Source: Betaproteobacteria bacterium (GTDB lineage: Bacteria > Pseudomonadota > Gammaproteobacteria > Burkholderiales > Burkholderiaceae_F). Taken from it: 64,000 bases of DNA. Both the position numbers and the translations under genes were made by a program. The notes under the pieces are model-generated. The model made no database searches and had not been told where the DNA came from. It worked only from the letters and a program-made list of their open reading frames with translations. Numbering within the stretch: position 1 is the stretch's first letter; every line of letters starts with the position of its first letter. Location of the stretch: contig VBCK01000132.1 in NCBI GenBank assembly GCA_005882215.1, positions 1 through 64,000 on the forward strand, written 5' to 3'. Below, piece after piece: positions 1 through 64,000 of this stretch.

Positions 1-216
1 CAGCTCGAGCAGCACGGTGTTGGGAGTAGCGAAACGGGGCTTCAGCCCGTGATCGACTTTCTGCGCCTCGATCACGAACTTCAGGTTCTTGCGAAACAGC
101 TCCAGCTCCGCCTGCCCCATCGCGTACGCGGCCGCCAGCGGCCAGAACAGTGGGACGCTGTGCTCCCGCGTCGACGTGACGGGGCTTGCCGCCTCCATGT
201 CCTTCTTCTGCTCCAT
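1..216 (-). CDS. N-terminal fragment of a putative PHA-synthase-like alpha/beta hydrolase (runs off the window)
   Basis: Seventy-two codons read from an ATG at 216 to the window edge with no stop, so only the N-terminus is present. The fragment starts MEQKKDMEAASP and ends FATPNTVLLEL. It has a hydrophobic, aromatic stretch (PLFWPLAAAYAMGQAELELF) and then a charged helix. The phrase TPNTVLLEL resembles the lead-in to the hydrolase domain of PHA synthase-like proteins (DUF3141-like), and such genes often sit beside pta-ackA in betaproteobacteria. That context is the main reason for the call. The upstream GGAG is weakly spaced. It lies 39 bp downstream of ackA on the same strand, so it is probably in the same operon. 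Too little of the protein is present to be sure of the family. Confidence 0.4.
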   Translation of the reverse strand, partial: MEQKKDMEAASPVTSTREHSVPLFWPLAAAYAMGQAELELFRKNLKFVIEAQKVDHGLKPRFATPNTVLLEL

Positions 217-255
217 CTCAGGTTCACTCCATGGCGACTGTTTCGAACACTTTCC

Positions 256-1443
256 TCATGCACCGCCGATCAGCGCGCGCGTGTGCCGGGCGATCATCAG
301 GTCCTCGTCGGTCGGAATTACCCAGGCGCGAATCCGGCTATCGGGGGCGCTGATCCGCGGTCCGGCCCGTTCATTGGCGACGGCGTCGATCGACAGCCCC
401 ATCCATCCGAGCGCTTCGCAGATCCGCCATCTGACCGGCGCGGCGTTCTCGCCAATGCCGCCCGTGAACACCAGCGCATCGAACCCGCCCAGCGGCGCGA
501 TCAGGCTTCCGATCGCGCACACGACCCGATGGCAGAACAGATCGACCGCTTCCGCGGCCGTGACTTCCGCGCTCGCCAGCAGCGTCCGCATGTCGCTGCT
601 GACGCCTGACACGCCGAGCAGGCCGCATTCATCGTACAGCAGGCGCTCGAGCTGGCGGGCGTCATAGGCCTTCTCGCGAACCAGGTACAGCACGACACCG
701 GGGTCGAGCCATCCCGGGCGCGTGCCCATCACCAGCCCGTCGAGCACGCTGAATCCCATCGTGGTGCCGACGCTGCGACACGCGTGCAGCGCGCACAGGC
801 TTGCGCCGTTGCCCAGATGGGCCACGATCGTGCGGCCCTCGGCCGCGCGCCGGTCGAACTGCGGCAGCCGCGATGCGATGTATTCGTACGAAAGCCCGTG
901 GAAGCCGTAGCGCAGGACGCCCGCGTCGCTCAGTGCGCGCGGCAGCGCGAACCGGCGCTCGATCGGTGGCAGCGTCCGATGAAATGCGGTATCGAAGCAG
1001 GCGACTTGCGGCAGAGCCGGATGCGTGGTCGCCAGCGCCCGGATCGGAGCCAGGTTCTGCGGCAGATGCAGCGGCATGAACGGCACCAGCGCGTCGAGTT
1101 GCGCCAGTATCGCCGGGTCGATCCGTACCGGCGTCTGATGCCTTGCGCCTCCGAACACAACCCGGTGTCCGGCCGCCTCGAGCGAACCCGGCCCCGCGTG
1201 CTCTTCGATCCACTCCACCAGCGGCCTCAGCAGCGCCTCGTGGGACCGGCCCGCACCCGTACCCCATCGGTATTCGGCGACCTGCGCACCGCGCTCGTCG
1301 CGCGCGCGAAAAAGGGGCGCCGTCCCCACCCCTTCGATCGCGCCGTCGGCCACGCGCCCCAGCTCCGATCCGGGGCCGGCAGCGAACAGCGTGAACTTGA
1401 TGCTGGATGAACCGGCATTGACGACCGCGATCGTTCCTTTCAC
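256..1443 (-). CDS. ackA: Acetate kinase
   Basis: This enzyme makes ATP and acetate from acetyl phosphate and ADP (reversible), in the cytoplasm. The 395-residue product is close to the family length of about 400. Family signatures are in order: NAGSSSIKF near residue 8, HRVVFGG (usual form HRVVHGG), CFDTAFHRTLP, RYGFHGLSYEY, VAHLGNGASL, MGFSVLDGLVMGTRPG and FTGGIGENAA. The start is a GTG at 1443 whose bases overlap the TGA stop of pta (GTGA), placing the NAGSSS motif at the right distance. A longer upstream frame exists but would run deep into pta. The coupling to pta indicates a Pta-AckA acetate/acetyl-CoA exchange module. Confidence 0.93.
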   Translation of the reverse strand: MKGTIAVVNAGSSSIKFTLFAAGPGSELGRVADGAIEGVGTAPLFRARDERGAQVAEYRWGTGAGRSHEALLRPLVEWIEEHAGPGSLEAAGHRVVFGGARHQTPVRIDPAILAQLDALVPFMPLHLPQNLAPIRALATTHPALPQVACFDTAFHRTLPPIERRFALPRALSDAGVLRYGFHGLSYEYIASRLPQFDRRAAEGRTIVAHLGNGASLCALHACRSVGTTMGFSVLDGLVMGTRPGWLDPGVVLYLVREKAYDARQLERLLYDECGLLGVSGVSSDMRTLLASAEVTAAEAVDLFCHRVVCAIGSLIAPLGGFDALVFTGGIGENAAPVRWRICEALGWMGLSIDAVANERAGPRISAPDSRIRAWVIPTDEDLMIARHTRALIGGA

Positions 1444-2396
1444 TCGGTACCCCCACCGTGCCCGCGCGCCGGCTCGCCCTTGCGCCGCGCGTGCACCAGC
1501 ATCGACATCACGGCGCACGAAGCGAGCCTGGCCTTCGCGCCGTCGGCCCGGCTGGTCAGCACGATCGGCACGCGCGCGCCGAGCACGATGCCCGCGGCCT
1601 CGGCTTCCGCCAGGTATTCGAGCTGCTTCGCCAGCATATTGCCGGACTCCAGGTCGGGAACGACCAGGATGTCAGCCTGGCCGGCCACCGGCGACACGAT
1701 GTGCTTGATCCGGGCAGCCCGGATGCTGACCGCGTTGTCGAAGGCAAGCGGACCGTCCACCACGCCGCCGTGGATCTGGCCCCGCTCGGCCATCTTGCAC
1801 AAGGCAGCCGCGTCGATCGTCGAGGCGATCTTGGTCGTGACGGTTTCGACTGCGGAAAGAATCGCCACTTTCGGCTGCTCGATGCCCAGCACGTGCGCCA
1901 GCTCGATCGCGTTCTGCACGATGTCGGCCTTTTCCTCGAGCGACGGATAGATGTTGATCGCCGCATCCGTGATCAGCAGCAACTTCGAATAGTTCGGCAC
2001 GTCCATCACGAATACGTGACTGATGCGGCGCGCCCCGCGCAGGCCGGTGTCCGCCTTCATCACCTCGTGCATCAGCGTGTCCGTGTGCAGGCTCCCTTTC
2101 ATCAACGCGGCGCACTCGGCCGTGCGGCACAGTGCGACCGCCTCCGCGGCCGCGGCTTCGGCGCTGTCGGCGTCGACGGTCCGGCAGGCCGAAATATCCT
2201 GTCCGATGGATTTTGCGGCCGCCCGCATCAGCGAGCTCGGCCCGACCAGCACCGGCACGATCAAGCGCTGTTGAGCGGCCTCCAGCGCACCGAGCAGCGA
2301 GACCTCGTCAGTCGGGTAGGCGACTGCGACCGCAATCGGGTCCAGATCCCTGCATCGGGCAATCAGATGCTCGAACACATGATGGTTCTCACGCAT
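1440..2396 (-). CDS. pta: Phosphate acetyltransferase (PTA domain only)
   Basis: Converts acetyl-CoA and phosphate to acetyl phosphate and CoA, feeding AckA. The 318-residue protein is a single PTA/PTB-type domain. Recognisable parts are LVGPSSLMRAAA near residue 52, LMKGSLHTDTLMHEVM near 100, RRISHVFVMDVP, LLITDAAINIYPSLEEKADI near 140, AILSAVETV, VVDGPLAFDNAVS and DILVVPDLESGNMLAKQL. In many betaproteobacteria the homologue is fused behind a MaoC hydratase domain, which is absent here. It overlaps ackA by four bases, so the two are probably co-translated. The 84 bp upstream show no clear promoter. Confidence 0.9.
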   Translation of the reverse strand: MRENHHVFEHLIARCRDLDPIAVAVAYPTDEVSLLGALEAAQQRLIVPVLVGPSSLMRAAAKSIGQDISACRTVDADSAEAAAAEAVALCRTAECAALMKGSLHTDTLMHEVMKADTGLRGARRISHVFVMDVPNYSKLLLITDAAINIYPSLEEKADIVQNAIELAHVLGIEQPKVAILSAVETVTTKIASTIDAAALCKMAERGQIHGGVVDGPLAFDNAVSIRAARIKHIVSPVAGQADILVVPDLESGNMLAKQLEYLAEAEAAGIVLGARVPIVLTSRADGAKARLASCAVMSMLVHARRKGEPARGHGGGTE

Positions 2397-2481
2397 TTGT
2401 CGCGTCCGGTGATGGGCATGCCCGCGCGATGCTACGGCAGGACGCGGAAACCCGCCTACCGCACTGACACCGGCAGGGCGC

Positions 2482-3864
2482 TCATCGAAGCGGCGTCAGG
2501 TTCTGCAGCAGCGTCGGGATCAGTTCCGCGACCGTGGGATGAATGTGCACGGCCCGTGAGATCACCGTGCAGGGTGCCTTGGCGTACATCACGTCGAGGA
2601 TCGAGTGCACGACTTCGTCGCCGTTGACGCCGAGCAGCGCCGCGCCGAGGATCGCCTTGGACTGCTCATCGACGATCACCTTCATGAAACCCAGCGTCTC
2701 GCCGCGCTCGCGGGCCCGGCCGACCCGGGTCATCGGCATTTTGCCGATCAGAGCCGGGCGGCCGCCACTGGCCCGCGCCTCGCGCTCGCTGATGCCGGCC
2801 CGCCCCAGCGGAGGATCGGTGTAGAGCGCGTAGGCGGCGATGCGGTCGGTCACGCGGCGCGGGTCGCCGTCGAGCAGATTCGCCGCCACGATCTCGTAAT
2901 CGTTCCAGGACGTGTGAGTGAAGGCCCCACGCCCGTTGACGTCGCCCAGGGCCCAGACGCCCGGCACGCTCGTGCGCAGCTGGTCGTCGACCTTGATGAA
3001 GCCGCGCTCGTCGCACTCGATGCCGGCAGCGTCCAAGCCGAGATCCTCGGTGTCGGGTCGGCGGCCGACCGCCAGCAGCAGATGGGTGCCGAAAATCTCC
3101 GGCGGACCCTCTGCGCAGTCGGCCGACACGACGATGCCGCCCTCGCGCGGACTCGCGGCTATGCATCGGGCGTTCAGCCGGAATTCGATTCCCTCGCGGG
3201 CGAGGATGTCCTGCAGCGCCTCCGAGACGTCTTCGTCCTCCCGGGCAATCAGCCGTGGCGCCTGCTCGACCACGGTCACTCGTGCGCCGAAGCGCCGGTA
3301 CATCTGGGCGAACTCGAGCCCGACGTAACTGCCGCCGACGACGACCAGGTGTTCAGGCAGGAAATCGACCCCCATCATGCTGGTGTTGGTGAAGAAGGGT
3401 GCCGAATCCAAGCCGGGCCACTCGGGCACCAGGGCCCGTCCGCCGACATTGATGAAGATCTTTTCGGCTTCCAAAGCCTCGCCGCCCACGACGACCCGGT
3501 GCGGGGCGCTGAAGCGCGCATGTCCCCAGACCACGCGCAGCCCGGGCATTTTGCTGACCCAGTTGGCCACACCGTCGACTGAGGCCTGGACGATCGCGTC
3601 CTTGCGCGCCTTGACCGCCCGCATATCGACGCCGACCGGTCCGCCGACGGTCACGCCGAAATCCGCATGGCGCCGCGCGACGAAAGCGGTCTGTGCGCTC
3701 GCGATCAGCGCCTTGGTCGGAGTGCAGCCGTCGTTGACGCAGGTGCCGCCGAAGTGCTCGCGCTCGGCGAAAGCGACCGACATTCCGGCGCCCGTCAATC
3801 GCCCGGCAAGCGCCGGGCCAGCCTGCCCGCTGCCGATGATGATCGCGTCGAAGCGCTGCGCCAT
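2482..3864 (-). CDS. FAD-dependent pyridine nucleotide-disulfide oxidoreductase (mercuric reductase/lipoamide dehydrogenase-like)
   Basis: A 460-residue class I disulfide reductase. It has an N-terminal FAD-binding IIIGSGQAGPALAGRL, the redox disulfide FGGTCVNDGCTPTKAL near residue 40, an NAD(P)-binding LVVVGGSYVGLEFAQM near 175, the second FAD motif VPGVWALGDVNGRGAFTHTS near 305, and the C-terminal AVHIHPTVAELIPTLL with the catalytic His of this fold. No heavy-metal-associated domain or C-terminal vicinal cysteines are present, so mercury reduction is unlikely; the physiological disulfide or other substrate is unknown. The start at 3864 is chosen because AAAGGAG lies six bases upstream. An upstream in-frame ATG at 3936 lacks this and would add an unconserved tail. 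Confidence 0.82.
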   Translation of the reverse strand: MAQRFDAIIIGSGQAGPALAGRLTGAGMSVAFAEREHFGGTCVNDGCTPTKALIASAQTAFVARRHADFGVTVGGPVGVDMRAVKARKDAIVQASVDGVANWVSKMPGLRVVWGHARFSAPHRVVVGGEALEAEKIFINVGGRALVPEWPGLDSAPFFTNTSMMGVDFLPEHLVVVGGSYVGLEFAQMYRRFGARVTVVEQAPRLIAREDEDVSEALQDILAREGIEFRLNARCIAASPREGGIVVSADCAEGPPEIFGTHLLLAVGRRPDTEDLGLDAAGIECDERGFIKVDDQLRTSVPGVWALGDVNGRGAFTHTSWNDYEIVAANLLDGDPRRVTDRIAAYALYTDPPLGRAGISEREARASGGRPALIGKMPMTRVGRARERGETLGFMKVIVDEQSKAILGAALLGVNGDEVVHSILDVMYAKAPCTVISRAVHIHPTVAELIPTLLQNLTPLR

Positions 3865-4118
3865 GGCTCCTTTTGGCGAACCGCCCGGCCGGCACGTCGT
3901 TTCGCGCGCCTCGCCCGCCGATTGCGCCGAGCCCATTGTCCGCCATTGCGGCGGTGTCGTGTCTTGCCTATTCCCAGCGCCCGGTTTCCCGAAGCAAGGG
4001 CGAGGGCGGCGCCACGGATCGCCCCGTCACCCCGGCGACCTGGCGAACCTCAATTGCCTGATCGGCGCCGAAGGCGGTCGCTGGACCTTCGTCGAGGGCA
4101 ACCGCTCGGTCGCCGTCT

Positions 4119-5138
4119 TCATCGGACGGTGCGCCGATAGGCGCCGGGCGTCACGCCGAAACGCCGCGTGAACGCGCGGCGAAAGGCGTCCGCGCTGTCG
4201 AAGCCCACGGAATCGGCAACCTGCGACAGCGAACGGCCGGCGCCCGCAAGCCGCTTGCGCGCCTCGTCCAGACGCGCCTTTTCGACGAAGTCGGCCGGCG
4301 TGGTCAGGAAGGTCTGCTTGAACCGGCGCGAAAAGTGACGCGGTGACAGGCAGGCGCGTTGCGCCAGATGCTCGACCGACAAGTCGTCCGACAGATTGGC
4401 TGAGAGCCAGCAAGCCACTTCGCCCAGCCGGTCCTGGTGCTCGACCTGGAAGCGCAGGGGCTCCGAATACTGTTCCTGCCCGCCGGCACGCTTGTGGTGC
4501 ACCACGATTTCACGCGCGACCCGGATGGCGAGCCGTGCCCCGTGGTCCTCTTCGACCAGCGCCAGAGCCAGATCGAGTCCGGCCGTGACGCCCGCCGATG
4601 TGTAGTACGGGCCGTCCCGGATGAATATCGCGTTGGCATCGACTGCCAGCTTCGGGAAGCGCCGGGCCAGGTCTTCGGCGAAGCGCCAATGGGTCGTGAC
4701 GCGCCGCCCGTCGAGCAGCCCGGTCGGCGCCAGGGCGTAGATGCCGGTGCACACCGACGCGACCCGGCGCGCTCGCGGAGCCGATGCACGCAACCAGTCG
4801 ACGATCCGTGCGCTGGTCGCGCGATCGCGCAGCCCTGCGCCGCCGGGAATCACCAGCGTGTCCAGTGCCGGCGAGTCGGCGAGCGCGAAGTCCGGCCGGA
4901 TGACCAGACCCGACTCCGTGACGAACGGTCGCCGATTCAAGCCGATCAGCACGCATCGGTAGCGGGGCGTTCGGCCTGGCTCGATCGCCGACGCAAGGCT
5001 GAACACTTCCATCGGGCCGACGATGTCCAGCGCCAGGGCGTCCTTGAAGCCGACGAAGCCGATCCGCCTGAGGCCCGGCCCCGAGGCGCGCTTCGCCGCG
5101 CCGCCCCCATCGGGTTCAGTCCGCTTCCTTCCACCCAT
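4119..5138 (-). CDS. GlxA-family transcriptional regulator (DJ-1/PfpI domain plus AraC HTH)
   Basis: The 339-residue protein has two parts. Residues about 25-190 are a class I glutamine amidotransferase-like DJ-1/PfpI domain (VGFKDALALDIVGPMEVF, DTLVIPGGAGL, ASVCTGIYALAPTGLLDG, HWRFAEDLARRFP). Residues about 235-335 are an AraC-type double helix-turn-helix ending in the canonical VADSVGFDSADAFRRAFTRRFG and TPGAYRR. The nucleophile-elbow Cys is kept in SVCTG, as in other GlxA regulators, where the domain is thought to sense a ligand. The ATG at 5138 lies inside the end of the next gene, an exported paralogue of its own sensor domain, so the pair is probably co-transcribed. Ligand unknown. Confidence 0.85.
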   Translation of the reverse strand: MGGRKRTEPDGGGAAKRASGPGLRRIGFVGFKDALALDIVGPMEVFSLASAIEPGRTPRYRCVLIGLNRRPFVTESGLVIRPDFALADSPALDTLVIPGGAGLRDRATSARIVDWLRASAPRARRVASVCTGIYALAPTGLLDGRRVTTHWRFAEDLARRFPKLAVDANAIFIRDGPYYTSAGVTAGLDLALALVEEDHGARLAIRVAREIVVHHKRAGGQEQYSEPLRFQVEHQDRLGEVACWLSANLSDDLSVEHLAQRACLSPRHFSRRFKQTFLTTPADFVEKARLDEARKRLAGAGRSLSQVADSVGFDSADAFRRAFTRRFGVTPGAYRRTVR

Positions 5139-5787
5139 CGCCGCGATATTCGATGTAATCGGCCGTTCTCTGGGCCACCTGCGCGCCGAACCGCGTCGCG
5201 ACCAGGTGCAGCGCCAGATCGATTCCGGACGTCAGTCCGGCTGCCGTGTAGATGGTTTCGTCCGAACGCACGTAACGCCGCGAGGCCTGCCAGCGCACCT
5301 GCGGAAACTTCTTCTGGAACTCGGTCAGATATTCGTGGTGGCTGGTCGCCGGCTTGCCGTCGAGCAAACCCGCCAGGGCCAATTTCCGTGCGCCCGTACA
5401 CACCGACATGATGGTCACCCGCGAGGCGTGCTGCGATCCAAGCCAGGCGAGCAGCTTGGCTCCGTTGTCCGATTGCGCGCCGATCACGATCAGGTCCGGG
5501 CGCGGCGCATCGTCCAGCGTGTACTGCGGCACGACCCTGGCGCCGCCGGAGCTCGTCACCGCGCTTTGGCTGCTGGATACCGTGTACAGCTCGTAAGGCA
5601 TGTCCATGTCGTCGTTGGCCGGTCCGAGCATCACGTCCTGAAAAACCTCCCAGGGTCCCGCGAAGTCGATCAAGTCGAATCCGTCGGAAATGACGAAGGC
5701 GACGCGCACTTTCTGCTTCGAGTCCGCGTTGCAGACCGCGCCGGTCAGCAAGCAGACGGCGGCCAGGATCCAGGTCAGCGGTTTCAT
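5116..5787 (-). CDS. Exported DJ-1/PfpI-family protein
   Basis: A 223-residue stand-alone DJ-1/PfpI protein with a probable Sec signal peptide (MKPLTWILAAVCLLTGAVCNA) and therefore probably periplasmic. Domain matches are VAFVISDGFDLIDFAGPWEV, DLIVIGAQSDNGAKLL, MSVCTGARKLALAGLLDG and YTAAGLTSGIDLALHLV. These run in parallel with the sensor domain of the adjacent GlxA regulator, so the two look like tandem paralogues. The start at 5787 has GGGGAGG upstream; a longer frame to 5835 would put 16 charged residues before the signal. It overlaps the regulator gene by 23 bp. Related exported proteins are annotated as ThiJ/PfpI or isonitrile hydratase-like, but no reaction can be assigned. Confidence 0.8.
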   Translation of the reverse strand: MKPLTWILAAVCLLTGAVCNADSKQKVRVAFVISDGFDLIDFAGPWEVFQDVMLGPANDDMDMPYELYTVSSSQSAVTSSGGARVVPQYTLDDAPRPDLIVIGAQSDNGAKLLAWLGSQHASRVTIMSVCTGARKLALAGLLDGKPATSHHEYLTEFQKKFPQVRWQASRRYVRSDETIYTAAGLTSGIDLALHLVATRFGAQVAQRTADYIEYRGDGWKEAD

Positions 5788-5838
5788 CGCAGCCTCCCCA
5801 AGTCGGTCGGTGGCTGCACGATAGACTCTGGCCACGAT

Positions 5839-5850
5839 GTCCTAAAGGAC
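5839..5850. promoter_or_regulatory. Palindrome upstream of the PfpI/GlxA pair
   Basis: GTCCTAAAGGAC is a 5-bp inverted repeat with a two-base centre, 52 bp upstream of the signal-peptide ATG at 5787 (reading on the minus strand). The surroundings are less GC-rich than the genes. It could be an operator for the GlxA-type regulator, which would make the locus self-regulated, but AraC-family sites are often direct repeats, so this is only a candidate. Confidence 0.25.
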
Positions 5851-5982
5851 CTGAATCATACAGAAACGGACATAGGGCGGCATCGGATCCCCGTCCGCCG
5901 TGCCGGCTTTCGAGGCCACCGGCCGTGCCGTGCCTAGAATCCGACTGCTGGAGATGGCGGTCACCGGCGACTGGCTGTAGCG

Positions 5983-6345
5983 ATGCGCGCAATTCTGGTT
6001 CATGGCATGGGACGCACACCCGCTTCGATGCTGGTTCTTGCGGCACGTCTTCGCATTCGAGGATTTCGGCCGACGCTATTCGCTTACTCGGCCACATTTG
6101 AAGCTTTCGCAAGTTGCAGCGAGCGTCTGCGCAGTTTCATCGATCGAAAGGCGGATCGGTCGCGCTTCATCGTCATTGGTCACTCCTTGGGTACGGTTTT
6201 GCTGAGATCCGTTTACCCGCGCCTTCGGCCTCCACCAGTGGCCTGCTTTTTCATTGCGCCAGCAAGTCAGGGCGCGTTCTTTGCTCCCAGGCTCGTCAGC
6301 CTTCCTGAGCCGGACACCGACTGGGTCACCGCCGGTGCCCCGTAA
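5983..6345 (+). pseudogene. Truncated alpha/beta hydrolase (lipase/esterase fold), 3' part missing
   Basis: The 120-codon frame begins like a small alpha/beta hydrolase: MRAILVHGMGRTPASM (oxyanion region) and, near residue 78, FIVIGHSLGTVLLRS, which carries the GxSxG nucleophile elbow, then PPPVACFFIAPASQGAFF. Homologous proteins go on for another 100 or so residues to supply the catalytic Asp and His. Here the frame stops soon after the third strand, and its last ~26 codons lie antisense inside the 3' end of the convergent DUF2807 gene. The gene is therefore probably a 5' remnant left by a deletion. It is less GC-rich than its neighbours. A very short functional hydrolase is unlikely because no candidate His remains. 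Confidence 0.6.
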
Positions 6346-7016
6346 TACCGAACGTCACCGCTGCCCGAGATCCGCGCGTCGAGCTTGTGCTCTGCCCACA
6401 GTTCGACCTCGGCGGAGCCGTTGATCGTGACGGTCGCCGTCTGGCTCTTCAGATCCGAGGCCCGGTATCGCCCTGATCCAGAAAGCACGATCCTCTGGTT
6501 GTAAACGGCGCCGGCCAGGAGGACGTCGCCGCTTCCGTCTACCTCGCAGCTGAAGCGCGCAGCCTTCAGACGGTCCAACTTCACATCGCCGGCGCCCGAA
6601 ACGCGCACCTCCAAGGACTCAGACGTCCAGGGCCCGGCGTGGATGTGGCCGGCGCCATCCAGCGTGAGCCTATCGATCGCTCTGGCCGACAGCAATACGC
6701 GCGCCGCCGCAGCGCGGTGGCGGGAAAACCAACCAAAGAAGTTCAGCGGTCCGTCGTCGACTCGCCGCACCGTCAGCACGCCCTTGTCGACATCGCTGCG
6801 TATGTTGGGCAGGTCCTCGGGCGCGGCCTCGATGACCAGCGAGATCGCATCGCTCTGAGTCAGCTCCAGATCGAAATTGCCGGCCAGGCGCACCTGGCTG
6901 AATGGCTCCTCAATGTTTCGTGTCTCGCGCACCCGCTCGTCCGCTGCGGCGCACGCCACCCATGCGGTCAGGCCCGTGCCGGCCAACAGGGCCGCCCGCC
7001 GTCGCCAGTTCCTCAT
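6267..7016 (-). CDS. Exported DUF2807 (head GIN domain) protein
   Basis: A 249-residue protein with a signal peptide (basic MRNWRRR start, hydrophobic core, cut near ACAAADE) followed by a repetitive beta-rich domain of the DUF2807 type. The family's alternating Gly/Ser turns are evident in DGAGHIHAG, VSGAGDVKLD, VDGSGDVLLAG, LSGSGRYRASDL, INGSAEVEL, ISGSGDVRYY and VSGSGRLTSLG, spaced by roughly 20 residues as expected of a right-handed beta-helix. The family is cell-surface or periplasmic and of unknown function, sometimes called a putative autotransporter adhesin head. It starts 191 bp from kup and is divergent to it; its 3' end overlaps the hydrolase remnant. Confidence 0.8.
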   Translation of the reverse strand: MRNWRRRAALLAGTGLTAWVACAAADERVRETRNIEEPFSQVRLAGNFDLELTQSDAISLVIEAAPEDLPNIRSDVDKGVLTVRRVDDGPLNFFGWFSRHRAAAARVLLSARAIDRLTLDGAGHIHAGPWTSESLEVRVSGAGDVKLDRLKAARFSCEVDGSGDVLLAGAVYNQRIVLSGSGRYRASDLKSQTATVTINGSAEVELWAEHKLDARISGSGDVRYYGAPAVTQSVSGSGRLTSLGAKNAP

Positions 7017-7207
7017 GTCGAATACTCCCCGTTGATCCCGACGACGATTGTAGAAATTGCGTCCTACTGTTCCAGCACGCCGCGACAGGGTGCCGAAATC
7101 GAGTCATCCGCTGCGTTCGGGCGCGACAGGGCGATCGAAGCGCGCCGGTGGCCGTGACTATCCATGCGGAGCGCCTGCCATCTGCCCGGTTGTTATCCTT
7201 CGTCGCG

Positions 7208-9079
7208 ATGACCAGCCAGACTGCCCCGGCCGCCCGCCCTGCGCTGGCGGCGACCTCACTGGCCGCCCTCGGCGTGGTCTTCGGAGACATAGGCACCAGT
7301 CCACTCTATACGCTGAAGACCGTGCTGGACCTGATGGGCCGCCACGAGCTGCAGGCGGTGCTGGGCGTGCTGTCGCTGATCGTCTGGACCCTGATCATCG
7401 TCACCTCGATAAAGTACGTGGGCTTTGCGATGCGCGTGGACAACGACGGCGAGGGCGGCATCCTCGCTCTGATGTCGCTGCTGGGCGTGAAGCGGCGCAA
7501 CCGCCCGCTGATCGTGGCGGTCGGGCTGTTCGGTGCCGCGTTGATCTACGGCGACGGTGCCATCACGCCCGCCATCTCGGTGCTGTCGGCGCTCGAAGGG
7601 CTCGAGATCGCGGTGCCGCAGCTCGGTCCGTACGTGCTGCCCGCGACGGTGGTCGTTCTGGGCGCGCTGTTCGCGCTGCAGCCGCAAGGAACCACGCGCA
7701 TCGGGCGCGCCTTCGGTCCGGTGATGGCGCTGTGGTTCGCGACGATGGCGTTGCTCGGGCTGTGGGGACTGGTCAGGCATCCGTCTGTACTGTATGCGCT
7801 GAACCCGCTGGTCGGCCTGGACTTCCTGCTGCACAGCGGCGCAACCGGCTTTCTCGTGCTCGGTGGCGTGTTCCTGTGCGTGACAGGCGCCGAGGCGCTG
7901 TACGCCGACATGGGTCATTTCGGCGCGGGGCCGATCAAGCTCGCCTGGTCGGCCATCGTGTTTCCCAGCCTGATACTCAACTACGCGGGACAGGCAGCCA
8001 TCGCCGTCTCGGGCGAGCCGATCAACGGCAACATCTTCTATCGCCTCTGCCCTGAAGCGCTGCTGCTGCCGCTGGTCGCCCTGGCCACGCTCGCCACCGT
8101 GATCGCCAGCCAATCGATCATCACCGGCGCATTTTCGATGACCCGCCAGGCGATCGTGCTCGGCTGGATGCCCCGCTTGAAGGTGACCCAGACGTCGGAG
8201 CAAGGCTATGGCCGGATCTATGTGGCGGCGGTGAACTGGATCCTGATGGCGGTTACGCTGGGGCTGGTGCTGGCCTTCCGGAAGTCGGACAACCTGGCCG
8301 CGGCCTACGGCATCGCGGTGTCGGCCACGATGCTGATGACCAGCGCGCTGCTGTTCATCGCGATGCGCGAAGTGTGGCAGTGGAGCCTTGCGGCGAGCGC
8401 GGCAGTGGCCGGCGCCTTTCTGATCGTCGATTGCGCATTCTTCCTGTCGAACATGCTCAAGATCGGCGAAGGCGGCTACGTTCCATTGATGCTGGCGATT
8501 CTGGTGTATGTTCTGATGTACTGCTGGCATCGTGGCACGACGGCGGTGGCGGCCCGCCTGCTGGCCAACCCGATCCCGATCGATTCGTTCATGGCCAAGC
8601 TGGAACAGGATCGGGTCGCGCGCGTGCCGGGCACCGCCGTGTTCCTGACCCGCTCGCTCAGCGACACGCCGCCGGTGGTCGCCTTCTACGTGAAGCACAG
8701 CCGATCGTTGCATCAACGCGTGGTGGCGCTGACGGTGCTGACCGAATCGATCCCCTGGGTGGCCGAGTCGGCACGATGTTCGCTCGCACAGGTGTCCCCG
8801 GATTTCTGGCGCGCGCAGGCCCGCTACGGATTCATGGAGCGACCGGACATACCTCGACTGCTGGCCAGCCTGCAGGCGCCGTGCGGTCTCGGTGACCTGA
8901 GCCAGGTCACCTACTTCCTGGCCCATGAAACCGTGATCCCGCAACAGGACGGTCATGGCCTGCCCCGCTGGCAGGAGACGCTGTTCGCGGCAATGCAGCG
9001 CAATTCGACTCATCTGACGGAACTGCTGCAGCTGCCCATCGATCGCGTGGTCGAGCTGGGCGGCCTTGTGGCGATTTAG
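7208..9079 (+). CDS. kup: KUP-family potassium uptake transporter
   Basis: Inner-membrane K+/H+ symporter of the KUP/HAK family. The 623-residue product (family about 620) starts with the canonical [18 protein letters not shown] around residue 20, followed by the loop [17 protein letters not shown], then [20 protein letters not shown] near 115, [15 protein letters not shown] near 235 and [16 protein letters not shown] near 300. About twelve hydrophobic segments are followed by a ~150-residue cytoplasmic tail. The ATG at 7208 puts the first motif at the usual distance; the frame is open further upstream but that part is unconserved. The histidine kinase gene follows after 7 bp, so the two may share a transcript. 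Confidence 0.93.
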
Positions 9080-9086
9080 CCTCCCC

Positions 9087-11390
9087 ATGACCGCGCCGAC
9101 GACCGTCCAGGCTCGACCGTCGCCCCAGGCGCGGCGCTGCGTTGCACTGTTCGTGCTGCTGTCGGCGGCGCTGGCGCTTCCGGTCGCATACAGCGTTGCC
9201 ACGTCGTACCAGGCGGCGCGCCGCGAGGCCGCGACCGAGCCGCACACAATGGCCGGCGCCGGCGCCTTGCAGAAGTGGCGGCGCGACAGCTTCATCCTGA
9301 TCGCGATCACGCTGCTGGCGGAGTTGGTCACCGGCATCGCCTTGCTGGAGCTGGTGCGTTCCGACGCCCGGCGACGCCGAATCGAAAGCGAGCTGCGCGA
9401 CAGCGACGAACGCCTTTCGTCATTCGTCGAAGCGCTGCCCGAAGCGGTGTCCCTGAAGGACGGCCAAAGCCGCTGGCGCACGACCAACGAGGCGGCCCGG
9501 CGGCTGTTCCACGTGGAAGACTTCCCGTGGCAGGGCAAGACCCATGCGGATATGGCGGCGTTACGGCCCGAATTCAGGGCGGCGCACGAGGCGTGCGCGG
9601 CCAGCGACGAAGCAGCCTGGGGCAGCACGGGCGTTAGGATAGAGAACGAGGTCATCCCGGGGCCCCACGGCGAACAGCGCAGCTACGAGGTCCGCAAGAT
9701 GGCCCTGTTCCACCCCGACGGGCGTCGCCGGGCGCTGATCGTGATCAGCCGGGACGTCACCGACCAGCTGCGGGCCGACCATCTGCTGCGCAAGCTCTCG
9801 CTCGCGGTCGAGCAGAGCCCCGAGAGCGTTCTGATCACGGACACCGACGGCCGCATCGAATACGCGAACGAGGCTGTCATGCGCACGAGCGGCTACAGCC
9901 CGCAGGAGTTGCTGGGGCGCGACCCGAAGGTGCTGGGCTCCGGCCGTACACCGCGCGCGAGCTTCGCTGCGATGTGGAACACGCTGCGCGACGGCCGGAC
10001 CTGGCGCGGCGAATTTTTCAATAGACGCAAAGACGGCACCGAGTACCTCGATTTCGCGACGATCACGCCGATTCGCCAGGCCGACGGCAGCATCAGCCAT
10101 TACCTGTCTTTCCAGGAAGACATCACCGAGCGCAAGCGCCTGGGCGCCGAGCTGGACCGGCACCGCCATCATCTGCAGGAATTGGTACGGGAGCGCACCG
10201 AGCAGCTCAGTGAGGCCCTGTTGCAGGCACAGGCCGGCAGCCGGGCCAAGAGCGCGTTCCTGGCCAACATGAGTCATGAAATCCGCACGCCCTTGCACGC
10301 GATCTCGGGCCTGGCACATCTGATCAAGCTCGACGGCGTCACGCCGAGCCAGACCGAATGGCTGCTCAAGCTCGACCAGGCATCGACGCACCTTCTCGAG
10401 ATCATCGACGACATCCTGGACTTCTCCAAGATCGAGGCCGGCAAACTCGCGCTGGTCGAGGACCGTGTCGATATCGAGGCGCTGTTGTCGGGCGTGTCTT
10501 CGATGCTGGCCGATCGCTTGCACTCGGAGGACTTGAAGCTGGACGTTCAGACCGACCCATTCCCGGACAACCTGATCGGTGATTCCAAGCGACTGAGACA
10601 AGCGCTGCTGAATTACGCCGACAACGCGGCGAAGTTCACCGAGCGCGGAACGGTCAGCCTGCGAGCCCGCAACGTCCGCGAAACGGACGAAGGCCTGATC
10701 GCACGCTTCGAGGTGCAGGACACTGGAATCGGTATAGCGGACGAAGCCCTGCCCAAGCTGTTCGAGCCGTTCGAGCAGGCCGACAATTCGACCACGCGCC
10801 GCTATGGCGGAAGTGGCCTCGGCTTGGCGATCACCCGGCGGCTGGCCCAGCTGATGGGCGGCGAAGTGGGCGTCGAGAGCCGCCTGGGCACCGGCAGCAC
10901 GTTCTGGTTCACCGCGCGCCTGGGCAAATCCGTGGCGTCGGCCCCGGTCGCCCGGTCGGTTGTCGCTGGCTCGGCAGCGAGCGCCTTGATCCGGGACCAC
11001 CATGGCCGTCGTGTGCTGCTGGCCGAGGACGATCCGATCAATCGCGAAGTGGCGCTGTACCTGCTGGAGCGGGCGGGCCTTTCGACCGACGTGGCCGGCG
11101 ACGGCCATGAGGCGTTCGAGCTGGCCGCGCGCAACGAGTATGCGTTGATCCTGATGGACATGCAGATGCCGGCCGTCGACGGCCTGGAAGCGACCCGCAG
11201 AATCCGTGCGTTGCCCGACCGCAAGCAGGTGCCGATCATCGCGATGACGGCCAATGCCTACGACGAGGACCGCACGCGCTGCCTGCAGGCGGGCATGAAC
11301 GATTTCATTGCCAAACCCGTACACCCGGAAACGCTGTACGCGTCGCTGTTGCGTTGGCTGTCAGTGGCGCGCACCGACGCCATCGGATAG
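9087..11390 (+). CDS. Membrane-bound hybrid histidine kinase with two PAS domains and a receiver
   Basis: A 767-residue sensor kinase. It has two transmembrane helices (about residues 18-38 and 68-90) with only a short loop between them, so sensing is more likely in the PAS domains (about 105-225 and 230-350, the second ending [15 protein letters not shown]). A short coiled coil leads to the HisKA H-box [20 protein letters not shown], then the HATPase N-box ([11 protein letters not shown]), G1 ([11 protein letters not shown]) and G2 ([16 protein letters not shown]) boxes. A C-terminal receiver carries [26 protein letters not shown] with the phospho-acceptor Asp, and FIAKPV. No partner regulator is adjacent. 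The ATG at 9087 is preferred over a TTG at 9066, which overlaps kup. Confidence 0.88.
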
Positions 11391-11462
11391 ATGCCCGAGC
11401 GAAGGCCGGGCCGAGTCAGGCTATCCTCCCTCTCGGAATCGATTCTTGGACCGGAGTTTTTG

Positions 11463-13250
11463 ATGCGCCGTCACCATTTGCCGGGGCTGGCCGCTGTGCT
11501 GGCTTTGTCCTCGTCCGCGTGGGCCGCCGAGACTGTGCACGACCGGCTGGTCGGGCTTGCCCAGGATTTCGTACACACCACGGCACGCTTTCATCCGATC
11601 CACGCGACCGCGCTGGGCATCCCCGGGCACGACGGTGAGCTGGAAACGCCGACCGAGGCGACCCGGGCCGCCGAAGTGAAGCGCCTGCTGAAATGGCGTG
11701 GCGAGCTGCACCGGATCGCGCCGCCGGGCGTGTCGAATCTGTCGATGGTCGACGCCAACGATGCCAGGCTCCTTCAGGCGCAGCTCGATCGCGCGCTGAA
11801 CGAGCTGCAGGTCTACCAGGTCGACCGGAAGAGCTACGGCGGCGCCGCCGTCAACCTGGTCATGGCGATCTACACGCAACTGCACGAGCTTCCGGTCGCC
11901 GGGCGCGACGGTGCGACCTCCGAGCAGGTCAGCGCGGCGTGGCACGACATCGTCGAGCGCCTGGCCGGGACACCGGCTTTCGTAGCGGCCGCGCAGCGCC
12001 TGGTCACGCAGCCTGGCCACCGGTACGGCATTGTGGCGAGCCGGCAGCTCGGCGGGGCGCCGGACCTTTTCAACGGACCGTTGACGGACGCGGCGAACAG
12101 CCAGTTCGGCGGGGAATCGGACGGCTTCCGGCAGTTCGCGCGGGCGCGCGACGCGGCCCTGGCTGCGATCGCGCACACCAAGGCCACGATCGACGCGCAC
12201 GTGGCTGCCTGGCCCGAGAATTTCGCGATCGGGCGCCGGGCCTACGACCGGATGCTGCGCGACGAGAAGCTGCTGCCCTACACGGCAGACGACCTGGTTC
12301 GAATGGGCCACATGGAGCTCGAGCACGGCTGGGCCGAGGAGGCCTGGCTGGGATCTCTGTCCAGCCGCGACCAGGTCCCGTTCGGGCCGCGCAGCGGCGG
12401 CGGGCTGGCTCCCGGCGGCACCGAGTTGATTGCTTACTACCGCGACCGGGTTGCCGAGCTGCGCCGGTTCGTCGCCGATCGCCAGCTGATCACCGTTCCG
12501 GACTGGCTCGGCGAAATGAAGATCGAAGAGACACCCGCGTTCATGCGCCCGGTCTCGCCGGGCGCCTCGATGAATTCGCCGCGCCTGTTTTCGGCCTCGA
12601 CCACCGGCTACTACTACATCACGCCCGCGGATTCACTGCAGGAGGCGGCCGCGCGCCTGGACATGAACGAGGATTTCGATCGCGATCGCATCCTGTCCAC
12701 TGCCGCGCACGAAGCGATGCCGGGGCATTTCCTTCAGCTTTCGATCGCGAAGCGTCATTCGGATTTCATTCGGAAGATCCAGAACAGCGGTGAGTTCGCG
12801 GAGGGCTGGGCTTTCTACGGGGAGGAGATGTTCGTCCGGCTGGGCTTGTACGGCGAGGACCTGGACCCACGCTTGTTTACCGCACGCTGGGAAAGGGTCC
12901 GGGGCGCGCGCGCGATCGTGGACCCGATGCTGGCCAGTGGGCAGTGGGGCTTCGAACGGGCCGTGCGCTTTTACGCGGAGCAGACCGGCTTTACCCCGGA
13001 AGCGGCCGAAGCCGCGGTGTCGGGCATTGCGCTGGACCCCGGCTACGTGATCGCCTACACGGCGGGCCGCGCGCAGCTCGAGGACCTGCTGGGACAGTAC
13101 CTGCGCAAGGCCGCAGAGCGCGCTTCATTGCGCGACTTTCACGACCGGCTGCTGTCGTATGGAACGACTCCGTTTTCGATCGTGGCGCCCGAGTTGCTGG
13201 CCGACCTCGACAAATCGGGCGAGCAGGTGCGGGCGGCGGCCAACTACTGA
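11463..13250 (+). CDS. Exported DUF885 family protein (putative zinc peptidase)
   Basis: A 595-residue protein with a signal peptide (MRRHHLPGLAAVLALSSSAWA, cut before AETV). The body is DUF885-like: YYRDRVAELRRFV, YYYITPADSLQEAAARL, and the metalloprotease-like helix AAHEAMPGHFLQL near residue 420 (HExxPGH), followed by FAEGWAFYGEEMFVRLGLY, where the Glu could be the third metal ligand. This arrangement resembles gluzincin peptidases, and the family is annotated as M-type carboxypeptidase-like, though substrates are mostly unknown. The ATG at 11463 has CCGGAG upstream and gives a clean signal peptide; an earlier in-frame ATG at 11391 does not. It follows the kinase gene by 72 bp. Confidence 0.82.
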   Translation: MRRHHLPGLAAVLALSSSAWAAETVHDRLVGLAQDFVHTTARFHPIHATALGIPGHDGELETPTEATRAAEVKRLLKWRGELHRIAPPGVSNLSMVDANDARLLQAQLDRALNELQVYQVDRKSYGGAAVNLVMAIYTQLHELPVAGRDGATSEQVSAAWHDIVERLAGTPAFVAAAQRLVTQPGHRYGIVASRQLGGAPDLFNGPLTDAANSQFGGESDGFRQFARARDAALAAIAHTKATIDAHVAAWPENFAIGRRAYDRMLRDEKLLPYTADDLVRMGHMELEHGWAEEAWLGSLSSRDQVPFGPRSGGGLAPGGTELIAYYRDRVAELRRFVADRQLITVPDWLGEMKIEETPAFMRPVSPGASMNSPRLFSASTTGYYYITPADSLQEAAARLDMNEDFDRDRILSTAAHEAMPGHFLQLSIAKRHSDFIRKIQNSGEFAEGWAFYGEEMFVRLGLYGEDLDPRLFTARWERVRGARAIVDPMLASGQWGFERAVRFYAEQTGFTPEAAEAAVSGIALDPGYVIAYTAGRAQLEDLLGQYLRKAAERASLRDFHDRLLSYGTTPFSIVAPELLADLDKSGEQVRAAANY

Positions 13251-13337
13251 ATCACTGGTCTGCGGGGTCCGGGTCCCAGCCCGGTACCGCTATGCACCGC
13301 CGGCCGGTGGGCTTCTCTGCCCGCGGGCTGACCCAGC

Positions 13338-13376
13338 TTGACATATAGACATACGTCTATGTACGCTCTGACATAT
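13338..13376 (+). promoter_or_regulatory. vapBC promoter with palindromic operator
   Basis: A TTGACA -35-like box (13338-13343) leads into ATAGAC-ATAC-GTCTAT (13345-13360), a perfect 6-bp inverted repeat with a 4-base centre that extends imperfectly on both sides. TGACATAT occurs at 13339 and again at 13369, 30 bp apart, the second copy running into the vapB ATG. The stretch is AT-rich in a GC-rich region. VapB antitoxins commonly repress their own promoter at such palindromes, so this is probably the autoregulatory operator. Confidence 0.55.
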
Positions 13377-13620
13377 GCGTACCACCGTTCGCTTGGATGA
13401 CCGGCTCCTGGAGCGCGCCCGCAAGGAGGCTGCGCGGCGTGGCGCCACGCTGACCTCGCTGATCGAGGAGGGTCTTCAGCTAATCTTGCGCCGCCCGCTG
13501 AAGCACTCGGCTCGATCGCATGTGACTCTGCCCGAGTGCCGAGCCGGCGGCGGTACGCAGCCCGGCGTGGACCTTAATGACAGCGTTGCCCTGCTCGACC
13601 GGATGGAAGAGCGGCGTTGA
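13375..13620 (+). CDS. vapB: Antitoxin, VapB type (ribbon-helix-helix)
   Basis: An 81-residue protein. It opens MRTTVRLDDRLLERARKEAA followed by RRGATLTSLIEEGLQLIL, a classic ribbon-helix-helix DNA-binding N-terminus. The C-terminal half (LPECRAGGGTQPGVDLND and DRMEERR) is polar and would be disordered until it wraps the toxin. It overlaps the toxin gene by 4 bp (the toxin starts with TTG inside the last codons). Known role in this family: it neutralises the VapC ribonuclease and represses the operon through the palindrome just upstream. The ATG is immediately downstream of that palindrome, leaving little room for a ribosome binding site, so the leader may be very short. Confidence 0.85.
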   Translation: MRTTVRLDDRLLERARKEAARRGATLTSLIEEGLQLILRRPLKHSARSHVTLPECRAGGGTQPGVDLNDSVALLDRMEERR

Positions 13621-14042
13621 TTCTGGCGGACGTCAACATCCTGATCTACGCATTCCGTTCGGATGCCGAGAATCACCGGGAGCACAAGTCGTGGCTCGAG
13701 TCGGTCATTAATGGCTCGGCGGCCTACGGGGTGTCGCCGCAGGTTCTAAGCGCGGTCGTGCGCGTGTGCACGCACCCGCGGATATTCGCGCGGCCGAGTT
13801 CGACGGCCGAATCGTTCGGATTCTGTCGTGCGGTCCTTGAGCAGCCCAATGCGACCGTGGTCACACCTGGGGAAGGGCACTGGTCGATCTTCGAAGCGCT
13901 TTGCCGCAAGTCCAAAGCGACGGGCAACCTGGTTCAGGATGCATGGTTCGCAGCGCTGGCGATCGAGTCCGGATGCGAGTGGATCACCTCCGATCGAGAT
14001 TACGCGCGCTTTCCGGGACTGAACTGGCGCGCGCCATTGTGA
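13617..14042 (+). CDS. vapC: Toxin, VapC-type PIN-domain ribonuclease
   Basis: A 141-residue PIN-domain protein. The N-terminal acidic residue is in ILADVNILIYAFRSD (Asp4); further acidic positions fall in LVQDAWFAALAIESGCEWIT and SDRDYARFPGLNW, the usual order for VapC metal-dependent ribonucleases. GVSPQVLSAVVRV is the typical second helix. The TTG start at 13617 overlaps the antitoxin stop (TTGA), so translation should be coupled and weaker than that of the antitoxin, which fits the need for antitoxin excess. VapC proteins cleave tRNA or rRNA; the target here cannot be read from sequence. Confidence 0.85.
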   Translation: MILADVNILIYAFRSDAENHREHKSWLESVINGSAAYGVSPQVLSAVVRVCTHPRIFARPSSTAESFGFCRAVLEQPNATVVTPGEGHWSIFEALCRKSKATGNLVQDAWFAALAIESGCEWITSDRDYARFPGLNWRAPL

Positions 14043-14092
14043 ACAGCGTCTCGGTGTGCGGTCGGGAACGTCGCCAAAGTCGTTACAGGCCG

Positions 14093-15190
14093 CTAAGACT
14101 TCAGGGCTCGGTACAGGAACGGCAGGCTGACATCCATCCGGTAGTCGACGTTCGAGTGGGTGTCGTCGAATTCCTCATACCGGTGAGGAATCCGTGCCTC
14201 GGCGAGCCGCTTGGACAGGATGCGGCTGCCGTAGTGCAGCCGGTACTGGTCGCGCCAGCCGCAATCGATGAAGATGCCCTTCAAACTCTTCAGGCTGACG
14301 CGGTGCGTTTGCACCAGCTCGATCGGATCGTGCTCCAGCCAGCGGCGCCAGCGCGCCTCGATGCGCTCGCCCGTCTCCAGGTTGAACGGCAGCCGGAAGC
14401 CGTTCGGTGCGCGCGGGTCCGGGTCGTACGAGGCGGCCATGCACAGGTTCATGATGCAATGGACCTCGGCCGGTGACGGCTTGCGCCGCTTGTCGAACGC
14501 CTCCAGGAAACGCCGCACGCGCCCGTCGTCCAGTCCCGAGGCGGCACCGCGCTCGAGACGGAGCACGTCCACCGGTCCCTCGCGGCGCGGACGCGCACGA
14601 TATTTCGCCAGCTCATCGAGCGTGTTGGGCCAGTCGGCCCCGTAGCAGAAGTCGAAGTAGCAGTCGCCCGAGTGGTCGGCGACCGCTCCCCAGCAGTCCG
14701 CGTGCCGCATGCCGTGGATGATTGCGCCGTAGCCGCCTGAGGACTTGCCGAAGCAGCCCCGATGCTCGCGCGAGGCCAGGGTTCGGAACTCCCGGTCGAC
14801 GAAGGGCACCAGCTCGCGCGTCAGGTAGTCCCCGTAGCGGCCGATCGCGCTGGAATTTATGTACTGGTTGCCGCCGAGCCGGGTAAAGCAGTCCGGGAAC
14901 ACGATCACGACCGGCCCCATCTTGCGTTCGTGAACCAGCCGGGCCGCCTGCTCGGCGACGTTTTCCTCGAACGGCTTCCAGTTCAGGTGCGAGGCTCCGG
15001 ATCCGGTGAAACCGACCAGGTCGAACAACACCGGAAAGCGGCGCCCGATTCCCTGATCGTACTGGGGCGGCAGCCACGCGGACAGCTTGCGCACGTGCGG
15101 ATCGCCGAGAGGATTGTCGGCCAGCACGCGTGAAACGTGCTCCAGCGTCACGACCCTGCCGGACGGGCCTTGCGGACGTTTCAAAGTCAT
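14093..15190 (-). CDS. Putative esterase (esterase D / enterochelin esterase-like)
   Basis: A 365-residue alpha/beta hydrolase of the putative-esterase (PF00756-like) group. It has RKLSAWLPPQYDQG near residue 40, a strand VVIVFPDCFTRLGGNQYINS, the nucleophile elbow FGKSSGGYGAIIHGM near 170 (GxSxG with Ser as nucleophile), and a C-terminal HRYEEFDDTHSNVDYR, where His is probably catalytic. No signal peptide, so cytoplasmic. The start at 15190 (ATG) overlaps the stop of the preceding exported-protein gene by 4 bp. It is the last gene of a minus-strand run that begins at 18060. The substrate is not evident. Confidence 0.75.
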   Translation of the reverse strand: MTLKRPQGPSGRVVTLEHVSRVLADNPLGDPHVRKLSAWLPPQYDQGIGRRFPVLFDLVGFTGSGASHLNWKPFEENVAEQAARLVHERKMGPVVIVFPDCFTRLGGNQYINSSAIGRYGDYLTRELVPFVDREFRTLASREHRGCFGKSSGGYGAIIHGMRHADCWGAVADHSGDCYFDFCYGADWPNTLDELAKYRARPRREGPVDVLRLERGAASGLDDGRVRRFLEAFDKRRKPSPAEVHCIMNLCMAASYDPDPRAPNGFRLPFNLETGERIEARWRRWLEHDPIELVQTHRVSLKSLKGIFIDCGWRDQYRLHYGSRILSKRLAEARIPHRYEEFDDTHSNVDYRMDVSLPFLYRALKS

Positions 15191-15777
15191 CGGTTCGGGC
15201 GCTCCGGTTGTTGCAATTTGCGCATCATCGCCTCGCGGTCTGGAAAACGCACGCAATCGACCCCGTTCAGCTCGGCGTCATTCAATCGGCGTCGGGTCAC
15301 GTCCGCTCGGAGGGCGCCGCGCGCGCCGGCCAGGTGCAACTCGTGCCCTGAACTGCGCCATCGCGCTCCGTACACGACGATTCCGGAGGCGTCATTGCCT
15401 CCCGCGCACTGCACGCTCAGCGATTCGCCGGCCGTCTCGCCGGGCAGTACGCGCTCGTCGACGACCTGGAATCTCAGACGGGCCTCGTGCGCGTTCAGCA
15501 TCTCGACGATCTGACGCGTCAGCAGCCAGACGCGGGCGGTCGAGTCGCAGCTCAGTACCCAGATCTCCATTTCGGTCCCGCTGATCCGCGAGCGCCAGGT
15601 CGGCTCGACGTTGCAGGTCGGGGGCAATTGCAGGCCGTTGGACGGGTCGCTGTAGATCGGCCGGCCCAGATAGGCGGAGCCGGGCTCGGCTGCCGGCGAC
15701 GGCGGTGCCGCGAACATCTGCGTGGCGAAAGCCAGCGCCAGCAGATCCAGGGGCACGGCGATCCGGCGTGGCTTCAC
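15187..15777 (-). CDS. Exported protein of unknown function
   Basis: I do not recognise this 196-residue protein. It starts MKPRRIAVPLDLLALAFATQ with a plausible signal peptide ending near SPAAEP, so it is probably periplasmic. The mature part has four cysteines (in LPPTCNVEP, VLSCDS, VQCAGG and GVDCVRF), which could form two disulfides, and a mixed alpha/beta composition. It is seven bases from the DUF3455 gene upstream and overlaps the esterase gene downstream by 4 bp, so it is in the same operon. Its role may be linked to one of them. Confidence 0.65.
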   Translation of the reverse strand: MKPRRIAVPLDLLALAFATQMFAAPPSPAAEPGSAYLGRPIYSDPSNGLQLPPTCNVEPTWRSRISGTEMEIWVLSCDSTARVWLLTRQIVEMLNAHEARLRFQVVDERVLPGETAGESLSVQCAGGNDASGIVVYGARWRSSGHELHLAGARGALRADVTRRRLNDAELNGVDCVRFPDREAMMRKLQQPERPNR

Positions 15778-15784
15778 GCGGCGC

Positions 15785-16411
15785 TCAACGCGGACGATAG
15801 AAAACGAACTTGGCTGAAAAGGGCACGCGAAGGATCTCGTTGACCTGGTCGGCCGAACACTGCTCCGGCGGTATGCCTCCCGACGTGTCGACGCGCTGTA
15901 CGTAAGTCACCTTCTCGAACTCGCCCGCGCCATACGACTGGGTTCGCAACAACAGCCAGTGCACGGCGTCACCGCCCGGAGCCGAATCGTAGCCAACGAT
16001 GGTGCCGATCAGGCGGCTGCCGTCGACATGTTCGAACGAATAGTTGGCACCATGGTGGGCCACGACCTGTCCGCGCCCATCGCGCAGTTCGGCTTCGGGA
16101 AGCCGGAATACCCAGTGATAGCCTTCCTTGTCCGGCTCGCAGCGAAAGATCTGCACGCCGGTTGCCGCCAATGCGAAAACCGGCTCGACCTCGCTGGGTG
16201 CCTTGATCCGGCTGAAAAGACCCAGCGACGGGCGCGACGGCACCTCCGGCGGGACGGTGGGCGCGGCACCGGCCGGCGGCGATTCGGGCGCGCCGCCGGG
16301 CCCGGCAGGCCGGACCGCGGTCGAAGGCGGGCCCGCGCAGCCGGCTACCAGCAGCAGTGCGGCCGCAGCGCAAATTTGCCGCCGACCGGGCTCAGTCCGT
16401 TCCGGCGCCAT
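15785..16411 (-). CDS. DUF3455 lipoprotein
   Basis: A 208-residue probable lipoprotein. A hydrophobic segment ends in LLLVAGCAGPP, a good lipobox with Cys25, followed by a long Pro/Ala linker and a DUF3455 domain from about residue 75: VEPVFALAATGVQIFRCEP, YHWVFRLPEAELRDGRGQ, VHWLLLRTQSYGAGEFEKVT and YVQRVDTSGGIPP. Members are secreted or outer-membrane-anchored and of unknown function. Its first codons overlap the end of the MBL hydrolase gene by 20 bp. Confidence 0.8.
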   Translation of the reverse strand: MAPERTEPGRRQICAAAALLLVAGCAGPPSTAVRPAGPGGAPESPPAGAAPTVPPEVPSRPSLGLFSRIKAPSEVEPVFALAATGVQIFRCEPDKEGYHWVFRLPEAELRDGRGQVVAHHGANYSFEHVDGSRLIGTIVGYDSAPGGDAVHWLLLRTQSYGAGEFEKVTYVQRVDTSGGIPPEQCSADQVNEILRVPFSAKFVFYRPR

Positions 16412-17369
16412 CGACGCTTCTCACCTTCGGACCTTCCATCACAGCGGCGCCGGCCGCACACAACTGCTCGACCGTTTGCTCGAGCATCTGCCCGAAGGTC
16501 AGATTCGCAAAGTAACGCTGGTGCACGCTGTGAGCATATCGCGCCTGGCGAAAATGCTCGATCAACCGGGCCACTGTCGCCTGGCCGACCTGCAGCAGCC
16601 AGAATTTCACCAGCACCTTCAGAACGTGACGCGCATTGCGCTCGGGGCTCGACTGCAGGGCGTCCAGACGCTGGTAGGCGCGTCGCACCGCAGCACCGGC
16701 GTCGCGAAACGGCGGGCCGTGCCCCGGAATCACCAGTGAGGGCCCCAATCGCGCGATCAGGTCAAGCGACCTGCGCTGCTCCACGAAGCCCGGCTCGCCT
16801 TCGATTTCCGGGAATATCGCGCCGAATCCGTGCTCCCAAAGCGCGTCGGCCGATATCAGGATGCGCCGATCCGCTTCGTACAGCATCAGCATGTCGGGAT
16901 CGTGGCCCGCTGCGGCCAGCACTTGCCAGCAACCGGCACCCAGCCGCAGCATGTCCCCGGCGCGCAGCAACCGGTCGAAGCCGAAGCGCGGGCACCGTTG
17001 CGCGGTCGCCCGATAGCCCAGGCGCTCGACGTCCCATCGGCGCACGGCGTCGGCCCCACCGGCCGGAATCTGGATCGACACGGCGCCGCTGCGGGCCAGC
17101 CGGGCATTGCCGCCCACGTGATCCGAGTGCAGGTGCGTGTTGATGATGCGCGCGAGCGGCCGACCGCGTCCCACGCGGTCGATCAGCGCGGCGGTTTGAC
17201 GTGCATGCAGCACGTAGCCGGTATCGACCACGGTCAGGCGGTCGCCTTCCTCGAACAGCACGCTGTTCGACGACAGCCAGCCGCGCTCCAGCACATGCAT
17301 GCCGGGCGGCAGCGCGCCCGACGGTGCCTCGGCGGCGGGTGCGAGCGGGCTCAGCAACGCTGCTCGCAT
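16392..17369 (-). CDS. MBL-fold metallo-hydrolase
   Basis: A 325-residue metallo-beta-lactamase-fold hydrolase. Metal motif NTHLHSDHVGGNARL lies near residue 90 (HxHxDH), preceded by LTVVDTGY and followed by AAGHDPDMLMLYEADRRILI and LVIPGHGPPFRD, which supply the remaining His and Asp ligands. The C-terminal ~90 residues are helical, as in MBL proteins annotated as beta-lactamase-like or glyoxalase II-like. Substrate unknown. The ATG at 17369 is chosen because an upstream extension would run through the DUF1289 gene, which it already overlaps by 19 bp. Confidence 0.82.
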   Translation of the reverse strand: MRAALLSPLAPAAEAPSGALPPGMHVLERGWLSSNSVLFEEGDRLTVVDTGYVLHARQTAALIDRVGRGRPLARIINTHLHSDHVGGNARLARSGAVSIQIPAGGADAVRRWDVERLGYRATAQRCPRFGFDRLLRAGDMLRLGAGCWQVLAAAGHDPDMLMLYEADRRILISADALWEHGFGAIFPEIEGEPGFVEQRRSLDLIARLGPSLVIPGHGPPFRDAGAAVRRAYQRLDALQSSPERNARHVLKVLVKFWLLQVGQATVARLIEHFRQARYAHSVHQRYFANLTFGQMLEQTVEQLCAAGAAVMEGPKVRSVDGAGTD

Positions 17370-17599
17370 CCGGATTGCCCGGCCTGAGCCTTGCGCTGGC
17401 GCAGCTGCCCCCAGACCAGCCGCCGGCGCGCGTCGTCGAATCCAGCCCAGCCGGCGATCTCGTCCAGCGTCCGGAAGCATCCGACGCAGTAGACACCGTC
17501 CGGAGCCATCCGGCACACCGAGTTGCAAGGCGAGGGCACCGGCGTCTGCGACTCGGGCTCGGCTCCGGTCGGGTGCTCGCGCGGGCAGTCCTGGTTCAT
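17351..17599 (-). CDS. DUF1289 small cysteine-rich protein
   Basis: An 82-residue protein with the DUF1289 core PSPCNSVCRMAPDGVYCVGC followed by FRTLDEIAGWAG. Four closely spaced Cys suggest a metal or Fe-S site. Family function is unknown; members are often annotated as Fe-S proteins. It starts with ATG overlapping the thioesterase stop (ATGA) and overlaps the MBL gene by 19 bp, so all three are very probably one transcript. It is easy to miss because it lies inside a longer open frame that extends upstream without homology. Confidence 0.8.
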   Translation of the reverse strand: MNQDCPREHPTGAEPESQTPVPSPCNSVCRMAPDGVYCVGCFRTLDEIAGWAGFDDARRRLVWGQLRQRKAQAGQSGCEQRC

Positions 17600-18060
17600 C
17601 CGCCGTAGGCCTTTTTCTTCGGCTCCAGGCGCTGCTTGAATCGCTCGAAGTCGATCACGGTGCGCTCGTGGGTGCCCTCGGAGATCAGGTCGTTTTCGTC
17701 GCGCGCGTGAGCGCGAAAGCGGATGCGCCGGCCCTCGACCTCGGTGACCTCGCACTCGACGGTCACCAGATGGCCCGGTGGCGTGGCCGCCAGGTGCGAG
17801 AAACTGACATGGGTGCCGACTGATTGCTCGCGCGGCCAGTCCAGGTACGGCTTGATCGCGAGCAGGCAGGCGCCTTCGATCAGGCTGACCATGAAGCCGG
17901 TGGCGAACACTTCCGGCATCTCGCGGAACTCGGCGAATTCCGGATAGATGTTCGGGACGGTCTTTTCGGCCGGAACCCTGTACTGGAGCCGAAAGGTGAT
18001 GCCGGGTCGAAGATCTGGGCTCACGTCGATGCGGGGGAATCCTCGTGGCGTGGTGTCCAT
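17596..18060 (-). CDS. Hotdog-fold thioesterase family protein
   Basis: A 154-residue single-domain hotdog protein. It has LEYRVP-like LQYRVPAEKTVPNIYPEF, a helix VFATGFMVSLIEGACLLAI, then VGTHVSFSHLAATPPGHLVT and VECEVTEVEGRRIRFRAHAR, ending ISEGTHERTVIDFERF. The order of helix and strands matches FlK-like acyl-CoA thioesterases. It is the first gene of the minus-strand run down to 14093. The acyl group is unknown. It starts about 305 bp from divergent amtB. Confidence 0.72.
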   Translation of the reverse strand: MDTTPRGFPRIDVSPDLRPGITFRLQYRVPAEKTVPNIYPEFAEFREMPEVFATGFMVSLIEGACLLAIKPYLDWPREQSVGTHVSFSHLAATPPGHLVTVECEVTEVEGRRIRFRAHARDENDLISEGTHERTVIDFERFKQRLEPKKKAYGG

Positions 18061-18091
18061 CGTAACCGATCCCTAATCTGCAGCACCGGAA

Positions 18092-18108
18092 CGCACCGAG
18101 ATGGGGCA
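18092..18108 (+). promoter_or_regulatory. Candidate NtrC binding site upstream of amtB
   Basis: CGCACC-GAGAT-GGGGCA matches ten of the twelve defined positions of the NtrC dyad (TGCACC-N5-GGTGCA). Its centre is roughly 105 bp upstream of the start site predicted from the sigma54 element at 18180, a usual distance for an enhancer. I saw no second strong copy. Confidence 0.4.
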
Positions 18109-18179
18109 AACGTCCGGTTGCCGGACCGATGTTGGTGCACCGAGCCCTCGAAAGCCCGTCGATCGCATCGAAATGACAA

Positions 18180-18195
18180 TGGTTCGAATCTTGCT
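18180..18195 (+). promoter_or_regulatory. Candidate sigma54 promoter for amtB
   Basis: TGGTTCGAATCTTGCT has the obligatory GG and GC exactly ten bases apart (GG at 18181-18182, GC at 18193-18194) and matches the sigma54 consensus TGGCACGnnnnTTGCW at all but two fixed positions. It reads toward amtB and would give a leader of about 160 nt. An ammonium transporter is a typical NtrC/sigma54 target, which raises the likelihood. The rest of the 18061-18365 interval holds no gene that I can support. Confidence 0.5.
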
Positions 18196-18365
18196 GGTAG
18201 TCGGTCCGTCGGGCGACACGAACCCCTGTTGCCCGGTGCTTTGGGGGGCGATCGAAGAACTCCATCAAGAGCTCGGTCGCTTGGTGAACGCGGAACGCCG
18301 ATCAAAGGGAGCGGCCCCGAGTTTTGCGACGGGTGCCAGCCGACGGTCGGACGAGGGAGAACGGT

Positions 18366-19841
18366 ATGAATCGAGCTCGCGCCTTGATGGGGATTGTCCT
18401 GATCGTTGCTTTGAACTTTTTGCCCTGGGTTCCTGCCTGTGCGCAAAACCAGCCGGCCGCAACGCCGCCTGCCGCAACGCCGGCCACTCCTGCGGCGGCA
18501 CCTGCAGCGGCAGCGGCGGCGGCACCCACCGGGACCTGGGTCGCGGCCCCAGCCTGGTTGAATTCCGGCAACAACGCCTGGCAACTTGCGGCGGCGACCT
18601 TCGTTGCCCTGCAGAGCATCCCCGGCCTGATGATTCTGTACGCGGGGCTGGTCAAGAAGAAATGGGCGATCAACAGCGCCTTCATGGTGATGTACGCCTT
18701 CGCTTCCGTGATGGTCGTCTGGGTGCTGTGGGCCTACAACATGTCGTTCGGTCCGAAATGGTTTCCCTTTCTCGGCCAGCCGGGTCCGGCGGTTTCGGCG
18801 GGCTTCGAACTCAGCCAGGCCACCGTTCCCGAGGCGGCTTCGGGCATGCCCGATCTGACATTTCCGATGGCCACGATGACCTATTTCCAGTTCGTGTTCG
18901 CCGCGATAACGGTGATCATCCTGGGGGGATCGGTTCTCGGGCGCATGAGCTTCAAGGCATGGGTCATCTTCGTTCCCCTGTGGATGACGTTCATTTACAC
19001 GATCGGATGTTTCAGTATCTGGGGCGGTGGATGGCTCGCAGCGGCGGGGGCGGTCGACTTCTCCGGCGGCTATGTGATCCATCTGGCCGCAGGCGTTTCA
19101 GGCTTCGTGGCCGCGTCGGTCGTCGGACCACGCCTTCAGGCCGACCGCGAGCATTTTCCGCCGAACAACCTGTTGATCGCTTTGGCGGGCGCCGGCATCC
19201 TGTGGCTGGGGTGGAACGGCTTCAATGGCGGAGATCCTTACTTCGCCAACGCCGACGCAGCCGGAGCGGTCTTGAACACGAACCTCTGCACTGCGGTCGC
19301 GCTGATGACGTGGACGGCCATGGATTCGATGGCCTACGGCAAGCCTTCGATCGTCGGGGCCATCAACGGGATGATCGCCGGACTGGTCGGAATCACGCCC
19401 GCTGCAGGTTACGTGAACGGCTGGGGCGCGATCATCATCGGTCTTTGCGCCGGCATCATTCCCTGGTTCAGCATGAACAAGCTGCAGAAGACCGCGCTGT
19501 TGTCCAAAGTGGACGACACCTTGGGAGTGCTGTCGACCCACGGTGTGGCCGGCCTGATGGGCGGCCTGCTAACCGGTGTGCTGGCCGATCCCAACATGCT
19601 CGTCTACCTCGGCACCGGGTCGAATGCGCCCGGCGCCTCCACCACCGGGTGGGCCTACGGCAATTTCAAGCAATTCCTGCTGCAGGCCGAAGCCGCGGGG
19701 TTCATCATCGTGCTGAACGCCATGGGTACTTACGTGATCCTGAAGGTGATGTCCCTCTTCGTATCGCTGCGGATGGTGGACAGCACCTTGCAGGCCGGCG
19801 ACAACGCCGTACACGGCGAGGAAGCCTACTCGCCGGTTTGA
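18366..19841 (+). CDS. amtB: Ammonium transporter
   Basis: Inner-membrane ammonium channel (Amt/Rh family), 491 residues. A signal peptide (RALMGIVLIVALNFLPWVPACA) and an Ala/Pro-rich linker come before the eleven-helix core, as in many proteobacterial Amt proteins. Core motifs are NAWQLAAATFVALQSIPGLM, IYTIGCFSIWGGGWL, DFSGGYVIHLAAGVSGFVAA, ILWLGWNGFNGGDPY and THGVAGLMGGLLTGV. The ATG at 18366 has AGGGAGAA upstream. No glnK is next to it, although amtB is usually paired with a PII gene. Upstream sits a sigma54-like promoter and an NtrC-like dyad, consistent with induction on nitrogen limitation. Confidence 0.93.
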   Translation: MNRARALMGIVLIVALNFLPWVPACAQNQPAATPPAATPATPAAAPAAAAAAAPTGTWVAAPAWLNSGNNAWQLAAATFVALQSIPGLMILYAGLVKKKWAINSAFMVMYAFASVMVVWVLWAYNMSFGPKWFPFLGQPGPAVSAGFELSQATVPEAASGMPDLTFPMATMTYFQFVFAAITVIILGGSVLGRMSFKAWVIFVPLWMTFIYTIGCFSIWGGGWLAAAGAVDFSGGYVIHLAAGVSGFVAASVVGPRLQADREHFPPNNLLIALAGAGILWLGWNGFNGGDPYFANADAAGAVLNTNLCTAVALMTWTAMDSMAYGKPSIVGAINGMIAGLVGITPAAGYVNGWGAIIIGLCAGIIPWFSMNKLQKTALLSKVDDTLGVLSTHGVAGLMGGLLTGVLADPNMLVYLGTGSNAPGASTTGWAYGNFKQFLLQAEAAGFIIVLNAMGTYVILKVMSLFVSLRMVDSTLQAGDNAVHGEEAYSPV

Positions 19842-19854
19842 GTCACGGCACGAA

Positions 19855-20229
19855 GTGAGCACAAAGAAGCGGCTGTTTCTGGCGCTTACGGTGACGGCGG
19901 CCCTGTCGGCCGCCGCCATCGTCTTCGCGTTCGGCAGTGCCGGCGGTTCGGATCCGGTCGGTGTCGAGTCCACGACGCTCCGATGCACCAATCCTTTCAG
20001 CGGAGCGAGCTGGGACGTGGCAATCGATCCGGCAAGGAGCACGGCCGATTCGTTTCCGGCGCAAATCACGGACAGGTCGATCCGGTGGCGCGATGCCGCG
20101 CGCGGCGGCAACTACGAGTTCGATCGCGGCTCAGGCGAGCTCACCGTCGTCTATGCGTCCAGCATGGGCGGCACGTTCCTGAAGGACAACTGCCGATTCG
20201 TGCGGGGACCCGACGCGGCCTCGGGCTGA
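19855..20229 (+). CDS. Exported or membrane-anchored protein of unknown function
   Basis: A 124-residue protein starting at GTG 19855, 13 bp after amtB. The N-terminus (STKKRLFLALTVTAALSAAA) is a signal peptide or membrane anchor. The remainder has a Cys in TTLRCTNPFSG and another in LKDNCRFVRG, which may pair. I do not recognise a family. No good ribosome binding site is visible, so translation may depend on amtB. Its 3' end faces liuE. Confidence 0.5.
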   Translation: MSTKKRLFLALTVTAALSAAAIVFAFGSAGGSDPVGVESTTLRCTNPFSGASWDVAIDPARSTADSFPAQITDRSIRWRDAARGGNYEFDRGSGELTVVYASSMGGTFLKDNCRFVRGPDAASG

Positions 20230-20281
20230 TGTCAAACGCGCCGCTGCGGTAGGCGCAGAGCCGGACGGTCCGGGTTGCGGC

Positions 20282-21214
20282 CTATCCCGCCTGTGTGGCA
20301 CGCGCGTTGATCGCGTTGCCGGCGCGCGTGGCGGCCTTGCGGCCGAGCACCCCGCTGATCCACTGGCCGATCTGGACGAGCCGGGTCATGTCGACGCCGG
20401 TTTCGATCTGCAGCCCGTTCAGCAGGTACAGCACGTCCTCGGTAGCGACATTGCCGGTGGCCCCACGGGCGAACGGGCAGCCGCCGAGGCCGGCCACGCT
20501 GGCATCGAAGGTCGATATGCCCATCTGCAGGCACGCGTACACGTTGGCCAGCGCCTGGCCATAGGTGTCGTGGAAATGGCCGCTGACGTCCTGCAGCGGA
20601 TACACGGCCAGCACGGCCTCGAACGCATCCCGGGTCGCCCGGGGCGTGCCGACACCGATCGTGTCGGCGACCCCGATCTGCTGCACGCCGATTTCCTTCA
20701 TCAGCCGGGCCACGCGCGCCACCGCGTCCGGCCGAACCGGCCCCTCGTACGGACAACCGAGCGAACAGGAAATGGAGCCACGCACCGCGATGCCGGCGCT
20801 GCGAGCTGCCTGGCACACCGGGGCAAAGCGCTCGATCGACTCGGCAATCGAGCAGTTGATATTCTTCCGGCAGAACGTTTCGCTCGCAGCTGAAAACACG
20901 ACCACTTCGTCCGCCCGCACGGCCAGTGCCGCCTCGAAACCTTGCAGGTTCGGAACCAGCGCCGCGTACACGACGCCTGGCCGGCGCATCACGCGGCCCA
21001 GAACCTCGGCGCCGTCCGCCATCTGGGGCACCCACTTCGGAGACACGAAGGCGGCCGCCTCGAGCTTGCTGATCCCCGCCTGCACCAGGCGCTCGATCAG
21101 CTCGATCTTTAGCGGCGTTGCGACCGGCTGCGTCTCGTTCTGCAGGCCGTCGCGCGGACCGACCTCGACCAGCGTTACGCGCGTCGGCAAACCGGAACTC
21201 GAGCCAGCCATCAT
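20282..21214 (-). CDS. liuE: Hydroxymethylglutaryl-CoA lyase
   Basis: Cleaves HMG-CoA to acetyl-CoA and acetoacetate, the last step of leucine degradation. The 310-residue TIM-barrel protein has VTLVEVGPRDGLQNE near residue 15, FVSPKWVPQMADG, SAASETFCRKN, GSISCSLGCPYEG near 155, VSGHFHDTYGQALAN (metal His-x-His) near 225, and the signature SVAGLGGCPFARGATGN near 255 with the catalytic Cys. The start at 21214 (first of two tandem ATGs) has GAGGG upstream; a longer frame enters liuD. It is 34 bp downstream of liuD. Confidence 0.92.
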   Translation of the reverse strand: MMAGSSSGLPTRVTLVEVGPRDGLQNETQPVATPLKIELIERLVQAGISKLEAAAFVSPKWVPQMADGAEVLGRVMRRPGVVYAALVPNLQGFEAALAVRADEVVVFSAASETFCRKNINCSIAESIERFAPVCQAARSAGIAVRGSISCSLGCPYEGPVRPDAVARVARLMKEIGVQQIGVADTIGVGTPRATRDAFEAVLAVYPLQDVSGHFHDTYGQALANVYACLQMGISTFDASVAGLGGCPFARGATGNVATEDVLYLLNGLQIETGVDMTRLVQIGQWISGVLGRKAATRAGNAINARATQAG

Positions 21215-21248
21215 CGGAATCCCTCGCGCTCGAAGCGCGTGAGTTTCA

Positions 21249-23267
<2,019 letters not shown>

Positions 23268-23303
23268 ATGACGGCGCGAAGCGACGCGGATCGGAGCGTT
23301 GGC

Positions 23304-23331
23304 GTCAGCACAGCCGAGCCCCCGTCATGGC
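23304..23331. repeat. Short dispersed repeat, copy 1
   Basis: This 28-bp segment in the gap between liuC and liuD matches 37500-37527 at 25 of 28 positions, in the same orientation. Both copies carry the core GAGCCCCCG followed by CATGGC. Both lie at gene ends, one in a gap and one inside the abnormal 3' end of dsbA. With two copies it cannot be called a defined repeat family. Confidence 0.35.
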
Positions 23332-23393
23332 GAAGGGCGTAACGCGAGCGGAACCGCACCCGGCCGCTCCCCGCCCGGCGTGGGCCGCCAACG

Positions 23394-24230
23394 CTACATC
23401 TCTTCATCGTCGTCCTTGGCGGGCGGCGCGCTCGAGCGGCTGACCTGCCACAGCGGCTTGCGTTTCTGCAGAAACGCGCGCACCCCCTCCCGGCCATCCT
23501 CGGAGCTGCGCACCAAGGCGATCCGCTCTGCGGTATCGGCCAGCAACTGGTCGGTGAGCGGCCGCTCGGCGATGTCGTGCACCAGGCGCTTGGCCTCGCG
23601 CGTGGCCTGCAGGCTGGTCTGTGACAGCGCATCCAGCACCCCGGCGATATACGGATCCAGCTGCTCGGCGGCAACCACCGTGTGCAGCAGCCCGATCCGC
23701 AGCGCTTCCGCGCTGTCGAATCGCTCCGCGGTCTGGAAGTAGCGCAGCGCGTTGCGCCGCCCGATCGCGCGCACCACGTAAGGCCCGATCGTGGCCGGAA
23801 TCAGGCCGAGGCGCGTTTCGCTCAGACAGAAGGTCGCGCCGCGGGCGGCAAAGGCCATGTCACAGGCCGCCACCAGGCCCAGGCCACCGCCGTAGGCGTC
23901 GCCGTGCACGCGCGCGATCGTGGGCTTCGGACACTCGCAGATCGTGCGCAGCATGCGCGCCAGCTGCAGCGCATCGCGCCGGTTCTCCTCGGCGCTGAAG
24001 TCGGCCATCCGCGCCATCCACTCCAGGTCGGCACCGGCGCAGAACACCGGGCCGCGGCCGCACAGTACGACCGCGCGCACGCGCTGGTTCTGGCCGAGCT
24101 CGCCGAAAGCCGCGTCGAGCTCTCCGATCATCGACTCGTTGAACGCGTTGCGCACGCGTTCGCGCACCATCGTGACGAACGCCACGCCGTCGCGCACTTC
24201 GGTCTGAAGCGTCTGGAATCCCTGCGTCAT
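23394..24230 (-). CDS. liuC: Methylglutaconyl-CoA hydratase (enoyl-CoA hydratase family)
   Basis: A 278-residue crotonase-fold enzyme expected to hydrate 3-methylglutaconyl-CoA to HMG-CoA. Motifs are [18 protein letters not shown] near residue 65 (oxyanion hole), [20 protein letters not shown] near 110, and [19 protein letters not shown] near 140 with the usual Glu. The assignment to this step rests on its place between liuD and liuB; crotonase sequence alone would not settle the substrate. The C-terminal tail [11 protein letters not shown] is acidic and unusual. It lies 62 bp downstream of liuB. Confidence 0.85.
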
Positions 24231-24292
24231 CGTCCGCTCCGTTGCCCTTCGCAGGCTCGCTCGATGCTACAGAAATGCGCCGCGCTGCACCG

Positions 24293-25900
24293 TCAAATGC
24301 GAAACACGGGGAAACGGGTCGGCTCGATCGGGGCGTTCAACGACGCCGACAGCCCGAGTGCGAGGCACATGCGTGTTTGCAGCGGGTCGATGACGCCGTC
24401 GTCCCACAGCCGGGCCGACGCATAGTACGGGTGTCCCTGGAGCTCGTACTGGGCCAGGATCGGGGCCCGGAACGCCTCCTCCTCCTGCGGCGACCAGGAG
24501 CCGCCGCGCGCCTCGATGCCTTCGCGCCGCACTGTGGCCAGCACGCGGGCGGCCTGCTCACCACCCATCACCGAAATGCGGGCGTTCGGCCACATCCACA
24601 GCAGCCGCGGCGAATACGCGCGCCCGCACATGCCGTAGTTGCCGGCGCCGAACGAGCCTCCGACGATCACCGTGAACTTGGGTACCTGGGCGCAGGCGAC
24701 CGCGCCCACCAGCTTGGCGCCATGCCGCGCGATGCCCTCGCTCTCGACCTTACGCCCGACCATGAATCCGGTGATGTTCTGCAGAAACACCAGCGGTGTT
24801 GCGCGCTGGCAGCAAAGCTCGATGAAATGCGCTCCCTTTTGCGCACTGTCCGAGAACAGGATCCCGTTATTGGCCAGGATCCCGACCGGAATGCCGTGAA
24901 TCCAGGCAAACCCCGTGACCAGCGTCGGCCCAAAGCGTGCCTTGAACTCGTCGAACTCGCTGCGGTCGACGATCCGCGCGATCAGCTCGCGACAGTCGTA
25001 CGGCTGGCGCGCATCGCTCGGCACGATCCCGTACAGGTCCTGCGGGTCGTGCGCTGGAGGCGCCGGATCGCGCAGTGCGACCGAGGCGCGCTGCTGCGGC
25101 CCCAGTCTGGCCACGATCCGGCGCGCCAGCGCGAGCGCGTGCCGGTCGTCGTGCGCCAGGTGGTCAGCCACCCCCGACAGGCGTGTGTGCACGTCGCCGC
25201 CGCCGAGGTCCTCTGCGCTGACCGTCTCGCCGGTGGCCGCTTTCACCAGCGGCGGACCGCCGAGAAAGATCGTCCCCTGGTTGCGCACGATGATCGTCTC
25301 GTCGCTCATTGCCGGCACGTACGCCCCGCCCGCGGTGCACGAGCCCATCACGACCGCGATCTGGGCGATGGCCTGTGCCGACAGCGTCGCCTGGTTGTAG
25401 AAGATCCGCCCGAAGTGGTCGCGATCCGGAAACACCTCGTCCTGGTTCGGCAGGTTGGCCCCGCCCGAGTCGACCAGGTACACGCACGGCAGCCGGTTTT
25501 CGCGGGCGATGTCCTGCGCGCGCAGGTGCTTCTTTACCGTGATCGGGAAGTAGGTGCCGCCCTTGACCGTGGCGTCATTGCACACCACCACGCATTCGCG
25601 GCCGCTGACGCGCCCGATTCCGGTGATCAGCCCGGCCCCGGGTGCCTCGTTGTCGTACATGCCCAGCGCCGCCAGCTGCGACAGCTCCAGGAAGGGCGCG
25701 CCGGAATCCAGCAGCAGCTGCACGCGTTCGCGAGGAAGCAGCTTTCCGCGCGCCACGTGACGCGTGCGGGCGGCCTCGTCGCCGCCGAGCGCGATCCGGC
25801 CTACCTGGGCGCGCAGGTCCTCGACCAATGCACTCATCGCCTGCCGCGCGCGAACGAACCCGTCGCCGCCGCGCTCGAGGCGGGTCTCCAGAACGTTCAT
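24293..25900 (-). CDS. liuB: Methylcrotonyl-CoA carboxylase, carboxyltransferase (beta) subunit
   Basis: The 535-residue carboxyltransferase partner of LiuD. Motifs are [19 protein letters not shown] near residue 48, [20 protein letters not shown] near 105, [15 protein letters not shown] near 145, [16 protein letters not shown] near 185, FQARFG-like [18 protein letters not shown] near 325, [11 protein letters not shown] near 370, and [20 protein letters not shown] near 410. The start at ATG 25900 overlaps the MFS gene's stop (ATGA); the frame stays open far upstream but is only a shadow of the MFS gene. Length matches MccB. Confidence 0.93.
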
Positions 25901-27144
25901 CCGTCGGCCCGCCGGGGTGACACCGTTGCGGGGGGCCTGTCGCGGCCGGCGGCAAAGTGCCGCCACGCGATCGCCAGCGCCAGCGCCTGCAGCGCAGAGG
26001 ATAGAAAGAACGGCGCTCCGACCCGCCAATCCGAGGCCGGCAGAAACGTGACCTGGGCCAGAACGGAATTGCCGATGATCGGCGCAATGACACCCATCAG
26101 GCTGCCTAAGGAGGACAGCGTTCCCATCACCCGGCCCTGTTCCTCGGCTGCGGCCGCCTTGGACACGATCCCCTGGATCGTCACGACCGACCCCATTGCC
26201 AGGAAATTGCACGCGATGATCGCGTACAGCATCCAGGCCTGCGTGGCCAGGCCGTAGCCTGCATAGGCGAGCGTGCCCGACAGCATGCCGGCCAGGATCA
26301 AGCGGCGCTCTCCGAACGCCCGGATCAGCCGCCCCAGCAGTCCGCCCTGCACGATCACGGCGACCAGCCCGACGACGAAGAGGGAAAGGCCGCTTTCCCG
26401 CGGGCCCCAGGCGAATTTGAAGTTTGTATAAAGCACCCAGGTCATCTGCAGCATCCACTGCGCCAGCGTCGTGAACGCGAAGGCCGCCACCAGCGCGCCG
26501 ACCCCATGCAGCCGGGTGATGCCGGCCAGCGCGGTGAGTGGATTCAGGCGCGCCTGCGAAAGCGGCCGGCGCCGGTGCGCCGGCAGCGATTCGGGCAGAA
26601 TCAGCAGGCCATACAGCCAGTTCACCGCGGACAGCGCAGCCGCTGCGTAAAGCGGCAGGCGCAGGTCGATGCCTCCGAGCACCCCGCCGAGCATCGGACC
26701 CAGCACGAAGCCGATGCCGAACATCGCGCCCAGTCTGCCCAGGGCCTGTGTGCGCTGCTCCACCGGCGTGATGTCGGCCACGTACGCCTGGCCGACCGCG
26801 AAGTTGGCCGACAGCCCACCGCCGAGCACGCGGGCCGCCACGATCACCCACAATGAATGCGCCAGCGCGGTCAGCAGGAAGGTCGCTCCCAGGCCCGCGA
26901 TCCCGAGCAGCAGCAGCGGGCGGCGCCCGAAACGGTCCGACAGCGCGCCCAGCAGTGGCGCGCACAGGAACTGGCTGGCGCCGTAAGTGACCGCGACCGC
27001 GCCGTACCAGTAGGCCTGCGCGTCGCGTCCGCTGGTGAACTCGCCGACCAGGATCGGCATGATCGGAATGATCAGGCCGATGCCGATCACGTCGATCAGC
27101 GACGTCACCATGATGAACGCGACGGCCGGCCGGCGCCGGCTCAT
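25897..27144 (-). CDS. MFS transporter, TetA/DHA1-like
   Basis: A 415-residue twelve-helix major facilitator. It starts [20 protein letters not shown], followed by the motif A loop [17 protein letters not shown] near residue 70, then [20 protein letters not shown] (TetA-family loop) near 125 and [13 protein letters not shown] near 150. TetA-like proteins export small drugs by proton antiport, but the substrate here is unknown. It overlaps liuB by 4 bp, so it is translated with the leucine genes; that suggests a linked metabolite or simply read-through. A GTG at 27213 could add 23 residues, overlapping the upstream gene; ATG 27144 is preferred. Confidence 0.82.
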
Positions 27145-27188
27145 CGCTGGCGAGCGGTCCGCGCCTTCGGCGTCAGCCGGGGGCGGAA

Positions 27189-27791
27189 TCAAAAGGGCCC
27201 CGTCGCGAGCCACCGCTCGATCTGCGGTAGCCGGTCATGGCCCCAGAACGGCTCGCCATCCACGAACATGAACGGCGCGCCGAACACTCCGCGAGCCAGC
27301 GCCGAATCGACGTGCTCCCTGAGCCGCTCCTTGACGGCTGTCTGCTGGATCGCCTGCAGGGCCGCCCCGGGATCGACGCCGACCTGGCGCAACACATCCG
27401 CGAGCACCGCAACGTCCGAAATGTTGCGACCCGCGGCGAAATACGCGCGCAACGCCGCGTGCACGAAGCTGCCGGCGCGTGGCGGATCGGTATCGCTCAG
27501 CCAGAGCAGCGCGCGCGCCGGCGCGACTGTCGATATCGGAAAAGGCTCTGGCAGCAGGAACGGCACGCTGGCGAAGCGCGCGCTGCGCTCGAAATCGCGC
27601 CTGCTGTAGTCGCCCTTCAGCGGCACGTCCGGCAGCGGGCGCATGCCGGAAACCTTGAAGGCCACGCCCAGCAGCATCGGTTTGTAATCGACGCTGCGCC
27701 CATAGCGGGCCGCCAGCGGCTCGATGCTCTCGGAGGCCAGGTACGAATAGGGCGACGAGAAGTCTAAATAGAACTCGATCGGGGCTGCCAT
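27189..27791 (-). CDS. 2-hydroxychromene-2-carboxylate isomerase-like protein (DsbA-fold, kappa GST-like)
   Basis: A 200-residue thioredoxin-like protein beginning IEFYLDFSSPYSYLASE, the kappa-class/HCCA isomerase signature with Ser in place of the redox Cys. Other matches are YKPMLLGVAFKVSG near residue 37, PVFLPEPFP-like VPFLLPEPFPIST near 77, and ARGVFGAPFMFVDGEPFWGHDRLPQIE near 165 with cis-Pro. In naphthalene degraders the enzyme isomerises 2-hydroxychromene-2-carboxylate with glutathione; here no aromatic pathway is nearby, so the true role may be a general glutathione-linked isomerisation. The methyltransferase gene lies 3 bp upstream. Confidence 0.8.
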   Translation of the reverse strand: MAAPIEFYLDFSSPYSYLASESIEPLAARYGRSVDYKPMLLGVAFKVSGMRPLPDVPLKGDYSRRDFERSARFASVPFLLPEPFPISTVAPARALLWLSDTDPPRAGSFVHAALRAYFAAGRNISDVAVLADVLRQVGVDPGAALQAIQQTAVKERLREHVDSALARGVFGAPFMFVDGEPFWGHDRLPQIERWLATGPF

Positions 27792-27794
27792 CGC

Positions 27795-28607
27795 TCAGTG
27801 TCCTGAATCAGCCGTCCTCGGGGTCTGGATCAGGCCAAAGTAGACGCGCGCGTCGTATTGCATCTGCACACGCCCGCCGCGCTGCATCGAGTCGAACAGC
27901 TGCCGCAGCGCGCTCATCATCGGCGCGTAGGCGCTGTGATCGGGCGCCGGCAGATAGGAGGCCGAACTGACGCGGGCGGTCAGCAGCTCGAAGTCCAGCT
28001 CGGTGACGTGCTCGAATTCGCTGCGGTGAAAGAGCGAACCGCCGAAGAAGGCCCCGATCGAGTCCTCGTCGGTGTGGCGCTCGCGGATCTGCGGGTACTC
28101 GGTACCGTACTGGAGCAGCAGCTGTTCGTAGCCGCGAGAAAAATCGCTCTCGTCGGTGCGCCGCACGTTCCAGATCAACGCGGCCCGGGGCGGCCCGCGC
28201 AGGATGCGCAGCGCCTCGGTGCGGGTCGCGCCCAGGTCGAACCAGTGGAAGGCCTGTGCGGCGATCACGCAGTCCGCGCAGGCGTCATCGAGCGTCGTGG
28301 CCTGTGCGTTGCCGTCCACGCTGCGAAAGCCGGCCAGGCCGGCCAGGGCGCGCTCGCCCTGCGCTCGCATCTGGGCGTTCGGTTCGACTCCGATCACCTG
28401 GAAGCCGGCCTGCAGGAAAATCAGCGAGGAAAGCCCGGTGCCGCTGCCCAGGTCCACGATCACGGCGCCGGGGGGCAAGTCGAGCTCGCGCGCCAGGTGC
28501 GCGGCGATCTGCGGCGGGTAGCCGGGCCGGCCGCTGGCATACGCCTGCGCCCGTCCCGAGAAGCGGGCGGTCGAATCGAGTCCGGGTGTGTCGGGACTGC
28601 TGTCCAT
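27795..28607 (-). CDS. Class I SAM-dependent methyltransferase
   Basis: A 270-residue methyltransferase. Motif I is VIVDLGSGTGLSSLIF near residue 50, with an acidic end of strand 2 in VIGVEPNAQMRAQG, and DCVIAAQAFHWFDLGATRTE near 113 (the AQAFHWF form common in this group) followed by the RILRGPP helix. The N-terminus DSTARFSGRAQAYASGRPGYP is the usual opening of this subfamily. Substrate unknown. It shares the operon with the isomerase gene (3 bp apart) and with the liu genes. Confidence 0.8.
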   Translation of the reverse strand: MDSSPDTPGLDSTARFSGRAQAYASGRPGYPPQIAAHLARELDLPPGAVIVDLGSGTGLSSLIFLQAGFQVIGVEPNAQMRAQGERALAGLAGFRSVDGNAQATTLDDACADCVIAAQAFHWFDLGATRTEALRILRGPPRAALIWNVRRTDESDFSRGYEQLLLQYGTEYPQIRERHTDEDSIGAFFGGSLFHRSEFEHVTELDFELLTARVSSASYLPAPDHSAYAPMMSALRQLFDSMQRGGRVQMQYDARVYFGLIQTPRTADSGH

Positions 28608-28619
28608 CCTGCGAGCCGC

Positions 28620-29045
28620 TCACTCGATCCGGGGCCTGGGCCGGCGGATGATCAGCACTCCCGTGAGTATGCCGGCGCCGAGCGCGCCCAGCAGCATCGG
28701 ACCGCCGCCGACGATGCCCGATACCAGCAGCGTCTTGCTCAGGCAGGACCCGAAGTCGCGCGGCTGGCACCAGGTCCAGCTGGTCAGAGCGGCGAAGGAC
28801 ATCCAGGTCAGCAGCATCACCAGGATGCCGCGGGAGACCGATTCGCCCAGCCGCCGGATCTTGCGCTCGGCGCTCTGGAAAATGATCAGTGAATACAGCA
28901 TCGCGAACAGTGCCGGCACCATGGCCAACACCCAGCGGTTCACGCCGGCCTCTTCGGCGAATGCCCGGAGCAGGTACTCGACGGCGGCGGCTGCGATCAG
29001 CGAAAAAACGAAAAAAACCAGGGACGCGATCGTGGCGGCGGACAT
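28620..29045 (-). CDS. Small integral membrane protein of unknown function
   Basis: A 141-residue protein with four predicted transmembrane segments (about residues 5-27, 37-57, 72-92 and 106-130). Two Cys (WCQPRDFGSC) lie in the loop between helices 3 and 4. I do not recognise the family. It follows the methyltransferase gene by 12 bp on the same strand and could be part of the same transcript. Confidence 0.65.
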   Translation of the reverse strand: MSAATIASLVFFVFSLIAAAAVEYLLRAFAEEAGVNRWVLAMVPALFAMLYSLIIFQSAERKIRRLGESVSRGILVMLLTWMSFAALTSWTWCQPRDFGSCLSKTLLVSGIVGGGPMLLGALGAGILTGVLIIRRPRPRIE

Positions 29046-29104
29046 CGTCTGGGAAGGCTGGGGCGGGATTCAGCCGAGCGGCAGTTTACCGCGCGATTCG
29101 ACCC

Positions 29105-29779
29105 TCACCATTCCAGCTGCTCGCCCGTGTGTTGAAGGAAACGTCCGTTGTGGGAGCGGTTGGCAGCGGCGATTACGCGTCGCAGTGCGGTCACACTGTC
29201 GCGCACGTCGAGCCTGGCCGACGGGCCGCCCATGTCGGTACGCACCCAGCCGGGACTCAGGGCCATGCAGACAACCCCGCGCGCGCCGAGGTGGATGCTG
29301 GCGGTCTTCACCACGCTGTTCAAGGCTGCCTTGCTGGCGCGGTACAGCCAGCTGTTGGTGTCGGTCGCCAGCCCGATCGATCCCCTGCGGCTCGAGATCG
29401 CCGCCAGCTTGCCCTGCGCCGACTCCAGGCCCTGGGCGAGCAGGGGGATCAGCTGCATCGGCGCCAGCACATTGGTGCGCATGACCTCGTCGAACTGCTC
29501 GCGCGACGGCGGGGCGAGCTCGGTGGTGTTGGGACCGCCTACGCCGGCCACCAGCAGCGCAACGTCGATCGGTTGTCCGTCCAGCTGCTGGCCGAGCGCG
29601 GCGATCGAATCCGGATCCAGCGCATCCAACGGCAAGGCGCGCGCGCCGAGCGCGCGCAATACCTCGGCGTCCTGCGGGCGACGGAAGGTCGCGATGACGC
29701 GGGCGCCGTCGGCCGCGTACTGACGCACGAACTCGAGCCCGATGCCACGCGTTGCGCCGACCACAAGTACGGTTGGCAT
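29105..29779 (-). CDS. Short-chain dehydrogenase/reductase
   Basis: A 224-residue SDR with NAD(P)-binding VLVVGATRGIGLEFVRQY at the N-terminus, LLVAGVGGPNT near residue 81, and active-site residues AAISSRRGSIG (Ser) near 127 and WLYRASKAALN (Tyr-xxx-Lys) near 145. SPGWVRTDMGGPSA near 178 is typical of the C-factor-like group. Reaction unknown. It lies 15 bp downstream of aceK on the same strand. Confidence 0.8.
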   Translation of the reverse strand: MPTVLVVGATRGIGLEFVRQYAADGARVIATFRRPQDAEVLRALGARALPLDALDPDSIAALGQQLDGQPIDVALLVAGVGGPNTTELAPPSREQFDEVMRTNVLAPMQLIPLLAQGLESAQGKLAAISSRRGSIGLATDTNSWLYRASKAALNSVVKTASIHLGARGVVCMALSPGWVRTDMGGPSARLDVRDSVTALRRVIAAANRSHNGRFLQHTGEQLEW

Positions 29780-29794
29780 CTGATCAGGTTCTGC

Positions 29795-31714
29795 CTATTG
29801 CGAGAGGGGAGCCATGTTATCTCGAGGTTCGGCTACCCGGCACCGATACCGGTTCACGAAGCGGCGTTCCTCGGAATACGGAAAGATGTCCTCCAGTACG
29901 CCCTGAAGGATCCGCTCCTTGCGCCGCTGCCAGAACTCGGGGGTGAGCAGGTCGGCGTGATATTTCAGCAAGGCCGCGCGGATCCTCGGGTCGCCCAGAA
30001 GAAAGGGCCCGAACTGCTCGGGGAACACGTCGCGCGGACCGACCGGATACCACGGCTCCACGGACAGCTCGGCCTCCTCGTTGGGTGCCTCGGGAATGGG
30101 CCGGAAGTTGCAGTCGACCATGTACTCGATCTCGTCGTAGTCGTAGAACACCACCCGGTTCAAGCGCGTGACACCGAAATTCTTGAATAGCATGTCGCCT
30201 GGAAAGATATTGGCGGCTGCCAGATCCTTGATCGCCTGCCCGTACTCCCGGATCGCGCGGTCGACCTCGGCGTCGGTGGCGTGCAGCAGGAAGATATTCA
30301 AAGGCGTCATCCGCCGTTCGATGTACACATGCTTGATCAGCACGGTCTGATCGTCGATCTCGACCACGCTCGGGCAGTACGTCAGCAGTTCCCGGATCAG
30401 TTCGGCCGAAAAGCGTTTGCGCGGCAACGCGACCAGCGAGTACTCCCAGGTATCGGACATCCGCCCCACGCGGTCGTGGATCTTGACCAGCCGGTACTTG
30501 GCCATCACCTGCTCACGGTCCGTGTCCTTCGGCTGCGCGATCAGGTCGCGGATCACCTTGAAGACGTATGGATACGAGGGCAGCGTGAACACCGTCATCA
30601 CCAGGCCCTTGATGCCCGGCGCGATCTGGAACGAGTCGCCGGAGTGCCGAAGGTGATGCAGGAAGTCGCGGTAGAAAAGGGTCTTGCCCTGCTTCTGCAG
30701 ACCCACCATCGTGTACAGCTCGCTCGCCGGCTTGTAGGGAAGGATCGAGTGCAGGAATTCGACGTAAGCCGACGGCGCCTCCATGTCGACGAGGAAGTAG
30801 GCGCGGGTGAACGAAAACAGCGTCGCGACCGTATCGGCCGACAGCAGCAGCGTATCGACATAGATCTGGCCGCGCACATCGCGCAGGAACGGGACCGCGA
30901 TCGGCATGATGCGCGTGCCGTTCAGGAAGCGCCCGACCAGGTAGGCGCCCTTGTTGCGGTAGAACAGGTTCGACAGGATCTGGATCTGGCAGTCCTGCTC
31001 GACGTGGAACGGCCGGCTCAACGCGGGGGTGGCGCCGGCGGCCGAGCGATGCGCCTCGCAGATCGAGCGGATCACCCGTCGGATGTCGCGTTCGATGTCG
31101 ACGAAAGGCGATGCCAGCCCGATGTCGATCACGATCTGGCGCAGCGTGTCGCGCAGGCCCGCGGCGGCCGGGTAGTAGCTGCGATAGGACGGCGGGTCCG
31201 AATCCATGTAGTCGGTCGCAACACCCGGGCGCACGAAGATGAACGCGTTGTTGAAATAAAGCCGGTTCAGCAGCTTGGTGCACACGGAATTGAAGAACGT
31301 CTCGGCGCATTCGGGCTGGCGGTGCCGCGCCAGGGCTGCCACGTACTGCTGCTTGACCGCCTGCCACAGCGCATCGCGTTCCTCGTCGGACAGCGAGTCC
31401 AGGTCGAAGTCGCGCTGAATGCGAGCCACCGCGTCCAGCACCCGCTGGTCGTAGAAGTCGATCCGTTCGCGCGCCGACGCCCGCATGCCTTGCCAGTCGC
31501 CGCTCTCGAAGCGGGCCTTGGCCCGCTGCGCCACGTAGCGGAAGCGGCGGTAGTGCAGGTCGAATCCTTCCAGGATCGCGTGGGCGATCGCGGCCGGCTG
31601 CGGCATCGAGCGGTCGAAGCGTGCCGGTTCGGCCGCAGTTTCGACCAGCACGTCCTGCGGCTCGTCGATCGCATCGGATGCGGGCCCGCCGGTCGGCAGG
31701 CGCTCATGGATCAC
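29795..31714 (-). CDS. aceK: Isocitrate dehydrogenase kinase/phosphatase
   Basis: AceK phosphorylates and dephosphorylates isocitrate dehydrogenase, controlling carbon flow into the glyoxylate shunt. The family core starts at [16 protein letters not shown] near residue 42 and includes [16 protein letters not shown], the substrate/ATP region [20 protein letters not shown] near 370, and the acidic [19 protein letters not shown] near 520. With the GTG start at 31714 the product is 639 residues; GGGGAG lies six bases upstream and the GTG overlaps the isovaleryl-CoA dehydrogenase stop (GTGA). An internal ATG at 31606 would give 603 residues, nearer the usual length, and cannot be excluded. aceA and aceB are not in the window. 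Confidence 0.92.
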
Positions 31715-32889
31715 GAGGTCTCCCCGAAATACTCGCGCCCGATCAGCATCCGGCGGATTTCGGACGTGCCGGCGCCGATCTCGTACAGCTTGGCATCGCG
31801 CCACAGCCGGCCGGTCGAAAAGTCGTTGATGTAACCGTTGCCGCCCAGGATCTGGATTGCCTCTCCCGCCATCCAGGTCGCCCGTTCGGCCGCAAACAGG
31901 ATCGCGCCCGCGCAATCCTTGCGCACGCTGCGCACATGATCGCTTCCGAGCCGATCCAGGTTGCGACCGACGGCGTACACGTAGGCGCGGCAGGCCGACA
32001 GCGTGGTCAGCATGTCGGCCAGCTTGGCCTGGATCAGCTGGAACTCGCCGATCGGCTGGCCGAACTGGCGCCGTTCGTGGATGTACGGGGTGACCACGTC
32101 CATGCACGATTGCATGATGCCCAGGGGGCCGGCCGCCAGCACCGCGCGCTCGTAGTCGAGCCCGCTCATCAGCACGCGTACGCCCTGGTCGAGTCCGCCC
32201 AGCACGTTTTCGGCCGGCACCTCGCAGTCGCGGAACACCAGCTCGCCGGTGTGAGATCCGCGCATGCCCAGCTTGTCGAGCTTGCGGCCGACTGAAAATC
32301 CGCGCATGCCTTTTTCAACGATGAACGCGGTGATGCCACCGGCGCCCTTGTCCGGATCGGTCTTCGCATACACGACCAGCGTGTCGGCGTCCGGCCCGTT
32401 CGTGATCCACATCTTCGATCCGTTCAGCAGGTACGAGCCGCCCTTGTCCTGCGCGCGCAGACGCATCGACACCACGTCCGATCCGGCTTCGGTTTCACTC
32501 ATCGCCAGAGCGCCGACGTGCTCGCCCCGCACCAGCTTGGGCAGATAGCGGCGCTTCTGCGCGGCGTTGCCGTTGCGCCGGATCTGGTTCACGCACAGGT
32601 TGGAGTGCGCGCCGTACGACAAGCCGATCGACGCCGATGCCCGGCTGATCTCCTCCATCGCGATCATGTGAGCGAGGTAGCCCATGCCGCTGCCGCCGTA
32701 CTCCTCCTCGACCGTGACGCCGAGCACGCCGAGCTCGCCAAGCCGCGGCCACAAGCCCGCCGGAAAGCGGTCGCTGCGATCGGTTTCGGCCGCCAGCGGC
32801 GCGATCTCGCGCTGTGCAAAAGCGCGCACCGCGTCGCGCAACGACTCGATGTCCCCACCCAGGTCGAAATCCAGTCCCGCCGTCGACAT
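31711..32889 (-). CDS. liuA: Isovaleryl-CoA dehydrogenase
   Basis: FAD flavoenzyme that oxidises isovaleryl-CoA to 3-methylcrotonyl-CoA, the first dedicated step of leucine breakdown after the branched-chain keto-acid dehydrogenase. The 392-residue acyl-CoA dehydrogenase has [20 protein letters not shown] near residue 60, [17 protein letters not shown] near 135, and the catalytic Glu in [16 protein letters not shown] near 245. That position marks the isovaleryl-type enzymes rather than short-chain ones. The C-terminal [20 protein letters not shown] fits. ATG 32889 has AAGGAG six bases upstream. First gene of the minus-strand run reaching liuE. Confidence 0.92.
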
Positions 32890-33023
32890 GTACAGCTCCT
32901 TACTTGGCTCTTGCGCTACCCCAACCCGAGTGAATGTGAGTATGGAGCAGCAAGCACTTTCGCATGGAAGGATGGTAGCGCGCCGCGGCGGGCGCGGGAA
33001 CACGCGGTCTACAATCGGGCGCA

Positions 33024-34217
33024 GTGACTGACCGATCACGCCTGCAACCGCAGACGCTCCTGACCACGCTGGGCCGCGACGGCGCGGACGGCTCCGGGTT
33101 CGTCAATCCGCCGCTGGTGCGCGGCTCGACCGTGCTGCATGCGAGCCTGGACGACATGCGCGAGCGGGTCCGGCGCCGCGCGGGCGGCGACGACTCGATG
33201 CCGGTCGCTTACGGTCTGTACGGCACGCCGAGCCATCACGCTTTTTGCGATGCGCTGACGGCGCTCGAGGCCGGACACCGCAGCTGGGCCCTGCCATCGG
33301 GGCTGGCGGCCTGCACGATCGCGATCCTGGCGTACGTGCGGCAGGGCGACCACGTGCTGGTGCCCGATTCGGTCTACTCGCCCACGCGCCGGTTCTGCCG
33401 CGACACACTGGCGCGCTACGGCATCGAGACGAGCTTTTATGCGCCGCGCATCGGGGCGGATATCGAGCGGCAGTTTCGCCCCACGACGCGGCTTCTGTTC
33501 ATGGAGTCCCCGGGCTCGCTGACCTTCGAGGTGCAGGACCTGCCGCTGCTGGCGCAAATCGCGCGGCGGCACGGCGCAGTCAGCGTGGTCGACAACACCT
33601 GGGCCACGCCGCTTTACCTGCAGCCCCTGGCCCTGGGCGTCGACGTATCGGTGCACGCGGCCACCAAGTACATCGGCGGTCATTCAGACCTGCTGCTCGG
33701 CACCGTGACCGCCAACCAGCCGGCGTGGCCGGCGCTGCGCGAGGCGATCCACCAGTACGGCCTGATTGCCAGCCCGGACGACTGCTGGCTCGCGCTGCGG
33801 GGCCTGCGCTCGATGGCGGCGCGGCTGGCGCGCCACCGTGAAAACGCCGAGCGGCTGATCGGCTGGCTGCGCCGACAGCCTGAGGTTGCGCGCGTGCTGT
33901 ATCCCGCGCTGGCGGAGGATCCGGGACACGCGCTGTGGCGTCGCGACTTCCGGGGCGCCACCGGCCTGTTCGGAGTCGTGCTGGCCGAAACCGTCAAGGA
34001 ACGGGCTCTGGAGGTGATGATCGACGGACTGCGGCTGTTCGGGCGCGGCTACTCCTGGGGCGGATTCGAAAGCCTGCTGATTCCGACCCGGCCTGAGCGC
34101 ACGGTCGAGCCGCTGCCGCCTTCGGGGCCGATGTTCCGGATCAGCGCGGGGCTGGAGGATGCCGACGACCTGATCGCCGACCTGCGCGAGGGATTCGATC
34201 GGCTGCGCGCGAATTGA
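33024..34217 (+). CDS. metC: Cystathionine beta-lyase
   Basis: PLP enzyme cleaving cystathionine to homocysteine, pyruvate and ammonia. It is 397 residues long. Motifs are [36 protein letters not shown] near residue 62, [18 protein letters not shown] near 187, and [19 protein letters not shown] near 208 with the PLP Lys in [17 protein letters not shown] near 345 is the usual MetC C-terminal signature and argues against the gamma-synthase. The start is GTG 33024; a -10-like TACAAT (33010-33015) lies so close that the mRNA may be leaderless. Divergent from liuA. Confidence 0.88.
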
Positions 34218-34249
34218 CCGCCGATTCTCGTTCAACCAGGGAGACCCAA

Positions 34250-34813
34250 ATGAACGCAATGGTCGAAGGCATCACCCGAACCGCGGCTGCGGCGCTTGTG
34301 CTGTGCGGATTCGCGCTGTCGCCGCCGCCGGTGGCCGCCGCCACGAAGGAGGAACTCGACGCCCACGTGGGCGCGGCGATTCAGGATCTGTACCGGACCA
34401 GTGCGGCTGCCAAGGAGCTGGCCGGCAAATCGGCCGGCATGCTGGTGTTCCCGACGATCGTCAAGGCCGGATTGATCGTCGGGGGCGAATACGGCGAGGG
34501 CGCGCTGCTGGTCGGGGGCAAAACCGTCGCCTACTACAACATCATTTCGGCCTCGTGGGGACTTCAGGCGGGGGTCCAGGAAAAGAGCCTCGTGCTGCTG
34601 TTCATGACGGCCGACGCGCTCAGCAAGTTCCGCGAGAGCAAGGGCTGGAAGGCAGGGGTCGACGGTTCGGTCGCGCTCGCGACGCTGGGCGCCGGGGAGG
34701 CGATCGACACGGAGACCCAGAACAAGCCGATCATCGGCTTCGTGTTTTCCAACAAGGGGCTGATGGCCAACCTGACGCTGGAAGGCTCGAAGATCACCCG
34801 GATCGAGAAGTAG
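34250..34813 (+). CDS. Exported Ysc84-like (SYLF domain) protein
   Basis: A 187-residue protein with a signal peptide (RTAAAALVLCGFALSPPPVAA) and a SYLF/Ysc84 domain: SAGMLVFPTIVKAGLIVGGE, GEGALLVGGKTVAYYN, SWGLQAGVQEKSLVLLFM, GVDGSVALATLGAG and IIGFVFSNKGLMANLTLEGS. The eukaryotic domain binds lipids; bacterial members are periplasmic or outer-membrane-associated and of unknown role. The ATG at 34250 has GGGAGA upstream. It is 32 bp downstream of metC, and its 3' end overlaps the convergent DUF2784 gene by 20 bp. Confidence 0.82.
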   Translation: MNAMVEGITRTAAAALVLCGFALSPPPVAAATKEELDAHVGAAIQDLYRTSAAAKELAGKSAGMLVFPTIVKAGLIVGGEYGEGALLVGGKTVAYYNIISASWGLQAGVQEKSLVLLFMTADALSKFRESKGWKAGVDGSVALATLGAGEAIDTETQNKPIIGFVFSNKGLMANLTLEGSKITRIEK

Positions 34814-35168
34814 CGCGCGGCGGAACGATCCACCACGTCAACGCCACTGCCAGGGCGAAGGCCGTGTAGGCCAGCGTGAATACCCAGGCCGGAAGGTCGT
34901 AGTACAAAGCGCGCTCGATCCATTGCTGGATCAAGCCCTGCGGCGGCTGCCGATGCCGCAACAGGGCTTCCCACACGGTGAGCGGGCACGCGATCCCGGC
35001 CAGCGACTCCAGCGCCACGAAGCCGATTGCGCCCAGGTGCAGCGCGCGCAACCAGCCGATCCGGATCCAGCGCCAGCGCAGTGCGGCGCCGATCCAGATC
35101 AGCGGCAGTGCGACCGTAATGAAGATCACGATCGCCACGTGGACGGCGAGCACCACGTCGGCCAGCAT
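34794..35168 (-). CDS. DUF2784 membrane protein
   Basis: A 124-residue membrane protein with three to four hydrophobic segments. Features typical of DUF2784 are LADVVLAVHVAIVIFITVAL at the N-terminus, HLGAIGFVALESLAGIACPL near residue 45, and the downstream ALYYDLPAWVFTLAYTAFAL. Function unknown. Conserved polar residues (His11, Glu55, Cys60) are inside or at the edge of the bilayer. The start is ATG 35168, after a TTG. Confidence 0.78.
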   Translation of the reverse strand: MLADVVLAVHVAIVIFITVALPLIWIGAALRWRWIRIGWLRALHLGAIGFVALESLAGIACPLTVWEALLRHRQPPQGLIQQWIERALYYDLPAWVFTLAYTAFALAVALTWWIVPPRATSRSG

Positions 35169-35210
35169 CAAGTGTCCTCGTTTCCAGGCAGATCGTTGTT
35201 ATTCGAGTAC

Positions 35211-35239
35211 TTCCAAATAGTTAACGATTAGGTTAATAT
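35211..35239 (+). promoter_or_regulatory. AT-rich operator/promoter region of the VOC-ArsR-SRPBCC operon
   Basis: A markedly AT-rich island holds TTAAC-GATTAG-GTTAA (35221-35236), a perfect 5-bp inverted repeat with a 6-base centre, overlapping a -10-like TAATAT (35234-35239). ArsR-type repressors often bind such AT-rich dyads over the promoter, and this operon encodes one, so it may be self-controlled. Confidence 0.4.
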
Positions 35240-35278
35240 TATCGAGCATCATAAACTATCGAATCCTCGGAGGCCGCG

Positions 35279-35734
35279 GTGAAACCTAGCCCCAGCGACT
35301 GGCCACGCTTTTCCAGTTCGGTCTTCTACCAGGACGCCGGGGCCGCCATTGCCTGGCTGTGCGACGCGTTCGGCTTCGAGGTCAGGCTCAAAGTCGAGGG
35401 CGACGGTGGCCGGATCGAGCACAGCGAGCTCACCTATGGCGACGGCCTCGTGATGGTAAGCCAGGAGAACGCCGACGCGGAGCGCGGCTGGAAGCGTGCG
35501 ATGCGCAGCCCGCGCTCGCTCGATGGAGCGAACACCCAGTGCATCATGTTTTTCGTCGACGACGCGGACGCGCACTGCAAGCACGCGCGCGCCCGCGGCG
35601 CGCGCATCGTCGAAGAGCCCGCGACGCACGACTACGGGGACGACTACTGGGCGGATCGCTCCTATGGGGCACTCGATCCGGAAGGGCACATGTGGTGGGT
35701 CTCGCAGCGCGTACGCAATCCGCCGACGCGCTGA
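35279..35734 (+). CDS. VOC (glyoxalase/bleomycin-resistance) family protein
   Basis: A 151-residue vicinal-oxygen-chelate protein. The N-terminal module has AIAWLCDAFGFEVRLKVEGD and IEHSELTYGDGLVMVSQEN; the C-terminal module has CIMFFVDDADAHCKHARARG, EEPATHDYGDDYWADRSY and ALDPEGHMWWVSQ. GTG start at 35279 with GGAGG six bases upstream. Members act on many substrates; in operons with an ArsR regulator and an SRPBCC protein they are usually annotated only as glyoxalase-like. Probable metal ligands His and Glu are present. Confidence 0.8.
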   Translation: MKPSPSDWPRFSSSVFYQDAGAAIAWLCDAFGFEVRLKVEGDGGRIEHSELTYGDGLVMVSQENADAERGWKRAMRSPRSLDGANTQCIMFFVDDADAHCKHARARGARIVEEPATHDYGDDYWADRSYGALDPEGHMWWVSQRVRNPPTR

Positions 35735-35780
35735 AGCCCCGGTTCGATGCACGGCCCCGTCTGGCCATGGTGGAGGGCCG

Positions 35781-36140
35781 ATGAACTCCACCCGCGCCCC
35801 CGATCTGAGCGCCGCCTTCGCCGCGCTTTCTGACACCACCCGGCGAGCCGTGATCCAGGCGCTGCTGGCCAAGCCGCGCCGCGCCGGCGAACTGGCGCAG
35901 GCGATCCACATGAGCCCGCCGGCGCTGAGCCGGCACCTGCGAGTGCTGCGCAAGTCGGGGCTCGTGGTCGAGGAGGGAATCGAGACCGACGCGCGGGTGC
36001 GCGTGTACCGGCTGGACCCCGCCGCGTTCGCACCCGTGCGCCACTGGCTCGCGCAGATCGAGGAATTGTGGGAGGAGCAACTCCTCGCGTTCAAGCAGCA
36101 CGCGGAGCGGTCCGGCCGCCCGCGCGGGCCCAGGTCATGA
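35781..36140 (+). CDS. ArsR-family transcriptional regulator
   Basis: A 119-residue winged-helix repressor: LSAAFAALSDTTRRAVIQAL (helix 1), PRRAGELAQAIHMSPPALSR with HLRVLRKSGLVVEEG (recognition helix and wing), then RVYRLDPAAFAPVRHWLAQI. No Cys metal site, so it is not a metal sensor. It belongs to the ArsR subgroup often paired with AHSA1/SRPBCC proteins. ATG 35781 has GGAGGG upstream. The SRPBCC gene begins in its stop (ATGA overlap). Confidence 0.85.
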   Translation: MNSTRAPDLSAAFAALSDTTRRAVIQALLAKPRRAGELAQAIHMSPPALSRHLRVLRKSGLVVEEGIETDARVRVYRLDPAAFAPVRHWLAQIEELWEEQLLAFKQHAERSGRPRGPRS

Positions 36141-36628
36141 GCGGCGACCAGGCGCGGGTCAGCGTCGCCGTTGCGGTGCCGCCCAAAGACGCTTTCGACA
36201 TCTTCACGGGCGAAATCGACCGCTGGTGGCGGCGCGGGCCGAAGTTCCGCCACGCGGGCGGGCGCGGCGGCTTCGTGCGCCTCGAGCCGCATGTGGGCGG
36301 TCGCCTGTTCGAGTCCATCGACAGCGAACACGGGGAGCGCATCTTCGAGGTGGGCCGCGTGCGGGTGTGGGATCCTCCGACGCGCCTCGCGTTTTCCTGG
36401 CGCAACGCGAATTTCGCCCCCGAAGAGTTGACGGAGGTGGTGGTCGAGTTTGCGCCGACTTCCACCGGCACGCTGGTGACGGTTACGCATCGCGGCTGGT
36501 CCGCGCTGCGCGCAGACCACCCGGCGCGACATGGGCTGCAGAACGCGGCGTTCAGCCGCATGATGGGTCTATGGTGGGGCGAGCAGATGACCTCGCTGCG
36601 GCAGTTGTGCCGGCAGCCCGGCAACTAG
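36137..36628 (+). CDS. SRPBCC (AHSA1-like) domain protein
   Basis: A 163-residue START/AHSA1-like protein: VSVAVAVPPKDAFDIFTGEI, DRWWRRGPKFRHAG, GRLFESIDSEHGERIFEVGR, VRVWDPPTRLAFSWRN and TLVTVTHRGWSAL. This is a helix-grip fold with a hydrophobic cavity; the ligand is unknown. It overlaps the ArsR gene by 4 bp and is the last gene of the operon. The gene ends in a 4-bp convergent overlap with the SDR gene at 36625. Confidence 0.8.
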   Translation: MSGDQARVSVAVAVPPKDAFDIFTGEIDRWWRRGPKFRHAGGRGGFVRLEPHVGGRLFESIDSEHGERIFEVGRVRVWDPPTRLAFSWRNANFAPEELTEVVVEFAPTSTGTLVTVTHRGWSALRADHPARHGLQNAAFSRMMGLWWGEQMTSLRQLCRQPGN

Positions 36629-37389
36629 GCGCTGGATCCGATGCGCGGTTTGCGTGCGCGTCCTTGCATGATCCGATCGAACACGCGGTTCGGAAGTACG
36701 CGTAGCACGCGCGCCAGCCACGCCATCTGCCACGGGATGACCTGGTAGGCGTCACCGCGCAGAATCGCTTTAACAGCCAGGCGCGCGAAGGACTCGGGCG
36801 TCATCAGGAATGGCATCGGGTAGGGATTGCCGGCGGTCATCGCAGTATCGATGAAGCCTGGTGCGATCGTCACCACCCGCACGCCGCTGCCGTGCAACTC
36901 CACGCGCAGGCTCTCGCAGTAGGTGATCAGCGCCGCCTTGGAAGCGCAATACGCGCCGGCGCCGGGCAGCCCGCGCACGCCGGCCACGCTGGCGATGGCG
37001 GCCAGCCTGCCCCGGCCGCGCTGGCGCATCGGAGCCACGAACGGGTGAAACGTATCGACGACCGCCAGAAAATTAGTGGCGAGTACCCGCTCGAACACCG
37101 GCAGATCCTCGGCATACTCGGTCAGCGTCCCGGCCGAGATGCCGGCGTTGGCGACGACGATGTCGGCGCCCCCGCTGGCTTGCTCGAATTCACGCCCGGC
37201 CTCGACCAGACGCGCGCGATCGGTGACGTCGAGCGCATAACGCCGGTGGCGGCCGGGCAGCCCGGCCATCAGCGCATCGAGCGCTTCACCGCGCCGCGCC
37301 ACCAGCCCCAAGGTCGCCCCCCGCGCCGCAAATTCGCGCGCCAGCGCCGCCCCGATGCCACTGGAAGCGCCGGTGATGAATACGTTCAT
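36625..37389 (-). CDS. Short-chain dehydrogenase/reductase
   Basis: A 254-residue SDR with MNVFITGASSGIGAALAREF at the start, IVVANAGISAGTLTE near residue 80, active-site AAIASVAGVRGLPGAGAYCA (Ser and Tyr) then SKAALITY, and VVTIAPGFIDTAMTAGNPY near 180. The C-terminal half (LAVKAILRGDAYQVIPWQM and VLRVLPNRVFDRIMQGRA) matches the SDR commonly found beside dsbA/argS in betaproteobacteria. ATG 37389 is preferred to the longer frame at 37452, which overlaps dsbA. Substrate unknown. Confidence 0.82.
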   Translation of the reverse strand: MNVFITGASSGIGAALAREFAARGATLGLVARRGEALDALMAGLPGRHRRYALDVTDRARLVEAGREFEQASGGADIVVANAGISAGTLTEYAEDLPVFERVLATNFLAVVDTFHPFVAPMRQRGRGRLAAIASVAGVRGLPGAGAYCASKAALITYCESLRVELHGSGVRVVTIAPGFIDTAMTAGNPYPMPFLMTPESFARLAVKAILRGDAYQVIPWQMAWLARVLRVLPNRVFDRIMQGRARKPRIGSSA

Positions 37390-37399
37390 GGCGTCTGCC

Positions 37400-38038
37400 T
37401 CAACAGAGCGGGACGGCGCTATTCGACTCGAATCGAACCAAGACCGGGGCATCCGGGCTGGGGGGTGAGCGGGCGGGGGACCGGGTGCGGTGAAGCGAGG
37501 TCAGCACGCCCGAGCCCCCGGCATGGCAGATCTGCACGGCCTGATTGGACTTTGTCATGACCGAGAACGAACTGTAGGTCGCAAGCCATTGCGCCTTGTT
37601 GATCCCGTTTTCGGCCATGAAATCGGCGATCTCGTCCGTATCCATCAGGTGGCGATGGGCGACGTGAATCGCGCTGAACACCTTGTCGTGCAGGTCGTCC
37701 AGGCGATTGAGCGCCTGCAACGCGTAGTAGATCTGCGAATGCGGCTGCCGCGAAGGGTCGAAGGCAACCGGCACGCGCGCGTAGGCGACGTCGGGCGCCA
37801 GGTGCTTGCGCCAGGCGGTCAGGTCCGGCGTGAAGGCGAAGCAGTGCGGGCAGCTGTACTGGAAGAATTCCAGCACTTCAATCTTGTCGCCGGTCTCCAC
37901 CGGCTGCGGGCTCTGCAGCACGACGTAATCGGTACCGACCTCCGGCGTCGTGTTGCCCTGGGCACGGGCCACCAGCGGCGTCAACGGCGCGCAACACAGG
38001 CCGATCAGAACGTCACGACGTGTATTTCGAACTGGCAT
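37400..38038 (-). pseudogene. dsbA: Thiol:disulfide interchange protein DsbA, 3' end replaced
   Basis: The first ~172 residues are a normal DsbA: signal peptide (LIGLCCAPLTPLVARA), VLEFFQYSCPHCFAFTPDL with the redox CPHC at 63-66, VAYARVPVAFDPS, LMDTDEIADFMAENGI and SFSVMTKSNQAVQICHA. A working DsbA then continues with a Gly-Val-cisPro-Thr loop and the final strand and helix. Here the frame instead reads GGSGVLTSLHRTRSPARSPP, a low-complexity tail with no such loop. The cis-Pro is required next to the CPHC active site. The 3' end therefore seems to have been lost, with unrelated DNA, including a short dispersed repeat at 37500-37527, in its place. DsbA normally oxidises periplasmic cysteines. 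Confidence 0.7.
37500..37527. repeat. Short dispersed repeat, copy 2
   Basis: This 28-bp segment matches 23304-23331 at 25 of 28 positions. It lies inside the abnormal 3' end of dsbA, just past the point where homology to normal DsbA stops. This suggests repeat-associated DNA replaced the missing part. Confidence 0.35.
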
Positions 38039-38116
38039 GGCTTACCTCGGCTGGGTGGAATCCGGGTTTGACTGGTTAAACGCGCGGCGGCGTCCGCCGG
38101 CTGACGCGACCGGCCA

Positions 38117-38671
38117 TCACGGAGTGCGCACGACTTGCGACTCGATACCGTTTTCCGACAGCGTGCGGCGGATTCCCGACAGGTCGTCGAGCTCGCGATA
38201 GGGGCCGATCCGCACGCGGTACAGAACGGTCGCGCCGTCCTGCGTGACTTGCGACACGCGCGCGTCCAGTCCGAGCAGCGCCAGCCGGGCCCGCATCGCG
38301 TCGGCGTCCTCTGCCGACTTGAAGGCTCCGGTCTGCAGCATCCGCCCGCCGCTGTCGGTCGCGGTCGACGGCAGTGCCGCGCCCGGAGCAGGCCCCGATT
38401 TATCCTCGATCGGGGCTGGTGTGCCTTCGCGCGGGCGGTCTGACGGCGGGGCCGGCAGCACGGCCCGATTCGAATACAGCGGCCGATTCGGATCCGGAAG
38501 CTGCCCGCCGGCCCCCGGATTGACCTTCTCGGTGGGCCGCTGCACCTTGTTGACGAACGGCACCGGCGAGTTCGTGATGTAAAGCGCCGCGGCGGTCGAC
38601 AGTCCGACGCCCAGCACCAGGCCGGAGATGAAGCCCACCATTGCACGATCAGACCAGCTCAGCGCACGCAT
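38117..38671 (-). CDS. SPOR-domain membrane protein
   Basis: A 184-residue bitopic protein: a short cytoplasmic N-terminus, one transmembrane helix (AMVGFISGLVLGVGLSTAAA), a Pro-rich periplasmic linker, and a C-terminal SPOR domain (MLQTGAFKSAEDADAMRARL then LYRVRIGPYRELDDLSGIRR). SPOR domains bind denuded peptidoglycan at division sites. Gene position between argS and dsbA is the usual betaproteobacterial order. It is two bases from argS, so probably co-transcribed. Confidence 0.85.
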   Translation of the reverse strand: MRALSWSDRAMVGFISGLVLGVGLSTAAALYITNSPVPFVNKVQRPTEKVNPGAGGQLPDPNRPLYSNRAVLPAPPSDRPREGTPAPIEDKSGPAPGAALPSTATDSGGRMLQTGAFKSAEDADAMRARLALLGLDARVSQVTQDGATVLYRVRIGPYRELDDLSGIRRTLSENGIESQVVRTP

Positions 38672-38673
38672 GC

Positions 38674-40389
38674 TTACATCCGTTCGGGGGCGGAGACGCC
38701 GATCAGGTCAAGCCCGTTTCTCACAACCTGGCGCACCGCGAGCAGCAGCGCAAGCCGGGCCGCGCGCAGGTCCCGGTCCTCGACCAGAATCCGCTCGGCA
38801 TTGTAGAACCCGTGCAGCTGGGCCGCGAGCTCCCTCAGGTAGAAGGCGACCTGGTGCGGTGCCAGCACCTCGGCCGCTTCGCGCACCAGGTCCGGAAAGT
38901 CGCTCAGGCGGGCCAGCACCGCCATCTCACGCGCGGAAACGAGCGGCGCCAGGTCGACCTGCAACGCGGTGCTCTCGTCCAGCGCCGTGCCCTGCTCGGT
39001 CGCCTGGGCGAGCACCGAGCAGATGCGGGCGTGAGCGTACTGCACGTAATACACCGGGTTGTCCTCGCTATGCGACAAGGCCAGATCCACGTCGAACGCG
39101 AACTCGGTGTCAGCCTTGCGAGATACCAGGAAAAAGCGCGTTGCGTCGCGCCCAGCCCAATCGACCAGATCGCGCAGCGAGACGAACTCGCCCGCCCGCT
39201 TGGACATCTTCACTTCCTGCCCGCCGCGGATCACCCGCACCATCTTGTGCAGCATGTATTCCGGATAGTCGGGCGGGACCTTCAGGCCCATCGGCGGCCC
39301 CACCACCGGCAGCGCGGCTCGCACGCGCACGGCCTCGCTCTGGTGATCGTACCCTTGGATGTTGATCGCACGGGCGTAGCCCCGCTGCAGCTTGGTCACG
39401 TGGTAGGCCACGTCGGGCACGAAGTACGTGTAGGTACCATCCGCCTTGCGCATCACGCGGTCCTTGTCGTCACCGCTGCCTTCAATCGCCGTGGTGCGCA
39501 GCCACAGCGCCCCTTCCGATTCGTACGTCAGTCCGGCTTCGGCCAGGGCCCGAACGGTCGCCTCGACCCGCCCGTCCGAGTACAGGGACGATTCCAGGTA
39601 GAAGTGATCGAAGCGCAGGCCCAGCGTCTCCAGGTCCAGGTCCTGCTCGTTGCGCAGGTACGCCACCGCGAAGGCGCGGACCGACTGCAGATCCGCGGGG
39701 TCGCCACTCGCCTGCACGGCGGCTCCGTCACGCGCCTGAACTGTCGCGCCGGCCAGAAACGCGCGCGCGATCTCGACGATGTATTCGCCCAGATAGCCGA
39801 TCAGGTCCGGATCGATCGGCTCGCCGAGCAACTCGCGCGCGCGCGCCTGCACCGAGGTCGCCAGGCGGTCGATCTGCGCGCCGGCGTCGTTGTAATAGAA
39901 CTCGCGCGATACCTGCCAGCCGCGTGCCGCGAGCAGGTTAGCCAGCGCGTCGCCCAGCGCAGCCTGACGCGCGTGCCCCACGTGCAGCGGTCCGGTCGGG
40001 TTGGCGGAGACGAACTCCACGACCACGCGACGGCCTTCGCCCTCGGCCCCGCGGCCGAAGCGGCTCGCTTGGCGCAGGACCGCATGCGCCACCGCCTGTT
40101 TGGCGGCGGCGTTAAGACGCAGGTTGATGAAGCCGGGCCCGGCCACCTCGACCGCAGCCAGCAGATCGCGGGCGGCCGGCAGCTCGCGCAGGCGGGCCGC
40201 GATCTGCTCGGCAATCTGCCGGGCGGGCTGCCCCAGCTCGCGCGCCAGCCCCAGCGCGACCGGGGACGACAGGTCACCGTGCTCCGGAAGCTTCGGACGC
40301 TGCAGTTCGACGGGGTCAGGCGCCGCGCGTATTGGGCTCAGCGCCTGGCGCAACAGGTCCGCGATCGCCTGCCGCTGTTCGGCGAGCAT
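38674..40389 (-). CDS. argS: Arginyl-tRNA synthetase
   Basis: Class I aminoacyl-tRNA synthetase charging tRNA-Arg, 571 residues. The N-terminal Add1 domain is followed by the HIGH-type [20 protein letters not shown] near residue 130 and the KMSKR-type [20 protein letters not shown] near 395, and the C-terminal anticodon-binding domain ends [10 protein letters not shown]-like [15 protein letters not shown]. Lengths and motif order are normal for the family. Essential gene. Divergent from the SDR gene at 40574. Confidence 0.95.
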
Positions 40390-40573
40390 GAATGTGGGTC
40401 AGTGCGTGGTCAGTGCGGCGGTCGGTCAGCGCACAGTGTACCGGACCCCCGTCAACTAACAGCGCCGCCGCCATGGGTTCCGCGTGCCATGGAAACCGGA
40501 TATTGTCGCCAACGGGCGGCTGGATACAGGGCGGATACGGACGCCGGCGCGCCCGGATCGGGAAGGAGGCTCT

Positions 40574-41296
40574 ATGACAGCTTTGCTATCTGGCAAAGTC
40601 GCGCTGGTGACGGGCGTGAGCCGCGACCAGCAAATCGGACAAGCGGTCGCCCGGGCGCTGGCAGCGGAGGGCGCGGCCCTTGGAATCGTGGCCCGCTCGC
40701 GCGATCACGTCGAAGCCCGAGCGCAGGAGTTGGCGGCAAGCGGGGCGCGCGTGCTGCCGGTGGCGGCCAATCTTGCCGACGAGTCCGAAGTGCGTGAGGC
40801 CGTCGATCGGGTCGTGTTGAAGCACGGCCGGATCGACATCCTGGTCAACCTGGCCGGTGGCCTGACCCGCTACAAGCCCGCCGTCGAGCACACGCTCGAG
40901 GACTGGAACAACGAAATGAACAACAATCTTCTGGCCGCGTTTCTGTGCGAGCGAGCGGTGTGTCCCCGTCTGCGCGACGCGGGGGGAGGCACGATCATCA
41001 ATTTCGCCCGCGCCGGGTCCCCCCAGGCCAACATGGTGGCCTACAACTGCGCCAAGGCGGGCGTGGAAGCGATGACCCGCACGCTGGCCCTGGAAGGGCG
41101 CGATCACGCTATCCGCGTCAACGCGGTAGCGCCGGGGCTCGTCGACACCGGCTCGAACATCGAAGCGATGAAGCCCAAGGATCTGAAGAAATGGGCCAAG
41201 AAGGAGGACATTGCCCGCGTCGTCGTTTTCCTGGCCTCCGATGCCTCGGCGGGTATTACCGGGCAGACGCTGCAAGTCACCGGCTGGGGAATCTGA
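40574..41296 (+). CDS. SDR-family oxidoreductase lacking the usual catalytic serine
   Basis: A 240-residue SDR with VALVTGVSRDQQIGQAVARA at the N-terminus, DILVNLAGGLTRYKP near residue 92, AYNCAKAGVEAMTRTLA near 155 (Tyr-xxx-Lys) and VNAVAPGLVDTGSN. In most SDRs the strand before the Tyr reads NISSxxG with the second Ser catalytic; here it reads NFARAGSPQ, so that position is not Ser and the nearest Ser is about five residues later. ATG 40574 has GGAAGGAGG upstream. It could be a scaffold or use the shifted Ser. The beta-propeller gene follows after 29 bp. Confidence 0.78.
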   Translation: MTALLSGKVALVTGVSRDQQIGQAVARALAAEGAALGIVARSRDHVEARAQELAASGARVLPVAANLADESEVREAVDRVVLKHGRIDILVNLAGGLTRYKPAVEHTLEDWNNEMNNNLLAAFLCERAVCPRLRDAGGGTIINFARAGSPQANMVAYNCAKAGVEAMTRTLALEGRDHAIRVNAVAPGLVDTGSNIEAMKPKDLKKWAKKEDIARVVVFLASDASAGITGQTLQVTGWGI

Positions 41297-41325
41297 TCGC
41301 GTTTCCGAAACCGGTGGGGGCTCGG

Positions 41326-42330
41326 ATGAAGCTTGTGTTCCTGTCGCTGCTTTCCACCGCCGCGCTGGCGGCGCCGCCTGAATACCGGGTCACGGCCTGG
41401 CTCCCGGTGGCCGGCCCCACGCGCTGGGACTATGCATTCGTCGACCAGCGCGAGCATCGCCTTTACGTCGCGCACGGCACTCAGACCGACATCATCGACA
41501 CCGCTCAGGACACACTGATCGGCCAACTGGCCGATACGCGCGGCGTGCACGGCATCGCAACCGCGGACGAGCTCGGCGTGGTGTTCACCAGCAACGGCGC
41601 CGACGACGAAATCGGCGTTTACGATCTGGCTACGCAGAAGCGATTGCGATCGATCAAGGCGGGCGGCAATCCGGATGCGATCGTCTACGAACCCCTGTCG
41701 CGGCGCGTGATCGCTTTCAATGGACGCTCGCACGATGCGACGGTCGCAGACGCCAGAACCGGCGACGTCGTCGCCGCGTCGATCGCGGTGGGCGGCAAGC
41801 CGGAATTCGCGGTCGCCGATGGCCATGGTCTGGTGTACTTCAACGTCGAGGATACGGCCGAGGTCGGTGTGCTTGACGCCCGCTCGGGCCGATTGGTCCG
41901 ACGCTATTCCATCGCCCCGTGCAACAGTCCGACCGGATTGGACCTGGATCCGCAGGGCAGGCTCTATTCGGTATGCGGCAACGGGCTGATGGTGGTCAGC
42001 GATCCGCTTGCCGGCAAAGTGATCGGTCAAGCCGGCATCGGTGCAGGCTCTGATGGTGTCGTCTGGCTGGACGGGTACGCGGTCAGCGCCAACGGCCGCG
42101 ACGGCACCGCCAGCGTGATCGGCGAAACGGCGCCGGGGCATTTCGAAACACTCGCCACCGTCACGGTCGCGCGCGGCGCTCGAACGATCGCCGCGGACCA
42201 CGCCTTGCACAAGCTTTACCTGCCGACGGCCGACTTCAAGCCGGAGGCGCCGGTCGCGCCAGGGCAGAAGGCGGCGCGTCCCGAGGCGGTGCCTGGAAGT
42301 TTCAAAGTGATCGTGGTCGGCTCGCCCTGA
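41326..42330 (+). CDS. Exported YncE-like beta-propeller protein
   Basis: A 334-residue protein with a signal peptide (MKLVFLSLLSTAALA) and repeated beta-propeller blades: REHRLYVAHGTQTDIIDTA, ADELGVVFTSNGADDEIGVY, RRVIAFNGRSHDATVADA, GLVYFNVEDTAEVGVLDA and DGTASVIGETAPGHF. The regular 40-residue spacing and V-x-D-pattern match YncE/40-residue YVTN propellers. Probably periplasmic; ligand unknown. It follows the SDR gene by 29 bp, possibly a dehydrogenase with a periplasmic partner, but no function is assigned. Confidence 0.75.
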   Translation: MKLVFLSLLSTAALAAPPEYRVTAWLPVAGPTRWDYAFVDQREHRLYVAHGTQTDIIDTAQDTLIGQLADTRGVHGIATADELGVVFTSNGADDEIGVYDLATQKRLRSIKAGGNPDAIVYEPLSRRVIAFNGRSHDATVADARTGDVVAASIAVGGKPEFAVADGHGLVYFNVEDTAEVGVLDARSGRLVRRYSIAPCNSPTGLDLDPQGRLYSVCGNGLMVVSDPLAGKVIGQAGIGAGSDGVVWLDGYAVSANGRDGTASVIGETAPGHFETLATVTVARGARTIAADHALHKLYLPTADFKPEAPVAPGQKAARPEAVPGSFKVIVVGSP

Positions 42331-42361
42331 CCGGGCGCGGCGACGTCGGCAGCGGCCGACC

Positions 42362-42400
42362 GAGCGGGACAATGGAGCGGGTCAATTGAGCGGGTCAGCG
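42362..42400. repeat. Three tandem copies of a 13-bp unit
   Basis: GAGCGGGACAATG, GAGCGGGTCAATT and GAGCGGGTCAGCG follow each other without a gap between the convergent ends of the propeller and permease genes. They agree at 7-11 of 13 positions. Probably a slipped-strand expansion; no other function seen. Confidence 0.6.
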
Positions 42401-42406
42401 AGGGGC

Positions 42407-43966
42407 TCAGCGCTGGTCGAAGCGGTCGATCGCCCAGGTCACAGCGCCCAGCAGCACGTAGCCTGCCGCCAGCGCCCAGGTCGACCCCGGAGTCGAAGCA
42501 TCGGGCAAGAATAGGCGGCCGTCCGCGTAGGGCGAGTGAATCGCGCCAAACAGCGTCAATGCGGCCGCCAGCAGGCAGATCACCAGCGCGCGGCCGCGCC
42601 GACGGTCGATCAGGTCGATGACCAGCGTGCTCCAGAGCATCGCGCTGACGATGAAGCCGTTGGCCAGCAGCAGGAGCGCGTGGTACGTGTTCAGCTGTGC
42701 CGGCGGCAGCTGCTCGGGGGCGAGCTGCAGCGCGCCGAGCAGGCCGTTCCAATGGATCAGTACCAGCTGGGCGATCGCCGGAATGAAGGCGATCGCGATG
42801 GCCGGCATGTGGTCGCGATCGGTCTCGCGAAATGCCTGCGCGCTGATCTCCAGGCCGACGAACACCAGCACCGGCACCAGCACCGTCTCCGGCAGCCGGG
42901 ACAGCAACAGGCCAACGATGCCGGAGCAGGCCCCCAGTCCGATGAACAGGCCGGTGGCCACGGTGTAACCGGCACGGCTGCCCATCCGCTTGTAGGCCGG
43001 GTGCCCGATGTAAGGCGTGTTCTGTACCACGCCGCCGCACAGCGCGGCAATGAAGGTCGCGGCCCCTTCGACCAGCAGAATGTCGCGCGTCGGGTAGCGG
43101 TCGCCGGCCGCCGCGGCGCTTTCGGTGTTGTCGATGCCGCCGACCAGCGTAGCCAGTGCGAATGGCACCGCCAGCGGAATGTAGTGCAGCGAGGCGGCCA
43201 GCCCGTCCAGCCATGAACGTGTCGGCAACGGCACCGCCCACTGCAGGCCGACGCCGTCGATCCGAGCAGCGGCAGCCGGCGCTCCGAGCGCGTGCGCGGC
43301 CGCCCAGGCCGCCAGCCCCAGCAGCACCGCGCCGACCATCGCCGGAACCCGGAACGGCAGGCGCCGGCCGCCGATCAGCGTGCAGAAAACGACCCCCAAC
43401 GCGACCAGCCCGCCGACCGGGTCGGCGATGATCCTGGTCATCGGAAAGAAGCAGATCAGCACGATCGCGACAGCCGAAAGAGCGGCGAGCAACGCGGTGC
43501 GGGGCAAGCTGCGACGCACCCAGTCGCCGAAGAACGCTGCGACGATCTTGATGGCGCCCATGGTCGCCAGCACCGCGGTGCTGATCGCCAGCGTCCGGTC
43601 GGCGTCCCCGGTCGCCAACCACGCCGGACCGATCACGCCGAGACACAAGCCGAACATCGACGGGGTATCCACGCCCAGCGGCATCGCGCACACGTCGTCG
43701 CGCCGCTCGCGGCGCGCCAGCCGGAATGCCAGCGCGGTATAGGCCAGATCGCCGACCAGCACTCCGAGCGCGGTGCCGGGAACCATCCTTCCGAAGACCA
43801 GGCCCGAAGGCAGATGGAAGACGCCGGTCAGAAGCGCGCTCATCCCGCCAAGCAACGCGAGGTTGTCGATCGCCAGCGCGAAAAAGCCGTTCAGGTCGCC
43901 GGGGACCAGCCAGTGGTAACGGAATCCGACGGTTCGAGGCAGGTCGGAAGTTGAAAACCGGCTCAT
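42407..43966 (-). CDS. NCS2-like solute permease
   Basis: A 519-residue membrane protein with about 12-14 transmembrane segments. Family-type sequences are WLVPGDLNGFFALAIDNLAL, MPLGVDTPSMFGLCLGVIGP near residue 95, VGGIDNTESAAAAGDRYPTR near 285 (the acidic NCS2 helix 8 region), and GGVVQNTPYIGHPAYKRMGS near 325. It is related to xanthine/uracil permeases but its helices suggest a separate branch, so the substrate is open. The start ATG 43966 faces the binding-protein gene at 44051 with 84 bp between. Confidence 0.78.
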   Translation of the reverse strand: MSRFSTSDLPRTVGFRYHWLVPGDLNGFFALAIDNLALLGGMSALLTGVFHLPSGLVFGRMVPGTALGVLVGDLAYTALAFRLARRERRDDVCAMPLGVDTPSMFGLCLGVIGPAWLATGDADRTLAISTAVLATMGAIKIVAAFFGDWVRRSLPRTALLAALSAVAIVLICFFPMTRIIADPVGGLVALGVVFCTLIGGRRLPFRVPAMVGAVLLGLAAWAAAHALGAPAAAARIDGVGLQWAVPLPTRSWLDGLAASLHYIPLAVPFALATLVGGIDNTESAAAAGDRYPTRDILLVEGAATFIAALCGGVVQNTPYIGHPAYKRMGSRAGYTVATGLFIGLGACSGIVGLLLSRLPETVLVPVLVFVGLEISAQAFRETDRDHMPAIAIAFIPAIAQLVLIHWNGLLGALQLAPEQLPPAQLNTYHALLLLANGFIVSAMLWSTLVIDLIDRRRGRALVICLLAAALTLFGAIHSPYADGRLFLPDASTPGSTWALAAGYVLLGAVTWAIDRFDQR

Positions 43967-44050
43967 CGCGGATGACCTGCTTGTGGCCGGACGCCGGCAC
44001 AGGGCTCCGGACCGCGAGCATACTGGCTTCGAAACCGGTAGGCTCACGCG

Positions 44051-44842
44051 ATGCGCGTCGCAAACCGGCTCGACCTCGTCACGCTCAGAGGCGCCGTGCT
44101 GTCGCTGGTGACGGCTGCCTGGCTGCTGCCGCTCCCCTGCGCTGCCGGGCCTTTGAAAGTGCTGAGTGCAGGAGCCTGCGGGCGCTTCGTCGGCGCGATG
44201 GCGGCCGAATTCGAAAAGCGACGGGGCCAGCGTGTGTTGATCGAGGAGGACACGGTCGGCCGCCTGGTGCAACGGATCAACCAGGGGGAGCGATTCGATG
44301 TCGCCTTGCTGACGCCGGCCGGAATCGAAAAGACCCCCGGTCGCTTCGCGGCCGGCTCCAGAGTTGAGCTGGCGCGGGTCGGCCTCGGGGTTGCGGTGCG
44401 CCAGAACGCGCCGCGGCCCGACATCGGCAGCGTTGAGGCGTTCAAGCGCACGTTGCGCCAGGCCCGCTCGATCGCCTACGTCGACCCGGCCGCCGGCGGC
44501 ACCAGTGGCATCTATTTCTCGCGCCTGCTGGATCGCCTCGGCGTCGCCGATTCGGTGAGGCCAAAGGCGCTACTGGTGCCGGGCGGGGCGGTCGCGCAGC
44601 GCGTCGCCACCGGGGAAGCCGAAATCGGCATCCAGATGACCAGCGAGCTGGTCGGCGTCAAGGGAGTTGCACTGGTCGGGCCGTTGCCAGCCCCGATCCA
44701 GATCTACACGGTGTATGCCGGCGTGATCGGGGCTTCGACGCGCGATCCAGCCGGTGCCCGGGCCCTGCTCGACCTGCTGGCGAGTCCCGAAGCGGCCGGC
44801 CCCTTGAAAGGGGCCGGCCTGGAACGCCCCGAAGCCCGCTGA
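44051..44842 (+). CDS. ModA-like periplasmic substrate-binding protein, without its transporter
   Basis: A 263-residue periplasmic binding protein. The signal peptide is LRGAVLSLVTAAWLLPLPCA, then LKVLSAGACGRFVGAMAAEF, VDVALLTPAGIEK-like FDVALLTPAGIEKTPGRFAA near residue 80, IAYVDPAAGGTSGIYFSRLL near 140, and EIGIQMTSELVGVKGVALVG. It resembles the molybdate-type ModA family, but the anion-contacting residues are not clearly conserved. No ABC permease or ATPase is adjacent; the neighbouring gene is a divergent NCS2-like permease. Its 3' end carries a strong palindrome. Confidence 0.72.
   Translation: MRVANRLDLVTLRGAVLSLVTAAWLLPLPCAAGPLKVLSAGACGRFVGAMAAEFEKRRGQRVLIEEDTVGRLVQRINQGERFDVALLTPAGIEKTPGRFAAGSRVELARVGLGVAVRQNAPRPDIGSVEAFKRTLRQARSIAYVDPAAGGTSGIYFSRLLDRLGVADSVRPKALLVPGGAVAQRVATGEAEIGIQMTSELVGVKGVALVGPLPAPIQIYTVYAGVIGASTRDPAGARALLDLLASPEAAGPLKGAGLERPEAR
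44794..44819. terminator. Strong inverted repeat at the convergent gene ends
   Basis: GGCCGGCCCCTT and AAGGGGCCGGCC form a perfect 12-bp stem with a two-base loop inside the last codons of the binding-protein gene, 23 bp before its stop and near the end of the convergent asparaginase gene. It could act as a transcription terminator in both directions, but no T-run follows, so this is uncertain. Confidence 0.4.
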
Positions 44843-44850
44843 TCGCAGTG

Positions 44851-45849
44851 CTAAGCGCGGCGCAGCTCGAACAGCGGCTGCAGCGACCCGACCGTCAGGC
44901 CCCGGTAATTGTTCAACGCTGGCCGAAAGACCCGGGCGAGCGGACTGTCGGCCGGCTTGGCCAGAAGCCCTATCTGGAACAGCACCTCGGCAGTGACGGT
45001 GTGCAGTGCGCGCGCGTTGCCGTCGGCGATTCGCACCGCGATTCCCAGCCCGCGCGAACGCACCCCAATCGCCTGCACGCCATCGGCCCCCGCCTTGGCG
45101 ATCCAGTCGCCGCCGCCGGCCCGCGCCAGCGCCAGATCGATCCGCGCCGTGCCCGATACCAGGTCCGGGTGGCGCAACATCGCGTAGCGCAGCGCGCTCA
45201 GCGCCTTGTCTTCGCCGGCGGCCAGCCGCGCATAAGCCTGCGCCAGGCGCACCAGCGGCAACGCGTAGTTCGGAGCGCTGCAGCCATCGATCCCCGACTC
45301 GATCGGGCCCGTTTCGGCGAACTGCTGCACCGTGTTGCGGACCCGCACCTGCAACGCCGATTCGGGCGCCAGGTAGTCGGCCAGCCGGTGGCGGTGCAGC
45401 CGGCAGTAGGCGAGAAAGCCCGCGTGCTTGCCGGAGCAGTTGTGGTGCAGCGCGCTGAAGCGGGCTCGCGGCGGCACCGGCTCGCCGGTGGCCGCGTAGT
45501 AGAGCGGCGGGTGGCAGCCGCATTGCAGATCGGTCTCGCGGGCGCCGACGCGCGCCAGCATCCGCTGCACGATCCGCACGTGGACCGCTTCGCCGCTGTG
45601 GCTGGCGCACATCAGCGCCACTTCGTGCGATCCGAATCCGAAGCGGGCCGGACCGTCGTCCTCGACGAACGGCAGCGCCTGCAGCGGCTTGAGCGCGGAG
45701 CGTGCGAAGTTCAGCGCCTGGACGTCGCCCAGACCGAAAACGAGGTCGCCGCGCAGGTCACACACCGCGATCGAGCCGTGATGCACGCACTCGATCGCGC
45801 GCCCTCGCGTCGTGACCATCAGCGGCACGTGAGCCGGAACTGCGCTCAT
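44851..45849 (-). CDS. L-asparaginase, class 3 (rhizobial type)
   Basis: Hydrolyses asparagine to aspartate and ammonia. The 332-residue protein matches the Rhizobium etli ReAV-type family, unrelated to bacterial types I/II. Catalytic and structural residues seen: FARSALKPLQ with Ser51 and Lys54, MCASHSGEAVH with Ser83/Ser85, HHNCSGKHAGF with Cys138 and Lys141, GIDGCSAPNYALPL with Cys190, and WIAKAGADGVQAIG with the second Lys. Cytoplasmic; no signal peptide. Its 3' end is 9 bp from the convergent binding-protein gene. Confidence 0.88.
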   Translation of the reverse strand: MSAVPAHVPLMVTTRGRAIECVHHGSIAVCDLRGDLVFGLGDVQALNFARSALKPLQALPFVEDDGPARFGFGSHEVALMCASHSGEAVHVRIVQRMLARVGARETDLQCGCHPPLYYAATGEPVPPRARFSALHHNCSGKHAGFLAYCRLHRHRLADYLAPESALQVRVRNTVQQFAETGPIESGIDGCSAPNYALPLVRLAQAYARLAAGEDKALSALRYAMLRHPDLVSGTARIDLALARAGGGDWIAKAGADGVQAIGVRSRGLGIAVRIADGNARALHTVTAEVLFQIGLLAKPADSPLARVFRPALNNYRGLTVGSLQPLFELRRA

Positions 45850-45914
45850 CTAGCGCGATCGGATCGCGCCGGCATCGCCCCCACGAACGCCGGCGCAGCA
45901 GCGATCCCCGGCCT

Positions 45915-46754
45915 TCAGGCCGGCGACGATGTCAACTCCTTGCGATACCGGTTCAAGTCCTGCACGGTTTCGAACGTACGCTCGAACAGCAGGCTCAGGT
46001 TATGCAGAATGCGCTTGACCACGCGCGTCTCCCATTGCGCATCGAACCGGATCTGCTGGTCAAGCCAGCGGTCCAGCCATCCGGGATCGGGCAGCCGCGA
46101 TTGCACCGTGTCCCTCGGATACAGGCGCCGGTTCACATGCAGATTGGTCGGGTGCAGCGCCCGGTCGGTGCGGCGGGCGCTCGCCATCAGCACGCCGATC
46201 CTGGCGAACGCGGCGCGCGCGGTATCGCCCAGTTCGGCCAGATGCTTCTTCATGTAGCGCAGGTAGGCCCCGCCGTGCCGTGCCTCGTCCTGCGACAGCA
46301 GCTGGTAGATGTGGCAAATCACCGGTTCCGTATGCCATTCCGCGGCGCACCGGTACCAGTGGTTCAGGCGCACTTCGCCGCAGAAATGCAGCATCAGCGT
46401 TTCGAGCGCCGGCGCCGGATCGAATTCGAAGCGCACGTTGTGCAGTTCCTGGCGGGTCGGCACCAGATGCGGGCGGAAGCGGCGCAGGTACTCGATCAGC
46501 ACCAGCGAATGCTTCTGCTCCTCGAAGAACCACACCGAGATGAAGGCGGAGAAGTCCGAATCGTCCCGGTTGTCGCGCAGGAACATCTCGGTGGCGGGCA
46601 GCGCCGCCCATTCGGTGATCGCGTTCATCTTGATCGTCACCGCCTGGTCTTCGGTGAGCCGCGCGCCGTCGAATCGGTTCCAAGGGATGTCCGTTTCCAT
46701 GTTCCAGCGGACGGCTTCGAACGACTTGAACAGGTCCGGATAGAGCATGTCCAT
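45915..46754 (-). CDS. Ferritin-like diiron protein (acyl-ACP desaturase-like)
   Basis: A 279-residue helical protein with two metal motifs of a diiron carboxylate fold: Glu48 (AITEWAALP) and EEQKH at 78-82, then Glu127 (FCGEVRLNHW) and DEARHGG at 156-162. The (E, ExxH) pairs at this spacing resemble acyl-ACP desaturases and R2-like ferritins. No signal peptide. The ATG at 46754 has GGGAG seven bases upstream. Nothing in the neighbourhood gives the substrate. folE2 lies about 90 bp upstream on the same strand. Confidence 0.68.
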   Translation of the reverse strand: MDMLYPDLFKSFEAVRWNMETDIPWNRFDGARLTEDQAVTIKMNAITEWAALPATEMFLRDNRDDSDFSAFISVWFFEEQKHSLVLIEYLRRFRPHLVPTRQELHNVRFEFDPAPALETLMLHFCGEVRLNHWYRCAAEWHTEPVICHIYQLLSQDEARHGGAYLRYMKKHLAELGDTARAAFARIGVLMASARRTDRALHPTNLHVNRRLYPRDTVQSRLPDPGWLDRWLDQQIRFDAQWETRVVKRILHNLSLLFERTFETVQDLNRYRKELTSSPA

Positions 46755-46847
46755 ATCGCGTCTCCCGCTGGACAGTCCGCCGAAAGATTCCACGAGCCGC
46801 TTATCGAGGCCAGGCTCGCCCCGCTGGCCGGGCAGTGCCTTCAGCGG

Positions 46848-47651
46848 CTAGCCGGCCGTGCGCTTGTCATGCGCGATCATTGCATAGGCCGAGTGATTGT
46901 GTATCGACTCGAAATTCTCGCATTCGACCGTGTACGCGATCACGCGGCCGTCTCCGTTCAGCTCCAACGCCACGTCGCGCACGACGTCTTCGACGAACTT
47001 CGGATTGTCGTACGCGCGCTCGGTCACGTATTTCTCGTCGGGCCGCTTCAGCAGCGCCCACACTTCGCACGAACCCGAGCTCTCGGCGATCCGGATCTGC
47101 TCGTCGAGCGCCAGAGCCGATGCCAGTTCCACCTGAACCGTCACGTGCGAGCGCTGGTTGTGCGCGCCGTAGTCCGAGATCCGCTTGCTGCACGGGCACG
47201 CGCTGGTGACCGGGACGACGACTTTCTGCGTCAGCGACAGCGCTGCGCCCGAAGCGCGGGCCGCCAGAGTGACGTCGTAGTCCATCAGGCTCTCGACTCC
47301 ACTGACCGGGGCCGTCTTGTTGACGAAGTAGGCAAAGCGGGCCTCGATCGAGCCGCTGGAAGCCTCGAGGCGCTGCAACATCGATCGCACCAGCGAACCC
47401 ACCACCGCGGCCGAGAGCGGCTCGCGGTTTTCCTGCAGCACCGCGATGAAGCGCGACATGTGCGTGCCCTTCTGGTGGGCCGGCAGCCCGACGAACATGT
47501 CGATCGAGGCCACCGCCGGCTGCGGGCCGCGCGCAGAGGCGATCGTCACCGGGTGGCGGATCGCGCGCACGCCGACCTGCTGAATGGCCAGTTGCCGCAG
47601 ATCGGCCGACGACTGCACATCGGGCAGGAAGAGCGAATCCGGAGCGTTCAT
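46848..47651 (-). CDS. folE2: GTP cyclohydrolase FolE2 (type IB)
   Basis: Converts GTP to 7,8-dihydroneopterin triphosphate, first step of folate/pterin synthesis. The 267-residue protein has the FolE2 markers [15 protein letters not shown] near residue 55, [20 protein letters not shown] near 145 (metal Cys) and [16 protein letters not shown] near 240. FolE2 tolerates several metals and often works under zinc limitation. It faces the CarH/LitR-like gene across 285 bp, so its expression may be light or B12 controlled. Confidence 0.93.
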
Positions 47652-47899
47652 CAGCTGGCAGGACCTTCGTTCCGCGTCCAGTTTGGGTTCAGGTCGAAGC
47701 GGTCGAGTTTGCCGCAGCCCCCTCGTTTTCGCAAACCGCGCCGCTGGGATGCCGCGGCGCGGTCGCTGTGTGCCTGGCGCTTACGTGCCTTGGACAAACG
47801 CCCGCCGATTGGCCGATCCGCGCGCGCGTTACGCCGGCACTAGCCAAGCGACCAGCCAAAAGCCGTATCGTTACCCCTGCAGCGTGATACGCTAGAGTC

Positions 47900-47923
47900 G
47901 ATAGATTGTCGTGGACAGATAGA
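47900..47923. promoter_or_regulatory. Candidate operator between folE2 and the B12 regulator
   Basis: GATAGA occurs twice 18 bp apart (47900-47905 and 47918-47923), flanking TGTC-GTG-GACA (47907-47917), a small inverted repeat. It lies just upstream of the regulator's ATG at 47937. It might be the regulator's own binding site; I cannot match it to a known CarH/LitR consensus. The remaining interval 47652-47899 has no visible gene. Confidence 0.3.
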
Positions 47924-47936
47924 CGCTGACCTCGCC

Positions 47937-48881
47937 ATGAACGATGCGGTTCCCGACTCCGCCGGCGGTGCATTCGGAATCGCCGCGGTCGAACGCGACA
48001 CCGGACTGAGCAAGGACACGCTGCGGGTCTGGGAGCGCCGCTATCGCTTCCCACTCCCGGCCCGGGACCCTTCCGGCGAGCGCGTCTATTCACGTCAGGA
48101 CGTCGAGAAGCTCCGGGTGTTGAAACGGCTGCTCGATCAGGGCCATCGGCCCGGCAAGGTGATCGGGCTGGCCATGGAGCAACTCGAGCGGCTGGCCGAC
48201 TCGGCCGCCCCTCACGCAGCCCGACGCGCCGAGGTGGCGCGTTTGCACGGCGGCCTGGACGTGTACCTGGACCTGATTCGCCAGCACCGGGTCGAGGAGC
48301 TACGCCGGCAGCTCTCGCAGTCGTTGTTGCGCATCGGGCTGGCGCGCTTCGTGTCTGAAGCCGTGTCGCCGCTGAACGAGCTGGTCGGCGACGCCTGGGC
48401 CCGCGGTCGGCTGGAAATCTACGAAGAACACCTGTACACCGAATCGATCCAGGTGGTGTTGCGCAATGCGATCAGCTCGATCCCGCGCCCGGGCAGCCGG
48501 CCCCCGGTCGTGCTGCTGACCACCTTCCCGCAGGAGTCTCACGGACTCGGACTGCTGATGGCCGAGGCGTTCTTCGCGCTGGAAGGATGCCGATGCGTGT
48601 CGCTGGGCGTTCAGACGCCCCTGCTGGATATCGTGAGGGCGGCAGCGGTGCAGCGCGTGGATATCGCCGCGCTGTCGTTCAGCGAAGCCTTGAACCCGAA
48701 CCAGGTGATCGACGGGATCGTGGAGTTGCGCAGCAAGCTTCCGCCGGTCACGGCGATCTGGGTCGGCGGATCGTGCTCGGCGCTCGTGCGGCGCGTACCG
48801 GCAGACGTGTTGGCGCTGCGGTCGCTGAACGACATCGCGCCGGCCCTTGCCACCTGGCGCAGCACGCACCGGTCGACCTAG
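47937..48881 (+). CDS. MerR-type regulator with B12-binding photoreceptor domain (CarH/LitR-like)
   Basis: A 314-residue protein. Residues about 13-80 form a MerR helix-turn-helix (FGIAAVERDTGLSKDTLRVW and YSRQDVEKLRVLKRLLDQG). Residues about 100-180 are the four-helix cap with Trp154 and EEH at 163-165 (DAWARGRLEIYEEHLYTES). Residues about 190-300 are a cobalamin domain with E200-x-H202-x-x-G205, exactly 41 residues, SFS at 247-249, 27 residues, then GG at 277-278. That spacing is the reported CarA/CarH signature, in which adenosylcobalamin binds in the dark and light breaks the tetramer and derepresses target genes. It starts at ATG 47937, divergent to folE2. Confidence 0.85.
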   Translation: MNDAVPDSAGGAFGIAAVERDTGLSKDTLRVWERRYRFPLPARDPSGERVYSRQDVEKLRVLKRLLDQGHRPGKVIGLAMEQLERLADSAAPHAARRAEVARLHGGLDVYLDLIRQHRVEELRRQLSQSLLRIGLARFVSEAVSPLNELVGDAWARGRLEIYEEHLYTESIQVVLRNAISSIPRPGSRPPVVLLTTFPQESHGLGLLMAEAFFALEGCRCVSLGVQTPLLDIVRAAAVQRVDIAALSFSEALNPNQVIDGIVELRSKLPPVTAIWVGGSCSALVRRVPADVLALRSLNDIAPALATWRSTHRST

Positions 48882-48883
48882 GC

Positions 48884-49507
48884 TCAGGACGGTTTCCGGG
48901 CGGACTTGCCTTCCGGCGGCGGTTGCGGCGCCTCTGCAGGCCACTTTGGCCGCACGGCGTCGGCCTTGCCTTCAGCGGGCGGATCGGCAGCAGCGGGTTG
49001 CTGCGCCGCTGCCGATGCGACGCGAGCGAACTGCTCATGCAGCGCGTTCCACCACTGCGACGGGTCAAAGGCCAGCGGCTGGGCGCCCGCCGGGGGGTCG
49101 CCGCGCGCCTGGGCGGCCGGATCGGGGCCGACATTGCCGGTGCTTGCGACCGACGGGCCGGCCTGCGCGGAGCGCGCCATCGACTGCAGCGCGACGATCG
49201 CGTTGCGCTGCATCTCCAGCGTCTGGATCGTGGAGTGCAGCAACGCGCGGTTCATGTCGAGCCAGTGCTCGACCGTGCGCAGGTCGGTGATCCGCTTTTC
49301 GAGCTCCTTCGGATCGAGCGTCGGCATCAGCATCGAAGGCATGCCCACGGGCAGCGGCGGTTGAGCCCCGAACAGCGATTCGGCGCCGGCCGCCGAAGCC
49401 GCTGCCGGGTTGCCCCACATGCGGGCCATCCACTGCAGCGACTCGTTCATGTTGTTCGCGAGCGATTCCGCAAGCGGCATTCCAGCCAGGGGATTCGGAT
49501 CGGCCAT
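48884..49507 (-). CDS. phaM: PHA granule regulatory protein PhaM
   Basis: A 207-residue PhaM-like protein. The conserved core is MPTLDPKELEKRITDLRTVE then HWLDMNRALLHSTIQTLEMQ near residues 60-100, which matches PhaM of betaproteobacteria. The N-terminus is rich in Met and Pro, and the C-terminal tail (PPPEGKSARKPS) is basic, in keeping with the DNA-binding tail of the Ralstonia protein. PhaM activates PHA synthase and tethers granules to the nucleoid. It is shorter than the ~260-residue Ralstonia protein. No phaC in the window other than a possible relative at the left end. Confidence 0.85.
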   Translation of the reverse strand: MADPNPLAGMPLAESLANNMNESLQWMARMWGNPAAASAAGAESLFGAQPPLPVGMPSMLMPTLDPKELEKRITDLRTVEHWLDMNRALLHSTIQTLEMQRNAIVALQSMARSAQAGPSVASTGNVGPDPAAQARGDPPAGAQPLAFDPSQWWNALHEQFARVASAAAQQPAAADPPAEGKADAVRPKWPAEAPQPPPEGKSARKPS

Positions 49508-49578
49508 TGGATTGAGCCTCCTGCGTTCGGATCGACCGTTGAGGACCCCGGTATCTTATTCTCCCTGTCGTGTCCTCG

Positions 49579-50790
49579 ATGCCCCTGACGTACGGCGGTG
49601 CGAGCCTGGCGCCGCGGGCCGGTGTCGCGCTCGTGCTGGCCGTCCTGATTCACCTGTCGGCATGGCAGACGCTGGCGGGCATCCGGGTATTGCTGCCGCG
49701 GCGCGAGCCACCGCCCCCGATGATCGACGTTGCGCTGCTGCCGCCGCCGCAGACTCCGATCGCATTGCCCGCTCGCCGCGCCGTGGTCCGGGCCCTCACG
49801 GCCCGACGCCGCGGGCCCACGAGCGTCGAGGCCACGCCGTTGACGGCGGTCCGCACGGGTGCGTCGGGCCGACCCGGCCCGACCCGCGCTGCTGCGCCGG
49901 CGCCCGAGGCGCGAACGCAACAGCCTGTGCCCGCCTCTGGGCAATCGGCTGCGCCAAAGACCAGCGACATCGCGACTGCGGCCCCCCCGCCATCGGGACC
50001 CGGTGCGGCGTCCGACCAACCCGTCGCGACGGCTGCGCCGGCCGAAACGGCGCCTGCGCCTGAGCCGGTGTCGGCCGCCGCCTCGGCGGCCCCGGAGCCG
50101 CCGCCACGCTCGCCGCCGGGGCACGCTGCGGTGCAGGTGATGCTGCCGAAGTCGGCCCGCTTGGTCTACCAGTCCTATGGGACGGTTCGCGTCGGAGGCT
50201 TCATGCTCGGAGTGCGCGGGCGCACCACGACACGCTGGCGGTTTCAGAACGGGCACTACCAGTCGGACCTGAGCATCGATGTCGTGAATTTCGTCGAGTC
50301 GTCGCAGGGCCTGTTCGATCCCGATTTTGGCCTGGAGCCCGAGCGATATTCCGAGACCCGCCCTCGCCGTCCGGTATCGACCACCCAATTCGACTGGGCC
50401 AACCGCCGCGTCACCTTCACCGAGGACAATCGACAGGGAGAGGCCGAACCCGGAACGCAGGATCGACTGAGCGTGCAGTTCCAGCTGTCGGTACTGCGGC
50501 AGGTCTACCCGGAGCGTTTCGTCCGCGGCAGCGTGGTACCGATCACGCTGGCCGGCACGCGCGACGTCAGCCACTGGACCTTCACGGTGACCGGGGAGGA
50601 AATCGTCGATTCCGGGCTCGGCCACCTGCCGGCGCTGCGCGTGCTGTCGAACCGCACCACCGCGTCCGGCGATGAATCGCTCGAGGTCTGGATCAGCGAG
50701 AAGCTGAACTGGTTCCCGGTCCGGATCCGGATCATCGACAAGAATCGCAACATGATCGACTCGGTGCTGGACGAAGCGACGATCGATTGA
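49579..50790 (+). CDS. DUF3108 membrane-anchored protein
   Basis: A roughly 403-residue protein. One transmembrane helix near the start (GVALVLAVLIHLSAWQTLA) resembles a TonB-type anchor, a ~120-residue Pro/Ala-rich linker follows, and the C-terminal domain (from about residue 195: SARLVYQSYGTVRVGGFMLG) has DUF3108 features including DLSIDVVNFVESSQGLFDPD and EVWISEKLNWFPVRIRIIDK. The domain faces the periplasm. Function unknown. A GTG at 49570 could add three residues. Divergent from phaM with about 70 bp between. Confidence 0.75.
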   Translation: MPLTYGGASLAPRAGVALVLAVLIHLSAWQTLAGIRVLLPRREPPPPMIDVALLPPPQTPIALPARRAVVRALTARRRGPTSVEATPLTAVRTGASGRPGPTRAAAPAPEARTQQPVPASGQSAAPKTSDIATAAPPPSGPGAASDQPVATAAPAETAPAPEPVSAAASAAPEPPPRSPPGHAAVQVMLPKSARLVYQSYGTVRVGGFMLGVRGRTTTRWRFQNGHYQSDLSIDVVNFVESSQGLFDPDFGLEPERYSETRPRRPVSTTQFDWANRRVTFTEDNRQGEAEPGTQDRLSVQFQLSVLRQVYPERFVRGSVVPITLAGTRDVSHWTFTVTGEEIVDSGLGHLPALRVLSNRTTASGDESLEVWISEKLNWFPVRIRIIDKNRNMIDSVLDEATID

Positions 50791-51096
50791 ATATTCGGGT
50801 CCGACCTTATTGACTTGGCTCCCGCGCGACCCCATTATTCGTGATGTGTCAACTGCGGGGAAATACCCCATGGAAAGTGGCCCTAGTCGGTCTCTGAAGT
50901 GATCAGCGGGATCCGCGGCACGAGTCCAATCTCATACCGCCGTCCCGCTTAAAGAGCGGGGCGGTGCGTCAGGCAGAGCAAGACCCGGCAGTTTCCTGGC
51001 CGGGGCGTCGACCACCTCCCAGTAGTTCGGATTGCCGGATTCGGTTGCTTCGTCTTTGCCGGCGAAGCGCGTCCGGCCTGCCTGTGGAGGTGTGAA
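50791..51096. other. Stretch without a supportable gene
   Basis: No convincing coding region. The segment holds a few palindromic bits, such as GGGG-AAATA-CCCC (50857-50869), and short open frames without recognisable similarity. With the porin remnant downstream it looks like a decayed interval between DUF3108 and the outer-membrane barrel. Confidence 0.4.
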
Positions 51097-51282
51097 ATGA
51101 CCCTCAAGACCGTGCACAAGATCGGGAAGTCCTGCGGTCGCTTCGCGATCGCGATCAAATCCTGGGTGATCGGCGGGCCGGTCGATGATGCGCGCATCGG
51201 TTCACGCTATCGCTACCGCGATGGGCAGCAGCGCCCGTGCCCCGGTCCGTACGCACTGTTGGCCGGCATCGCGCGCCGCTGA
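51097..51282 (+). CDS. Short open frame of uncertain status
   Basis: Sixty-one codons from an ATG with GGAGG about eight bases upstream. The product MTLKTVHKIGKSCGRFAIAI followed by a basic tail matches nothing I know. It is directly upstream of the porin remnant in a different frame and may be a chance or decayed frame. Confidence 0.2.
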   Translation: MTLKTVHKIGKSCGRFAIAIKSWVIGGPVDDARIGSRYRYRDGQQRPCPGPYALLAGIARR

Positions 51283-51462
51283 TTCCACTCAGGGAGCGCG
51301 GCCACCACCGATGAAACGGGCAGCGCCCCCTCTGCGCAGTCCTGGAGCCTGCGTGGGCAGTTCACGGTCAGCGCGGACTTCCAGTACGTGGTCAATCCCG
51401 CGTACAACGCCGACCGTGGTCCGGTGTCGATCTTCGGCTTCCGGGTCCACGCGGAGTTCTGA
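51283..51462 (+). pseudogene. C-terminal remnant of an OprB-like porin
   Basis: An in-frame stretch of about 59 codons, directly after a stop at 51280-51282 and with no start codon of its own, reads SWSLRGQFTVSADFQYVVNP and then GPVSIFGFRVHAEF before its stop at 51460-51462. The final two beta-strands, the FQYVVNP turn and the terminal Phe match the end of carbohydrate-selective OprB-type outer-membrane porins. The ~350 residues that should precede are missing, so it is a remnant. Confidence 0.5.
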
Positions 51463-51464
51463 CG

Positions 51465-52136
51465 TCAGAACCCCCATCGCAGGCCGGCAAGCAAGGTAAA
51501 GCTGTTGTAGTCCGATTGATAGTAAAAGCCGCTTTGATCCCGGAACGTCGGCTCGTTGGTCCCTAGGTAGCGAAACTCGAACGTTGCGCTCATCCGCCGC
51601 GCAATAATCGGATACTCGAGCCCGCCGATCACCTGATAGGCGACCGCATGGCTGTTGGAGTTCGACAGCGTGCTGCCGTTGACCTGGATGTTATGCACGA
51701 ACTGGGCCCTGCCCACGCCCAGCCCGATATAAGGCACCGCGCCCGCATAAGAATAGGTCGGAAAATCGTAATAGCCGTTCACCATGTAAGTGGTCGTCGT
51801 CACCGATCCTTGCGGAACGAAGCAACAGCCATGATCCGTCAGGTCGTTGTCCCGGTGCGAGATTTCGAACTCGACACGATAATTGTGAAGCACTCGCCAA
51901 CCCGCCGCGCCCGAAACGGCCCACCCGGCATCGAACTGGATGTTGCCGCCTGACAAGGCACCCCCGTAATCGATCTCTGCATCCTCGAGGCCGACAATCC
52001 CGCCGCCAAGTGCGAAGTAAGACCCATTGAAGATCGAGGCGACCTGGGCCCGGGCCGGCGCGGCAGCGAGCAGTAAGCCGGAGGCGATCAACAGGCCGAC
52101 CGCGCTCTTTTTTGGCAGGCCCTGGACAATTTTCAT
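51465..52136 (-). CDS. Outer-membrane beta-barrel protein
   Basis: A 223-residue protein with a signal peptide (VGLLIASGLLLAAAPARA) and an eight-strand barrel pattern: YFALGGGIVGLEDAEIDYGG, VLHNYRVEFEISHRDNDLTD, TTTYMVNGYYDFPTYSYAG, AVPYIGLGVGRAQFVHNIQV, MSATFEFRYLGTNEPTF and SFTLLAGLRWGF ending in Phe. It is of the OmpA-like/opacity (OmpW/Omp25-like) porin type with unknown partner. ATG 52136 has GGAGGT upstream. It is convergent with the porin remnant. Confidence 0.78.
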   Translation of the reverse strand: MKIVQGLPKKSAVGLLIASGLLLAAAPARAQVASIFNGSYFALGGGIVGLEDAEIDYGGALSGGNIQFDAGWAVSGAAGWRVLHNYRVEFEISHRDNDLTDHGCCFVPQGSVTTTTYMVNGYYDFPTYSYAGAVPYIGLGVGRAQFVHNIQVNGSTLSNSNSHAVAYQVIGGLEYPIIARRMSATFEFRYLGTNEPTFRDQSGFYYQSDYNSFTLLAGLRWGF

Positions 52137-52243
52137 GGGCACCTCCGCCGGCAACTGCTTGCGACGGGCGAAACAGTACACGCGTTTCGTTAACGAGGCC
52201 TTCCCCGACGCGGCCCGCTCCATTGCCGCGCTGGCCGTGCCGC

Positions 52244-53511
52244 TCACTCCAGGGGCCAAAGCGGAACCAGGTTCGGCAGTGTGTGAAACACGCGCGACAA
52301 CGCGCCTCCGGTCACAAGGGCGGTTGCCCGCTCGATGTCGTCGGCCAGCGGGCGGTCCTGACGCAGCGGCTGGCACACGTCGCGCACCAGTCCGTGCGCC
52401 AGCTCCAGCGCGAACGAGCTGCGCAACGGCCTGAGAAACTCGATACCCTGCGCAGCCGCGAGCAGCTCGATGCCGAGGATATGGGCCGTGTTGGAAATCA
52501 TCGCTTGCAGACGGCGCGCCGCGAAGCAGGCCATGGAAACGTGATCCTCCTGGTTGGCCGAGGTCGGCAGCGAGTCGACGCTCGCCGGGTGCGCCAGCGA
52601 TTTGTTCTCGCTCGCCAGGGCGGCCGCGGTAACGTGAGCCACCATGAAGCCCGAATGCAGTCCGGCCTCGCCGGTCAGAAAGGGCGGCAGGCGCGAGACC
52701 GCGCTGTCGATCAGCATCGCGATGCGCCGTTCGGCGATCGCGCCGACCTCGGCGATCGCCACTGCGCAGGCATCGGCCGTCAGCGCGACCGGCTCCGCGT
52801 GGAAATTGCCGCCCGACACCAGTGCGTCGTCCGCGACAAACACGAGCGGGTTATCGGTCACTGCGTTGGCCTCCCGCAGCAACACATCCGCCGCGTGGCG
52901 CAGCTGGTCCAGGCAGGCGCCGACGACCTGCGGCTGGCATCGCAGGCAATACGGATCCTGCACCCGGTCATCCCCTCGATGCCGGCGGCCTGAAGCAGCG
53001 GCAAAGCTTCCTTGCGCTCGCCGTCGGCCCACATGTAGCCCTCGCCGATCAGCGCCAGCGCCATATGCGCGAGCGGCGCCAGGTCCCCGGAGGCGCCCAC
53101 CGAGCCCTGGCCCGGCACATGAGCGATCAAACCCGCGTTGTGAACCGCGATCAGCGCGTCGACGACTTGCTCGCGCACTCCCGAGTAGCCCCGCGCCAGG
53201 CTGGCCGCTTTCAGTGCGAGCATCAGCCGCACGATGGCGGGCGCCAGCGGCTCGCCGACGCCGGCGCAGTGCGAGCGCACCAGATTCAGTTGCAAGGCGT
53301 CGACCTGTTCGCGGCTGATCGACCGGCTGGCGAGTTTGCCGAAACCCGTGTTCACGCCGTAGACGGGCCGCTCGCCCTGCGCCGCGCGCTGGACCAGATC
53401 GGCGCTCGCACGGATCCAGGAGCGCGCCGTCTCGTCGATCTCCAGCGGCGTGCGCGCGGTGTGGATCGCCTGCAACTGCTCCAGCGTCAAATGGCCAGGC
53501 TCGAGGATCAT
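52244..53511 (-). pseudogene. hutH: Histidine ammonia-lyase with internal frame-shifting deletion
   Basis: The first 180 codons (53511 down to about 52972) are a normal Hut[19 protein letters not shown] near residue 50, and the MIO-forming ASGDL at 140-144 in [20 protein letters not shown]. The reading then continues in another frame from about 52963 with [20 protein letters not shown], then [15 protein letters not shown] and [10 protein letters not shown], to the C-terminus (239 codons). Intact enzymes have about 510 residues; the joined halves give about 420. About 90 residues are lost, including the NGTQ segment that supplies active-site Asn, and the frame is shifted. Neither half would work alone. 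Confidence 0.85.
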
Positions 53512-53576
53512 CGCGGCGGCGCTCCGGACCGGTCAGTCGGACCGAGTGGTTGGAAACGGTCGGCGATCGATCGGAC

Positions 53577-55280
53577 TCAAGCGGGCCGCATCGGCAACTT
53601 CAGTTCGAACCGGCGGGCGCAGGCGATAGCGTCCGGATAACCGGCGTCGGCGTGCCGGATCACCCCGCTGGCCGGATCGTTCCACAGAACGCGCTCGATC
53701 CGGCGCGCCGCCGCTTCGCTGCCGTCGCACACGATCACGACCCCGGCATGCTGCGAGTAGCCCATCCCGACCCCTCCCCCATGATGCAGCGAGACCCAGG
53801 TCGCGCCCGAGGCCGTGTTCAGCATCGCATTGAGCAGCGGCCAGTCGGACACCGCGTCGGAGCCGTCGCGCATCGCTTCGGTCTCGCGGTTGGGCGAGGC
53901 GACCGAACCGGCGTCCAGGTGATCGCGGCCGATCACGATCGGCGCCGTGAGCTCCCCGCTTGCAACCATCTGGTTGAATGCCAGCCCGGCACGCTGGCGC
54001 TCGCCCAGGCCGAGCCAGCAGATCCGCGCCGGCAGCCCCTGGAAGGCGATCCGTTCGGAAGCCATATCGAGCCAGCGGTGCAGATGCCGGTCGTCCGGGA
54101 ACAACTCCTTCAGTCTGGCATCGGTGCGACGTATGTCCTGCGGGTCGCCGGACAGCGCGACCCAGCGAAACGGCCCCTTGCCCACGCAAAAGAGCGGCCG
54201 GATGTAGGCCGGAACGAAACCCGGAAATTCGAATGCGTCGGCAACGCCGTGGTCGAACGCGACCTGGCGGATGTTGTTGCCGTAGTCGAACACCGGAACG
54301 CCGAGAGAGCGCAAGTCGAGCATCGCGCGCACATGCACCGCGCAGCTGTCCGCCGCGGCGCGCTGCAGCATCTCGTGCTGCCGCGGATCGGCCTGCGCCG
54401 CGCGCCAGCGTTCCACGCTCCAGCCGACCGGCAGGTAGCCGTTGATCAGGTCGTGGGCGGAGGTCTGGTCGGTGACCAGGTCCGGCCTCAAACCGCCCGC
54501 TCGCGCGCGGCGGGCCAGTTCCGGCAGCAACTCGGCCGCATTGCCCAGCAGACCGATCGAGCGGGCCTGCCGCTCGCGCGTGGCCTGCCCGATCCGGGCC
54601 AGCGCGTCGTCCAGATCGCGCGCTTCTTCATCCAGGTAGCGGGTGCGCAGGCGCGCCTCGATGCGCGAGCGCTGGCATTCGATCGTCAGCGAGGAGGCGC
54701 CGGCCATGCCGGCCGCGAGCGGCTGCGCGCCGCCCATGCCGCCCAGTCCCGCCGTCAGGATCCACCGGCCGGCCAGATCGCCGCCGTAGTGCTGCCGGCC
54801 CGCCTCGCAGAAGGTCTCGAAAGTGCCTTGCACGATTCCCTGGCTGCCGATGTAGATCCAGGAGCCGGCGGTCATCTGGCCGAACATCATCAGGCCCTTG
54901 CGATCCAGCTCGTGGAAATGTTCCCAGGTGGCCCAGCGCGGCACCAGGTTGGAGTTGGCGATCAGCACGCGCGGCGCGTCCGCGTGCGTGCGCACGACGC
55001 CCACGGGCTTGCCCGATTGCACCAGCAGCGTCTCGTCTTCTTCGAGGCCGCGCAGCGCCGACACAATCGCGCGGAAGCAGTCCCAGTTGCGCGCGGCCTT
55101 GCCGATTCCTCCATAGACCACAAGCCGCTGCGGATCTTCGGCAACCTCCGGATCCAGATTGTTCTGGATCATCCGGTAGGCGGCCTCGATCAGCCAGTTG
55201 CGGCAGGTCAGCGCGCTGCCACGCGGGGACTTCACCGGCGCATCGAGCACCGGGCCGTCAGGATCGGGCCGGTCGGTCAT
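53577..55280 (-). CDS. hutU: Urocanate hydratase
   Basis: Second step of histidine breakdown: urocanate to imidazolonepropionate with tightly bound NAD+. The 567-residue protein is full length. Motifs are [57 protein letters not shown] near residue 130, [20 protein letters not shown] near 170 (NAD site), [20 protein letters not shown] near 345, and [17 protein letters not shown] near 495. ATG 55280 is used; a TTG at 55292 is possible. Divergent from hutI with 74 bp between. Confidence 0.94.
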
Positions 55281-55354
55281 CGAAAGATTCAACCCGCAAT
55301 GAATGCTTGGGGCACTGTACTTGTCCGGACCCCGCGCGGCAATTAGGATCCATC

Positions 55355-56563
55355 ATGGGTTCGACGCTGTGGCGCAATGCGCGCCTCGCCACGCTGACCG
55401 GTCGCTCGCCTTGGGGTTTGATCGACCGAGGCGCTCTGCTGGTGAAGGGCGCTTGTTTGCACTGGATTGGACGCGAATTAGACCTCGGCTCAGGCCTGGA
55501 TATCGAAGTTGAGCATGACCTCGGCGGTGCGCTGGTTACACCGGGACTGATCGATGCGCACACGCACCTGATCTATGCAGGCCAACGCGCATCCGAATTC
55601 GAGCTGCGGCTCCAAGGCGCCTCTTACGAGCAGATCGCGCAGGCAGGCGGCGGGATCCGATCCACGGTGGCCGCCACGCGGTTGGCCAGCGACGAGGGCC
55701 TGTTTGCCAGTGCCGCTGCCCGGCTCGATCGGCTGCGGGCCGAAGGCGTCACGACGGTCGAGATCAAGTCCGGCTACGGACTGTCCCTGGAACACGAACG
55801 GCGCTGCCTGCAGGTGGCCCGGCGCCTCGGGCGCGAGCGCGGCGTGGACGTGCGCACCACCTGTCTGGCCGCACACGCGTTGCCGCCGGAGTTCGATGGC
55901 CGCGCCGACGACTACATCGACGCGGTGTGTGGCTGGCTGCCTCAATTGCACGCGGAGTCCCTGGTCGATGCGGTGGACGCGTACTGCGAGCGTATCGCGT
56001 TCAGCCGCGAGCAGACGGCTCGGGTGTTCGAGCAGGCGCGACGCCTGGGCTTGCCCGTGAAGCTGCATGCCGAGCAGTTCAGCGACTGCGGGGGCGTGGC
56101 GTTGGCGGCGAGCTATCGTGCGCTGTCGTGTGATCACCTGGAGTACGTCGGCGCCGAGGGCGTGGCCGCGATGGCGTCTTCCGGCAGCGCGGCCGTCCTG
56201 CTGCCGGGTGCGTTCTACTTCCTGCGCGAGACCCGCGTGCCCCCGGTCGATGCCATGCGGCGGGCCGGCGTGCCGATCGCGATCGCCACCGACCACAATC
56301 CCGGGACCTCGCCCACGCTTTCGTTGCGGCTGATGTTGAACATGGCGTGCACGCTGTTCGGACTGACGCCCGAGGAGGCAGTGCGCGGTGTCACCGTGAA
56401 CGGCGCGCGCGCGCTCGGGCTGAGCGATCGCGGCCGACTGGCCGAGGGTCTGCGGGCCGATTTCGCCGTCTGGGATCTCGAGCATCCGGCAGAGCTCGCC
56501 TACTGGCTCGGGGGCAATCCTTGCCTGCGCGTCCTGTGCGGCGGAGTGCCGCTCGCGCTATGA
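55355..56563 (+). CDS. hutI: Imidazolonepropionase
   Basis: Third step: hydrolyses imidazolonepropionate to formiminoglutamate. It is 402 residues (family about 405). Amidohydrolase motifs are [18 protein letters not shown] (HxH), [20 protein letters not shown] near residue 130, [20 protein letters not shown] near 230 with metal His, and [18 protein letters not shown] near 305 with metal Asp. ATG 55355 has AGGA upstream; a longer frame is unconserved. It overlaps hutG by 4 bp (ATGA). The region between hutI and hutU contains TGTAC motifs but no clear HutC operator. Confidence 0.94.
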
Positions 56564-57369
56564 ACGAAGCCGATGCAAGTTTCAGCCTGCAGCGCGGCAG
56601 CGCCGCGCTGCTGGTCAGCGTCCCACATTGCGGCACCGAGATTGCGCAGCCGCTGCTGGCGCGGATGGTGCCGCGGGCGCAGGCGCTGGAAGACACCGAC
56701 TGGCACCTTGCGCAGCTGTATGCCTTCGTGCGCGATCTGGGCGCCAGCCTGATCGTGCCGCGCTACTCGCGCTATGTGATCGACCTGAACCGTCCGCCGG
56801 ACGACGCTCCGATGTACCCGGGCGCCAACAGCACGGGCCTGTGTCCCGAACGCTTTTTCTCGGGAGAGCCGCTCTACCGGCCGGGTCTGCAGCCGGATGC
56901 TGCCGAGGTGGCCCGTCGGCGCGAAGCGAATTGGCAGCCCTACCACGACGCGCTGCAGCGGGAACTCCTGCGCCTGAAGAGCGCGCACGGCTACGCGCTG
57001 CTGCTGGATGGCCACAGCATCAAGTCCGAACTGCCGTGGCTGTTCTGCGGGCGCCTGCCGGACCTGAACCTGGGCACCGCCGACGGCGCGAGCTGCGCGC
57101 CTTCGCTGCGAATGGCAATGTCGCGGTCGCTGCAGGCCCAGCGCGATTTCACCCACGTGGTCGACGGCCGCTTCAAGGGCGGTTACATTGTTCGACGTTA
57201 CGGCCGACCGACCGAGGGCGTACACGCGGCCCAGCTCGAGATGTGCTGGAGCTGCTACATGCCCGAAACGCCTCCGTACCAGGTCGATCCGCAGCGATCC
57301 GGGCGCCTGGCACCGACCCTGCGCGCGCTTGTTCAAACCCTGCTTGAATGGCGGCCGACCGATGACTGA
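56560..57369 (+). CDS. hutG: N-formylglutamate deformylase
   Basis: Final step of the five-enzyme route: N-formylglutamate to glutamate and formate. It is 269 residues. Signatures are [60 protein letters not shown] near residue 70, [20 protein letters not shown] near 145 and [20 protein letters not shown] near 205. ATG 56560 overlaps hutI stop. hutF starts 8 bp before its end, giving a compact hutI-hutG-hutF unit. Confidence 0.92.
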
Positions 57370-58524
57370 GACGATGCTGTGGGCCCCGATTGCGTGGCTG
57401 TCCGGCAACTGGCAGCAGGCGGTGCTGCTGTGCAGGCGATCGCGGCCCAGTTGTACATCGAGCTGCTGCGGGTCGGGTACACGCACGTGTGCGAGTTTCA
57501 CTACCTTCAACACCGCCGGGACGGTTCGCTCTATCAGGATCCGCTCGAGATGAGCTGGGCCCTTGCCCTCGCGGCCGCCGAGGCCGGCATGCAGCTGACC
57601 TTGCTTCCGGTGCTGTACGAGCGGGCCGGATTCGATCAATCCACGCTGGCGCCCGAGCAACGCCGTTTCCGGGCCGGCGCCGATCAGGTGTGGGCGATGC
57701 AGAGCGCGATCTCCTCCCGCCGCCCGGCGGGGGTCCGGGCCGGCCTCGCGATCCATTCGCTGCGCGCCGCGGCGTCGGATTCGATCGCGCGGCTGCGCGA
57801 GCTGGCCGAGCATTTCACGGGCCCGATCCACATTCATGTCGCCGAGCAGGCTCGCGAGGTCGAGCAGTGCATCGGCGCGCTCGGCGCGCGCCCGATCGAA
57901 TGGCTGGCGCGGCAGGGTGGCGGCCTGGATTCGCGCTGGCACTTGGTGCACGCAACGCACGCGTCGCCCGCCGAAATCGAACTGGTCGCCAGCAGCGGCG
58001 CGGGAGTCGTGCTGTGCCCGACGACCGAGGCCAACCTGGGCGACGGGATTGCCGATCTGCCGGCCTGGCTCGCTACCGCTGTTCCGATCTCGATCGGATC
58101 GGACAGCCAGGTCACGCGCGCCTGGCGCGAGGAATTGCGCTGGCTCGAATACGGCCAGCGACTGGTCAAGCAGCAGCGCAACATCGCAGCGGCACCGGCG
58201 TTGGGCCAGCCCTCCACAGCAGCGCGGCTGTTCGAACGCGTTCTGCAAGGCGGCGCGTCCGCGGCCGGCTTCGCACGATGGGGTTTTCAGGTCGGCGCCC
58301 GTGCCGATCTGCTGGTCGTGGACCGCACGGACTCGAGCCTGCTCGGCGTTCCCGACTCGCTGCTGCTGGATGCACTGGTGTTTTCCAGTCCGGGGCGGCA
58401 GCTGCGCGACGTGATGGTGGCGGGGCGCTGGCAGATCAAGGACCACGAGCACCTGCACGCCATGCAGGTGGCGACGCGATTCGAGCACGCGATGGTGCAG
58501 CTGTGGCGCGAGCCACCGCATTAG
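57362..58524 (+). pseudogene. hutF: Formimidoylglutamate deiminase with internal frame-shifting deletion
   Basis: Translation from ATG 57362 gives a normal HutF beginning, [20 protein letters not shown], for about 23 codons. Homology then continues in another frame from GTG 57430: VQAIAAQLYIELLRVGYTHV then CEFHYLQH, and IHIHVAEQAREVEQCIGALG, LVHATHASPAE and PISIGSDSQVTRAW, to the stop. About 65 residues between, which normally contain the metal-binding HSHAFQRA segment, are missing, and the frame changes. Later ligands remain, but without the N-terminal His pair the enzyme should not bind its metal. It normally converts formiminoglutamate to formylglutamate plus ammonia. Confidence 0.82.
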
Positions 58525-58599
58525 CAGGAGCGTGCATACCCGCGGCGGGATTTTCAGCGTATCTTCCACCCGTCGAGTTCCGGGATCGCGGAGTACCCT

Positions 58600-59031
58600 T
58601 TGAGAGCCGCCCTGCTCGCCCTCGTTTTCGCGGTCTTGGCGGACCGTGCCAGCGCCGACCCGCCGCGGCTGCCGAAGACCAATCACCCGATCCTCGGCAC
58701 CTGGATATTCGCGGTACCGGAGACGGACTGCGAAGAAACCTATTACATGCGCCAGGACGGAACGACGCTGGTCACCAGCGGTCAGGAGGTCGCCGAGAGC
58801 GTTTATGAAATCGACGACGAGCCGAGCGCGAAGGGCTTCTACAAGAGCACCGACCGGATCGTGAAGGACAACGGCAAGCCGGATTGCGCAGGCGATATCA
58901 CCAAGGTCGGCAGCCAGGTGACCAACTACATCCGGTTCCACCCGTCGTCGAACATGATGATCATCTGCAAGGACGAATCCCTGGACGCGTGCTTCGGACC
59001 GCTTTACAGGCTCGGCGGCGAGAGCTCCTGA
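58600..59031 (+). CDS. Exported protein of unknown function
   Basis: A 143-residue protein starting at TTG 58600 with GGAG seven bases upstream. The N-terminus RAALLALVFAVLADRASA is a signal peptide. The mature part has NHPILGTWIFAVPETDCEET near residue 28 and later Cys (GKPDCAGD, MIICKDES and DACFGPLY), perhaps two disulfides. I do not recognise a family. It lies 75 bp after hutF on the same strand and may not be connected to it. Confidence 0.6.
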   Translation: MRAALLALVFAVLADRASADPPRLPKTNHPILGTWIFAVPETDCEETYYMRQDGTTLVTSGQEVAESVYEIDDEPSAKGFYKSTDRIVKDNGKPDCAGDITKVGSQVTNYIRFHPSSNMMIICKDESLDACFGPLYRLGGESS

Positions 59032-59138
59032 CCAGAGGCTGTTGCAAAGCTTCTGCGCCGGCCCGCTGGCCGACTTCGTTCAGGAAGACGCCGTGGCCAC
59101 CCCTGTCCCTTTAGGGAGAGGGTCCCACGTGATCGTGT

Positions 59139-59465
59139 CTACCCAACCTTATGACGATGCTTGACCTTCTGGACCTCCGAGACGAGGTCGCGCAGACCGT
59201 CGATCGCCTGCTGCTCCTGGACCGTCAACGATCGGCCCGGATTGAAATGGTCCAGCAGAACGATCAACGCGTCCTCGATGCGCCCGATCTGCTTGCCGTA
59301 GCTGGCCACGTCGGTCAGCACTTCTTGCTCGACCTCCGGCTGGCTCGACTGCCCGAGGTCGATATTCACCAGGCCCACCTGACTGCCGACCGGATTGAAC
59401 AGCATGGTCCACGGATTAATGGACTGTGTGACATTGCCGGACAGGGGAAGACGAAACGCAGGCAT
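59139..59465 (-). CDS. Small conserved-looking protein of unknown function
   Basis: A 108-residue cytoplasmic protein. The N-terminus MPAFRLPLSGNVTQSINPWT and the middle VGLVNIDLGQSSQPEVEQEV are well structured; the C-terminal third (LRDLVSEVQKVKHRH) is helical and may form a coiled coil. It looks like a small uncharacterised protein seen in Burkholderiales. Function unknown. Confidence 0.55.
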   Translation of the reverse strand: MPAFRLPLSGNVTQSINPWTMLFNPVGSQVGLVNIDLGQSSQPEVEQEVLTDVASYGKQIGRIEDALIVLLDHFNPGRSLTVQEQQAIDGLRDLVSEVQKVKHRHKVG

Positions 59466-59562
59466 CGCGAACTCCTTGTGCTGTGAACTCGAAAGCCGAG
59501 CGTAACGGAGACGGAGGATCAGCGGCTGACAAGACCTCTGCCCCAGCGGTGCTGTTGATCGG

Positions 59563-61002
59563 CTACCAGCTCACCAGGGCCGTGTACTCGAGCACGGCCT
59601 TGCCCTCGGCCGGAACACGAACCTGCCAGGCGGCGGAACCGGCGCTCTCCTTCACGTGCTCCTGGGTTTCCGAAATGATCTTCCAGTCGCCACGCAGCGG
59701 CTCGCGCACGGTCACGGTAACCGGCTTGGAGTCCGCATTGCGCAACTCGATCCGGTAAGACGACTGACGCGAGTGCTCGGAGACGGCCCTGAAATCGGTC
59801 TGCACCCGGTCGGCGGTCAAATCGAACGCCTCGCCCAGCCGCAGCGAGACCAGTTCGCCCTTGGCCGTATGCGCGATCGAGTCCTCGCCAATCAGCTGGC
59901 TGCCGCCCCCGCTGTCTGGCATGTACGCGCGCACGACTCCGGCCGGAAGCGGGATGCCCAGTTGGCCGTCCCGGTTCTCGAAACGCAGGTACACGCTGGG
60001 CTTCAGGCCCTTCTGCACATCGGGCCGCCGGGCCTGGTACCACCACTCGACGGCGTTGTTCTGCAGCACGTACTCGCGCCGCACCGGCACGTCGGAGGCC
60101 GATAGCAGCGCGACCTGCTTGGTCTGGTTGTTCTCGATCGTCGTGGCCCGCGGCAGCGTGTACAGGTGATAGTCGCCGAGCTTCTCCTCGCTCATCTCGG
60201 CGGCGGCGGCAGCTTTCGCCGCGAACTGCTGCAGCGCCAGCGGCTTGATCTCCGGTCCAACCCGGTTCAGCGTACCGGCCACCAGTTGCAGCCGCGCGTT
60301 CTCGTACGCGGTGCCCGACTGGTTGGTCAGCGTGACCCATCCGTTCAGCGTCATCCGAGTTGCTTCCGGATTCAGGTTCGCGATGTAGTCGGCCTTCCAG
60401 CCGACCTGCTTGGCCAGGTACGTCAACCCCAGTTGCTGTTCCCCGGCCTGCGCGACGTCCAGCACCATCGACAGCGTGGGGCGATCGCGCAAGTTGGCAG
60501 GGACGTCGGGAAACGACAGGCGCCCGGCCACGGCGGTCTCGATCCGGTCCGGATAGCGAAGCACGACGCCGTCGTTGGTTGCCAGCACGGTCGCCTGCTC
60601 GGAGATCTCTGCGCCGGTGGCCGTATTGGTATGGATCACGGACACCTGCCTGCCTACGTACTTGCGCAGCAGAGCCGCCGGCGTCAGCAGGTCGAAGTCG
60701 AAATTCTGCTCGAGCAGATCGAAGCCCGCGCCCGAAACCGGTTTCAACGAGGCCGTCTCGGGCCGGATCGTGGCCGCCACTTCGCGCAACGCGAGCTTCT
60801 GCGTGCCGCGGACAAGCGTCGCGCGCCGCACATCGCGCACCAGCGCCTCGCCATCGTTGTAGATCGTGATGCCGAGCGAGGAGCGCGACGATGTCGTCAA
60901 CGACACCTCGGGCGGACCGGACGCGGTCTGTGCAACGGCAGCACCGCACGTCAGGGTTGCGGCCAGCGCGAGGCTGGCCTGACCGATTCGCCGTCGTGTC
61001 AT
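59563..61002 (-). CDS. Exported DUF4139 family protein
   Basis: A 479-residue protein with a signal peptide (RIGQASLALAATLTCGAAVA) followed by a beta-rich region ending in a DUF4139 domain (about 200-470). Examples are VGWKADYIANLNPEATRMTL, GWVTLTNQSGTAYENARLQL, YVLQNNAVEWWYQARRPDVQ and SSYRIELRNADSKPVTVTVR, with PLRGDWKIISETQEH. Proteins of this family are periplasmic or outer-membrane associated with unknown function. ATG 61002 has AGGAG seven bases upstream; a longer frame runs into the neighbouring region without signal peptide. Confidence 0.8.
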   Translation of the reverse strand: MTRRRIGQASLALAATLTCGAAVAQTASGPPEVSLTTSSRSSLGITIYNDGEALVRDVRRATLVRGTQKLALREVAATIRPETASLKPVSGAGFDLLEQNFDFDLLTPAALLRKYVGRQVSVIHTNTATGAEISEQATVLATNDGVVLRYPDRIETAVAGRLSFPDVPANLRDRPTLSMVLDVAQAGEQQLGLTYLAKQVGWKADYIANLNPEATRMTLNGWVTLTNQSGTAYENARLQLVAGTLNRVGPEIKPLALQQFAAKAAAAAEMSEEKLGDYHLYTLPRATTIENNQTKQVALLSASDVPVRREYVLQNNAVEWWYQARRPDVQKGLKPSVYLRFENRDGQLGIPLPAGVVRAYMPDSGGGSQLIGEDSIAHTAKGELVSLRLGEAFDLTADRVQTDFRAVSEHSRQSSYRIELRNADSKPVTVTVREPLRGDWKIISETQEHVKESAGSAAWQVRVPAEGKAVLEYTALVSW

Positions 61003-61109
61003 GGCAATTCTCCTGAAAGAGTCGAACAGTTCGTCAACAAACGTCATCCGCGCTCGCGCGGGGTTATCCGGCACCGGGTGGGGCCGTGCGGTCGCCGTTC
61101 GGCCGTCGG

Positions 61110-62573
61110 TCAGGGGCGCCGCGGGGGCACGTCCGGATACTCGCCCAGGTACTCGGCCTTCCACCAGTTGCCGGTGCTGGCCCGCTCCTGCGGCGTCGAA
61201 AAGTGATAGCGGTAGGCGAGCACGCGCAGCATCTTGGGCGGCGCCTTGCCTTCGAACGGATTGCGCGCCAGCAGGCGGGTGACCGCGGCCCGGTTGTGGC
61301 GCAGCGACTCCAGGAAGGGCTCGAACCAGAAGGCCGTGTCCGGCCATTGCGGCGGCAGGAACCACATCATCCAGTCCAGGCGCGGCTGGTGCGGCACGAT
61401 GAACTGCGGCGCCTTGTCCAGCGCGTCCGGCTTGTAGCGGAATACGTAGGGTTCCCAGTCCCGACCGTCGTAGCTGCCGACTATTTTCAGTTCCTGACGT
61501 TCGGTCTGCATGGTCGGAAACAGGTGATACGGATTGCCGATCCCGAAAGCCGGTGGCACCTCGTTCAGCACGATCAGCGCATGCGGCAGCGGGCCCCGCA
61601 GCTGCGTCGCAAGGGCCGTGCTCAAGCTCAGTACCAGGATCAGCACGGCCGTGGCACCGGCCAGCACCCTTGCAGCCGGGCCGGAACCGCTGCGACGCGC
61701 ATCGCTTCGAATCCGATCCTGGACGGACTGCGGCAGCAGGCGGGCGACGATCCGGTCATCCAGCAGGAACAGGCACAGCAGGATCGTCAGCAGATTGATG
61801 AAGTTGTGATTGCTGGTCGCGATGATCAGCAACTGCGCCCCGATGGTGACGGCAGCCGCAACGATCCGGAACGGGCGCGGCAGGAAGATGAAAAACGGCA
61901 CGGCGAGCTCGGCAAACAGCGTGAAGCCCACGCCCGCTTTGAGCCACCCCGGCGACAGGTGATGGGCGTACCACGAGCCGATATGAGGCAGCGGCTGCGT
62001 TTCGAAGTAGTAGTTCAGGGCGCTGAAATCGCGCCAGGATGGATCGCCGCTGGCCAGCTTGAAATATCCCGACAGGAAGCGCAACCTGAACAGCAACCAG
62101 TCGAACAACAGCACGATCAGCCGCGTCGGGGCGTCGACCAGGAAGATCGCGAGGAAGCCGCTTTCCAGCAGCAGCGTGTCCCACTGAAAGCGCATGAATA
62201 TCTGACCTGCGTGGACCAGCGACAGATACAGCACGAACAGCGCAATCAGCGCCGGGCGTCGCCTGACCCAGCCGAGCGCCAGCAACAGCGCCACGACCGC
62301 ACCTGTGAATGCCGCGCCCTGCAGCGCGGCATCGCTGCTGTTCAGCCAGAACAGGGTCGGCAGCCGCAGCAGTGCGATGGTGCCTTGTTCGGCGAAGGCA
62401 CCGTCCAGCAATCGCTGCAGCGGCAGGATGCCATCGGGACCGGCCAGGCCATCGATCTGTATCGCGAGCGAGGCGAACGCCGCGGCATAGACCAGCGCCA
62501 GACCTTTGACAAACAGCCATCCGGTCAACTCGTGATCGGTGGCCGGTCCGAACAGATCCGTCAGAACCTTCAA
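61110..62573 (-). CDS. Lipase maturation factor family membrane protein
   Basis: A 487-residue integral membrane protein. The N-terminal half has several hydrophobic segments with the LMF-type loop IFMRFQWDTLLLESGFLAIF near residue 125, DWLLFRLRFLSGYFKLASGD near 155 and PSWRDFSALNYYFETQPLPH near 175. The C-terminal half has the other LMF block (EWEPYVFRYKP-like GRDWEPYVFRYKPDALDKAP near 360 and PQWPDTAFWFEPFLESLR near 405). The eukaryotic relative helps lipases fold in the ER; bacterial members are uncharacterised. No lipase gene is near. Confidence 0.82.
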   Translation of the reverse strand: MKVLTDLFGPATDHELTGWLFVKGLALVYAAAFASLAIQIDGLAGPDGILPLQRLLDGAFAEQGTIALLRLPTLFWLNSSDAALQGAAFTGAVVALLLALGWVRRRPALIALFVLYLSLVHAGQIFMRFQWDTLLLESGFLAIFLVDAPTRLIVLLFDWLLFRLRFLSGYFKLASGDPSWRDFSALNYYFETQPLPHIGSWYAHHLSPGWLKAGVGFTLFAELAVPFFIFLPRPFRIVAAAVTIGAQLLIIATSNHNFINLLTILLCLFLLDDRIVARLLPQSVQDRIRSDARRSGSGPAARVLAGATAVLILVLSLSTALATQLRGPLPHALIVLNEVPPAFGIGNPYHLFPTMQTERQELKIVGSYDGRDWEPYVFRYKPDALDKAPQFIVPHQPRLDWMMWFLPPQWPDTAFWFEPFLESLRHNRAAVTRLLARNPFEGKAPPKMLRVLAYRYHFSTPQERASTGNWWKAEYLGEYPDVPPRRP

Positions 62574-62616
62574 CGACGCTCACGCCGGGTAGGGGCGCGA
62601 GATATTACCGCCCGCA

Positions 62617-62750
62617 GCCCTCACCCCCGACCCCTTCCCGCTTCGCGGGCGAGGGGCGATCGAACCGCTCTCTGCTGTGCGTCGACGTGAAAACAGAGGC
62701 GATCGGTCGCCCCTCGCCCACGTAGTGGGAGAGGGGTCGGGGGTGAGGGC
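62617..62750. repeat. 134-bp inverted-repeat element (MITE- or BIME-like)
   Basis: Two arms of about 48 bp face each other. Each starts GCCCTCACCCCCGACCCC and runs into GGGCGAGGGGCGA, and each contains its own small hairpin (CCCGCTTCGCGGG on the left, CCCACTACGTGGG on the right). They are nearly identical but carry a few differences, so they are not a simple artefact. The element sits just downstream of the convergent ends of two genes. It may be a mobile-element relic, or a bidirectional transcript-ending structure. Confidence 0.6.
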
Positions 62751-62756
62751 GGGCCG

Positions 62757-63116
62757 TTAGTTGGCCTGTCCGCCCGCTTCGTAGGTCCAGCCTTCCGGCG
62801 CGCTGAGCCGGTCGGGCCGCTTCTTGCCGGGCATGGGCGCGGACGCAGGCGTTGCCGATTCGAACGGCCACGGAAACGGTTCCGCCCGGGACGGCCATGG
62901 CCTGCCCGGTTCGATCATCATCGGCGTGGAAACCGCATCGTGCGCGGGAGCTTTCGACGCCGGAGCTCGGCCCGCGTCCGCCGCGATGGGCGCCGGCTGC
63001 CGCACGAACGCCACCAGCCCCATCAGAAAGGCGCCGGCGGCAAACCCCGCCAGTGCAACCAGTACCGTGGAAATCGCGCCCGATTGCCGGCGTACCGCCA
63101 CCGATCCGCTTCCCAT
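62757..63116 (-). CDS. Single-pass membrane protein of unknown function
   Basis: A 119-residue protein with a transmembrane segment near the N-terminus (STVLVALAGFAAGAFLMGLV) and a long Pro/Ala-rich tail containing PGRPWPSRAEPFPWPFESAT. No recognised domain. It ends 7 bp from the inverted-repeat element. Could be a minor envelope component. Confidence 0.5.
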   Translation of the reverse strand: MGSGSVAVRRQSGAISTVLVALAGFAAGAFLMGLVAFVRQPAPIAADAGRAPASKAPAHDAVSTPMMIEPGRPWPSRAEPFPWPFESATPASAPMPGKKRPDRLSAPEGWTYEAGGQAN

Positions 63117-63271
63117 AGCGCAGCTCCCCCAGTCAAGTCGCCTACCAGGTAAGACGGTCTGCGACGCCGAGACCGGACATCGAAATCACGTTGCCGGTGG
63201 GGTCACAGGCCGGAGCGTTGTTCGCCGCCCGCCCGCCACGTACACTGCCGGCGACCCGATGAGTGACTGGG

Positions 63272-63601
63272 ATGGAAGGCTGCTTTCTTCGCTTCTACGT
63301 GCACGAAGGGCACCGGCACCAGCAGACGCTGCTGTGGGAATGGCTGTTGCAGCAGGCCAACCAGATGGGGATACGCGGCGGCTCGGCGTTTCGAGCGATG
63401 GCCGGATTCGGCCGCCATCACATCGTTCACGAAGACCATTTTTTCGAGCTCGCCGGCAGTCTGACGGTAGAGGTCGAGTTCATCGTCACGGATCAGGAGG
63501 CCGAGCGCCTGCTGCAGCGGCTGCGGCAGGAGAAGGTGCGCGCCTTTTATGCGCGGATCCCGGCGCGCTTCGACGTGCTGAATCCCGATCCCGGCGACTG
63601 A
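63272..63601 (+). CDS. DUF190 family protein
   Basis: A 109-residue single-domain protein. MEGCFLRFYVHEGHRHQQTL, then QMGIRGGSAFRAMAGFGRHH (the DUF190 Gly-rich block GxxGFG) and LAGSLTVEVEFIVTDQEAERL fit the ferredoxin-like, PII-like fold of DUF190. Members often sit beside the fluoride channel CrcB, which is not present here. Function unknown. ATG 63272 is used; a GTG at 63263 would add three residues. Confidence 0.75.
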   Translation: MEGCFLRFYVHEGHRHQQTLLWEWLLQQANQMGIRGGSAFRAMAGFGRHHIVHEDHFFELAGSLTVEVEFIVTDQEAERLLQRLRQEKVRAFYARIPARFDVLNPDPGD

Positions 63602-63611
63602 CCCGCCTACG

Positions 63612-63733
63612 CTGCTGCGCAGCTACGGCGGGCAGGCCCGCCCAGGGATCGCTCTTGCGCGGAGCGGGGGTCTGCTGCGCAGCTACGGCGGGCAGGCCCG
63701 CGCTGGCTCAGGGGTCGCTCTTGCGCGCAGCGG
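63612..63733. repeat. Tandem duplication of a ~60-bp unit
   Basis: CTGCTGCGCAGCTACGGCGG followed by GCAGGCCCGC occurs at 63612-63641 and again at 63672-63701, and each is followed by GG(G/A)TCGCTCTTGCGCG and AGCGGG. In the second copy that part is the last codons of the gene at 63708. The first copy therefore looks like a duplicate of a gene's 3' end plus its flank. Confidence 0.7.
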
Positions 63734-64000
63734 GCGTTGCGCCGCGCATCACCAGTTCCCGGAAACGCCGCAGCTCGGCGTCGTAACGCTCGTTGATGCG
63801 CTGCATGTCGGTGCGTATGTCGTCGATTGCGCGCTGCTGCTGCGCCTGCAGCGCCGCGTTGTCCTCGAGCGCGCGTTTGAGCTTCTCCGGCATCTCACGC
63901 TTCAGGTAGAACTCTTTCTCGTCCTCCAGGCGCTTGCGGTCCATCTTGAATTCCTTCAGCTGCTGGTTGGCCCGATCGATCAGCGTCTGACGGCTTGCCA
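63708..64000 (-). CDS. Coiled-coil protein, partial (continues beyond the window)
   Basis: The minus-strand frame is open to the window edge, so the start lies outside or at it. The 97 visible codons read ASRQTLIDRANQQLKEFKMD, then KEFYLKREMPEKLKRALEDN and MQRINERYDAELRRFRELVM, which is a strongly charged helix with coiled-coil heptads and no recognised family. An internal ATG at 63944 is unlikely to be the real start because similar residues continue upstream of it. Confidence 0.55.
   Translation of the reverse strand, partial: ASRQTLIDRANQQLKEFKMDRKRLEDEKEFYLKREMPEKLKRALEDNAALQAQQQRAIDDIRTDMQRINERYDAELRRFRELVMRGATPAARKSDP

Follow-up and report, generated by a model that had tools for sequence, protein, structure and literature searches.

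In the 64,000-nucleotide stretch of DNA analysed here (the window), folE2 is likely to be controlled, through light or B12, by a divergently oriented LitR/CarH-type regulator, since the divergent pairing of the two genes recurs among relatives and the two sites of a shared palindrome found in their gap rank first and second in the window. We consider it fairly probable that the regulator is a class I-like repressor, loaded with AdoCbl in the dark, of itself and of a folE2–diiron oxidase operon, and that it is released by light. The genes concerned are listed here.

47937..48881, plus strand: LitR/CarH-type regulator, 314 aa, with MerR HTH, four-helix cap and Rossmann B12 domain
46848..47651, minus strand: folE2, GTP cyclohydrolase IB, 267 aa, second GTP cyclohydrolase of the genome
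45915..46757, minus strand: AurF-like/acyl-ACP-desaturase-like diiron protein, which recurs as a regulator partner and lies 90 bp downstream of folE2
44851..45849, minus strand: L-asparaginase II-like gene, in the same order in the relative L001

Domain searches and structure modelling showed that the regulator is a MerR-type protein with a complete cobalamin-binding domain. The MerR HTH spans residues ~15-75, the four-helix cap ~108-180 and the Rossmann B12 domain ~190-311. The protein matched Pfam MerR_1 (PF13411) with an E value of 2.6e-12 and B12-binding_2 with 26.2 bits, exceeding the cut-off of 23, and its match to B12-binding reached 28.5 bits, under the cut-off of 32.1. The score against NCBIfam CarH was 122.8 bits (E 1.6e-35), far from the equivalog cut-off of 400, so the regulator is no CarH equivalog and is classed as LitR/CarH-like only. 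Sequence comparison with the chains 3whp/5c8d of Thermus thermophilus CarH (TtCarH) gave an E value of ~4e-28. The AlphaFold model (pLDDT 92, pTM 0.73) contained the HTH, the four-helix cap and a complete Rossmann domain, and its top PDB match by fold comparison was TtCarH 5c8e (E 3e-16). The recognition helix RxWERRY is R30-V-W-E-R-R-Y36 in the regulator, with R30, W32, E33, R35 and Y36 invariant across 40 rows. The MerR and B12 domains, the motif residues and the best structural match thus bear out the initial annotation, which had called the protein a CarH/LitR-like regulator.

The regulator resembles TtCarH, a class I LitR, in having MerR HTH, four-helix cap and Rossmann B12 domain as well as RxWERRY, Wx9EH and ExHxxG...GG. 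The mark of class II LitR, loss of the B12 Rossmann domain, was absent, as this domain is complete in the model and the CarH fold is matched. Class III is defined in PMC9758184 by a C-terminal part dissimilar to known functional domains; this mark was absent too, the C-terminal part of the regulator matching B12 domains. CarA of Myxococcus also combines MerR and B12 domains but is described as lacking the Trp of Wx9EH (PMC9304148), whereas the regulator keeps it as W154.

The B12 motif of the regulator reads E200-S-H202-G-L-G205, 41 residues, S247-F-S249, 27 residues, G277-G278, and the cap motif W154-x9-E164-H165; the spacing ExHxxG-x41-SxS-x27-GG and the Trp and EH cap residues that had been reported for it earlier proved exact on reading the sequence. 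Among 100 aligned regulators, the one in the window included, the Trp was conserved in 98, the Glu in 99, the cap His in 98, the axial His in 97, and the two residues of the GG pair in 94 and 100, respectively. The regulator fits the B12 motif given in PMC9304148, D/ExHx2G/P-x41-SxT/V-x22-27-GG, with the second Ser of SFS replacing T/V.

The equivalent of TtCarH His132 is Ala155 in the regulator. In TtCarH, His132 underlies the bis-His light state, and a His is present here in many, not all, CarH proteins. No His was found at this position in any of 103 regulators, which are relatives chosen by similarity to the window and do not stand for CarH in general; in 100 of them the residue was M in 25, A in 24, V in 11, T in 9, L in 8 and S in 7, with others in the rest. 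In one study, H132A TtCarH bound AdoCbl normally and was mostly still tetrameric after light, and the same paper cites an earlier study reporting disassembly (PMC10442372). CtMerR of Chloracidobacterium (8jbs/8jbt) likewise has a CarH-like cobalamin domain without His132, with Arg in its place, and its structures align to the regulator model with TMt 0.74-0.80, but it is distant in sequence (20-22%). The adenosyl group of CtMerR is still lost in light, and its authors suggest that other mechanisms may serve (PMC11796333). The light signature that SignatureFinder gave in that paper consists of GxxW, EH, GxxH and GxxxP; GxxW, EH and GxxxP are present in the regulator and GxxH differs. Unlike TtCarH, the regulator has not only Ala155 for His132 but also Gln (Q199) for the Gly of GxxH, a Gly that is found in 39/100 regulators and makes a main-chain contact in CtMerR (PMC11796333).

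Retention of the B12-binding residues, together with loss of the TtCarH light-state His from all 103 regulators, would suit a sensor of B12 status that does not sense light, in which DNA binding would depend solely on AdoCbl loading and cobalamin scarcity would induce folE2. We regard this explanation as unlikely: 98/100 regulators retain the Wx9EH Trp, a residue in contact with the adenosyl group in TtCarH, and CtMerR is described as light-responsive without this His (PMC11796333).

The gene at 46848-47651 is a true folE2, its product matching PF02649 with an E value of 8.3e-91 (304.5 bits, cut-off 25) and NCBIfam NF010200 with 280.1 bits, over the cut-off of 215. Regulator and folE2 diverge across a gap of 285 bp (47652-47936); both reading frames, and the claim in the initial annotation that the regulator faces folE2, were confirmed. 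The window genome (4.55 Mb in 302 contigs, 94% complete) contains one FolE2 and, at C200, one type-IA FolE, and folE2 is therefore its second GTP cyclohydrolase. The FolE2 type of this enzyme is held to tolerate zinc shortage.

A match to the regulator was present at E<=1e-20 in 100/300 genomes of the order Burkholderiales and at E<=0.001 in 26/61 genomes at the family level and around it. Neighbourhoods were compared in 103 loci, namely 100 stretches (a subset of the listed matches, with a few genomes contributing two), L002, the window and L001, a Burkholderiaceae MAG contig whose regulator is 91% identical to that of the window. The tblastn results showed folE2 beside the regulator in 41/103 loci, at most 1,085 bp away and divergent in 41/41, supporting the association of the two genes that had been proposed. 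The other neighbours in these loci were AmOx (amine oxidase, 72), Cfa/CMAS (70), DUF1365 (68), Chalcone_3 (58), MFS (52), GPx (37), AurF-like (36) and DPRP (22). A frequent gene order was MFS<Chalcone_3<Cfa<DUF1365<AmOx<FolE2<GPx<REG; the opposite side carried DPRP or AurF-like genes. By comparison of gene content, the neighbour set in relatives resembles the light-induced LitR genes of Pseudomonas, where the set of the class II LitR proteins PplR and PmlR2 is reported to include folE, UfaM, an FAD oxidoreductase and the photolyase gene phrB (PMC9758184). UfaO of furan fatty acid synthesis is described as containing DUF1365 (PMC7380195). Of the recurrent set, the window retains, within 6 kb, only FolE2 and the AurF-like gene.

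No match to PF03441 (FAD_binding_7, photolyase), PF04244 (DPRP) or DUF1365 (PF07103) was found in the window genome at its 94% completeness, and the earlier rationale that pterin synthesis would serve photolyase cofactors is thus unsupported there. The relatives differ from the window genome in this respect, DPRP adjoining the regulator in the 22 loci counted above. Photolyase-related and furan-lipid-type genes in the clusters of relatives argue against the B12-status explanation, in favour of which the lack of photolyase-family matches in the window genome can be counted. A PF01923 (PduO-type) adenosyltransferase gene is present in the window genome, and no adenosyltransferase of the PF02572 type was found in it.

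The diiron protein is 67-90% identical to its counterparts in 31 relatives and has EEQKH and DEARH motifs. Its model (pLDDT 89) gave a weak match to acyl-ACP desaturases (E 3.9e-4, TMq 0.59), and the protein may share a response with folE2 and oxidise a small molecule or a lipid in it. The AurF/acyl-ACP-desaturase-like diiron family as a whole adjoins such regulators at 36/103 loci. The L-asparaginase II-like gene is possibly the third gene of the folE2 operon. Elsewhere in the window, hutH (aromatic amino acid lyase; 52244-53511, minus strand) is split across two frames covering profile positions 1-173 and 257-465, either because the gene is broken or through an error of assembly. Its neighbours are hutU (53577-55292) and a hutI-like amidohydrolase (55307-56563).

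A FolE2 tree was built from 39 regulator-adjacent copies (L100 and L109 left out) and 40 others selected among the matches listed. The result showed that the regulator-adjacent copies cluster on the tree: the label, regulator-adjacent or other, changes 4 times, compared to ~26.7 times when shuffled, and a weakly supported branch (77/63) separates 38/39 regulator-adjacent copies and 6/40 others from the rest. G313, a genome with a regulator-adjacent copy (L108) and another one (L210), is an example: the two belong to separate clades. The sole FolE2 of five same-family genomes (L213, L217, L221, L222 and L230) groups with the regulator-adjacent type, and no regulator match was found there; perhaps the regulator was lost and FolE2 retained in these genomes.

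A shared palindrome, TTTGTCYWRGACAAA, first hinted at by GACAA-type words in short-word counts, recurs in the intergenic regions of the regulators. It was counted in 97 intergenics longer than 60 bases (from 100 regulators, 3 dropped), with 20 dinucleotide-shuffled sets as the control. Exact TTGTC-N3-GACAA occurred in 45/97 intergenics (shuffled mean 0.0, maximum 0), the same pattern with <=1 mismatch in 67/97 (shuffled mean 0.8, maximum 2) and with <=2 mismatches in 80/97 (shuffled mean 9.85, maximum 16). A symmetrised site matrix was made from 95 sites, the training set excluding both the window and its same-genus relative L001, and the following putative operators, neither assigned to a strand, were obtained in the gap.

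47904..47920: putative operator O1, GATTGTCGTGGACAGAT, matrix score 16.0, rank 1 in the window, with its end 16 bp short of the regulator start
47783..47799: putative operator O2, ACGTGCCTTGGACAAAC, weak, matrix score 9.0, rank 2 in the window

The third-best score in the 64-kb window was 4.98, outside the gap. In L001, the counterpart of O1 is AATTGTCGTAGACAATT and the O2 half-site CTTGGACAA is found too, the L001 sites scoring 22.0 and 10.5 with the same matrix. A site with a score of at least 9 lay between the genes in 35/39 folE2 loci examined, L100 and L109 being left out; the 4/39 without a counted site were L154, L174, L001 and L102, and in the last two the gap was computed as negative because the longest ORF was used, sites being visible in both by separate reading. 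Two sites lay 62-64 bp apart (~six helical turns) in 40/48 regions with two or more sites, and site pairs 63 apart enclosed the TTGAC-like and TATA-like elements of a leftward promoter. This spacing, seen in intergenics L075-L174, suggests looping or oligomer bridging. The window is an exception, with 121 bp between O1 and its weak O2.

The half-site TRGACA agrees with T(G/A)TACA of Pseudomonas as well as with the core T-n-n-ACA known for TtCarH. The TtCarH operator, with this core, is described as tandem 11-bp nAnnTnnACAn repeats (PMC8156234), whereas the element found here is the palindromic TTTGTCYWRGACAAA; no 11-bp repeat unit of the TtCarH type was found in the window gap, and two single matches were found in L001. 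An Rfam scan of 45800-49600 returned no family at the gathering threshold, which speaks against a riboswitch there.

The position of O1 right before the regulator start, together with the weakness of O2, leaves some room for a regulator that acts through O1 on its own gene only, folE2 using its own promoter near its start. Two blocks near folE2, GGTCGAG and TTTGCG (folE2 strand), are conserved between the window and L001, and no sigma-70-like promoter was resolved in 47600-48000, both of which would agree with such self-control. It is nevertheless rather improbable, as folE2 adjoins the regulator in 41/103 loci, always divergently, and O2 ranks second in the window and has a counterpart in L001.

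The loose palindrome pattern gave 19 rows at 15 distinct places in the window genome, with 3 and 1 in the control columns. A strong palindrome, AATTGTCGACGACAAAA, lies at L187 2000-2016 (G000 C162), with a score of 20.1, ~95 bp before a RibD_C gene. RibD_C was not adopted as a regulon member: the gene was found in only 2/31 genomes, its own included, and not in the same-genus genome, and the copy in G043 has no comparable palindrome. No genome-wide regulon is claimed from the bare palindrome.

In the class I-like reading that we favour, the regulator would bind AdoCbl via His202, Trp154, Glu164 and His165, and in the dark the AdoCbl-loaded oligomer would sit on O1 and, more weakly, on O2, between regulator and folE2, repressing the regulator gene and the leftward folE2–diiron oxidase operon. 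In the light, the Co-C bond would be cleaved and the complex, with Ala155, would rearrange without a bis-His lock and let go of the DNA. The released folE2 could then supply a second GTP cyclohydrolase and hence more pterin/folate during photo-oxidative stress. In favour of this reading stand the modelled fold, the near-invariant Wx9EH and B12 motifs, the wide occurrence and recurrent neighbours of the regulator, the palindrome, the clustering of regulator-adjacent FolE2 copies, the PF01923 gene and the Pseudomonas precedent. Weighing against it are Ala155 and Q199, the low NCBIfam CarH score, the lack of photolyase, DPRP and DUF1365 matches in the window genome, the unusual 121-bp spacing with a weak O2, and the failure to find a sigma-70-like promoter or the TtCarH repeat unit in the searched stretches.

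Control of folE by light through LitR is a known principle, published for Pseudomonas: in Pseudomonas putida and P. mendocina, light is reported to induce folE under class II LitR, and the system described in PMC9758184 is like the present one in having folE in its light-induced set and two operators about the promoter. It differs in that, of the B12 domains, class II LitR has only the four-helix part left, PmlR2 works with a LOV partner, the operator is TGTACA-N12-TGTACA and the target is FolE (type I), versus FolE2 here (PMC9758184). By this precedent and that of CarA (PMC9758184; PMC8156234), light might act through a partner protein, LOV for class II LitR and CarS for CarA, cobalamin being structural or unused, and loss of the bis-His residue from the regulators points the same way. 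We judge such a switch quite improbable, given that the axial His and Wx9EH are strongly conserved and that no LOV domain was found by Pfam in 20 neighbour-cluster representatives, a scan that excluded ORFs <70 aa and two clusters among the first 24. For the class I-like repressor preferred here, the neighbour is folE2, whereas PMC10442372 presents CarH of T. thermophilus as regulating carotenoids. No report of a B12-type LitR/CarH paired with FolE2 was found in the open-licence PMC literature.

A broader proposal, which we put forward only tentatively, is a Burkholderiales-wide clade of B12 repressors that sense light without bis-His ligation and have a palindrome of their own, usually doubled six turns apart about the leftward promoter, the regulon in this genus being reduced to light induction of FolE2 and the diiron oxidase. 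If the control of folE2 holds, B12 photoreception would reach beyond carotenoids to pterin/folate supply, and a large natural clade would function without the His deemed critical in recent TtCarH structural work; such a clade makes the need for bis-His ligation in the CarH light response testable. The putative operator could be used to map the presumed light regulon across many Burkholderiales genomes.
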